From an uncultured Acidimicrobiales bacterium (GTDB lineage Bacteria; Actinomycetota; Acidimicrobiia; Acidimicrobiales; SZUA-35): a stretch of DNA of 36,946 nucleotides. Positions 1-36,946 of this stretch are shown here, in pieces. Numbering within the stretch: position 1 is the first letter of the stretch; each line of letters starts with the position of its first letter. Where the stretch lies: contig CALIFY010000017.1 of assembly GCA_938021675.1 (NCBI GenBank), positions 1-36,946 of the forward strand. Reading direction: 5' to 3'. Made by a program: the position numbers and the translations under genes. The notes beneath the pieces are model-generated. The model was not told where the DNA came from and did no database searches. It saw nothing but the letters and a program-made list of their open reading frames with translations.

Positions 1-507
1 TGTGTCGAAAACGGCGGGCGGGGGGTGCACGTATTCAACTCCAGTAACGTCACCGCCAGACATAACACTCTCGTCGGCAACAACCGAAGCGTTGGCCTGG
101 TGGGAGGTGGGGCCGAGATGGTTGCCGCCCGAGGCACGAACATCGTCTTCTACAACAACCTCGTGCTCAACAGCTCAGGGATTCCTTCCCACTCTCGTTC
201 CGATGCCGACGATGCCGTGTTCGAAAACAACTACGTGGCGAGCGATGTGCCGGACGGTCCGGGCAACAAGGAACTTCCGGCGGGAAGCTCGGTCGTCGTA
301 TCCCGTTCGGGGTCGGCGGAAATGGAAGACTTCCGTCCTCTGGTCAACAGTCCGATCGTGGGAACGGCCAAAACCGATCAGCAACCCGACGTCGATGCGT
401 TGGGGATGGACCGACCGGCTCGGGGTTCCATCGGAGCACTCGAACCATTCAACGTCTCGGCGGCCGACGATGCCGTAACCGTTGATGTTGGACAGGATTC
501 GGGCTGA
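1..507 (+). CDS. Right-handed parallel beta-helix protein, C-terminal part (left end cut by window)
   Basis: The frame is open from base 1 and ends at TGA 505-507, so at least 168 residues of the C-terminus are present and the start lies outside the window. The protein shows the short Asn/Gly/Val-rich rungs of a pectate-lyase-like parallel beta-helix: 'VHVFNSSNVTARHNTLVGN' is followed by 'TNIVFYNNLVLNSS' and 'DAVFENNYVA', each rung with an Asn-ladder. The ending (G-A-L-E-P-F near residue 150) resembles the 'IGALE' closing strand common in secreted beta-helix proteins. Such folds occur in polysaccharide lyases, epimerases and surface proteins. It lies just upstream of a glycosyltransferase and a CapK-type gene, so a role on a surface polysaccharide is likely. 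No catalytic residues can be assigned from this fragment. Confidence 0.75.
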   Translation, partial: CVENGGRGVHVFNSSNVTARHNTLVGNNRSVGLVGGGAEMVAARGTNIVFYNNLVLNSSGIPSHSRSDADDAVFENNYVASDVPDGPGNKELPAGSSVVVSRSGSAEMEDFRPLVNSPIVGTAKTDQQPDVDALGMDRPARGSIGALEPFNVSAADDAVTVDVGQDSG

Positions 508-644
508 TAAGTGGTTCCGAGAGAGGCGACACCGCAATACAGTGTTGCTTCGACTACAAGTGCGCCTCTGTAACCGGCCGGCGTCGATCGTGCAGGTTGG
601 CGGGCAGCGAGTCTGCCGGGTCGGTGGCACGCTGATGGAGGGAC

Positions 645-1712
645 ATGACCAAGTCAACTCGTAGCGTCATCGTCGCGGTTCCCGGGCTTTGTGGCGGTGT
701 CGACGAAGCGGCAGGCTACATGTTTTCAGGTCACGGCTTTCCCAACGAGTGGCGGGTGCGGCTCGTGGTGACCAAAGGTCGCCGCAGTTGGGCCGCCCCG
801 TTTGTCTTCGGTCTCTCGTTGGCCCGGTTGCTGGCCTGGCGGGTGACCGGCCACGCCGACCTACTTCACGTCAACCTCTCGTCGAAAGGCAGCACGATCC
901 GTAAACTCGGGCTGACTACGCTGGCCCGGATCGTGAGGATGCCGTACGTCATCCAACTCCATGGCGGCGGTTTCGCCGATTTTCACGCCAGAGCGCCGTA
1001 TCTCCTCCGGCTGGCCATCGGTTCCCTGTTCGCCAACGCCGCTCATGTGTACGTTCTCGGCAAACCGTTCGCCGATCTCGCGGTCCACACCCTCGGAGCG
1101 GCCACCGACGATGTGACCGTGCTACGAAACGCGGTTCCAGCCTTGGCCGCGGCGAGTCCTTCACCGCTCGATCCTCCGAACATCTTGTTTACCGGCCGTC
1201 TTGGCCGTGCCAAGGGCACGTACGACCTACTCGACGCGTTGGCGACCCTCCGGGAGTACGAATGGTCGGCAACACTGGCCGGCGATGGCGACGTCGACGG
1301 GGTCCGAGCCAAGGTCGAGGCGCTTGGCCTCTCGGACAAGGTGACGGTCAAGGGCTGGCAATCCCGGTCGAACGTAGAACAGCTCTTGGCCAACGCCTCG
1401 GTATTCGTGCTTCCCTCGTACGTCGAGGCGTTGTCGGTGGCGTTGCTGGAGGCGATGGCAGCCCAGGTCTGTTGCGTGGCAACCGCGGTTGGCGCCCAAG
1501 GCGAACTCGTGTCCCATAATCACAATGGGCTGCTGTTCGACCCCGGCGACATAGACGGCCTAGCCGATGCCCTTCGTATCGCCTTGACCGACCCTGACCT
1601 GCGAGTTCGGCTGGGAAAGAATGCCGGCGATACCGTGGCCGCCGAGTGTTCGATCGACGTCGTCCGTTCGAACCTACTCGCCACATACGAGAACGTCTTG
1701 GCCACACGATGA
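645..1712 (+). CDS. GT4-family (GT-B) glycosyltransferase
   Basis: A 355-aa protein of normal length for family GT4. The N-terminal acceptor half includes 'PYVIQLHGGGFADF'. The C-terminal donor half starts at 'NILFTGRLGRAKGTYDLLDAL' (about residue 180), which is the hallmark 'fvGRl...KG..dll.A' motif, and contains the E-x7-E signature in 'YVEALSVALLEAMA' (about residues 260-273), followed by 'NGLLFDPGD'. It would transfer a sugar from an NDP-donor to a cell-surface glycan or its lipid-linked precursor on the cytoplasmic face. The ATG start is preceded by GGAGGG about 3 nt upstream, a strong but tightly spaced site. The stop overlaps the start of the next gene (ATGA), so the two are translationally coupled. 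Sugar specificity cannot be read from the sequence. Confidence 0.88.
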   Translation: MTKSTRSVIVAVPGLCGGVDEAAGYMFSGHGFPNEWRVRLVVTKGRRSWAAPFVFGLSLARLLAWRVTGHADLLHVNLSSKGSTIRKLGLTTLARIVRMPYVIQLHGGGFADFHARAPYLLRLAIGSLFANAAHVYVLGKPFADLAVHTLGAATDDVTVLRNAVPALAAASPSPLDPPNILFTGRLGRAKGTYDLLDALATLREYEWSATLAGDGDVDGVRAKVEALGLSDKVTVKGWQSRSNVEQLLANASVFVLPSYVEALSVALLEAMAAQVCCVATAVGAQGELVSHNHNGLLFDPGDIDGLADALRIALTDPDLRVRLGKNAGDTVAAECSIDVVRSNLLATYENVLATR

Positions 1713-3067
1713 CTACCGTTTCCTCCCTGGTCAACTCGGCCGCTACCACCGCCAAGCGATCTCGGTGGTACTCATACGCATTGGGCCACAACCCGTTGAT
1801 CCAGCGATGGATGAACCATCACGCCGACCACTACCGATCGGCAACTGCCGAGCAGCGGGCCGAGCAGCGTGCGGAGTTACTCCAACGGACTCTTGATTGG
1901 GCGGCACGAACACCGTACGGGATCGAACTTGGCCGAAAGGCTGGCGACGACATCGCCCAGTGGCCGATCCTGGAAAAGTCACGGTTGAAGGCCGCGCCAT
2001 CCCAATTCCACCGTCCCGGCCGAAGGCCAGCGGTCTCGGCGACGACCGGCGGTACCACCGGCTCCCCGTTGGCTCTGCGACGATCGTTGATCAGCCTGAA
2101 CGCTGAACGGTACTTCCTGGATTCACTGCTTCGCCCCTATGGGGTGTCGTTCACCGGGAGCCGAATGGCTGTGCTCCGGGGCGATTCTGTGAAGGATCCG
2201 TCCATAACCGAACCTCCATTCGGTCGATATGACCACAGCGGCCGGCACCTCGTACTGTCATCGCAGCACCTTCAAGCCACGACCATCGAGTGGTTCCGGG
2301 ACGAACTCTTCAAGTTCAGTCCATCGTTTCTGTGGGCCCATCCCGCCACCCTCTCTTCATTGGTTCGACTCATCGATCGAGCGGGCCTCGAACTATCGAT
2401 CCCGTTGATCGTCACCTCGTCGGAAATGCTGTCGCCGAAGGAAGCGGAGATGGCAGCGGGGCTGCTGGATGCCAAGATGGTCGACTACTACGGCCAGGCG
2501 GAGCGGGTGTCGTTGGCGGCAAATCATGACGGCACCGGATATCGTTTCGTGCCGCTGTACGGCACGGTCGAGCTTCAGCCGGCGGGCGAGGCGGCCGACG
2601 GGTTGGCCGTTGCCGAGGTCGTCGCCACCGGCCATTGGAACTCGACGATGCCGCTCGTTCGATATCTTGTCGGCGACACTATCGCCTATCGATCGTCGGG
2701 TTCTCCCCATCAGCTTGAGCGGATCGCAACCGGTGAGGAACCCTTCGAACGTGTGCAAGGGCGGACCGGCGATTTTCTGGTGTCCCCGTCCGGCGGTGTG
2801 CTGGTCGGCATCAGCCACCTTGCACGGGGATTGACCGGTGTGGTCCGGATGCAGGTACGGCAAGAATCACCGACCGACGTTCGAATCCTGGTAATCGCCG
2901 ACGGGGAGTTCACCGCTGACGACCGCGCTGCCCTCGATGAAAATTGCAAAAGCAGGCTGCCGTCATCGATGACGGTCTCGATCGAACAGGTTGACGAGTT
3001 GCCTCGTACCGCGGCGGGGAAGACCCCATTTGTGGTTCGAGCTGATGGGCTAGAACCGACGGCGTAG
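1709..3067 (+). CDS. CapK/PaaK-family adenylate-forming protein (phenylacetate-CoA ligase-like) of a polysaccharide locus
   Basis: A 452-aa protein when started at the ATG that overlaps the previous stop codon. An in-frame ATG at 1646 lies inside the glycosyltransferase gene and was not chosen. It carries the AMP-binding P-loop 'SATTGGTTGSPLAL' (near residue 112), an aromatic-rich 'YYGQAERV' core motif, 'PLVRYLVGDTI', and a C-terminal 'LPRTAAGKTPFVV' with the conserved adenylation-type lysine. In capsule and exopolysaccharide clusters, PaaK relatives called CapK are common and are thought to activate a small carboxylate for glycan decoration or to act in precursor modification; the exact substrate is unknown. 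Its coupling to the GT4 gene and convergence with an O-antigen ligase support a surface-polysaccharide role rather than phenylacetate catabolism. Confidence 0.82.
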   Translation: MTTVSSLVNSAATTAKRSRWYSYALGHNPLIQRWMNHHADHYRSATAEQRAEQRAELLQRTLDWAARTPYGIELGRKAGDDIAQWPILEKSRLKAAPSQFHRPGRRPAVSATTGGTTGSPLALRRSLISLNAERYFLDSLLRPYGVSFTGSRMAVLRGDSVKDPSITEPPFGRYDHSGRHLVLSSQHLQATTIEWFRDELFKFSPSFLWAHPATLSSLVRLIDRAGLELSIPLIVTSSEMLSPKEAEMAAGLLDAKMVDYYGQAERVSLAANHDGTGYRFVPLYGTVELQPAGEAADGLAVAEVVATGHWNSTMPLVRYLVGDTIAYRSSGSPHQLERIATGEEPFERVQGRTGDFLVSPSGGVLVGISHLARGLTGVVRMQVRQESPTDVRILVIADGEFTADDRAALDENCKSRLPSSMTVSIEQVDELPRTAAGKTPFVVRADGLEPTA

Positions 3068-3115
3068 CGCCCGTGTCGCCAGCGCCGGTCGTCTGGGGAG
3101 CGGTCGGGCGCTACG
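3063..3115. terminator. Bidirectional terminator-like hairpin holding both stop codons
   Basis: An 11-bp perfect inverted repeat (CGTAGCGCCCG at 3063-3073 and CGGGCGCTACG at 3105-3115) flanks a 31-nt loop that itself can pair (CCAG...CTGG). It sits between convergent genes. The TAG stop of the CapK-like gene and the TAG stop of the O-antigen ligase lie one in each arm. There is no long U-tract, which is usual for high-GC actinobacteria. Confidence 0.6.
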
Positions 3116-4586
3116 GCTCTGGTTGTCGGGTCCGATTCTTCGGCTCGACCAGAGATACCGAATCGCCAAACGGTCTCGACTCGGGAAACGACAGTGAATC
3201 GGTGAGGTTCAGTGAATCGGTGAAGTTCAGGGTGTCGGTAAGGTTCAGGGTGTCGGTGGCCGACATCGATCGCTCCGCCCGTTTTGCTGCCCGTTCCTTG
3301 TCGAGTCGAACGACACCGGCATGCTTTGCGTCCTCTACACCGACCCTGGCTTGAACGATGGCGATCACAAACAGGGTAATCCCGAACCGCTGGGTGAAGA
3401 TTCCGGATTCGGTGATCGAGGTCATCGTTATGGTCGTGAGGTACACCAACGGGAACAACCCGAGTGGACCGCGCACCCACCGCACGTGGTTTGTCGCTCG
3501 CACCAGCCCCCGCACGAAGAACACCATGTAGATGATGGTCATCGGTATTCCAACGTGAAGGGCCGACTCCAACAACGCATTGTGGGCATGTTTTGGCCCC
3601 CAATCGAACTGGGGATAGGCGGTGATGGAGTGCGAGTCGCTCAGCGGCCCGCCGAAAAACCCGTCGTAGCCATAGCCAAGCCACGGCTTCTCGCCGATTG
3701 CGTCCAATACCGACGACCACAGAGGGGTTCGACCGGTGAAGGTCGCGTCCTTGCCGAACTGACCGGCTATTTCCCCAAGGTTCGCCGTGGCGATTAACAC
3801 GGCCACAACGCTGCTCGTGATCAGGGTGATCGTCACCGCTCCGGCCAGCGTCTTCTTTGCCCGGAAGACGAGGAACACCACGAAACTGGCCGCCGATACG
3901 ATTCCAGCCCCCAGCGAGGTCTTGCTCTCGGATCCGACGAGCAGAATCAGCGCCAGAATGGCCAGCAGATAGAACGGCACCCTGAACCGCCGGAAGGTTC
4001 GTGCCGCCATCAGGAAAAGAATGATTCCCAGCAACCCATGGGTGCCCAACGCATTCTTCTGCGTGGCCAGGCCATCCCAGCCGGAGACGCCACGACCCAG
4101 CGAACCCATGGCCAGAACCCACACCATGTCGAGCACGATCCCAATGGTGAAGGCAATCGTCGTCAAACGAAGGATCTCAACCGGCGGGAACCGGACGAGC
4201 AAAATGATGGCCAAACCGACCAATGCCGCAATGTTGACCACCGAGGCGATCGAATCGTTCATACGGCTGGACCAGACAGGCGACAGCCCGACGACAAACA
4301 AGTACACGGCCAGTAGCGGCTCGGCCGTTAAAGTTCGCACCACGGCATCGCCGTTTCCAACCAAGCCGAGGGTCAGCACCATGATGATGGCGAGGCTGCC
4401 ATAAGACAGTAGGAAATCGCTTTCCGGCCCAGATGAGGCTCCGGTATTCTCCGTGAACCACCTGGCTGGCGTCCCGAACTGGTTGATCAGGATGACACCG
4501 ACGATCAGTGTCCGTTCGGCTAGACCTGGTCGCGGTGGGTCCACCACCGGCCGACCGGTGACGATCGGTTCGGACACGAGCGTCAT
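3111..4586 (-). CDS. O-antigen ligase / Wzy-type polysaccharide polymerase (polytopic membrane protein)
   Basis: A 491-aa polytopic protein with about ten hydrophobic segments from residue 24 to about 410. The Wzy_C/WaaL signature is clear: 'GWDGLATQKNALG' (about 169-181), 'GRTPLW' (285-290), 'GYGYDGFF' (304-311) and the large periplasmic-loop motif 'PKHAHNALLESALHVGIP' (331-348) with the conserved His-Asn. Family members either polymerise lipid-linked repeat units or ligate glycans to an acceptor outside the membrane. Two TM helices follow the loop, then a charged cytoplasmic tail ending in hexapeptide repeats. ATG 4586 has a TAAGCT box 9 nt upstream and no clear Shine-Dalgarno. It converges on the GT4/CapK pair and belongs to the same polysaccharide locus. 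Confidence 0.85.
   Translation of the reverse strand: MTLVSEPIVTGRPVVDPPRPGLAERTLIVGVILINQFGTPARWFTENTGASSGPESDFLLSYGSLAIIMVLTLGLVGNGDAVVRTLTAEPLLAVYLFVVGLSPVWSSRMNDSIASVVNIAALVGLAIILLVRFPPVEILRLTTIAFTIGIVLDMVWVLAMGSLGRGVSGWDGLATQKNALGTHGLLGIILFLMAARTFRRFRVPFYLLAILALILLVGSESKTSLGAGIVSAASFVVFLVFRAKKTLAGAVTITLITSSVVAVLIATANLGEIAGQFGKDATFTGRTPLWSSVLDAIGEKPWLGYGYDGFFGGPLSDSHSITAYPQFDWGPKHAHNALLESALHVGIPMTIIYMVFFVRGLVRATNHVRWVRGPLGLFPLVYLTTITMTSITESGIFTQRFGITLFVIAIVQARVGVEDAKHAGVVRLDKERAAKRAERSMSATDTLNLTDTLNFTDSLNLTDSLSFPESRPFGDSVSLVEPKNRTRQPEP
3193..3258. repeat. 18-bp tandem repeat encoding the C-terminal tail of the O-antigen ligase
   Basis: About 3.6 imperfect copies of an 18-bp unit (consensus AGTGAATCGGTGAGGTTC). 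On the coding strand they give repeated hexapeptides of the type L-N-L-T-D-S/T. The unit is a multiple of three, so copy-number change keeps the frame. It affects only the hydrophilic tail after the last membrane helix. Confidence 0.8.
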
Positions 4587-4685
4587 AGACTTTTCAGCTT
4601 ACTGGTGGATCGTGGCTTAGGGTACCGACCCGACCTTTGCCCGCGGCGCGCTGGGTACTACCGGGTCCCGATGCCGTTACGAGCC

Positions 4686-7600
4686 TCAATACACGGCACT
4701 CATGGGTTGGGCTCGGGTGAGCAACACTTGCGTCGACAGCTCTGGTTGGACCCCGATGTCGTCCAACGCGGCCTGAAGCCGGTCGACCGAGCGTGAGACG
4801 GTTGCTGGATTACCGGCCCGGAGCGAGGCGGCCAGGCTCAGCCGCAATGCCCGCTCATCGTATGGCTGTTCGATCAAGGCGGCCGCCGCCAGGTCAGCGG
4901 CATCACCGACACGATCTTCGGCCAAACGTTGTTCCCCCAGGGTTATGGCGGCATCGACAAAGCGCAAGCACAGGGTCTCAACGCATGTACTGAGGTCGGC
5001 GGTCGACCAGAGTTCCTCGCTCGGTCGTCCCTGCCACGCCTCGACCGCCCGCTGGAGCGCGTCGACATAGCGTCCGTGCGCTCCAATATCTCGAGCCACC
5101 GACGCTTCGTTCAAGTACCGTTCGAACCTCCACAGATCGACATCGAGCATGGCCGATTCGAACAGCTGAACTCGGTCTCCATCGGTACGAAGGTGGTAGC
5201 CGGGCTCACCCCGCCTCCTCTCCGGTTCGAGCACCCGGCGAACGTAGGTCAATGTCACCCGAAGGTTTTGTTGGGCTTTGACCAGATCCAGATCGGGCCA
5301 CAACAGCTCGATCAGCCGATCGCGCGACAACGACCGATGGACGATCAACGCGGCCACCAACTCTCTCACCCTGCGGCGTCGAAGCTCACCCGATTCATTC
5401 CACTGGTCCGGCTGGTTCGGCTGGTTCGACCGCCAGCGAACCGCAAAGGATCCGAGCACTCGAATCTGGAGCTCGTCGTTCGGAGCAACCGACAACCCCT
5501 CCAACAGTCGCTTTGCGCCGGTAACGAGTCGGCCGTCCCCACCATCGACCATCTGGTGATCGACCAGACCTCGAATCCGATCGATCACCGTCTGACCGAC
5601 GAAGTCGGCCAGCCATTGAGCAAGCGCTACTCCATAGGGGTCGTCGTCGTTGGTCAAGCGAACCGCTAGCTCTATCGACCATGGGAGCGGGAAGTTGCAA
5701 AAGACTTGTTCGGGCGTGATGTCGCCAATGTCCGACACTCGTTTCCCGGCCCGTGTGTCGACGAGGGCCCGAGCGACTCGGCGCGATCGTTGGTGGACCG
5801 GACCAAGCTCGACGCCGTCCCAGGTCCGCCGAACCGTCTGGTTGAGTACATAGTGGATAGCCAGGAAGCGTCGGAGGTGGCGTTCGCCTAACCGGTCGGA
5901 CAACGGGAATCGATGGAGAAACCGATCCAGGAGTTCCGCCGCTCGCCTCTCCTCACCGGTGACTATCGCTCGGCTGGCCGCAACCGTGGTCAGCAACGCA
6001 GCCTCGCGAGAGTTCTCAGCCAACGCCGGATCGAGCATCGATGTCTCCGGCTCGACATGACCACCGCAGGCTCGGACGATCGCTCCGATGCTGTGTTCTC
6101 GGAAGATGTCCCGAGAACCGGAACGGGCCGTTCCCATCGACTCGGCCTCGATGCCGACATACCCGGTGGCATCGCCGGCAAACCAGCGGGCAATGGCCAA
6201 CCCGGCCGACCATTCCCCATGGCCCGGCCGCTGTTCGAGTCGGCTGACGAGGGACATGATCTCGTCAGCCCGACCGGCCATGATCGAGCAGTGCATGAGT
6301 AGCCGATGGACAGCGACGACCATCGGACCGGGCACTGCCGAGAGATCGACCTTGTCCAGCTCGTCGAGCGCGAGTTCGGGGTCGCCTGACAGCTCGGCTA
6401 CCACCGCCGCAGCGCTGTGTTGGAGGAATCCGACGACCGGCTCCGACCGCAGGTGAGAGATCGATTGGGCCCGTTCGACCAACGTCCAGAGACGGGCAAG
6501 ATCAGCTCGTGATTCGGCAGCGACTACGGCCAATCCCAGTGCAGCCACCGCCCACTCCGTTTTGCCGGCATCGACCAACGACGAGAACGCGGCATCGGTC
6601 CATCCATCGACGTCGACGTCGGTGTAGTCCCGGCCCCACGCCACCGCTGCCTGGACCAGAAGCATCTCCGGTTCGTCGGCGTACCCCTGGGGAATGGCGT
6701 CAAGCCACGATTGGGCGACGTCGAGGGGTGTGGTGCTGAGGCTTCGGGAAACCAAGGCGGCTCCAGCCCGAGCCAACAGCGCCCACTCGTTCGCTCGTAT
6801 GGCCAGATCGCCGGCGGCGGCTAGACGATCGCCCCGCAGCAGCGACTCGATGGCCGCTCGCTGCGCCCAGACGGCTTGCTCCGATGGGACGACGCGTCGT
6901 ACCGCATCGGTCCACAGATCGTGTGCTCGATACCGATCATCGTCCAACCGGTCGATCAATGGGACGGTTCGAGCCAGCTGGGCAAGGTCGGCGGCACGAC
7001 CGGTGACCGCCTCGATATCGTCGGCCGACGCCACCCCAAGGCTTGTCAACGCCAACAGGTCTAGGCGACCACCGTCATCGAGCCCGGCCAGCACCTCCTC
7101 GGCAAGAAAGTCCAACGGTGAGCTAGACCCGGCGGCCATGGCCAGGCGCACCAGCGCCGGCCACCCGCCAAGTGCGGTGGCCGGCGGGGCGGCGCAACCG
7201 AGAAACTCGGCCACGGTCTCAACCTCTTGTGGGGTGAACGCCAGATCTTCCTCGTTCAGTTCTTGAACGTCACCACCGGCTCGGCGCCGAGCGAGAGACA
7301 GGCGAGGAAGCGACCGGCCGGCGAGAACCACATGACCGTTCATCGGAAGCTCCCGCAGGAGCTGGTCGAGGACCTGAGATGACGAGGTGTCATCACCGAG
7401 TTCATGCACATCGTCGAAGATGAGGCAGACGTCGAGCGGGGCAGCGTCGGCAAGGGCGGCGACGATATCACCGACCCGATCTGATCCTGAGCTTGGGGTT
7501 CGGCCGGCGTTGAGGGCGTCGAGAATGGCGGCGGTGAAGTAGCGGGGATCGCGGTCGGACGGTGTGCATGCGACCCAGTGGTCCACGCCCGCTGGCCGAC

Positions 7601-7799
7601 ACTCGTTGACCCTGACCGCCTGTGCCAGCAAGGTGGTCTTGCCGAACCCAGCAGAGGCGACAACCGTCGAAACCGGACGTTGCCATCGGGTTGACAGCGA
7701 CGCTATGAGGCGGTGCCGCACCAGTTCGCCGTCAACCGGACGGGGCATCGCTCCTCGACTGCTGGGATCAACCTGCGGCGCTAGATACGAATGTGCCAT
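4686..7799 (-). CDS. Large ATPase-SARP (BTAD) transcriptional regulator
   Basis: A 1037-aa protein with the architecture reversed relative to AfsR. An N-terminal STAND/MalT-like NTPase has Walker A 'ASAGFGKTTLL' (about 49-58) and Walker B 'VCLIFDDVHEL' (about 124-134). A long helical, TPR-like middle follows. At the C-terminus (from about 775, 'LQIRVLGSFAVRW') is an OmpR-type winged-helix domain with 'RDRLIELLWPDLDLVKAQQNLRVTLTYVRRVL', then a bacterial transcriptional activation (BTAD) domain to the end. ATG 7799 was chosen because the protein matches the family from there; an alternative ATG lies at 7748 and a longer in-frame extension reaches 7883. It is divergent from the cysQ-like gene and lies downstream of no coupled gene. 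SARPs usually activate secondary-metabolite or envelope genes; the targets here are unknown. Confidence 0.85.
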   Translation of the reverse strand: MAHSYLAPQVDPSSRGAMPRPVDGELVRHRLIASLSTRWQRPVSTVVASAGFGKTTLLAQAVRVNECRPAGVDHWVACTPSDRDPRYFTAAILDALNAGRTPSSGSDRVGDIVAALADAAPLDVCLIFDDVHELGDDTSSSQVLDQLLRELPMNGHVVLAGRSLPRLSLARRRAGGDVQELNEEDLAFTPQEVETVAEFLGCAAPPATALGGWPALVRLAMAAGSSSPLDFLAEEVLAGLDDGGRLDLLALTSLGVASADDIEAVTGRAADLAQLARTVPLIDRLDDDRYRAHDLWTDAVRRVVPSEQAVWAQRAAIESLLRGDRLAAAGDLAIRANEWALLARAGAALVSRSLSTTPLDVAQSWLDAIPQGYADEPEMLLVQAAVAWGRDYTDVDVDGWTDAAFSSLVDAGKTEWAVAALGLAVVAAESRADLARLWTLVERAQSISHLRSEPVVGFLQHSAAAVVAELSGDPELALDELDKVDLSAVPGPMVVAVHRLLMHCSIMAGRADEIMSLVSRLEQRPGHGEWSAGLAIARWFAGDATGYVGIEAESMGTARSGSRDIFREHSIGAIVRACGGHVEPETSMLDPALAENSREAALLTTVAASRAIVTGEERRAAELLDRFLHRFPLSDRLGERHLRRFLAIHYVLNQTVRRTWDGVELGPVHQRSRRVARALVDTRAGKRVSDIGDITPEQVFCNFPLPWSIELAVRLTNDDDPYGVALAQWLADFVGQTVIDRIRGLVDHQMVDGGDGRLVTGAKRLLEGLSVAPNDELQIRVLGSFAVRWRSNQPNQPDQWNESGELRRRRVRELVAALIVHRSLSRDRLIELLWPDLDLVKAQQNLRVTLTYVRRVLEPERRRGEPGYHLRTDGDRVQLFESAMLDVDLWRFERYLNEASVARDIGAHGRYVDALQRAVEAWQGRPSEELWSTADLSTCVETLCLRFVDAAITLGEQRLAEDRVGDAADLAAAALIEQPYDERALRLSLAASLRAGNPATVSRSVDRLQAALDDIGVQPELSTQVLLTRAQPMSAVY

Positions 7800-7848
7800 A
7801 CACCTAGCAAAGAGTTGACGCTCGACCCAAAGATACCGACTATGCCGA

Positions 7849-7885
7849 AGGCCACAGACACCACCGCAGGCCACAGACACCACCG
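7849..7885. repeat. Tandem 19-bp direct repeat in a divergent intergenic region
   Basis: AGGCCACAGACACCACCG occurs perfectly at 7849-7866 and again at 7868-7885, a period of 19 bp (close to two helical turns). It lies between the divergent SARP regulator and the cysQ-like gene. It could be a pair of activator or SARP sites, since SARPs bind direct repeats, but the period is not the classic 11 bp or 22 bp. Confidence 0.75.
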
Positions 7886-7892
7886 TGGGCCC

Positions 7893-7915
7893 ACATGCCT
7901 ACGGCGACGGCATGT
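7893..7915. promoter_or_regulatory. Operator-like inverted repeat upstream of the cysQ-like gene
   Basis: ACATGCC-N9-GGCATGT is a perfect 7-bp dyad with a 9-nt spacer. It ends 10 bp before the putative -10 box of the cysQ-like gene, where a dimeric repressor could act. Confidence 0.4.
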
Positions 7916-7924
7916 CGAGGCCGG

Positions 7925-7930
7925 TAGGTT
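7925..7930 (+). promoter_or_regulatory. Putative -10 box of a leaderless transcript (cysQ-like gene)
   Basis: TAGGTT (TAnnnT) is 7 nt before GTG 7938, with no Shine-Dalgarno between them. This is the geometry of a leaderless mRNA starting at the initiation codon. An alternative, longer transcript could come from TTGACG (7815-7820) and GACTAT (7838-7843) with 17-bp spacing. Confidence 0.5.
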
Positions 7931-7937
7931 GGCAACC

Positions 7938-8690
7938 GTGACCGCCACTCCCGAAGACCATGCTCTTGCGGCCCGTATCGCCACCGAGACCGGCCGCATT
8001 CTCATCGATCTCCGCCAGCGAATGGAAGCCGACGGCGCCGATGCGTCGACGCTCAAAGACGCCGGAGATCTTGCCGCCCATCGTTTCATCGTCGAAACCC
8101 TTGCCACCGAACGGCCCGATGACGCCGTGCTGTCCGAGGAAGGAACGGACGGCAAAGAACGATTGACCGCAACCCGGACCTGGATCGTGGACCCCCTCGA
8201 CGGCACTCGCGAGTACTCCGAGCCGCCTCGAATCGATTGGGCGGTCCACATCGCCTTGGTCTCAGACGGGGTGCCAATAGCCGGAGCGGTAGCACTGCCG
8301 GCCGAGTCGCTCACCCTGTCGACGGACGCAGCCCCAACACCACCGACCTCCGACGGGCCAACTCCGCGGGTCATCGTCAGCCGGACCCGGAGACCACCCG
8401 AAGCCCAACGTCTGGCCCGCCAACTGGAAGCCGAATATATCGAGATGGGTTCCGCCGGCGCCAAGGCTATGGCCGTCGTCCGTGGACAAGCCGATATTTA
8501 CGCTCATTCCGGCGGCCAATACGAGTGGGACTCCTGTGCCCCAGCAGCGGTCGCGGCCGCGGCCGGGCTTCACTGTTCCCGTCTCGACGGCTCAGCCCTC
8601 GTCTACAACAACGATGACCCTTACCTCCCCGATCTGCTTATCTGTCGGCCCGAGTGGGCGGAACGCTCGCTGGCCATCCTCAACAACTAA
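7938..8690 (+). CDS. cysQ: CysQ/inositol-monophosphatase-family phosphatase
   Basis: A 250-aa protein when started at GTG 7938. In-frame codons back to 7791 overlap the regulator start and encode a low-complexity stretch with no family similarity. IMPase motifs are in order: 'SEEG' (metal-binding Glu), 'WIVDPLDGTREYSEPPRIDWAVHIALV' (motif A, D-P-L-D-G-T) and 'GGQYEWDSCAPAAVAAAAG' (motif B, W-D). The missing bulky insertions and the 'DGTREY' form fit CysQ, which removes the 3'-phosphate from PAP/PAPS and may also act on inositol or fructose phosphates in actinobacteria. It is Mg2+-dependent and cytoplasmic. It is transcribed away from the SARP gene and stands alone before the ABC1 kinase gene. 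The family is certain; the exact substrate is inferred. Confidence 0.83.
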   Translation: MTATPEDHALAARIATETGRILIDLRQRMEADGADASTLKDAGDLAAHRFIVETLATERPDDAVLSEEGTDGKERLTATRTWIVDPLDGTREYSEPPRIDWAVHIALVSDGVPIAGAVALPAESLTLSTDAAPTPPTSDGPTPRVIVSRTRRPPEAQRLARQLEAEYIEMGSAGAKAMAVVRGQADIYAHSGGQYEWDSCAPAAVAAAAGLHCSRLDGSALVYNNDDPYLPDLLICRPEWAERSLAILNN

Positions 8691-8768
8691 CGACGTGTAG
8701 CGTCGCCAACACCGGGCACCACCCGACCATTCATCGGAGCGTTCGTTGCGGCAAACTGAGAAACGATC

Positions 8769-10391
8769 ATGACCACCACCTCGGACTCTCACCAACCATC
8801 TCCCACCGGTGAACCACCCGCTGACGACCTCCATCTCGGCTCGTTCACCACCGACGCACCGTGGAGCATGGCAACACGATCTCCGAGCTGGGCCCGGGTG
8901 GTCGACGTGCTGCGGACCGAACAGGTTCGCCAGCTGCCCTGGCTCACAACCCCACCGAGACTGCCGCCTATCGGCCGAGCACTGACAGTGATCGCCATCG
9001 TCGGCCGCGCTGTCGGTCTGTGGTATCTCCTCGAACGACGGCGGGAAAATTCTCGCGCTCGGCTTTCCCGAAGGTTGCGGCTAGCTGCAGAACGTCTCGG
9101 TCCGACATACATCAAGTTGGCCCAGATCATTAGCGCCGGCGAGGGGGTATTCCCCACCGAACTCGTCGAGGAATGCAAGAAATGCCGCGATCAGGTGCCG
9201 GCCGTGCCGTTCGAGGAGGTCGAAGAGGCGATCGAACGAGAACTTGGCGCATCAATTCCCGACGTCTTCGGTCACCTCGACCGCTCAGCCCTCGCCGCAG
9301 CCTCGATCGCGCAAGTCCATGCCGCCGAACTTGTCACCGGTGAACGAGTGGTCGTCAAGGTGCAACGTCCAGGCATCGACGTCCTCGTTCGGAAGGATCT
9401 CCGAGTTCTGAGTTGGCTTGCTCCGTTTCTCGTCGGTCGGATACCGGTGGCGGCGCTCGCCAATCCGCCGGCTCTTGTCGAGCTATTTGCCGAGACCATC
9501 GTCGAGGAACTCGACTTCCGCCTCGAAGCGGCCAACATGCTCGATGTGGCCGATGTCTTCGTGAAACTAGACCAACGAGGGTTCGTTGTACCCCGCCCGC
9601 ACCCCGACCATGTGACTCGGCGGGTGTTGGTGATGGAACGGCTCGACGGATTCAAGTTCAACGATGTTTCGGGAATGCTCGATGCCGGAGTGGACACTCA
9701 CGCCGTAGTGAAGACCGGCATGATCGGATTCCTTGAAGGCGCGTTTCTTCATGGCGTTTTCCATGGTGACCTCCATGGTGGCAACCTGTTCATCCGACCC
9801 GACGGCCGTACGGCATTGATGGACTTCGGCATCACTGGCCGTCTGACCGAAGAGGAGCGGATGGCGTTTCTCCGGATGATGACGTCAGCCATGACAAACG
9901 ACGTCCGAGGCCAGATCGCCGCCTTTCGTGACCTCGGCGCCCTCCCGGGCGACACCGACATCGACGCCATCGTGACCGATCTTCGCCTCGACGGCCCACC
10001 CCTCGACCCGACGTCGCTGTCGCCAGAAGAGTTGGTATCCGAACTTCAGCGAGTGATCAAGGCACTACTCGGCTACGGCGCCCGGTTACCTAAGCCGCTG
10101 ATGCTCTACATCAAGAATTTGATTTTCATCGACGGTGCCATCGCTACGTTGGCCCCAGAGCTCGACATGTTCGCCACCGTCACCGATGTTGCCACCCACT
10201 TCGCCACTACCCACGGGCAGACCATCGCGGCCCAGCTCGGCATGAAGCAACAGGAAATCGAACTCGATCTCGACGGTGTCAAGGCGGGATTCGGCGTCGA
10301 CCCAGCGACCACCGACCGGCTCTCCTATGCCGATCTGCGTAGACGCCGAGCGCTAATCCAGAAACGACTGAGCGGTCGCTCGGTCGAGTAG
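8769..10391 (+). CDS. ABC1/UbiB-family atypical kinase-like ATPase (AarF-like)
   Basis: A 540-aa protein with all the main family marks: 'LGPTYIKLAQ' (K116; the usual KxGQ motif is KLAQ here), the Ala-rich nucleotide loop 'LAAASIAQVHAAEL' (near 178), 'VVVKVQRPGI' (VAVK-like lysine), 'HGDLHGGNLF' (about 330-339) and 'MDFGITG' (DFG at about 352). The family regulates isoprenoid-quinone biosynthesis or lipid handling in bacteria, probably as an ATPase at the membrane. The C-terminal membrane helix pair seen in UbiB is not obvious. The start is ATG 8769 with no clear ribosome site. In an actinobacterium the relevant quinone would be menaquinone; note the GGR/MenJ-type gene at 24.8 kb, although not linked to this one. 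Confidence 0.88.
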   Translation: MTTTSDSHQPSPTGEPPADDLHLGSFTTDAPWSMATRSPSWARVVDVLRTEQVRQLPWLTTPPRLPPIGRALTVIAIVGRAVGLWYLLERRRENSRARLSRRLRLAAERLGPTYIKLAQIISAGEGVFPTELVEECKKCRDQVPAVPFEEVEEAIERELGASIPDVFGHLDRSALAAASIAQVHAAELVTGERVVVKVQRPGIDVLVRKDLRVLSWLAPFLVGRIPVAALANPPALVELFAETIVEELDFRLEAANMLDVADVFVKLDQRGFVVPRPHPDHVTRRVLVMERLDGFKFNDVSGMLDAGVDTHAVVKTGMIGFLEGAFLHGVFHGDLHGGNLFIRPDGRTALMDFGITGRLTEEERMAFLRMMTSAMTNDVRGQIAAFRDLGALPGDTDIDAIVTDLRLDGPPLDPTSLSPEELVSELQRVIKALLGYGARLPKPLMLYIKNLIFIDGAIATLAPELDMFATVTDVATHFATTHGQTIAAQLGMKQQEIELDLDGVKAGFGVDPATTDRLSYADLRRRRALIQKRLSGRSVE

Positions 10392-10442
10392 GAAAACGTC
10401 CGATCCGTCACGGACCGATGATCGATAAGTCGAGCTAGAGTC

Positions 10443-11108
10443 ATGGCCGTGCGTCTCGTCATCGCCGACTGCACGGTCGACTACGTAGGCCGTCTCACCG
10501 CTCACCTCCCTCGGGCTACTCGCCTCATCATGGTCAAGGCAGACGGCTGCGTTGCCGTACACGCCGACGGTGGCGCGTACAAGCCGATGAATTGGATGAC
10601 GGCCCCCAACGTGTTGACCGATGGTGACGATGCGTGGACGGTCACAAACCCCAAAGGCGAGACCCTAACCATCACCCTCCACGAAGTCATCAGCGACGTC
10701 AACCATCCCTTCGGAGACGAACCCTCGCTGCAGAAAGATGGGGTCGAAGCCCATCTTCAAGAGTTGTTGGCGGTCGAGCCAGAACAGCTAGAAGATGGCA
10801 TGCGACTGGTGCGCCGGGAATACCCAACCGAGATTGGTCCAGTCGACCTCCTCTGTCGCGACGCGACGGGGACGGTGGTGGCGGTCGAGGTGAAGCGGCG
10901 AGGCGAAATAGACGGCGTCGAACAGCTAACCCGGTACCTGGACTTTCTGAACCGCCAGCCAGACCTCTCACCGGTTCGCGGCATGTTCGTCGCCCAAGAG
11001 ATCAAGCTTCAAGCCAAAACGCTGGCCAGCGACCGGCGGATCGACTGGGTTGAAGTTGACTATGACGAACTCCGCGGTATCGAACGGCCCCAACAAAAGC
11101 TCTTCTAA
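10443..11108 (+). CDS. nucS: Endonuclease NucS (non-canonical mismatch repair)
   Basis: A 221-aa protein that reads along the whole length of actinobacterial NucS: '[21 protein letters not shown]' at the N-terminus, '[21 protein letters not shown]', '[13 protein letters not shown]', and the nuclease core '[36 protein letters not shown]' with D135, E148 and K150 as the PD-(D/E)XK-type residues. NucS cuts both strands at mismatches and takes the place of MutS/MutL in Actinobacteria and Archaea. The protein ends in Q-Q-K-L-F, a good match to the sliding-clamp-binding consensus. Its TAA overlaps the TAG of the convergent MaoC gene (shared bases 11105-11108). Start ATG 10443 matches the family N-terminus. 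Confidence 0.93.
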
Positions 11109-11989
11109 CCGCCGGCCGGTACGGCGAATTCAACTCCCCCGTTGTTGAATACGACTCGGCCATCCTCTCCACACGTCTGGAAGATGGCCCGCCCAACGCC
11201 GTCGTCCCACACCCTGATCGTCAGTTTCTCGCCGGGTAACACCGGCGAGCTAAACCGACCTTCCATGGCTTGGAATCGCTCCGGCTCGGAGTCGCAAAGG
11301 GTATGGAGTAAGGCTCGACCGGTGAACCCATAGGTGCATAGGCCGTGCAGGATCGGCTTCGGGAAGCCCCCAGCATCTGAAAACTGCTTATCGGAGTGGA
11401 GCGGATTGCGGTCACCGCACAACCTGTAGAGCAGGGCCTGATCGGGCCGGGTCTGACAGGTAACCGAGTGGTCGGGCTCGCGGTCGGGGGCGACGTTCGG
11501 TTTCTCTTTCGGGCCAGGATCTCCGCCGAACCCTCCTTCGCCAATAATGAACACCGATGAGGTGGTGCCAAATAGTGGCTGCCCATCGTCGACCAACACC
11601 GCCTCGGCCTTCATGGCGATTATCGCCCCTTTCCCTTTGTCGTAGATGCCGACGATTTCGTCGACTATCTCGACCTCTCCCCGCGTAGGAATCTCCCGGT
11701 AGAGCCGGATGCCCTGCTCGCCGTGTAAGAGCATCCGGTTGTCCCATGTACCGGCCTCGGCGAGGGCCGAGCGACCTCCGGTGGCGTTAAATCCAGCGAT
11801 GACCGCGAATGTCGGGAAGACCAGCTGATCGACCCCGGCAGTGTTCTCGGTGGTGAACTCCAGTTCGTAGCCAACCGGGTCCGACACGCCGGCACCGATG
11901 CCGAGCGCGTAGAGCAGACAGTCGTCTGGCACCCATGAGGCACGGCGGGGAGACCCGACCACCCCTACTGCATCAGGATGTATAGCCAT
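11105..11989 (-). CDS. MaoC-like (hot-dog) enoyl-CoA hydratase, double hot-dog type
   Basis: A 294-aa protein. The N-terminal hot-dog half is '[19 protein letters not shown]...'. The C-terminal half carries the hydratase-2 motif '[22 protein letters not shown]' (residues 188-209) with the catalytic Asp193/His198 pair and '[17 protein letters not shown]'. This is the layout of R-specific enoyl-CoA hydratases acting on bulky substrates such as steroid side-chain enoyl-CoAs (ChsH3-like, MFE-2 hydratase 2-like). It lies 83 bp downstream of an SDR gene of the matching MFE-2 dehydrogenase type on the same strand; the two together would do the hydration and oxidation steps of beta-oxidation. Substrate choice (sterol side chain or long-chain acyl) is inferred. 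Confidence 0.86.
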
Positions 11990-12072
11990 GGCAAGTTCCT
12001 CTCAACTCCGTTCTGCAGTCAATCATGACACCGCTCGGGCCCGAACCCAGATTCCGACAAGCCGACGAACGA

Positions 12073-12999
12073 TCAGTACGGGGTCGGCCGTCCCGGCCCT
12101 GTAACCGGGGCACCATCCATATCGCTGTTGGGTTGAGCGTCGACCATCAAGCGCTGAACGAGCGGCCCGATCTCCGTCGGGTCGCCGACCGGTTCGACCG
12201 TTGGGCCTCGCTGCCACATGTTGGCGATGCCGAGCACCTGGCCACTGGCTTCGAAGACCCGGCCGGTCACCGGAGCCGATTCGGCACTGGCCAGCCAGGT
12301 GCAGATCGGGGCGACCCATCGAGGATGCATCATCGCCTTGCTCTCCTCGTCCATCGCCCCCATCCCAAGATTCTCGGTCATACGGGTCAACGCTCCTGGG
12401 GCGATGGCGTTCACGGTCACGCCATACCGGTGGAGTTCTTGGGCGGCGATGACGGTGAAGGCAGCAATGCCCGCCTTGGCTGCTCCGTAGTTGGTTTGGC
12501 CGGGGTTGCCGTAGATGCCGGACACCGAGCTTGTATTGATGATGCGGGCGTCGTTCGGCTCACCCGATTTGGCTCGCTCCCGCCAGTACGCGGCGGCCCA
12601 ACGGGCCGGGGCGAAGGTGCCTTTGAGGTGCACCTCGATCACCGCGTCCCATTCGGGTTCGGTCATATTGGTGAGCATGCGATCTCGGAGGATGCCTGCG
12701 TTGTTGACCACGACGTCCAGGCCGCCGAAGGTCTCGACGGCCATGTTGATCAGCCGCTGGGCTCCCTCCCAGTCCGAAACGTCGTCGCCATTGGCGATCG
12801 CCTGACCGCCCATCTCGGTGATCAGGCGTACAACGTCGTCTGCGGGCGAGCGCCCACCACCCGAGCCATCAACCTCGCCACCGAGGTCGTTGACGACGAC
12901 CTTTGCACCATGTTCGGCCAGCATGATGGCGTGCTCACGGCCGATTCCCCGACCGGCTCCGGTAACGACGGCCACCCGGTCGGCACACATTCGGTTCAT
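12073..12999 (-). CDS. SDR-family 3-hydroxyacyl-CoA dehydrogenase (MFE-2/ChsB1-like)
   Basis: A 308-aa classical short-chain dehydrogenase: NAD-binding 'VTGAGRGIGREHA' (about 12-24), 'NDLGGEVDGSGGG' (the segment typical of the peroxisomal MFE-2 dehydrogenase family), 'VVNNAGILRDRML' (NNAG 99-102), catalytic Ser near 157-158 and Y171-x3-K175 in 'TNYGAAKAGI'. Relatives such as mycobacterial ChsB1 oxidise (R)-3-hydroxyacyl-CoA esters of sterol side chains. It is first in a two-gene minus-strand operon with the MaoC hydratase. A second ATG (12990) is possible. A hairpin-forming repeat lies just upstream. Confidence 0.87.
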   Translation of the reverse strand: MNRMCADRVAVVTGAGRGIGREHAIMLAEHGAKVVVNDLGGEVDGSGGGRSPADDVVRLITEMGGQAIANGDDVSDWEGAQRLINMAVETFGGLDVVVNNAGILRDRMLTNMTEPEWDAVIEVHLKGTFAPARWAAAYWRERAKSGEPNDARIINTSSVSGIYGNPGQTNYGAAKAGIAAFTVIAAQELHRYGVTVNAIAPGALTRMTENLGMGAMDEESKAMMHPRWVAPICTWLASAESAPVTGRVFEASGQVLGIANMWQRGPTVEPVGDPTEIGPLVQRLMVDAQPNSDMDGAPVTGPGRPTPY

Positions 13000-13020
13000 C
13001 GGTCAACGCCCCCATTCCCG

Positions 13021-13038
13021 CGGCGCCGGTTGGCGCCG
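13021..13038. promoter_or_regulatory. GC-rich hairpin in the SDR/MaoC operon leader
   Basis: CGGCGCC-GGTT-GGCGCCG is a perfect 7-bp stem with a 4-nt loop, 22 bp upstream of the SDR start codon. It could be an operator or a leader hairpin of the minus-strand operon; no partner regulator gene is adjacent. Confidence 0.35.
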
Positions 13039-13356
13039 TGTTGGTTCGGCCTCCGATCATGTCACATCGCCACCGAAGGCCGAAATGCAGAAGGCCGATT
13101 GCCGTCGGCCTGGTTTGCTCCGCCATTCGGAGTCGTTCCTGCCACGAGCCCCCGACCGAGATCGCCGCCGCTGCGAAATTTCCAAAGAGGTACGGCGTGG
13201 ACCCCTGACCACTCGACGAGAACATACAAGAAATTCAACCTTTTATTACCTAAAAACGGAGTCTTTACATTCCACATTCACGATGATAGCGTGACTCATA
13301 TAGTCAATAATGCGATCGCATATCGCGACACTCATTGGATGAATCCGATTGCAGTA

Positions 13357-13384
13357 TTGAGAATCTTCCTTGTGAACATTTATT
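13357..13384 (+). promoter_or_regulatory. Candidate promoter of the leader ORF / transketolase cluster
   Basis: TTGAGA (13357-13362; five of six against TTGACA), a 16-bp spacer and TTTATT (13379-13384) would start transcription about 25 nt before the 26-codon ORF. It lies in the AT-rich stretch, just after the palindromes. A TTGTGAA direct repeat overlaps spacer and -10. Confidence 0.35.
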
Positions 13385-13416
13385 GTGAATCTTTTCTTAA
13401 TTCCGGAGGGAAGTTT

Positions 13417-13497
13417 ATGTCTTTCAGAGTCACCAAAGACATCGAACACACAGGGACCACCGACACCACCAAGGCCTTATCGGCATCCCGGTCCTGA
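13417..13497 (+). CDS. 26-aa leader peptide or micropeptide
   Basis: ATG 13417 is preceded by GGAGGG (13405-13410) at ideal spacing, the best ribosome site in this region, in an otherwise non-coding stretch. The peptide begins MSFRVTKDIEHTGTTD and ends KALSASRS; six of its 26 residues are Thr. It has no signal peptide, no Cys, and resembles no RiPP precursor that I recognise. The TGA stop (13495-13497) lies inside the first arm of an RNA structure described separately. It precedes the transketolase cluster by about 200 bp on the same strand. An attenuator-type leader peptide is the favoured reading; a genuine small product or a chance ORF remain possible. Confidence 0.5.
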   Translation: MSFRVTKDIEHTGTTDTTKALSASRS

Positions 13498-13551
13498 AAT
13501 TTTCGGGCTCCTGAAGCTGCCAACGAACCCCGAAAGCAGCTTCATTTCAGG
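13493..13551 (+). ncRNA. Candidate structured leader RNA with nested-pseudoknot pairing
   Basis: Three perfect complementary pairs occur in 59 nt in the order A-B-C-B'-C'-A': A CCTGAAAT (13493-13500) with A' ATTTCAGG (13544-13551); B TTTCGGG (13501-13507) with B' CCCGAAA (13529-13535); C GAAGCTGC (13513-13520) with C' GCAGCTTC (13536-13543). B', C' and A' are contiguous. B-B' and C-C' cross, so they form an H-type pseudoknot inside helix A or are mutually exclusive hairpins. The stop codon of the upstream 26-codon ORF is in A. It matches no riboswitch class that I recognise. Confidence 0.5.
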
Positions 13552-13556
13552 CAATA

Positions 13557-13638
13557 GGTCGGGTGTTCGCCTTCCGGCCCGCGACCTGGTCGCCCCCAGC
13601 TCGACCAATGCTCGTTCGACCGAAGTCAGCTGAATTGG
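13557..13638 (+). promoter_or_regulatory. Further potential stem-loops in the transketolase leader
   Basis: GGTCGGG (13557-13563) can pair with CCC-gc-GACC (13578-13586), competing with the palindrome GCGACCTGGTCGC (13581-13593). Downstream, CCAAT-GCT (13605-13612) can pair with AGC-tga-ATTGG (up to 13638). These alternative helices follow directly after the pseudoknot-capable element and would be in the same transcript. Confidence 0.3.
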
Positions 13639-13704
13639 CATGAAAGGTTCGATCAACTTTTTGTAAACATGCACGAAAAAAATATTGGAACGGAGAGTCA
13701 ACCC

Positions 13705-14568
13705 ATGAAGATCCACCCTAATACGGTTCCGTACTATCGACCCAATTTGAACCCGTCACCGATTATGGCCGCCAATTACCTAGGCAAATTGGCCGATGAT
13801 GTTCGTCGCCAGACGATCACGATGATCCACCAGGCGGGATCCGGCCACGTCGCATCTTCACTATCCTGCGTGGACGTCCTCACCGCGTTGCGGTTCTCCC
13901 TGATGAGATGGGAGGACAGCTCCCGGAGAGACACGTTCGTGCTGTCCAAGGGACATGCCGCTCCGGCCTGGTACTCGACCCTGATGATTGCCGGCGATAT
14001 ACCGGACACGACGCCGACGCTCCGGCAAATCGACTCGCCACTCCAGGGCCATCCCGACCGCCAAAGGCTCGAGTTCGTGGATGCCAGCACGGGAGCACTC
14101 GGTCAAGGATTGGCCATGGCGCTCGGGGCGGCGCTCGCCTGCCGGATGGATCAATCGGGTCGCCGAGTCTGGTGCCTGCTCGGAGACGGCGAGTGTCAGG
14201 AAGGCGAAGTCTGGGAGTCGCTCATGTTCGCATCGGCCCAAGCGCTCGGGACCACCACGGTGTTCGTCGACCACAACCGGTCGCAGAGCGACGGACGTCT
14301 CGAAGACGTCATGCCCATCGGCGACCTCGCAGCCAAGTTCCAGGCCTTTGGATGGAACGTCCAGACCATCGACGGTCACGACATGCGACAGATTCTCCGG
14401 GCATCGCACAATGCAACGCAAATCCAAGATCGGCCGTCGGTCATCGTGGCCGAGACGAAGAAGGGCTTCCTCCGAGACGGCCACATCGCCCTCAACGGTG
14501 CACACGGCGCCACCTTCGATGATGACAGTGCCAGCCAATCGCTGGCCGTGCTCGGTGGTGGGCGATGA
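13705..14568 (+). CDS. Transketolase, N-terminal (TPP-binding) subunit
   Basis: A 287-aa protein equal to the PP/TPP half of transketolase. It has 'GSGHVASSLSCVDVLTAL' (His48), 'VLSKGHAAPAWYSTL' (His84), 'LQGHPD' (His116), 'STGALGQGLAMALGAALA' and the TPP/Mg motif GDGE (160-163) ending at 'VDHN' (Asn191). ATG 13705 is chosen because GGAGAG lies 7 nt upstream; the in-frame ATG at 13669 has no ribosome site. The next gene overlaps by ATGA and encodes the Pyr half, so the two make one heteromeric enzyme. Split transketolases transfer a two-carbon ketol unit between sugar phosphates, making for example sedoheptulose-7-phosphate. Location at the head of a sugar-modifying cluster suggests a dedicated rather than housekeeping enzyme. 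Confidence 0.88.
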   Translation: MKIHPNTVPYYRPNLNPSPIMAANYLGKLADDVRRQTITMIHQAGSGHVASSLSCVDVLTALRFSLMRWEDSSRRDTFVLSKGHAAPAWYSTLMIAGDIPDTTPTLRQIDSPLQGHPDRQRLEFVDASTGALGQGLAMALGAALACRMDQSGRRVWCLLGDGECQEGEVWESLMFASAQALGTTTVFVDHNRSQSDGRLEDVMPIGDLAAKFQAFGWNVQTIDGHDMRQILRASHNATQIQDRPSVIVAETKKGFLRDGHIALNGAHGATFDDDSASQSLAVLGGGR

Positions 14569-15485
14569 AGGCGACCCGAGACTGGTTCGGCAGCGAGCTG
14601 GTGAAGATCGGCGACACCTTCGACAATGTGGTGGTGGTCAACTGCGACCTGGGCGCGGCCACCAGGACACTGCAGTTCAGAGACGCCTACCCGAACCGGT
14701 TCTTCGAGGGCGGCATCGCCGAGGCCAATGCGATCGGGGTGGCAGCCGGGCTGGCTCTTGAGGGGTACCGGCCATTCGTCGCCAGCTTCGGACACTTCCT
14801 CACCGGCAAGTTCCTCGAAATTTTCCAGTCGGTGGGACTGAACGACGCTCCGGTGGTACTCGTAGGCAGTCACGCCGGTCTCGCGATCGGAAAGGACGGC
14901 CCGACCCAGATGGGTCTGCGAGACCTGGCCTTGATCCGGACGCTACCCAATGTGGCCATTTATCAACCGGCCGATGGGGTGGAGACAAACCGGATGATGG
15001 AGCACATCGCGGCCGGTTCTCAGCCGGTATACCTGCGCCTTTGCCGCCAGCCGACACCGGAAGTCCATACCCCCGACTACGTCTTCCGGCCCCATCATCC
15101 CGACGTCATCGTCAGGGGCCGGGAGACCCTGGTGCTGACCATGGGAGGTTCCGTGCACTCCACGATCGAATCGCTCGGCGGAATGGTCAACGGCGAGTCC
15201 CGTCCGACGATAGCCAACATCTCCAGCCTGCCCGTCCTGGCCGCACCATTCCTCGAGCTGCTGGACGGTCACGACAAAGTGGTCGTGATCGAGGATCACT
15301 ATCAAGTGGGCGGACTGACCGACGAGATTTCCCGCCTTCTGGTCGACAACCGGGCCAACGTCGAATTCCGAGCCGTGGCCGTCACCGACTACGGACAGGC
15401 TGGATCTCCTGATGACCTCTACGCCCGTTACGGCCTCGATGCCCGATCGATCGCATCGACCTTGCGGGCTGTCGTCGCCGCCTAA
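14565..15485 (+). CDS. Transketolase, C-terminal (pyrimidine-binding) subunit
   Basis: A 306-aa protein. It contains the Pyr domain with the catalytic-Glu motif 'FFEGGIAEANAIGVAAGLALEGYRPFVASF', 'HAGLAIGKDGPTQMGLRDLALIRTLPN' and the transketolase C-terminal domain from about residue 185 ('LVLTMGGSVHSTIESL...KVVVIEDHYQVGGL'). The Glu of 'GIAE' activates the thiamine of the partner subunit. The ATG overlaps the TGA of the N-terminal subunit gene, giving equimolar synthesis. DXS-like or pyruvate-dehydrogenase-like relatives exist in antibiotic clusters, but the His pattern in the partner subunit fits transketolase best. Confidence 0.88.
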   Translation: MKATRDWFGSELVKIGDTFDNVVVVNCDLGAATRTLQFRDAYPNRFFEGGIAEANAIGVAAGLALEGYRPFVASFGHFLTGKFLEIFQSVGLNDAPVVLVGSHAGLAIGKDGPTQMGLRDLALIRTLPNVAIYQPADGVETNRMMEHIAAGSQPVYLRLCRQPTPEVHTPDYVFRPHHPDVIVRGRETLVLTMGGSVHSTIESLGGMVNGESRPTIANISSLPVLAAPFLELLDGHDKVVVIEDHYQVGGLTDEISRLLVDNRANVEFRAVAVTDYGQAGSPDDLYARYGLDARSIASTLRAVVAA

Positions 15486-15503
15486 CACCCGAAAGGTCAG
15501 AAG

Positions 15504-16919
15504 ATGAACACACTCCAGCAACTCCTACCACATGGTCGCTCCCTCGTCGAAGGCCTGGGCGACTCGGCCAGATACGACCTGGTCGAGGTCGTCCTCGAAC
15601 CCGACGCCACGCTGCACCTCCCGGGGGGTGAGCGCCTCTACTCGGTCGTCGTCATCGACGGCGAAGTCCTGGTCGACGAAGTGCCGGGAGACCGTCTTCG
15701 CAGCTTCTCCCGGTGGGATGGATTCCACACCTGCCAGGGCACGACGCTCACCGCGGCCGATGACGGAACCACGGCCATTCTCATCGCGTGCGAGGTTTCA
15801 CCCTCGGGCACCCCGCGCGTCGAAGGCCTCCTCGAATTGGATCGGTACACGGTCGACAAGCCGTGGGGCCACGAGGTTTGGTTGACCCAGAACATCCCCG
15901 ACAGCCCGTACGCGCTCAAGCAGATCCACATGAAACAGGGCTTCCAGTCGTCGCTGCAATCCCACGACAACAAGACCGAGACGAACTATCTCGTCGTCGG
16001 GCAGGCGAAGGTGCTGAACGGCATGCCGGCGCCGGCCAACAGCGACGCCACCATTGCCGTCGACGAAATTCCATCACAGGTACACGATCCGGGGTCGGCG
16101 TGGACCAGCGTGCCCCGGATCCTCCACCGCGTCATCGCCATGGCCGACTACACAGCGATCGAGATCAGTACCCCCGAACTCGACGATGTCGTGCGTTGGA
16201 GTGACGACAGCGGCCGGGGAAGCGGAAGGCTCGACGAAGAGCATCGCAGCGCCCGGCTGCATCGCACGACCGAACTGCTCGAGCTCTACACCAACGAGCA
16301 GGAGGCGGTCCGCCGTCAGGTCAAGCCCGAGGTTGTCCACGAACTCCTCGAACAGATCGTGGACACCTACAGCAAGGGCGGCACGGTGTACGCCGCGGCC
16401 AACGGTGGCAACGCCGGCACGCTCGATCACTTCCTCTGCGACTTCAGACATCACCCGTTCGCCTCCGACGACAAGCGGTCGACCGGCCTCGAAGGCCTCC
16501 CTCCGTTGCGGTTTTGCAACCTGGCCGGATCGGCCTCGGAGCTGACGGGACTGGCGAACGACCGAGGATTCGAGAACGTCTTCGCCTGCGCCATCGAGCG
16601 GGTGATAACGGCCGACGATCTCCTCATGGTGTTCAGCGGTAGTGGGAACTCGCCCAATATCGTGGCCGCCGTCGATGTGGCCAAGAAGGCCGGGGCCACC
16701 GTCTTCTCGATGTCGAAGGGGTCGGGGGGCACATGCGCCGAGCTGGCCGACTTGGCGCTCGTCGTCGAGGGTAGCTCCGAGTTCCCGGGCCAGACGGGGG
16801 GCAACGACAACAACTTCCACTTCGAAGACGTGGCCCTCAGCTTGAACCACATCCTCGTCGGGCTGCTACGGGATCGTCTTGGTGAGCAGAAAACCGAGGG
16901 TGGGCGGACCGTTGCCTAG
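15504..16919 (+). CDS. Cupin - SIS (GmhA-like phosphosugar isomerase) fusion protein
   Basis: A 471-aa protein with two parts. The N-terminal half (about 1-225) is a bicupin-like region; its second cupin, 'YTVDKPWGHEVWLT', 'KQIHMKQGFQSSLQSHDNKTETNYLVVGQAKVLNG', resembles the mannose-6-phosphate isomerase type II cupin. The C-terminal half (about 255-460) is an SIS domain closest to sedoheptulose-7-phosphate isomerase GmhA: 'ANGGNAGTLDHFLCDF', 'ASELTGLANDRGFENVFACAIE', 'LLMVFSGSGNSPNIVAAVDVAKKAG', 'SKGSGGTCAELADLALVV'. GmhA turns sedoheptulose-7-P into a heptose-7-P, which fits the transketolase genes just upstream. The cupin may be a second isomerase or epimerase activity, or a sugar-binding module. 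GAAAGGTC lies about 9 nt before ATG 15504. Confidence 0.82.
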   Translation: MNTLQQLLPHGRSLVEGLGDSARYDLVEVVLEPDATLHLPGGERLYSVVVIDGEVLVDEVPGDRLRSFSRWDGFHTCQGTTLTAADDGTTAILIACEVSPSGTPRVEGLLELDRYTVDKPWGHEVWLTQNIPDSPYALKQIHMKQGFQSSLQSHDNKTETNYLVVGQAKVLNGMPAPANSDATIAVDEIPSQVHDPGSAWTSVPRILHRVIAMADYTAIEISTPELDDVVRWSDDSGRGSGRLDEEHRSARLHRTTELLELYTNEQEAVRRQVKPEVVHELLEQIVDTYSKGGTVYAAANGGNAGTLDHFLCDFRHHPFASDDKRSTGLEGLPPLRFCNLAGSASELTGLANDRGFENVFACAIERVITADDLLMVFSGSGNSPNIVAAVDVAKKAGATVFSMSKGSGGTCAELADLALVVEGSSEFPGQTGGNDNNFHFEDVALSLNHILVGLLRDRLGEQKTEGGRTVA

Positions 16920-16936
16920 CTGTTCCCGGACCTGAG

Positions 16937-18088
16937 ATGGGCGACGCAGGATCACTAACGGTTGACGGGGCCGAAACCGGCCGACCGGTCGAGACGATGA
17001 GGAGCGAGAGATTTCTCGTTGCGGTCTGTATGACCGGCTTCTCGCTCGTGGGTTTACTGTCGGCGTTGATCGGACCAAGCCTTCTGATTTTCAGCGAATC
17101 GATTGGTCGTCCAGTCGGTGACCTCGCTGTGGTCGTGTCACTCGATGCGTTCGGGTCGGTCTGCGGCTCATTGCTCGCCGGTGTCTACGCCCGATTCGGA
17201 TCGGTCCGATCCCAGGGTTTTCTGGGGTGCCTCGGGATCGTTGCCGCGGTGTTGGTCGTGCCCCGTATGAACGGCTTCGAGACGCTGAGTGTGGCTGCGT
17301 TCGGGCTCGGACTGTCCAAGACGTTCCTGATCGTCACGGTCAACACGTTGTTGATAAAGGGCCGGGGTCGGTCGGCGGGAAAGCTCATCAGCTCCGCCGA
17401 CATCACCCTCGGAGCAGGTTCGCTCCTGATGCCGATCATCATCGCCAGGGTACTGACCGTCGGGCTCGGGCTTCATGTCTCCTACCTCGTCCCGTGCTTC
17501 ATCGCCGCCGCGCTCGGCCTGGCCTTCATCCTCTTTTTCCCCTCCGCCCGACTGGACGATTGGAACAACGACGTCGAAGACAAGCCGTCCACCCCGGTCT
17601 CCGGGAACGGGACCGATCGACACGGTTCGGTCGCCATCACAGGAGCAGTGGCGGCAACACTGTTCTTCTATGTCGGTTTGGAGGCCAGTCTGTCGGCCTT
17701 CCTCCCCTCCTTCGTGGCAACCCGCGACCTCGTTTCCTCCGCCGCGACGGCCGGAATGTTCACCTCGCTGTTCTGGGCCTCGATCACACTCGGCCGGCTG
17801 CTCTGGATCCCGGCGTTCTCGCGGCTATCACCTACCACAATCCTGAAATGGGCGGCGTGCGTCGCCGCCACCGGCTTCGTGATCGGAGCCACCGGTCGGT
17901 CGAGCACAGAGCTGACCGGCCTGGCCGTAGTCCTCATCGGCTTGGCGTCGGCGCCGGTGTTCCCCACCATGTTCATGATTCTGAACGCCCGCACCTCGAT
18001 GGACGGCTGGGTCAGCGGCACAGCGCTGTCGGCCGCCAGCATCGGAGCAATGTTCTTCCCGTATCTGACAGGGTCCTTTTTACTGTAG
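16937..18088 (+). CDS. MFS transporter (probable exporter of the cluster product)
   Basis: A 383-aa hydrophobic protein with about eleven segments: six between residues 25 and 200, a charged central loop (about 203-230), and five between 233 and 383. It has major-facilitator character (paired Gly/Arg motifs such as 'GVYARFGSVRSQGF' after TM2). It stops at 'MFFPYLTGSFLL', where relatives normally have a twelfth helix, so the C-terminus appears short. The frame that becomes the next gene is already open upstream, so a single indel in the T-run at 18076-18081 would join the two; this is not assumed. ATG 16937 has no good ribosome site; ATG 16997 is an alternative. Export of a modified sugar is inferred from context. 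Confidence 0.8.
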   Translation: MGDAGSLTVDGAETGRPVETMRSERFLVAVCMTGFSLVGLLSALIGPSLLIFSESIGRPVGDLAVVVSLDAFGSVCGSLLAGVYARFGSVRSQGFLGCLGIVAAVLVVPRMNGFETLSVAAFGLGLSKTFLIVTVNTLLIKGRGRSAGKLISSADITLGAGSLLMPIIIARVLTVGLGLHVSYLVPCFIAAALGLAFILFFPSARLDDWNNDVEDKPSTPVSGNGTDRHGSVAITGAVAATLFFYVGLEASLSAFLPSFVATRDLVSSAATAGMFTSLFWASITLGRLLWIPAFSRLSPTTILKWAACVAATGFVIGATGRSSTELTGLAVVLIGLASAPVFPTMFMILNARTSMDGWVSGTALSAASIGAMFFPYLTGSFLL

Positions 18089-18102
18089 TTGGAGATCGAG
18101 CC

Positions 18103-19485
18103 ATGAGTATTCACGAACAGGACCTCGGCGACGGCGACGATCGATTCGAAGCACTGGCGGAGATGCTCGGCGTCGATCGGGCCCGGTACATGACCGAAGC
18201 GGCCGAACGACTGGCGGCGACGCTGAACGGTGCGCCTCTGTGGCACATCAACTCGACCGGCAGAGGCGGCGGGGTGGCCGAACTCCTGAGCCGGGTCCTT
18301 CCCCTCTATAGAGGGCTCGGGGTCGATGCACGGTGGGGAGTGATCGATGCGCCCACGGAGTTCTTCGCCTTCACGAAGGCGTTGGGTTTGGCGGCCTATG
18401 GTGACGATGCGCTGACCGGTGTACTCAACGAGCACAATCGGCGGACCTACCGTACCGTCGGTGACGAACTCGGCCGACAATTCGTGCAGCGGGCGGGCTC
18501 GAACGCAGCAGTCATCCTGCACGACCACCAAACCGCAAGCATGGCTCCCTGCCTTCGACGCCTCGGCACCGGTCCGCTCCTGTGGCGATGCCACGTCGGC
18601 GTGGACGCCCCCAACGAAGCGGCGGCCGTCGCTTGGGATGTACTCGATCCGGTGCTGGAACACGTCGACGCCCGGATCTTCTCCATTCCCCTTCACATAC
18701 CTCCGCCGGGCCCCGGACCGGGCGACGTGGTCATCCCTCCGGTCATCGAACCCACCGCGCCCAAACATCGTCGGTTGACGACCGAAGAGTTCGCCCGTCT
18801 CCGAGGCCGACTGACCGGCGACCGGGCCGGGGACCGACGACACAACGTCTGGTCCACGCCTGGATTCGAGTGGCGACCACCCATCGCCGTCCAGGTGTCA
18901 CGGTGGGACCGGCTGAAGGACATGCACGGATTGCTCGACGACTTCGCCCGATCGTGCCCGTCCGGTTCGCTCGTCCTGGCCGGCCCCGACCCGTCGTCAA
19001 TCGGTGATGACCCGGATCAACCGAAGTTGTTTGATCGCGCGTTGAAACGCTGGAGTGCTCTCGATGACGTCGACCGGCGACGTATCGCCTTGCTCAAACT
19101 GCCGATGGCCGACGAGAACGACAACGCCTTGCTGGTAAACGCGCTGCAACGTCTGGCGGACGTGTTGGTCCAACGGAGCCTGGCCGAGGGATTCGGCCTG
19201 ACGGTGACCGAGGCAATGTGGAAACGTAAACCGGTGGTGGCCAGCTCCGTCGGTGGGCTCCGGGCACAGATTGAGCCCGATCGGTCCGGGCTACTGGTCG
19301 AGCCCGGCGAACCGTTCGGCCCGGCGATCGGACGACTATTCGACGACCCGGCGCTGCGGAACCGATTGGGGGAAGCGGCCAGAGCCCGGGTAGAGGACCA
19401 CTACCTGCCCGATACCGATATCAGGCGGACCCTGGCCGTCCTCGAGACGGTGACGACCGGCAAACCGATAACTGCGAGGAGTTGA
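18103..19485 (+). CDS. TreT-like GT4 glycosyltransferase (trehalose-synthase type)
   Basis: A 460-aa GT-B protein. The N-terminal half has 'PLWHINSTGRGGGVAELLSRVLPLYRGLGVDARW', a glycine-rich loop and acceptor-side pattern diagnostic of glycosyltransferring trehalose synthase. The donor half has 'VSRWDRLKDMHGLLDDF', 'DVLVQRSLAEGFGLTVTEAMWKRKPVVASSVGGLRAQI' (E-x7-E) and 'SGLLVEP'. TreT joins NDP-glucose and glucose into trehalose. With transketolase and isomerase genes beside it, the acceptor may be an unusual sugar, giving a trehalose-like alpha-linked disaccharide; that is inference. GGAG at 18091-18094 precedes ATG 18103 by 8 nt. The stop is one base from the next start codon. Confidence 0.84.
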   Translation: MSIHEQDLGDGDDRFEALAEMLGVDRARYMTEAAERLAATLNGAPLWHINSTGRGGGVAELLSRVLPLYRGLGVDARWGVIDAPTEFFAFTKALGLAAYGDDALTGVLNEHNRRTYRTVGDELGRQFVQRAGSNAAVILHDHQTASMAPCLRRLGTGPLLWRCHVGVDAPNEAAAVAWDVLDPVLEHVDARIFSIPLHIPPPGPGPGDVVIPPVIEPTAPKHRRLTTEEFARLRGRLTGDRAGDRRHNVWSTPGFEWRPPIAVQVSRWDRLKDMHGLLDDFARSCPSGSLVLAGPDPSSIGDDPDQPKLFDRALKRWSALDDVDRRRIALLKLPMADENDNALLVNALQRLADVLVQRSLAEGFGLTVTEAMWKRKPVVASSVGGLRAQIEPDRSGLLVEPGEPFGPAIGRLFDDPALRNRLGEAARARVEDHYLPDTDIRRTLAVLETVTTGKPITARS

Positions 19486-19486
19486 C

Positions 19487-20272
19487 ATGAGACCTTCGGA
19501 AGATCCCGTCGATCACTACCGGCAACAGGGATATGTGACGATGAGCAACGGCCTACCATCCGACGAATTCGAGGACCTCCAGGCGTACTTCGAGCAGCGG
19601 TTCGCCTCCCTCGGAGAAGGTGAACGCCCTGAGGACATGGATGTGCCGCACTTCGACGATCCGACCGTCTTCCGTTGGATCCTCAACGACGAACTCCTCG
19701 ATACCGTCGAGCGCTTCATCGGCCCCGACATCGCGGTGTTCTCCTCCCATTTCTTCTGCAAACCGGCCCACGACGGCAAGCCCGTACCCTGGCACCAAGA
19801 CGCGTACTTCTGGCAACGCCAAATCTCTCCGGCCACCAAGGCCCTGACGGTTTGGCTGGCCATCGACCCCTCCGACCGGGCGAACGGCTGTATGAAGGTC
19901 ATCCCGGCCACTCACCGCCAGGGCATCCTCGGCCACGGCGCCCTCGACGACGAACGATTCGTGTTCGACGAGCGACTCGACACCACCTACTCGACATCGT
20001 CACCGACGCTGGTCGAACTGTCGCCAAACGAGATGTCGGTGCACAGCGCGGCCCTCGTCCACAGCAGCGAGCCGAACACCAGCGACCGCCGTCGATGCGG
20101 TTTCACGATGCGTTACATGAGCACGTCGGTCCGGTTCAAACATGAAGAAGCCGGCTCCTACCATCAGGTGTACTTGGCCAGGGGGCGGGATCGAGCCGGA
20201 AATCGCTACGGTGACCCGACCCGGCGGTACCCGGAACTGCTGGCCGCACGTTCGACATTGACGAAGGGCTGA
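19487..20272 (+). CDS. PhyH-family Fe(II)/2-oxoglutarate dioxygenase
   Basis: A 261-aa protein of the phytanoyl-CoA dioxygenase superfamily. The iron ligands are visible: H103-x-D105 in 'KPVPWHQDAYFWQ', and a distal His at 192 in 'SAALVHSSEPNTSDRRRCGFTMRY', followed by an Arg (202/203) for 2-oxoglutarate. 'LTVWLAIDPSDRANGCMKVIPATHRQG' is the typical central strand. In biosynthetic clusters these enzymes hydroxylate, desaturate or epimerise small molecules. It starts one base after the TreT-like stop and ends two bases before the reductase start, so it is firmly in the operon. A substrate that is the sugar product or its glycoside is inferred. Confidence 0.88.
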   Translation: MRPSEDPVDHYRQQGYVTMSNGLPSDEFEDLQAYFEQRFASLGEGERPEDMDVPHFDDPTVFRWILNDELLDTVERFIGPDIAVFSSHFFCKPAHDGKPVPWHQDAYFWQRQISPATKALTVWLAIDPSDRANGCMKVIPATHRQGILGHGALDDERFVFDERLDTTYSTSSPTLVELSPNEMSVHSAALVHSSEPNTSDRRRCGFTMRYMSTSVRFKHEEAGSYHQVYLARGRDRAGNRYGDPTRRYPELLAARSTLTKG

Positions 20273-20274
20273 TC

Positions 20275-21255
20275 ATGGAATACGTACCCCTCGGCCGCAC
20301 CGGCCTCAAGGTCTCACGATTGTGTCTGGGATGCATGAGCTTCGGCCTTCCGGAGCGAGGCGCCGATTCGTGGACCTTGGACGAGGAGGGCTCCGGTGAA
20401 CTCGTCCGAGCCGCTCTGGATGAGGGGATCAACTTCTTTGACACCGCCAACGTCTACTCGGACGGCACCAGCGAGGAGATCCTGGGCCGACTGGTCCGGA
20501 GGCTGACCGACCGGGAACAACTCGTGATCGCATCGAAGGTCTTCGGGCCGATGAGTGCTGGACCGAATGCTCAGGGCCTGTCCCGCAAGACGATCATCAC
20601 CGAGGTCGAGGCCAGCCTCAGGCGGCTGGAGATGGACTACCTCGACGTGCTCTACATCCACCGGTGGGACCCGTCGACACCGGTCGAGGAAACGATCGAC
20701 GCCATCGACTCGCTCATCTCCTCGGGCAAAGTCCGGTACGCCGGCGCGTCGTCGATGTTCGCCTGGCAGTTCTGCAAGCTGTTGTTCTCCGCCGACCTCC
20801 AGGGTGCCCGGCGGTTCGTGGTCATGCAGAACCACTACAACCTGTTGCACCGGGAGGAGGAGCGGGAGATGATGCAGCTCTGCGCCGACCAGGAGATCGC
20901 CGTCGTGCCGTGGAGTCCGTTGGCTCGGGGTCGCCTGGCCCGCGACCCTTCGCTCGACGACACCGACCGGACATCGGACGACTCGTTCGGCGACAGTCTG
21001 TACGGCATGAACGATGAAGCCGAGGCGACAATCAGGCATCGTGTGGCGGAGGTCGCTGCTTCTCATGAGGTCCCCATGGCAGCCGTCTCGCTGGCGTGGC
21101 TGCTGGCCAAGGGTGTCGTGGCCCCCATCGTGGGGGCGACGAAGGTCGACCAGGTCCTGGAACAGGTCCAAGCGCTCGATGTGCGGCTGTCCCCCGACGA
21201 GATCGCCTCTCTCGAAGCCCCGTACCAACCCTGCCGGCCGGTGGGTTTCGAGTAG
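20275..21255 (+). CDS. Aldo/keto reductase
   Basis: A 326-aa (beta/alpha)8 NADPH-dependent reductase. The catalytic tetrad is intact: D56 and Y61 in 'FFDTANVYSDGTSEEILG', K88 in 'LVIASKVF' and H129 in 'VLYIHRWD'. The N-terminus 'YVPLGRTGLKVSRLCLGCMSFG' and the C-terminal 'PIVGATKVDQVLEQVQAL' NADPH-site motif are typical of the YhdN/AKR11-type group. It would reduce a carbonyl, perhaps one made by the dioxygenase encoded just upstream, or a keto-sugar. It is tightly packed between the PhyH and HAD genes (2-nt and 0-nt gaps). Confidence 0.9.
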   Translation: MEYVPLGRTGLKVSRLCLGCMSFGLPERGADSWTLDEEGSGELVRAALDEGINFFDTANVYSDGTSEEILGRLVRRLTDREQLVIASKVFGPMSAGPNAQGLSRKTIITEVEASLRRLEMDYLDVLYIHRWDPSTPVEETIDAIDSLISSGKVRYAGASSMFAWQFCKLLFSADLQGARRFVVMQNHYNLLHREEEREMMQLCADQEIAVVPWSPLARGRLARDPSLDDTDRTSDDSFGDSLYGMNDEAEATIRHRVAEVAASHEVPMAAVSLAWLLAKGVVAPIVGATKVDQVLEQVQALDVRLSPDEIASLEAPYQPCRPVGFE

Positions 21256-21915
21256 ATGACTCGATGGCAGGTCGAGGTTGCGGCGATGCTCGTCGATCTC
21301 GACGGCACCCTTGTCGACTCCGCTGCCTCGATCGAGCGTTCGTGGCGGCGATGGGCGGGGCAACACAGCAAGACATACGAGTCGCTGGTCGGCCGCCTCC
21401 CCGGCCGTACCGCGGCCGAGATGATCGACATGTTCCTCGACAACACCGATCGAGCAACCGTGCAGAGCGAGGAACAGAAGCTGCTTGACTGGCAATCCGA
21501 GGACAGCAACGACGTCACCGCCATCGCTGGAGCCGACCGGTTCCTTTCGTCGATTCCGGACGACCGGGTCGCCATCGTGACCGCCTGCGATCGCCGACTG
21601 GCCACGGCGAGACTCCGAGCCGCCGGACTGAGGGTTCCCTCGCTCATCATCGGCTGTCACGAGGTGGAACGGGGCAAGCCTGAACCCGACGGTTTTCTCC
21701 TCGCCGCCGATCTGTTGGGTTTCGACGCCCGACGGTGCCTCGTGGTGGAGGACTCGCCGGCCGGGGTGGCCTCAGGTCAACAGGCCGGTAGCCCGGTGTT
21801 GAAGATCGGACCTGAAGCCATCCGATCCGATCTCTCGGCCGACGACTTCTCCGGTGTGAGCATCGAGATCGACAAACGCTCCGAACTCCCCATTCGTGTC
21901 ACCGCCGCCTTTTAG
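21256..21915 (+). CDS. HAD-superfamily phosphatase (beta-phosphoglucomutase-like)
   Basis: A 219-aa HAD subfamily IA protein: motif I 'LVDLDGTLVD' (nucleophile D14, D16), motif II 'AIVTACD', motif III Lys in 'ERGKPEPDGF' and motif IV 'CLVVEDSPAGVASGQQAG'. This pattern is shared by sugar-phosphate phosphatases and beta-phosphoglucomutases. As last gene of the operon, its ATG directly abutting the reductase stop, it most likely removes the phosphate from the sugar-phosphate intermediate before export. A mutase role cannot be excluded by sequence alone. Confidence 0.87.
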   Translation: MTRWQVEVAAMLVDLDGTLVDSAASIERSWRRWAGQHSKTYESLVGRLPGRTAAEMIDMFLDNTDRATVQSEEQKLLDWQSEDSNDVTAIAGADRFLSSIPDDRVAIVTACDRRLATARLRAAGLRVPSLIIGCHEVERGKPEPDGFLLAADLLGFDARRCLVVEDSPAGVASGQQAGSPVLKIGPEAIRSDLSADDFSGVSIEIDKRSELPIRVTAAF

Positions 21916-21920
21916 GCGGC
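21904..21920 (+). terminator. Small terminator-like hairpin at the end of the transketolase operon
   Basis: GCCGCC-TTTTA-GGCGGC, with the TAG stop of the HAD gene in the loop. The stem is only 6 bp and no U-tract follows, so termination here is tentative. It is followed by a 140-bp spacer to the VanW gene. Confidence 0.35.
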
Positions 21921-22055
21921 CACCGTCCACTCCACTTCACCCGTCACGGCGTCCAACTCGTGTCGACCTCGTTGCGACCGTCGGGATGACCGAACTGTCT
22001 ATGGTCTTCATGACAGAATGGTGCGCCGGTACGCGAAGACGGCGAGGGCAGACAG

Positions 22056-24776
22056 TTGGCCGACTCGAGCAACCAAGAAGCAGACAACACCGCGCCTGAG
22101 ACGCGACCAATCGAGGGCACCATCAAACACGCATCCGACGCCATGGATGAACCTTCAGGTGAGGGAGTCGAGACCTTGGACACCTCCGGCCAACCGCCCA
22201 AGGCGCAAACCGAGGATGAGACTCCCGGGTCGGCGGAACCGCTCGACAACTCGGCCGAGCCGGTCTTAAAACCTACAGATCCGGCCACGGAAGACCCCAC
22301 CGAACCGGAACCGGCGGACAGCACCGAGCCGGCCGCCGAAAACACCACCGAACCAGCACCAGAGCCAGAAGACGGCACCGATCCGGCCGCCGAAAACACC
22401 ACCGAACCAGCACCAGAAGACAGTACCGATCCGGCGAAGGCGCCAAGTTACAACGAAGCTCGCAGTGCCGTCGACGAGCTGCTGGCCGAGCTCCTCGTCG
22501 ACGAACCGGCGGGCGAGTCGACCTCGGAGAAACCCGAGGCAGTCAAGACAACAGAGCTTCCGCGGCAGGCGACGGGTGCGGAGTCCGAGCCGGACAGTGG
22601 TTTGAATGACATCACGCGCCCTCACCCGGCGCCGCCTCCGCCTCCGAGCGGCCCGGAACCCGCCCCACCACCAGCCACGGACGACAAGACCGAAACCGAT
22701 GGACAACCAGGGCCTCGGATCGGCACGGATGCGACGGCGACGGACACACGGCCCGACGCTCAACCTTCAGGTTCGGACCCGACCGCCAAGACCGACACCA
22801 CAGAACCAACAACCACCAACCAACCACCACCCCCCGACCCGAACACCACAAAACCAACAACCACCGACCAACCCGCAACTCCGGGCCCGACCACCAAGAC
22901 CGACACCACAAAACAAACAACCACCGATCAACCCGCAACTCCGAAGACGCCTTCACCCCCGGGGTCGGATACCGCACAACCGGAGGCCAAGGCGATCGAG
23001 GCCAAGCCGGACAGGCGGCCGGTGCCTCGAGCGCTCGTTGTACTGCTCGGCACCGTGGTCATTGCGATCGCCCTGTTGGTCATCGCCTCCACCATCGACA
23101 CCGCCCGGCACGCCGGCCAGGCCATGCGAAACGTCTACATCGGCGCAACCGATGTCAGCGGCCTCGATCGCGGCCAGATCGACGCCATCCTCGACCAGCG
23201 AACCGACGAACTCAGCTCCCTGCCCCTCGTCGTCACCGTCGGCGAGTCAGAGATCACAACCGACCCGCTGGCCCTCGGCGTTCGTCTGGACAACGACTAC
23301 ATGGCGGACCAGGCCCTGTCGGCTCACCGGGAAGGCCTGCTCGTCGCTCGACCGTTCACCTGGTTTGCCGGTCTGTTCAACCGGCAAACCGTGCAGAATC
23401 GATACGCAGTGGATGGCGACGCGGCCACCGAGGCAGCCAGCGAACTGATCGTTTCCGAGCTCAACCCGGCGGTTGAACCCGAGATGCTGCTCCGGGGCGA
23501 GGAGTTGGTCGTCACCCCCGGCGCCGCTGGAATTACGATCGACGGGAACGAGTTGATCGACCTTCTACCCGCAGCCGTCGAATCGGGTGATCCGTACCGG
23601 TTGGAGCTTGAGGAGATCCAGGCCGAACCGATACTCGATACCGATGCTGTCCAGGCCGTGGCCGATGAGATCAACGACCAAACCAAACAATCGGTAGCCG
23701 TCCAGGTGTTGGACAAAGAAGTCGAGATCGAACCGGCTCTCATGAGATCGTGGGCGACGTTGATCGAGGAACCCGGCGAAAACGGGGACGACGGGTCCGA
23801 TTCCGAACGGCAACTGGGCTGGACGATCGAAGACGAAGATGTACTGGAAGACCTCAAGCCGTTGTTCCCCAGCCTCGGCGAGGAAGATCAGCAGGCCAAG
23901 TTCCGAATCGTCAACGCCGAGCCGCTTATCGTCCCCGCCTCCGAGACCGTGATCTGCTGCGCCGAAGGCGTCGCCGAGGACGTACTCGATGTCCTGGGTC
24001 AACCGGTCACCGCGACCCCGGACGAGGATGATGAGGGCGAAGAGTCGACCGACGAAGAAGTTGAGCTTCGGACCGTACGACTACAGCCGATCGTGACCGA
24101 CAAGGATGAGGGCGTAGCGGAGCTGGAGTCGCTCGGAATCATCGAGGAAGTGAGCAGCTTCACCACCGAACATGCGTGCTGCGAAGGTCGTGTTACCAAT
24201 ATTCAACGCTTCGCCGACCTGACCCAAGGCGTCATCATCCGGCCCGGTGAGGAATTCTCGCTGAACGGTCATGTCGGCGAGCGGACGAGAGCGAAAGGGT
24301 TCGTAGCCGCCGGAGCGATCGCCCAAGGAAACTTCGAAGATCAGGTCGGCGGCGGAATCAGCCAGTACGCCACGACGTTCTTCAATGCCAGCTTCTTCGC
24401 CGGTATCGAATTCATCGAGTATCAGTCACACTCGATCTACATCTCTCGCTACCCGCGGGGCCGTGAAGCGACGATCTCCTGGCGCAAGCCGGACCTTCGG
24501 GTCAAGAACGACACCGATTACGGCATTCTGGTTTGGAACGACTACACCCCCACCTCGATAACGGTGACGTTCTACTCGACCAAACACCGCGAGGTTGTGG
24601 CCCTCGACCGTCGGCGATCTTCGGACCGTCAATGCCGCATCGATATCACGCCCCGGCTCATCACGTTCGAGGACGGCTCCGAGAACGAGGACTCTGTTTT
24701 CGCGGCATATCGGCCCGATGAGGGCCTCGACTGCAACGGCAACCCGACAACTCCACCGGACGAACCAGAGGGCTGA
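22056..24776 (+). CDS. VanW-family membrane protein with YoaR-like domain and long disordered N-terminus
   Basis: A 906-aa protein. TTG 22056 is preceded by GAGGG at 7-nt spacing, which decides this start over the ATG at 22143. Residues 1-320 are low-complexity Pro/Thr/Glu/Asp-rich with internal repeats and would lie in the cytoplasm. One TM helix follows at about 324-346 ('ALVVLLGTVVIAIALLVIASTI'). Outside come YoaR-type, peptidoglycan-binding-like modules (about 360-480 and 500-660) with an acidic insert (near 650-670), and a VanW domain (about 700-830) with 'CCEGRVTNIQRFADLTQGVIIRPGEEFSLN' and 'GGGISQYATTFFNASFFAG'. VanW proteins sit at the cell wall; their biochemistry is unresolved. The N-terminal length is far above the usual size. 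Confidence 0.87.
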   Translation: MADSSNQEADNTAPETRPIEGTIKHASDAMDEPSGEGVETLDTSGQPPKAQTEDETPGSAEPLDNSAEPVLKPTDPATEDPTEPEPADSTEPAAENTTEPAPEPEDGTDPAAENTTEPAPEDSTDPAKAPSYNEARSAVDELLAELLVDEPAGESTSEKPEAVKTTELPRQATGAESEPDSGLNDITRPHPAPPPPPSGPEPAPPPATDDKTETDGQPGPRIGTDATATDTRPDAQPSGSDPTAKTDTTEPTTTNQPPPPDPNTTKPTTTDQPATPGPTTKTDTTKQTTTDQPATPKTPSPPGSDTAQPEAKAIEAKPDRRPVPRALVVLLGTVVIAIALLVIASTIDTARHAGQAMRNVYIGATDVSGLDRGQIDAILDQRTDELSSLPLVVTVGESEITTDPLALGVRLDNDYMADQALSAHREGLLVARPFTWFAGLFNRQTVQNRYAVDGDAATEAASELIVSELNPAVEPEMLLRGEELVVTPGAAGITIDGNELIDLLPAAVESGDPYRLELEEIQAEPILDTDAVQAVADEINDQTKQSVAVQVLDKEVEIEPALMRSWATLIEEPGENGDDGSDSERQLGWTIEDEDVLEDLKPLFPSLGEEDQQAKFRIVNAEPLIVPASETVICCAEGVAEDVLDVLGQPVTATPDEDDEGEESTDEEVELRTVRLQPIVTDKDEGVAELESLGIIEEVSSFTTEHACCEGRVTNIQRFADLTQGVIIRPGEEFSLNGHVGERTRAKGFVAAGAIAQGNFEDQVGGGISQYATTFFNASFFAGIEFIEYQSHSIYISRYPRGREATISWRKPDLRVKNDTDYGILVWNDYTPTSITVTFYSTKHREVVALDRRRSSDRQCRIDITPRLITFEDGSENEDSVFAAYRPDEGLDCNGNPTTPPDEPEG
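22321..22435. repeat. Tandem coding repeat in the VanW N-terminus (first block)
   Basis: A 54-bp unit (22321-22374) and a near-identical 48-bp unit (22375-22422), with a third partial copy. They encode E/DPAAENTTEPAPE-type segments. The size difference is one 6-bp (Pro-Glu) indel. Confidence 0.8.
22777..22943. repeat. Tandem coding repeat in the VanW N-terminus (second block)
   Basis: Three diverged units of about 48-60 bp with the shared core ACCACAAAACCAACAACCAC. They encode Thr/Pro/Lys-rich segments of the K-T-D-T-T-x-x-T-T-T-D-Q-P type. All length changes are multiples of three. Confidence 0.75.
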
Positions 24777-24836
24777 AGTAGACGTTCTAGCTCATCGTCC
24801 ATGGTCTCGACCTAACAGACCACCGGTGGTAGCGAA

Positions 24837-24842
24837 TACCCT
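24837..24842 (+). promoter_or_regulatory. Putative -10 box of a leaderless transcript (GGR-family gene)
   Basis: TACCCT (TAnnnT) ends 6 nt before GTG 24849, with no Shine-Dalgarno in between. Confidence 0.4.
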
Positions 24843-24848
24843 CACCTT

Positions 24849-26126
24849 GTGAATCCGGATCTACCTAGGCGAGTGACGACCGATCTGGTCATTGTCGGCG
24901 GCGGCCCGGCCGGATCGGCGGCCGCCATCGAGGCCAGCCGAGCAGGCCTCGAAACCGTAGTGATCGACAAGTCGACCTTCCCCCGCGACAAATGCTGCGG
25001 CGATGGTCTCACCACTAGCGCCCTGCGACACCTCGACGACCTCGGCTTCGATCCGGCTGCGGTGCCCAGCTGGCGGTCGATCGTCGACGTTCGGGTCCGC
25101 AGCCCCCGTGGTCGAGAGGTCGTATTCCCACTCCCCCGCCTCGACGGCCGACCCGCCGGCGGTTTGTTCGCCGCCGTCGCCCGACGGTCCGAACTCGACA
25201 TCGCCATGCTCGAAATGGCTCGCCAGGCGGGCACCACGGTGTTCGAAGGGTACGAACTGACGACGCTCTCGCAGTCGAGCCATGGTGTAGCCATCGAGGC
25301 GGCTGGGAGACAGGGCCTCCTGTCCATCGAGGCCCGGTACATCATCGGGGCCGACGGCATGTGGTCGACCACTCGCAAACTGGCCGGCATCGACACCACC
25401 GGCTATCGGGGCGATTGGCACGGTTTCCGCCAGTATTTCGACGGGGTGACCGGCGCCGCGGCCCGGGAGCTACTCATCTGGTTCGAGCCCGACCTGCTTC
25501 CGGGCTACGTGTGGGCGTTCCCGGTTGACGAGAACTCGGCGAACGTGGGGTTCGGTATCGTGCGACGAGCGGGCATCAGCGTGCAGTTCATGAAAGAGCG
25601 GTGGCTCGACGTGCTGCAACGACCTCACATTCGGGACGCCCTCGGATCGACCGCGACGCCGGAAGCGCCTCATAGAGCGTGGCCGATCCCCGCCCGACTT
25701 GGCGACATACCGTCCGTGGTCGGTCGCACCATCCTCGTCGGCGATGCTGCGGGAGCAACCGACCCCATGACCGGCGAGGGCATCGGCCAGGCCATCGAAA
25801 CCGGCCGGTTGGCCGCGACCGCCATCGCCGATGCCGGTTTCGACCGGCCGACCGAAGCTGGTCGGCACTACCGGTCCGAGTTGGAGCGGTCAATGGTACG
25901 AGACCACCGATTGGCCGGCCGTCTGTCGTCGGTCCTTTCAAAGCCGCGTGGTGCCGATACCGCGATCGCCGTCGCCGGCGCCTCCGATTGGACAAGGCGC
26001 AACTTCGCTCGCTGGTTGTTCGAGGACTATCCTCGGGCTGCCCTTTTCACACCGCACCGCTGGCGCCGGCGACTATTCACCAGCCGAGGCGCCTTCACCG
26101 ACCACGCCGAGGCAGACGCCGCCTAG
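24849..26126 (+). CDS. Geranylgeranyl-reductase-family FAD oxidoreductase (MenJ-like)
   Basis: A 425-aa flavoprotein. The dinucleotide-binding fold is at the N-terminus ('DLVIVGGGPAGSAAAIEASRAGLETVVIDK', about 12-41). It is followed by the family motif 'DKCCGDGLTTSAL' (about 46-58), 'YIIGADGMWSTTRKLAG' (about 160-176) and the second FAD motif 'ILVGDAAGATDPMTGEGIGQAIETGRLAA' (about 296-324). Members saturate isoprenoid double bonds; in actinobacteria MenJ partly reduces the menaquinone side chain, and others act on lipid-linked polyprenols. GTG 24849 fits the family N-terminus and a leaderless promoter. It is followed by the CapA gene after 41 bp. Confidence 0.86.
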   Translation: MNPDLPRRVTTDLVIVGGGPAGSAAAIEASRAGLETVVIDKSTFPRDKCCGDGLTTSALRHLDDLGFDPAAVPSWRSIVDVRVRSPRGREVVFPLPRLDGRPAGGLFAAVARRSELDIAMLEMARQAGTTVFEGYELTTLSQSSHGVAIEAAGRQGLLSIEARYIIGADGMWSTTRKLAGIDTTGYRGDWHGFRQYFDGVTGAAARELLIWFEPDLLPGYVWAFPVDENSANVGFGIVRRAGISVQFMKERWLDVLQRPHIRDALGSTATPEAPHRAWPIPARLGDIPSVVGRTILVGDAAGATDPMTGEGIGQAIETGRLAATAIADAGFDRPTEAGRHYRSELERSMVRDHRLAGRLSSVLSKPRGADTAIAVAGASDWTRRNFARWLFEDYPRAALFTPHRWRRRLFTSRGAFTDHAEADAA

Positions 26127-26167
26127 CGTTCAGGTCGCAACGGTGACCACGATCAAACCCGGCGAGG

Positions 26168-27361
26168 GTGGATCCCGAGAGGATCGTCAAGCCTGCGCCA
26201 CCCAGACGACTATTTCCACTACTTTCGTGGGTCTTGATCGGCTTTTACCAACGGGCTACGACGGCTATTGCGCTTCTATTCGTCGCTGGAACGGTGCTGA
26301 TAGCCATTTCCAATGATCGTCAATCCAGCACTATTGATGAACAACCAAGCGATGAACAAGCGACAATAAACCCGATGGGCGTCGACTCACCGACAGCGGG
26401 GTCTTTGCCTGCGGCGACCCCGACCGACGAGCGTCCGACTAGACCGGTGACCATCGCCTTTGGCGGAGACATCCACTTCGAGGGGTTCCTGGCCGAACGC
26501 TTGGCCGACGACCAACCCACGATGCTCGACCCGATTGCCGATCTGATGGCCGACGCCGACCTTGCGATCGCCAACCTTGAGACGGCGGTGACCGATCGCG
26601 GGCAACCGTCGGACAAAGCGTTCAACTTCCGGGCCGATCCCAAGGCGTTTGAGGCGTTACGCCGAGCCGGTATCGACGTCGTTTCGGTGGCCAACAATCA
26701 CGGGATGGACTACGGACCGGTCGGATTACAAGACACTCTCACTGCCGCAGCCGACGCCGATTTCCCACTCGTCGGCGGCGGCGGCGACGCCGATGCGGCC
26801 TACACTCCGTGGACCACGGCCATCGACGGCACAACGATCGCCGTCATCGGCGCAACCCAGGTCCTCGACAGCAACCTGCAGGCCCAATGGACGGCCACCG
26901 AAGGCCAACCGGGGTTGGCATCGGCCAAAGACGTCGACCGGCTGGTCGCCACGGTCGCGGGAGCGACCGTCGATCACGACATCGTCATCGCCTTCCTGCA
27001 TTGGGGTGTCGAAGGAGAGACCTGCCCGACAGCAGACCAAACTTCCTTGGCCGACGAGCTGATAGCGGCCGGCGCCAAGATCGTCGTCGGCGCCCATGCC
27101 CACCGCGTTCAGGGGGGAGGCGTCAAAGACGGTGCGGTCGTCCACTATGGCCTCGGCAACTTTGTGTTCTACCGCCTCGATGGGACGGGCACCGAATCCG
27201 GCGTATTGACGATAACCGTCATCGGCGATCAGATACTCGGCTACGAATGGACACCGGCCCGTCTCGTGTCCGGCGTGGCCACCAAGACCGATGATCCCGG
27301 CGAGGCCGACGCATGGGAGGACCGGCGTTTCTGCACCGACCTGACCGCAACGATTCCGTAG
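26168..27361 (+). CDS. CapA-like metallophosphatase (poly-gamma-glutamate synthesis family), membrane anchored
   Basis: A 397-aa protein. An N-terminal TM anchor (about 30-47) is followed by a Thr/Pro linker and a PGA_cap metallophosphoesterase-fold domain (about 92-380). Visible motifs are 'TIAFGGDIHFEGF', 'DLAIANLETAVTD', 'VVSVANNHGMDYG', 'IVIAFLHWGVEGE', 'IVVGAHAHRVQGGG' and 'VHYGLGNFVF', with metal-binding Asp, Asn and His residues in the expected order. CapA of Bacillus belongs to the poly-gamma-glutamate capsule system, but most actinobacterial relatives occur without the synthase genes, as here, and their substrate is unknown. The GTG 26168 start is inferred; no ribosome site is evident. 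Confidence 0.85.
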   Translation: MDPERIVKPAPPRRLFPLLSWVLIGFYQRATTAIALLFVAGTVLIAISNDRQSSTIDEQPSDEQATINPMGVDSPTAGSLPAATPTDERPTRPVTIAFGGDIHFEGFLAERLADDQPTMLDPIADLMADADLAIANLETAVTDRGQPSDKAFNFRADPKAFEALRRAGIDVVSVANNHGMDYGPVGLQDTLTAAADADFPLVGGGGDADAAYTPWTTAIDGTTIAVIGATQVLDSNLQAQWTATEGQPGLASAKDVDRLVATVAGATVDHDIVIAFLHWGVEGETCPTADQTSLADELIAAGAKIVVGAHAHRVQGGGVKDGAVVHYGLGNFVFYRLDGTGTESGVLTITVIGDQILGYEWTPARLVSGVATKTDDPGEADAWEDRRFCTDLTATIP

Positions 27362-27390
27362 CGCGCCAAGCGGTCTTCGGTTGATCCGGT

Positions 27391-27429
27391 CGGCGCACCT
27401 GCCCATCGCGTTCAGGCCGGAGGCGTCAG
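27391..27429. repeat. Diverged 39-bp copy of a capA internal segment
   Basis: Bases 27391-27429 match 27088-27126 inside the CapA gene (the H-A-H-R-V-Q-G-G region) with about six mismatches over 39 bp. The copy sits between the convergent capA and pyc genes and overlaps the pyc stop codon. Confidence 0.6.
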
Positions 27430-30400
27430 CCGGTTGTTGTTGATAGAGGTGGGGGTGCGAGAACGACGACCAGATCGCCTGGCTCAACCGAGCCGACCAT
27501 CGGCCCGCCGAGACGTTCGACAACTCCGTCGATCGGCGCCGAAATCACCGACTCCATCTTCATGGCCTCGATCACCGCCACCGGTTGGTTGGCGGCAACT
27601 CGGTCTCCGGGCGACACCTGAACGGTGACAATTCCGGTGAACGGCGCGGCGACATGGCCGGGGTTGGTCGGATCGGCCTGCTCGGTTCCAGCGATGGTCG
27701 CGACGTCGGCCGATCGATCGATGACATCGAGCGGTCGTAACTGCCCGTTGAGCCGGAATACGACCCGCCGGACGCCTTTGTCGTCCGCTTCGCCGACGGC
27801 GTCAAGCCCGACGAGCAGCCGCACGCCGCGTTCCAGTTCGATCGGGGCGTCGTATTCGCCGACGTGGATCCCGTACAGGAACATTCGGGTCGGCAAAAGC
27901 GAGAGATCACCGTATGCCTGTCGGTGTTCCAAATACTCGGCCGACGGTCGTGGAAACAACAGCCGGGACAAGGTGGCTCGAACCGTGGTCGGGTCATCGC
28001 TTTCGAGCGCCGTGCGGTCGTCGGGCGTCAGCTCGACCGGACCCCGCGCCGGTCTCCGACCCTGCAGTGCCTCGGTCCGGAACGGCTCCGGGAATCCACC
28101 GGCCGGTTCGCCAAGCTCGCCGTGCAGGAACCCGATGACGCTGTCCGGAAGGTCGGCCGACGCTGGGTCGGCGGCCAATTCGTCGACGCTGGTTCCGGTC
28201 GCCGCCAGCTGGAGCGCCAGGTCGCCGACCACTTTCGACGTCGGCGTGACCTTGACGATCCGTCCCAGCATTCGATCGGATGCGGCATAGAGACGCTCGA
28301 TGAGTTCGAACTTTTCACCGAGGCCGACAGCGATCGCTTGTTGGCGAAGGTTTGACAGCTGGCCACCGGGAATCTCATGGTGATACACGCTGCCGGTCGG
28401 GCTGCGAAGCCCGGCCTCAAACGGCCGGTAGAGCCGACGGACCGCTTCCCAATACGGTTCCATGGCACTTATCGCCGAGAGGTCGAGACCGGTGTCTCGC
28501 TCCGAGTGAGCGAATGCCGCCACGATGGCCGGCAATGACGGCTGTGAGGTCATGCCGGAAAGTGGCGCTGCCGCGCCATCGACCGCGTCGACTCCAGCCT
28601 CAGCTGCCGCCAGGTAGGTAGCTAGCTGACCGCCTGCGGTGTCGTGGGTGTGGAGATGAACCGGAGCGTCGAACCGATCGCGCAAGGCGGTGACGAGCGT
28701 CGCTGCCGCTGGTGCCCGAAGAAGGCCTGCCATGTCTTTGACACACAGCACGTGGGCGCCGCTCTCCACCAATTCTTCGGCGATGCGCAGGTAGTAGTCG
28801 AGGGTGTAAATCGTTTCGGCTGGGTTCGAGAGGTCGCCTGAATAGCAGAGCGTTCCTTCGACGAGGCCATCGACATCGAGAGCGGCTTCTATGGCCGGCC
28901 TCATCTGGTCAATGTTGTTCAGGGCATCGAATACCCGAAAAACATCGACGCCGGTACGGCGGGCTTCGGACACGAATCGCTGCGCCACCCGGTCGGGGTA
29001 CGCGGTGTATCCGACCGTGTTGCGCCCTCGAAGCAGCATCTGGAGGCACACGCCGGGAGCCGCTTCGCGCAGCCGTTCAAGCCGCTCCCACGGGTCCTCG
29101 TGTAGGAAACGAAGCGCAACATCGTAGGTCGCCCCACCCCAACACTCGAGGCTTAGCAGTTCCGGGTTGCCGGCGGCGACGAAACCAGCGCCGGCCACAA
29201 GGTCGGCGGTCCTGACCCTGGTAGCGAGTATCGACTGGTGGGCATCCCGCATCGTCGTGTCGGTAACGAGGAGCGCCGATTGCTCTCTCATCCAGCTGGC
29301 GAACCCGGCTGGTCCAAGCTCGTCAAGACGTTGTTTCGTGCCGACCATCGGCCCAGACGGCGCTTCCGGCAGCTTCGCTCTCGGATCTTCGATGCTGGGG
29401 GCATCGCCGTTCGGGCGGTTGACCGTCACCTCGCCCAACCAGCGAAGAAGCTTGGTGGCTCGATCCGAACTGACGACGCCCTCGGCCAGCTCTGGCCGTT
29501 CATCGACAAACGAGGTCGTGACACCGCCTGCTTCGAACTGCGGATCGTGGAGCAGGGCCTGTAGGAAACCGATGTTGGTCATTGGCCCTCTGACCCGGAA
29601 CTCGGCAAGGGATCGCCGGGCCCTGGCCAGCGCAATCTCAAACGTCGCCCCTCGACACGTGAGCTTTGTCAGCATCGAGTCGAAGTATGGGGTGACTTCC
29701 GCTCCCTGGTACCCACCGCCTCCATCGAGGCGGACCCCGGCGCCACCGGGATCACGATAGGCAAGAATACGACCGGTATCGGGCCGGAATCCGTTTGACG
29801 GATCCTCGGTGGTGATCCGGCATTGGAGCGCCGCTCCCCGTTGTTCGATGCCGGCCTGCTCCATGCCCAGTTCGCTCAGCGTTCGACCTGACGCCACCTG
29901 TAGTTGGGTGCGGACGATGTCGATATCGGTCGTTTCCTCGGTGATCGTGTGTTCGACCTGGATCCGAGGGTTCATCTCGATGAATACGAACCGACTGTCG
30001 TTGTCGCTCCCGACCCCCGGGTTGGTTCCGACCAGGAACTCGACGGTACCGGCGTTGACGTAGCCGATATGTCGGCCGAAGCTGACCGCCGACTCACAGA
30101 TCCGATCGCGGAGTTCAACGTCGAGCTTTGGGGCGGGGGCGATCTCGACCACTTTTTGATGTCGCCGTTGAACCGAGCAGTCTCTCTCGTAGAGATGGAG
30201 GACGTCCGTCCCGTCGGCCAACAGCTGAACTTCGATGTGTCTGGCGTCGATAACCGCCTGTTCCAGAAACACGGTCGGGTCACCGAACGCCGACGCGGCC
30301 TCTCGACGTGCGGCGTCGACCGCTGCGGGCAGGTCGGCTTCAGTGTCGACCCGACGCAACCCTCGACCGCCGCCGCCCGAGGCGGCCTTGACGAATATGG

Positions 30401-30866
30401 GGAACCCGATAGCTTCAGCGGCGTCGACCGCGGTGTCGGCGTGAACTTCGACCGACTGGCTCAACACCGGGACGCCTGCCGCTTCGGCCGCCTGCCGTGC
30501 CGACATCTTGTTTCCGCAAAGCCGAAGCACCGATGACGGTGGCCCGACGAAGGTCAGGCCGTTCCGTTCGCATGCCTCGGCCAGTTCCGGGTTCTCAGAC
30601 ATGAACCCGTAGCCGGGATGGATGGCGTCGGCGTCGGCATCGAGGGCGGCCTCGATTACCGTTTCGACATCGAGGTAGGGTTTCAGCGGATGACCGGGGG
30701 CTCCCAGCTGGTAGGCCTCGTCTGCCTTCATCCGGTGAAGTGATTGACGGTCCTCCCACGTGTAGACCGCAACGGTCTCGATGTCGAGTTCGTTAGCAGC
30801 CCGGAAAATGCGGATGGCGATCTCTCCCCGGTTTGCAACGAGAAGCTTGGTGATCGGATCTGGCAT
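27426..30866 (-). CDS. pyc: Pyruvate carboxylase (single-chain)
   Basis: A 1146-aa protein, full length for the family, that converts pyruvate and bicarbonate to oxaloacetate with ATP and biotin. Order of domains: biotin carboxylase (about 1-450: 'KLLVANRGEIAIRIFRAA', 'HPGYGFMSENPELAEAC', 'KAASGGGGRGLRRV', 'FIEMNPRIQVEHTITEE'); carboxyltransferase (about 510-800: 'VTDTTMRDAHQSILATRVRT', 'LECWGGATYDVALRFL', 'VKDMAGLL', 'HLHTHDTAGG'); PYC_OADA conserved domain; and C-terminal biotinyl domain with the acceptor Lys in 'VIEAMKMES'. ATG 30866 was chosen over 30938 because GAGGT lies about 8 nt upstream and the family N-terminus starts there. It supplies anaplerotic oxaloacetate. It converges on capA and stands alone. 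Confidence 0.95.
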   Translation of the reverse strand: MPDPITKLLVANRGEIAIRIFRAANELDIETVAVYTWEDRQSLHRMKADEAYQLGAPGHPLKPYLDVETVIEAALDADADAIHPGYGFMSENPELAEACERNGLTFVGPPSSVLRLCGNKMSARQAAEAAGVPVLSQSVEVHADTAVDAAEAIGFPIFVKAASGGGGRGLRRVDTEADLPAAVDAARREAASAFGDPTVFLEQAVIDARHIEVQLLADGTDVLHLYERDCSVQRRHQKVVEIAPAPKLDVELRDRICESAVSFGRHIGYVNAGTVEFLVGTNPGVGSDNDSRFVFIEMNPRIQVEHTITEETTDIDIVRTQLQVASGRTLSELGMEQAGIEQRGAALQCRITTEDPSNGFRPDTGRILAYRDPGGAGVRLDGGGGYQGAEVTPYFDSMLTKLTCRGATFEIALARARRSLAEFRVRGPMTNIGFLQALLHDPQFEAGGVTTSFVDERPELAEGVVSSDRATKLLRWLGEVTVNRPNGDAPSIEDPRAKLPEAPSGPMVGTKQRLDELGPAGFASWMREQSALLVTDTTMRDAHQSILATRVRTADLVAGAGFVAAGNPELLSLECWGGATYDVALRFLHEDPWERLERLREAAPGVCLQMLLRGRNTVGYTAYPDRVAQRFVSEARRTGVDVFRVFDALNNIDQMRPAIEAALDVDGLVEGTLCYSGDLSNPAETIYTLDYYLRIAEELVESGAHVLCVKDMAGLLRAPAAATLVTALRDRFDAPVHLHTHDTAGGQLATYLAAAEAGVDAVDGAAAPLSGMTSQPSLPAIVAAFAHSERDTGLDLSAISAMEPYWEAVRRLYRPFEAGLRSPTGSVYHHEIPGGQLSNLRQQAIAVGLGEKFELIERLYAASDRMLGRIVKVTPTSKVVGDLALQLAATGTSVDELAADPASADLPDSVIGFLHGELGEPAGGFPEPFRTEALQGRRPARGPVELTPDDRTALESDDPTTVRATLSRLLFPRPSAEYLEHRQAYGDLSLLPTRMFLYGIHVGEYDAPIELERGVRLLVGLDAVGEADDKGVRRVVFRLNGQLRPLDVIDRSADVATIAGTEQADPTNPGHVAAPFTGIVTVQVSPGDRVAANQPVAVIEAMKMESVISAPIDGVVERLGGPMVGSVEPGDLVVVLAPPPLSTTTG

Positions 30867-31129
30867 CAGTGCGACCTCGGGGTAGGAGACGAACGGAGTC
30901 AGGGTAGTTGGCCGCCGTGGTGGTTCAAGTTCTAACACAGTGGCAATTACGTTCTTACGTACCCTCCCCTGTCGGCTGCGAAACCGTTGTCGCTAAGGGT
31001 TCCCCGTCGGTATCCGGTCACTTCGTTGAGGCGACCTGCTTCTACGCTCGCTACTCACGTGGCAGCCTTCGGGTCGACACCACCCATCGAAGCAACTCGC
31101 CACGACAGAAGTTCGAGCCGCGTCAGATC

Positions 31130-31594
31130 TTATGGGGTTTTCGGGGAAGCGGACTTTATGAAATAGTGACCGGCATTAGTATCGAAATAGAACTCAAAAC
31201 AATGAGTCTCGTTTCCCGAACTATCCACCCCAATACGGTCGCCATCTTTCCGACATCGCAACGCGTATCCTGTGCCGTAGCCGCCAGTCGATGGCGGCTC
31301 GTCCTCCCAACGTACCCTTACGTGACTAGTCTCTCCGAAGACATCTTTGAGGCGTTCACCGACCTTTTCTTGATCGAAATCACTCTCTATATTGTCAAAT
31401 CTCCCATAGTGCTGAGGTGAATCCTCACTATGGTGAGCGACGATATCTTCGTAGCCAGATTCATAAAGGTAATGAATACTTCCCCCTGACGTCAGAATCG
31501 GAAGGTCGTTGCCGGCGGCCTGGGCAACGGCCGTACCGGCAATCAAACTTGCACCAAGCAACACACCTGTGGCTATCCAATGCGACACTCTCAT
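31130..31594 (-). CDS. Small secreted protein of unknown function
   Basis: A 154-aa protein starting at ATG 31594, which has AGGAGAT at 7-nt spacing, the clearest ribosome site in this part. Residues 1-26 form a Sec signal peptide (basic start MRVSHW, hydrophobic core, cleavage near AVAQA-A). The mature part is acidic and aromatic-rich, begins with a 'GGSIHYLYESGYEDIV' segment, and has two cysteines ('ALRCRKDG' and 'ETHCFEFYF') that could form a disulfide. I recognise no family. Base composition is lower in GC than the neighbours, suggesting later acquisition. A well-formed promoter with direct repeats lies upstream. An upstream in-frame extension to 31831 is rejected because it lacks a ribosome site and family-like sequence. 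Confidence 0.72.
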   Translation of the reverse strand: MRVSHWIATGVLLGASLIAGTAVAQAAGNDLPILTSGGSIHYLYESGYEDIVAHHSEDSPQHYGRFDNIESDFDQEKVGERLKDVFGETSHVRVRWEDEPPSTGGYGTGYALRCRKDGDRIGVDSSGNETHCFEFYFDTNAGHYFIKSASPKTP

Positions 31595-31640
31595 GAGCAC
31601 ATCTCCTACATCGACCTTCTTACACCGACCTGATTTGTAC

Positions 31641-31695
31641 GTACCAAACACTACGCACAGCAAAATAGTTACCCAAGTCGCACGTGTACCAAACA
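31641..31695 (-). promoter_or_regulatory. Promoter with paired operator repeats (secreted-protein gene)
   Basis: On the minus strand TTGGGT (31676-31671), a 17-bp spacer and TAGTGT (31653-31648) form a -35/-10 pair about 50 nt before ATG 31594. The 10-mer TGTTTGGTAC occurs twice in direct orientation, 45 bp apart: 31695-31686 upstream of the -35 and 31650-31641 over the -10. The second copy joins the palindrome GTACGTAC (31637-31644). Confidence 0.5.
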
Positions 31696-31785
31696 TCGGG
31701 TTGGCCAAACATGCCCCGTGACACCGGTAGGGCGACCTGACCAGGTCGACGAGTAGCCAACATCGAGGCCTGGAAAAATCCGGAC

Positions 31786-31791
31786 TAGATT
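31786..31791 (+). promoter_or_regulatory. Putative -10 box of a leaderless transcript (selenoprotein gene)
   Basis: TAGATT (TAnnnT) ends 7 nt before GTG 31799; there is no ribosome site. No strong -35 hexamer is visible. Confidence 0.5.
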
Positions 31792-31798
31792 CACCAGG

Positions 31799-32776
31799 GT
31801 GAGCGAATTCGTCTCCGGTCGGTCGGAACAACCCCCCGCAGACTACATCGAACAGACAACCCGCCTGTACAACTCGCTCGGCTACGACCGGTACCGGTGG
31901 GCCGAACGGAGCAGCCCGCCGCCGTTCACGCCGTTGACCAAGCCGTTACCGGAGTGCCGAATCACCCTCGTCGGCTCAGGGGGAGTCTACCGGCGTGGGC
32001 AGGTGGCGTTTCACACCAAAGACGACACGTCGATTCGGGTACTCCCATCTGAGACCGCTTCCGCCGAACTGCGGACGGCTCACTTCGCCTATGACCAAAC
32101 CGACGCCAGGGCGGACCCCAACTGCGTTTTTCCACTCGATCGACTGCATGAGCTAGCGGCGCGTGGCGAGATCGGTGGCGTGACGAGCGAAGCCTACGGA
32201 TTCATGGGCGGGATATACTCCGTTCGCAGACTTGAGACCGAGACCGCACCAACCCTCGTTGAACGGTGCGCCGCCCAAAAACCCGACGTGGTGCTTCTCA
32301 TCCCCGTTTGACCGGTATGCCACCAGTCGGTCGGTCTGATCGCACGCCATCTCGAAGCGGCCGGACTACCGACCATCGGGTTCACGTCGGCCCGGACGAT
32401 AACGGCGGCAGCCAATCCACCGCGTTCGGTATTCGTGGACGGGCCGCTTGGCCACACCACCGGGGCTCCCCACGATCCCGAGGGGCAACGACAGCTGTTG
32501 CTCGACGGCCTACGGGCTGGTCATGCCATCGATGAACCGGGAACGATCGTCGACCTCCCATACCGGTGGCACGACGACGAGTGGCGAGCCGATCCTCTGT
32601 CGTGGAGTAGGACCCGACAAGACACCGGTCAGACCGGAGTCCCCGCCGGCGACACCCGCACCAGCAGATCGCCCCAACCCCAGTATCAGTCCGACGACGA
32701 CCGGACGGCGGCGGCCTCGGTCAGCTGGGACGACCAGTGCAAGGTCTGTCTCGGCTTGGACCGGCCCGGAGGCTAG
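31799..32776 (+). CDS. Selenoprotein of the PrdB/GrdB (D-proline/glycine/sarcosine/betaine reductase) family, in-frame TGA = Sec171
   Basis: One reading frame runs from GTG 31799 to TAG 32774-32776 with a single internal TGA at 32309-32311. Read as Sec it gives a 325-aa protein. Before the TGA the protein tracks D-proline reductase subunit PrdB: 'FTPLTKPLPECRITLVGSGG', 'RGQVAFHTKDDTSIRVLPSE', 'AHFAYDQTDARADPNCVFPLDRLHELAARGEI', 'YGFMGGIYS', 'KPDVVLLIPV'. After it follow P-V-C-H-Q-S-V-G and 'RHLEAAGLPTIGFTSAR', which is the conserved segment after the redox centre. The motif is U-x-x-C-H, as in PrdB (U-G-T-C-H). Family proteins reduce C-N or similar bonds or act as thiol/selenol oxidoreductases. 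The aerobic actinobacterial substrate is unknown. An unusual C-terminal tail carries C-K-V-C. Confidence 0.85.
32309..32311 (+). other. Selenocysteine codon (TGA) in U-P-V-C-H
   Basis: The TGA interrupts the most conserved part of the protein exactly where PrdB-family members have Sec or Cys. A weak stem GACCG (32310-32314) with CGGTC follows directly and could be part of a bacterial SECIS, but the element cannot be confirmed by eye. No selA, selB, selC or selD is in the window. Confidence 0.8.
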
Positions 32777-32791
32777 GTCAAAACCCAGCTG

Positions 32792-33196
32792 TCACGATGC
32801 CACAGCGAGCACGGGCGCGGCGTGATGAACAACGATTCGCCACCGCTCGCCGTCGTGCTCGAAAATGTTGAGCGCGGCCGCAGCCCCAGTCTGGCCGTCG
32901 GCGATCATGTTTTCGGTTACGGTCACCCAGGCCACTGCGCCCCGACGGGTCACCGTCTCCTCGCTGGTGATGATCTGCGGGTTTCCGCCAGAGGTTAGGA
33001 TCGCTTCCCAAGATGCCGAGATCTGTGCCCACCCGGTCAACGGGGCACGGCCAGGGTGCGCACAAACAGCGTCTTCGGTCTGAACCCACATGCCGAACAT
33101 GGCGGTGAGGTCGGCCTCCTCCAACGCCCGGTAGAACCGTGCGTTGGCATCTCGTACCGCAAAATCGCCAAGGTCGGTCGTCGATTCACTGGTCAC
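32792..33196 (-). CDS. SnoaL-like / NTF2-fold protein
   Basis: A 134-aa protein with the cone-shaped NTF2-like fold pattern: an N-terminal helix 'ANARFYRALEEADLTAMFGMW', 'VCAHPGRAPLTGWAQISASWEAIL' and C-terminal strands 'VAWVTVTENM', 'AALNIFEHDGERWRIVVHHAAPV'. This fits the SnoaL_3 family (nuclear-transport-factor-2 superfamily). Members are small cyclases, isomerases or uncharacterised stress-linked proteins; no catalytic assignment is possible. GTG 33196 lies 6 nt after a TAGTGT box. It converges on the selenoprotein gene (15-bp gap) and diverges from the PAP2 gene. Confidence 0.82.
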   Translation of the reverse strand: MTSESTTDLGDFAVRDANARFYRALEEADLTAMFGMWVQTEDAVCAHPGRAPLTGWAQISASWEAILTSGGNPQIITSEETVTRRGAVAWVTVTENMIADGQTGAAAALNIFEHDGERWRIVVHHAAPVLAVAS

Positions 33197-33202
33197 GGTT
33201 TG

Positions 33203-33208
33203 ACACTA
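33203..33208 (-). promoter_or_regulatory. Putative -10 box of a leaderless transcript (SnoaL-like gene)
   Basis: TAGTGT on the minus strand ends 6 nt before GTG 33196. No Shine-Dalgarno is present. Confidence 0.5.
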
Positions 33209-33262
33209 TCGGGCCCGTATCAGAGACCGTGGAAGTTGCGGGGCGGGACACGACCCGAGCCC

Positions 33263-33268
33263 TACACT
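33263..33268 (+). promoter_or_regulatory. Putative -10 box of a leaderless transcript (PAP2 gene)
   Basis: TACACT ends 7 nt before TTG 33276. With the divergent SnoaL-like start, both promoters share a 79-bp spacer. Confidence 0.5.
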
Positions 33269-33275
33269 ACGAACC

Positions 33276-33812
33276 TTGGCTAGCAAGGTGCGCGACATTA
33301 TCCGCCGATTCGATAGGGCCGCCGACGATCTGTTCGACCCGGTACGCGGATCACCTACGATCGACCGGCTGTTCTACATCGCAAGCGAGGCAGCCGACTA
33401 TTCACGAGCATGGCATACCATCGGCCTCACGATGGCCGTCCTCGATCCATCAAAGAGAGCCCACGCGCTCCGTCTCGCTGTCTCGCTGGGGCTTGAATCG
33501 GCCATCGTCAACGGCGGACTTAAGAACATCTTCGTCCGAGAACGACCAGAACTGCTCGCCGATCGGAAATTCGAGGTTCGACGACCAGCAACCAAAAGCT
33601 TCCCCAGCGGCCATGCCAGCTCGGCCTGCCTAGCGGCTGTCCTGCTGGGAGAGGCGGTGCCGACGTTGCGTCCCGTTTGGTGGGGCATGGCCGCGGTCGT
33701 CTCGGCGAGCCGTGTCCACAACCGGATGCATCATGGATCTGACGTTGCCGCCGGCGCCATCATAGGTAGTGCGCTGGGAGTCGCCGCCCGCCGAATCGCC
33801 CCGCTCGACTGA
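33276..33812 (+). CDS. PAP2-family membrane phosphatase
   Basis: A 178-aa protein with the three PAP2/acid phosphatase signatures: K83-x6-R90-P91 in 'LKNIFVRERPEL', P-S-G-H (110-113) in 'KSFPSGHASSACLAAVLL', and S145-R146-x5-H152-x3-D156 in 'SASRVHNRMHHGSDVAAG'. It has about four hydrophobic segments. Relatives dephosphorylate phosphatidate, undecaprenyl or decaprenyl diphosphate, or decaprenyl-phosphoribose intermediates. The actinobacterial short form with K-x6-R-P resembles DPPR phosphatases of arabinan precursor synthesis, but this is only a possibility. TTG 33276 is supported by the leaderless -10 box. Confidence 0.87.
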   Translation: MASKVRDIIRRFDRAADDLFDPVRGSPTIDRLFYIASEAADYSRAWHTIGLTMAVLDPSKRAHALRLAVSLGLESAIVNGGLKNIFVRERPELLADRKFEVRRPATKSFPSGHASSACLAAVLLGEAVPTLRPVWWGMAAVVSASRVHNRMHHGSDVAAGAIIGSALGVAARRIAPLD

Positions 33813-33824
33813 CGCGAGCGGGGC
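33798..33824 (+). terminator. Strong GC-rich hairpin at the end of the PAP2 gene
   Basis: A perfect 10-bp stem, GCCCCGCTCG (33798-33807) with CGAGCGGGGC (33815-33824), and a 7-nt loop holding the TGA stop of the PAP2 gene. There is no U-tract. It resembles the terminators of other high-GC actinobacteria. Confidence 0.6.
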
Positions 33825-33900
33825 CGATCGAACCACAAATATGCCGCTCAATCGGGAGACAGAGCGAGCGGGAAACGATGATCTGTAGTCGACGTGTCCG

Positions 33901-34152
33901 TTAGCCGGTGGGCGCCGCCGCCGTGGTTGCCGCCGTTTCGCTGGCGGTTGCCGGTTCGCTGAGAAGGGATCGGACATCGAGCAAAAGATCGGCTACTTCG
34001 GTCGCTGACACGAGCTGCCGTTCGGTCAGCCCACCGAGACCCTTGTCGATGAGGGCGAGTGCCTCTTCGATGGTAGTGATATCGGTAACGTCGAGTTCTT
34101 CCAGCTCAGTCACAGGATGTACTCCCTCCGCTTTGGCGATGCAGGGACGCAT
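33901..34152 (-). CDS. Small acidic protein of unknown function
   Basis: An 83-aa protein from ATG 34152; starts at GTG 34155 or ATG 34191 are also possible. The middle (about residues 15-65) has a plausible helical pattern: 'VTELEELDVTDITTIEEALALIDKGLGGLTERQLVSATEVADLLLDVRSLL'. It is followed by an Ala/Thr-rich tail. No Cys in the core, no signal peptide, no TM helix. The regular alternation of Leu/Ile with Glu/Asp suggests a small helical bundle. I do not recognise the family. A CATTAT box lies 8 nt before ATG 34152. Confidence 0.5.
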   Translation of the reverse strand: MRPCIAKAEGVHPVTELEELDVTDITTIEEALALIDKGLGGLTERQLVSATEVADLLLDVRSLLSEPATASETAATTAAAPTG

Positions 34153-34378
34153 CACCTCAAATAATGAGAACGTTGGTTGGCGGACGAACATTCCAGCCGC
34201 CTTGGCGAATCCCCGTCACTGTAACGCAACATTGCCCAAAGGGTGATCCACCTTCGTGACCGTGGCAGACCAGGGCGAAAACTGCGAGAAAACCGAGACC
34301 GCTGCAACACGGTCCTTCGCCGGTGAACGCCGAATAGTCCCAGCGCCTACGGACACGCCGCCGAGACGGCTGGAATCA

Positions 34379-35164
34379 TCAGCGGCCACGAAATTGCGGC
34401 TCCCGTCCGTCGAGGAAGGCCCGTACCGCCTCTCGGGTGTCGTCGGTGGCAACGTTGACCGTTTGAGCCATGCCTTCGGCCTCCAGGGCGGAGGCGAAAT
34501 CTGCCGAGGCGTTGAGGGTCAGCAACCGTTTGGTCATAGCCAGCGCCAGTGGTGGCCCAGCGGCGAGCCGGTCGGCCCAGGCGGCGACGGTGTCGTCGAG
34601 TTCATCGTGATCCACGACCTTGTTCACGATCCCGAACCGTTCGGCCTCGGCAGCGGAGATGATGTCGGCAAAGAAGGCGAGCTCCTTTGCTTTGTGGAGC
34701 CCGATGAGGCGGGGCAGGATCCACGTCCCACCGAAATCGACCGATAGCCCGCGCCGAGCGAAAATTTCGGAGAACCTAGCTTGATCGCTCGCCACGATCA
34801 GATCGCAGGCCAGCGCCATGTTCATGCCAGCTCCAGCGGCAACGCCGTTGACCTTGGCGATCACCGGAACCATGATCGAATACAGCGATTGAACGGTCCG
34901 ATGGATGAGGTTCATGGCCTGAAGCTGATGACGCTCCCCGGTGCCATCGGAGAGATCGGCGCCACTGCAAAATCCATCACCGGCACCGGTCATCACCACA
35001 CATCGAACCGTGGGGTCGAGCGCGAGCTCGTCCCACGTGGCCCGCAATTCGTCCCACATCACACCGTTGGCGGCGTTCTTTTTCTCCGGTCTGTTCATCG
35101 TTACGGTGATCACGCCGTTTTTCGCCGCGGTGATGATGAGCGTCTCCAGGTCCTTTGATTCCAC
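34379..35164 (-). CDS. Enoyl-CoA hydratase/isomerase superfamily protein (PaaG-like)
   Basis: A 261-aa crotonase when started at GTG 35164; upstream in-frame sequence is Arg-rich and unlike the family. Oxyanion-hole segments are 'DGFCSGADL' and 'NGVAAGAGMNMALACDLIVAS'. The positions of the two hydratase Glu residues are not Glu (Asn115 in 'AGMNMALACD', and no Glu near 136), while Asp143 in 'GLSVDFGGTWILPRLIG' matches the catalytic Asp of PaaG-type ring 1,2-epoxyphenylacetyl-CoA/enoyl-CoA isomerases ('IPDCGGT'). An isomerase is therefore more likely than a hydratase. It follows the membrane-protein gene by 44 bp on the same strand; a functional link is not evident. Confidence 0.85.
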   Translation of the reverse strand: MESKDLETLIITAAKNGVITVTMNRPEKKNAANGVMWDELRATWDELALDPTVRCVVMTGAGDGFCSGADLSDGTGERHQLQAMNLIHRTVQSLYSIMVPVIAKVNGVAAGAGMNMALACDLIVASDQARFSEIFARRGLSVDFGGTWILPRLIGLHKAKELAFFADIISAAEAERFGIVNKVVDHDELDDTVAAWADRLAAGPPLALAMTKRLLTLNASADFASALEAEGMAQTVNVATDDTREAVRAFLDGREPQFRGR

Positions 35165-35208
35165 GGCACCAGCCAACCACAGCAGGTCTCTTTCGACCAA
35201 AGATTCGG

Positions 35209-36603
35209 TTAGTTCGCTGGTCCATCCACAGCGTGGGCGCGGTTCTGTTGCGAAATGACGGCCGGGATCAGAACGTCGGGCGTGGTCGTTTCCGGCGAAC
35301 CGACCAGGTACACCAGGTACCACCGAGGTCCGACGTGAAAGACGGCGCCCAGCGAAACCACCGATTCGTCTCCGTCTTCGAACTCCTGACGAAACCCCCG
35401 GACCCCCGGTAGGCCCTCGATGTCGAAAAACGACCCCCCGTATCCTCCGATCGTGATCAGCCCATCTTCGAGGTAATACTCGGCCTGTCCCGAATCTTTG
35501 AAGTGATAGACCGAGACCACGGCAATGTCGTTGCCAACGCTGCGAAAGGCGCGTGTCCATCCTCCGCGGAAGCCGCGGGTCTCCAGCAATGCCACCTCTT
35601 CCAGCGGATCTGGCTGCAACTCCGACGCTGCGGTGAGATCGAGGAACCGGTCGGCGGCTGGCTCGTCGACCGAACGGAAACCGGAGATCGACGGCACGAT
35701 TACGTCGGCCAACGCGTCTGGTTCGGCCGACCGGTCACCTAGTTGAGGGGCGGTGTCTGTCAACCCATCCGGTTGTTGGTCGGACCTCACCACCGCATCG
35801 AGCGACATCGGATCGGCGATGGACTCTCGTTGCGTTGTTCCTCTGCGGTCGGTTGCGGTTCGCACGACGTCCTCCAATGCTGCGGGTTCGATGAGCGGTT
35901 CGGCGGGTTGTCGTCCCGCGGCCTCCCGATGCGTCGCTTGTTCATTCGCTTGTGTTGCTGCTCGTGTGGAGGCCGCTCCTACGGCGACGGATTCGGCGGA
36001 CCGGTCGGGGCCGGCGGCGCTGCATCCGGCGAGTCCGGCGGCGAGCGTGATGCCCGCTATCGAGAGGAGTCCAGCCCTCGCCGGTATGCCGTGCCGGCGC
36101 AGCCGAGCGAAGTGATCGGCATGATTCCGGGGCGCGACGAGAGAGGCGACCACAATGACCGCCAACCGGACCAAGCTGAACGTGGCGCCAGCCGATACCG
36201 CGGCTAGGGGCCCGAGCATCGCTCCGCCACCGATCGCCGCCCACCACATCCATGTCGACAGCATGGTCAGCGGCCCAACGCCCAATCTGGAACCGTACAG
36301 AACGGCAACGATCGACGGGTCGAGGAGACGGCCCCATTCCTGTGGGACCTGCCGTTCGAGTCGGGGCGGATTCGGTCCACCGGTAACGAGGACCATTCCG
36401 TCGAGGACGACGGCTGCTATCAATCCGATGATGACCACCGAAGAGGCCGACCCGGTTGTCCCGATGCCGACGCTGGTGGCAATGGCCAGTACCACCGACC
36501 ATCCAAGCCACACGACGATGGCGGCGAGCCCGCCGCTGACGGTGCCGGCACAGACCAGCCAACAGACGACCAATACACGATGACGCCCCCTGACCGAGGG
36601 CAC
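35209..36603 (-). CDS. Multi-pass membrane protein with large extracytoplasmic domain and lipobox-like motif
   Basis: A 464-aa protein from GTG 36603. Residues 8-155 hold four or five hydrophobic segments ('VVWLGWSVVLAIATSVGIG', 'VVIIGLIAAVVLDGMVLV', 'MLSTWMWWAAIGGGAMLG', 'LVRLAVIVVASLVA'). A basic stretch (160-172) is followed by a last helix ending in L-A-G-C (191-194), exactly like a lipoprotein signal peptide. A Ser/Ala/Asp-rich linker (about 195-330) leads to a folded C-terminal domain ('GWTRAFRS', 'VVSVYHFKDSGQAEYYLEDGL', 'VFHVGPRWYLVYLVGSPE', to 464). The function is unknown. It may be a natural fusion of a membrane gene with a lipoprotein gene. The preceding 23-aa peptide gene is 24 bp upstream. 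Confidence 0.7.
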   Translation of the reverse strand: MPSVRGRHRVLVVCWLVCAGTVSGGLAAIVVWLGWSVVLAIATSVGIGTTGSASSVVIIGLIAAVVLDGMVLVTGGPNPPRLERQVPQEWGRLLDPSIVAVLYGSRLGVGPLTMLSTWMWWAAIGGGAMLGPLAAVSAGATFSLVRLAVIVVASLVAPRNHADHFARLRRHGIPARAGLLSIAGITLAAGLAGCSAAGPDRSAESVAVGAASTRAATQANEQATHREAAGRQPAEPLIEPAALEDVVRTATDRRGTTQRESIADPMSLDAVVRSDQQPDGLTDTAPQLGDRSAEPDALADVIVPSISGFRSVDEPAADRFLDLTAASELQPDPLEEVALLETRGFRGGWTRAFRSVGNDIAVVSVYHFKDSGQAEYYLEDGLITIGGYGGSFFDIEGLPGVRGFRQEFEDGDESVVSLGAVFHVGPRWYLVYLVGSPETTTPDVLIPAVISQQNRAHAVDGPAN

Positions 36604-36627
36604 GACGGTCTCAGCGACCGACAGACC

Positions 36628-36699
36628 TCACGGCGACCAGAGGGTATGGATGGCCGCAAGGCAGGCGACACCGAGGGAGAGAATCAGGGCGGGATTCAT
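36628..36699 (-). CDS. 23-aa hydrophobic peptide (candidate membrane micropeptide)
   Basis: ATG 36699 to TGA 36628 on the minus strand encodes a peptide starting MNPALILSLGVACLAAIHTL and ending WSP, long enough for one transmembrane helix. It lies 24 bp before the multi-pass membrane gene and 17 bp after the partial gene on the same strand, so it would be in the same operon. No clear ribosome site is seen. It resembles KdpF-type accessory peptides only in size and hydrophobicity. Confidence 0.4.
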   Translation of the reverse strand: MNPALILSLGVACLAAIHTLWSP

Positions 36700-36716
36700 G
36701 TCCACAGGTTCTCGGC

Positions 36717-36946
36717 TTAACGCCGGAGAGCCTGACCGTGGGTCGTCCAATAGGCCGGCGTCGGTTCGCTGCCCCAATCCAGGGCACCGTCGATCCTGGC
36801 CTTCCCGATCGGTCGTTCAGCCAACGGCTGGCGTTTCACCGGCAATCCTTGGCCGGCGACCCCTTGCAGTTGATCGACTCGGAACCCATTGGCTGCGCTC
36901 TGGAGACGCCAGTACTCATCGGTCGACAACTGGCCTGGGCCGTCTA
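36717..36946 (-). CDS. Unidentified protein, C-terminal 75 residues (right end cut by window)
   Basis: The minus-strand frame is open from the window edge to TAA 36717-36719, so only the C-terminus is present. It contains 'LSTDEYWRLQSAANGFRVDQLQGVAGQGLPVKRQPLAE', ends in T-H-G-Q-A-L-R-R, and is soluble with no TM segment. An internal TTG at 36929 is probably not the real start, because the frame stays open past it. I do not recognise the family. It is the first visible member of the minus-strand group with the micropeptide and membrane-protein genes. Confidence 0.5.
   Translation of the reverse strand, partial: DGPGQLSTDEYWRLQSAANGFRVDQLQGVAGQGLPVKRQPLAERPIGKARIDGALDWGSEPTPAYWTTHGQALRR

What the first reader, a model, noticed from the sequence alone, without database searches (positions are those of the whole stretch)
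31799..32776. PrdB/GrdB-family selenoprotein hidden by an in-frame TGA
Seen: one frame covers 326 codons with a single TGA at 32309-32311, and the coding pattern continues across it. The TGA falls in I-P-V-[TGA]-P-V-C-H-Q-S-V. Known: Clostridial PrdB has U-G-T-C-H at the same place within the same flanking motifs. Inferred: TGA is read as Sec171, so standard annotation would truncate this gene at 170 aa and lose the rest. A PrdB relative without any prdA/prdC/grd partners nearby implies a function other than Stickland fermentation.
Basis: partly seen in the sequence, partly recalled or inferred. Interest (0 to 1): 0.85.

Follow-up and report, generated by a model that had tools for sequence, protein, structure and literature searches.

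The report
PrdA-less PrdB-like selenoprotein
The stop codon in the middle of this gene very probably encodes selenocysteine, and the protein belongs to a branch, found in several bacterial phyla, of relatives of the proline reductase subunit PrdB; where we could check, that enzyme's partner subunit was absent, so its chemistry remains to be discovered.

Summary
The frame 31799-32776 (+) has one in-frame TGA (codon 171). The same TGA, in P-V-U-P-V-C-H-Q-[ST], was read in 42 of 42 orthologue genomes and in 80 of 80 kept named loci from six or seven phyla; the two sets overlap. Constraint is similar on both sides of the TGA. The genome carries selA, selB, tRNA-Sec and a selD that is itself TGA-interrupted. 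A SECIS-like hairpin after the TGA shows compensatory changes across the family, but in the window's clade it has two mismatches, and the window's RNA does not fold better than shuffles.

It is PrdB-like over nearly the whole PrdB domain, but not a PrdB by NCBI's cut-off (160 against 300 bits; a true PrdB scores 425). No PrdA or GrdE homologue was found in its genome or in any of the 42 orthologue genomes. It forms a separate clade (support 98) with a C-terminal extension, usually holding CxxC.

PrdB selenoproteins in marine metagenomes have been reported since 2005, so Sec in this family is not new. The PrdA-less clade with its tail is a new variant. The likely function is a dithiol-driven Sec reductase without a pyruvoyl group; its substrate is unknown.

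The parts
31799..32776 (+). Selenoprotein gene, 325 aa with Sec171; GTG start, TAG stop
   Evidence: only start candidate in the frame near the aligned starts of relatives
31916..32569 (+). PrdB-like domain, residues 40-257, aligns over 218 of 241 residues of a true PrdB at 38% identity
32309..32311 (+). In-frame TGA, Sec171, first residue of the U-x-x-C motif
32318..32320 (+). Cys174, probable resolving cysteine of the U-x-x-C-H motif (role inferred)
   Evidence: invariant in alignments
32322..32340 (+). Family-wide SECIS-like hairpin (7 pairs, 5-nt loop); in the window 5 of 7 pairs, with U.U and C.A mismatches
32328..32342 (+). Alternative hairpin CGGUC[GGUCU]GAUCG, complete in the window and in all 21 sequences of its clade tested
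   Evidence: four of five pairs never vary, so this is weak evidence
32570..32773 (+). C-terminal extension absent from the three true PrdBs aligned
32738..32749 (+). C-terminal CxxC, Cys314 and Cys317
   Evidence: CxxC in the tail of 66 of 78 named loci and 26 of 29 unnamed ones

Best explanation
A genuine selenoprotein of the PrdB/GrdB superfamily that has no pyruvoyl partner subunit. Shown by sequence: conserved TGA codon, full Sec machinery in the genome, constraint continuing after the TGA, PrdB-type domain, invariant U-x-x-C-H, no PrdA/GrdE homologue found. Inferred: the selenolate of Sec171 attacks an electrophilic or oxidised small substrate, Cys174 closes a selenenylsulfide, and this is reopened by the C-terminal CxxC and/or thioredoxin. 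It would thus be a dithiol-dependent Sec reductase that does not use the Schiff base proposed for D-proline and glycine reductases. The substrate is not identified. My rough odds: selenoprotein 0.95; not a D-proline reductase 0.85; the reductase mechanism as stated 0.45.
For: TGA at the same codon in 42 of 42 orthologue genomes and 80 of 80 kept named loci. selA and selB over their cut-offs, tRNA-Sec 67.3 bits against 47 and called tRNA-SeC by ARAGORN, selD with its own TGA in G-U-G-C-K. SelB over cut-off in 40 of 42 orthologue genomes against 48 of 106 others. Similar constraint before and after the TGA. Synonymous codons +1 to +14 after the TGA unusually fixed: mean top-codon share 0.77 over 7 four- or six-fold sites against 0.53 over 55 elsewhere. 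Hairpin with compensatory changes at 3 of 7 pairs in 46 sequences (limits in the full report). PrdB homology over the whole domain. PF09338 in 0 of 42 orthologue genomes; TIGR04480 absent from G000 while the same search finds it in two prd plasmids. Separate clade, support 98. Confident model, mean pLDDT 90.9.
Against: No protein or selenium was measured. The window's own RNA does not fold better than shuffles (z 0.73 and 0.15) and the family hairpin has two mismatches there. The 46 sequences were chosen without the U.U mismatch, which favours one of the seven pairs; and two of the five measures there are reached by shuffles (36 and 240 of 500). Two of 42 orthologue genomes (G008, G010) show no SelB over cut-off (both drafts). 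CxxC is absent from the tail of 12 of 78 named loci, so it is not essential everywhere. No conserved partner gene points to a substrate. No solved structure matches well.
Confidence: 0.6

Rival explanations
1. A D-proline reductase whose PrdA subunit is encoded elsewhere or too diverged to be found.
For: PrdB domain aligns along nearly its full length at 38% identity with the same Sec position. Peptoclostridium prdB on its plasmid also has no listed prdA within 4 kb (the gene table is incomplete), so distance between the two genes is possible.
Against: PF09338 and TIGR04480 find nothing in G000 (95% complete) nor in any of the 42 orthologue genomes, yet both ring in the same 9 of 148 relatives (TIGR04480 there only weakly, below its cut-off) and TIGR04480 rings strongly in two prd plasmids. 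TIGR04483 score about half the cut-off while true PrdB scores 424.7. Separate clade.
Confidence: 0.08
2. A general Sec thiol oxidoreductase or peroxidase that repairs oxidised proteins or low-molecular thiols, with no specific small substrate.
For: U-x-x-C motif plus C-terminal CxxC. In Acidobacteriota the gene lies beside, and divergent from, an MsrB-type gene in 13 of 18 loci (one copy profile-tested), and one Cys relative lies beside selO.
Against: 78 invariant columns across 29 orthologues, many far from the motif, suggest a specific substrate pocket; but those 29 are close relatives, so this is weak.
Confidence: 0.3
3. A reductive C-X cleaving enzyme like fluoroacetate reductase FarB, whose Sec attacks carbon directly and needs no pyruvoyl group.
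For: FarB is described as a GrdB relative whose FarE partner lacks the pyruvoyl-forming cysteines (PMC10838667, passages), so pyruvoyl-free chemistry has been proposed in this superfamily.
Against: FarB still has a FarE partner; here no GrdE homologue was found. No transporter stood out among conserved neighbours (neighbours mostly read by eye).
Confidence: 0.2
4. A pseudogene or sequencing error at the TGA.
For: None found beyond the stop itself.
Against: Same TGA in every orthologue read, across six or seven phyla, and similar constraint downstream.
Confidence: 0.02

Closest known systems
PrdB, Sec subunit of D-proline reductase (TIGR04483)
   Same: Whole domain, Sec at the aligned codon, U-x-x-C-H
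   Different: U-P-V-C-H-Q instead of U-G-T-C-H-R; half the family score; no PrdA found; extra N-terminus and a C-terminal extension, usually with CxxC
Marine metagenome 'PrdB' selenoproteins (PMC1088965: 42 genes; PMC2398784: 235; passages read)
   Same: Sec-containing, UxxC, PrdB-like; this clade includes marine Acidimicrobiia such as MedAcidi-G2B (L165), so it is probably part of those counts (inference)
   Different: The Sargasso passage explains the family as D-proline ring cleavage; the passages I saw do not discuss PrdA. Cys homologues are counted there (1 and 110), in the family at large
GrdB / FarB family (PF07355)
   Same: PF07355 match above cut-off, 31.1 against 22 bits
   Different: Only 98 residues match; no GrdE homologue found in the genome (GrdA was not searched)
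NCBI 'glycine/sarcosine/betaine reductase selenoprotein B family protein' of Roseomonas and Haematobacter
   Same: 33-35% identity, no prd or grd gene listed beside them, P-[VI]-C-H-Q
   Different: Cys (TGC) at the Sec position and outside the clade

Membership tests
Selenoprotein | In-frame UGA conserved with coding constraint on both sides | tested here: met
Selenoprotein | selA, selB, selC, selD in the genome | tested here: met
Selenoprotein | SECIS hairpin downstream of the UGA | tested here: inconclusive
   supported for the family; the window's clade has two mismatches and an alternative hairpin, and the window itself does not fold better than shuffles
Selenoprotein | Cys homologues at the same place | tested here: met
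   none among the clade members read
Selenoprotein | Selenium in the protein | not testable with these tools
   needs 75Se labelling or mass spectrometry
PrdB (D-proline reductase) | Score above the TIGR04483 cut-off | tested here: not met
   160.3 against 300 bits; true PrdB 424.7
PrdB (D-proline reductase) | PrdA pyruvoyl proprotein encoded in the genome | tested here: not met
   with positive control; assembly 95% complete
PrdB (D-proline reductase) | Sec in U-x-x-C-H at the aligned position | tested here: met
PrdB (D-proline reductase) | Reduces D-proline | not testable with these tools
   enzyme assay needed
GrdB (PF07355) | Pfam gathering score | tested here: met
   31.1 against 22 bits, residues 47-144 only
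GrdB (PF07355) | GrdE-type partner (PF09338) | tested here: not met
UGSC family (NF041046) | Family score | tested here: not met
   not among the five families listed for the window protein at E up to 1 (HMMER's filters drop most weak matches)

The most novel reading that the evidence does not exclude
A Sec-only clade of pyruvoyl-free reductases, spread through Acidimicrobiia, Acidobacteriota, Binatota, Myxococcota, Chloroflexota and Pseudomonadota, at least partly in oxygen-respiring bacteria. It would use Sec chemistry on an unknown substrate with a built-in CxxC reductant, and would be one reason these lineages keep the Sec machinery. The marine 'proline reductase' selenoproteins would then largely not be proline reductases.
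Probability: 0.4. Interest if true: 0.65.

Novelty: new variant of a known kind. Interest (0 to 1): 0.5.

Why it matters
'Proline reductase' makes up 6.4% of 4324 selenoprotein genes in one ocean survey (PMC9402790, passage read), and the Sargasso Sea paper explains the family as D-proline ring cleavage (PMC1088965, passage read). In the 42 Acidimicrobiales orthologue genomes examined here the gene occurs without any PrdA homologue found, and the window's genome has a haem-copper oxidase. A widely spread selenoenzyme may therefore carry a wrong functional name, and a defined protein is now available to test it. Every clade member read here has Sec and none has Cys, which suggests that selenium is needed for the reaction itself.

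Tried and rejected
Pseudogene or sequencing error: rejected by conservation. True PrdB: rejected by score and by absence of PrdA. A partner gene from neighbourhoods: in the window's family the gene often sits near an acyl-CoA synthetase, an SDR and an enoyl-CoA hydratase (names from my reading of the sequences, not profile-tested except the window's hydratase), but other families have other neighbours, so no obligate partner. My first ORF caller picked antisense frames in this GC-rich DNA and was replaced. Thermodynamic folding of the window alone did not show the hairpin. Rfam gave nothing (one chance-level match). Profile search of the PDB gave no hit. Foldseek gave TM-scores of 0.36 or less in the 50 rows shown, and VIA-align only middling Z (7.5 or less) to Rossmann-like folds; I draw no fold kinship from these. 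Phage records have no match. A second Rfam hit for tRNA-Sec (C54, 49.1 bits) is tRNA-Ser by ARAGORN. The C-terminal second TGA in some marine loci is an ordinary stop: relatives have TAA or TAG there. Distance of the CxxC tail from Sec171 in the model could not be measured, as coordinates are not given. TIGR04480 over 27 Actinomycetota genomes with PrdB-like genes rang nowhere, control included, so that search alone shows nothing; supplies the positive control. A draw of 396 Actinomycetota genomes at E 1e-25 gave 58 with a match, but outside G000 the best was 39% identical, so the clade itself is rare in the phylum outside the window's relatives. Papers: eight searches listed none that by title or abstract start describes a PrdA-less PrdB; I read passages only, never a whole paper, and most subscription papers are not held.

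Full report
WHAT IS THERE. The frame 31799-32776 on the + strand encodes 325 residues from GTG to TAG with one in-frame TGA at codon 171. The motif is I-P-V-U-P-V-C-H-Q-S-V, as reported. Because the window is GC-rich and full of long spurious frames, I did not rely on frame length.

IS THE TGA READ THROUGH. A search of 148 related genomes found a match in 66. In 42 of them the best match has E of 5e-72 or lower; I call these the orthologue genomes. All 42 read U in P-V-U-P-V-C-H-Q-[ST]: 30, the other 12. A scan of named genomes with a query built only from the part before the TGA, so not biased towards Sec, kept the best 80 of 287 relatives. All 80 read U: 78 by script, L116 and L169, which that script missed. 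The 207 not kept were not seen. No member with Cys appeared in this clade. The 78 script-read loci fall into Actinomycetota 37, Acidobacteriota 18, Pseudomonadota 8, Candidatus Binatota 6, Myxococcota 4, Chloroflexota 2, Campylobacterota 1 and 2 without phylum. Labels are the records' own; the single Campylobacterota record sits beside Binatia in the tree and is doubtful. Named and unnamed sets overlap and are not independent. Against six close relatives, differences per codon position are similar before and after the TGA (0.26/0.16/0.56 and 0.25/0.20/0.55).

MACHINERY. The genome (4.4 Mb, 99 contigs, 95% complete) has tRNA-Sec (67.3 bits, gathering 47; ARAGORN tRNA-SeC), selA and selB side by side on contig C28 (404 bits against 267.9; 285 against 242) and selD on C65 (373 bits against 125) with its own TGA in G-U-G-C-K. 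SelB is over its cut-off in 40 of the 42 orthologue genomes and in 48 of the other 106 (Fisher p 2.4e-9; genomes are related, so the p value is too small).

SECIS. In 29 orthologues synonymous codons +1 to +14 after the TGA are unusually fixed: mean share of the top codon 0.77 over 7 four- or six-fold sites against 0.53 over 55 elsewhere. Over 80 distinct sequences a 7-pair hairpin with a five-base loop begins at the 14th base counted from the T of the TGA; five pairs hold in 97.5-100% and two in 66%. In 46 distinct sequences from which the U.U mismatch had been excluded by choice, 98.4% of cells are paired and three pairs change on both sides (T-A to C-G in 8, T-A to A-T in 5, G-C to A-T in 1). 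Sliding the partner strand destroys the pairing, and no shuffle of 500 reaches the share of paired cells, the number of changed cells or the covariation score; but the number of pairs changed on both sides is reached by 36 and the number of pair types by 240 of 500. In 21 sequences of the window's clade two of these pairs are broken (U.U in 21, C.A in 18), while another hairpin, CGGUC[GGUCU]GAUCG, is complete in all 21. That second hairpin hardly varies, so pairing is not demonstrated there. Some sequences, such as L034, can form both, which would allow a gradual switch; this is inference. Thermodynamic folding favours the first hairpin in one Acidobacteriota, one Binatia-like and one Gammaproteobacteria member (z -2.3, -3.0, -3.6), less in L034 (-0.8), and not in the window (0.15).

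WHAT FAMILY. NCBIfam's best match is PrdB, 160.3 bits over residues 40-258, below its cut-off of 300; a true PrdB from a Terrisporobacter plasmid scores 424.7, while three other clade members score 145 to 180. The window protein and that PrdB align over 218 residues at 38% identity, and three PrdBs have TGA in U-G-T-C-H at the aligned codon. True PrdB ends near residue 257 of the window protein; the last 68 residues are extra and hold C-x-x-C in 66 of 78 named loci and 26 of 29 unnamed ones. A marine Acidimicrobiia group lacks it, the frame ending earlier at an ordinary stop. A quick tree of 56 sequences puts all 29 sampled members of the clade on one side of a branch (support 98), apart from true PrdB (100) and from several solitary Sec and Cys paralogues (some paralogues sit on long branches).

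NO PARTNER. PF09338 (PrdA/GrdE) and TIGR04480 (PrdA) find nothing in the window's genome. Both ring in the same 9 of 148 relatives (TIGR04480 only weakly, 26-36 bits against 700), none of them among the 42 orthologue genomes; TIGR04480 rings strongly in two plasmids with true prdA and prdB. In those two plasmids prdA lies one small gene before prdB; in Peptoclostridium it is not listed within 4 kb, so distance alone is not proof. Neighbourhoods of 41 loci in the window's order and 54 named loci show only lineage-specific neighbours. In Acidobacteriota the gene stands divergently beside an MsrB-type gene in 13 of 18 loci (one copy confirmed as SelR domain). The window's genome has a haem-copper oxidase, so it is probably able to respire oxygen.

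STRUCTURE. The AlphaFold2 model from 29 sequences (Sec given as Cys) is confident, pLDDT 90.9. Sec171 lies between strand 164-168 and helix 172-187. No PDB chain matches by sequence profile, and fold comparisons give only middling scores.

HOW IT LIKELY WORKS. Shown: Sec codon, U-x-x-C-H, PrdB domain, no pyruvoyl subunit found. Known: in D-proline reductase the reaction is thought to run on a pyruvoyl-proline adduct attacked by Sec (PMC10298544, passages, which call the mechanism putative). Inferred: without a pyruvoyl group this protein must use Sec on a substrate that is electrophilic by itself, or on an oxidised sulfur or oxygen species, resolve through Cys174, and be re-reduced through the tail CxxC or thioredoxin. 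GrdB's own CxxC is said to protect its Sec (PMC10838667, passage), a possible parallel for the tail. FarB in the same paper is a precedent for a GrdB relative proposed to act without a pyruvoyl group.

WHAT IS KNOWN. Sec-containing PrdB-like proteins were the third commonest known selenoprotein family in the Sargasso Sea (42 genes, 1 Cys homologue; PMC1088965, passages) and number 235 in GOS, with 110 Cys homologues (PMC2398784, passages); a 2026 review lists D-proline reductase TIGR04483 with UxxC (PMC13188914, passages). So the Sec reading adds a member to a known kind. The PrdA-less, tail-bearing clade, its separation from true PrdB and its apparent lack of Cys forms I did not find described in the searches. 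I rate it a new variant of a known kind.

Noticed in passing
L092, L093 (G058:C57, G078:C17): 9 of 148 relatives in the same order carry a GrdE-type protein (PF09338); in the one locus looked at (L093) a GrdB-type frame with TGA in U-G-T-G-T-R-C lies nearby. Possible true glycine/betaine-type reductases in Acidimicrobiales.
   Followed up: partly
G000:C65:22154-23071 (L094): The genome's selD is itself interrupted by TGA in G-U-G-C-K, so SelD is probably a selenoprotein.
   Followed up: yes
window:32322-32342 and relatives: The SECIS hairpin seems to have been replaced by an overlapping one in the window's clade, with intermediate sequences able to form both.
   Followed up: partly
L123, L125, L129, L130, L167 and others: In Acidobacteriota the gene lies divergently beside an MsrB-type gene (13 of 18 loci).
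   Followed up: partly
L198:4968-7353 (Roseomonas plasmid): A Cys form of the PrdB-like protein is the neighbour of selO.
   Followed up: no
L189, L190: Paralogues with U-P-L-D-H: the cysteine of U-x-x-C is replaced by Asp although the TGA is kept.
   Followed up: no
L176, L177, L178, L180, L181: In another family of the same phylum (f77) a PrdB-like gene, with TGA in four of the five loci and none in L178, follows a YchF-like GTPase gene (name from reading the sequence).
   Followed up: no
L164: A record titled Klebsiella pneumoniae MAG holds a clade member; the label is probably wrong.
   Followed up: no
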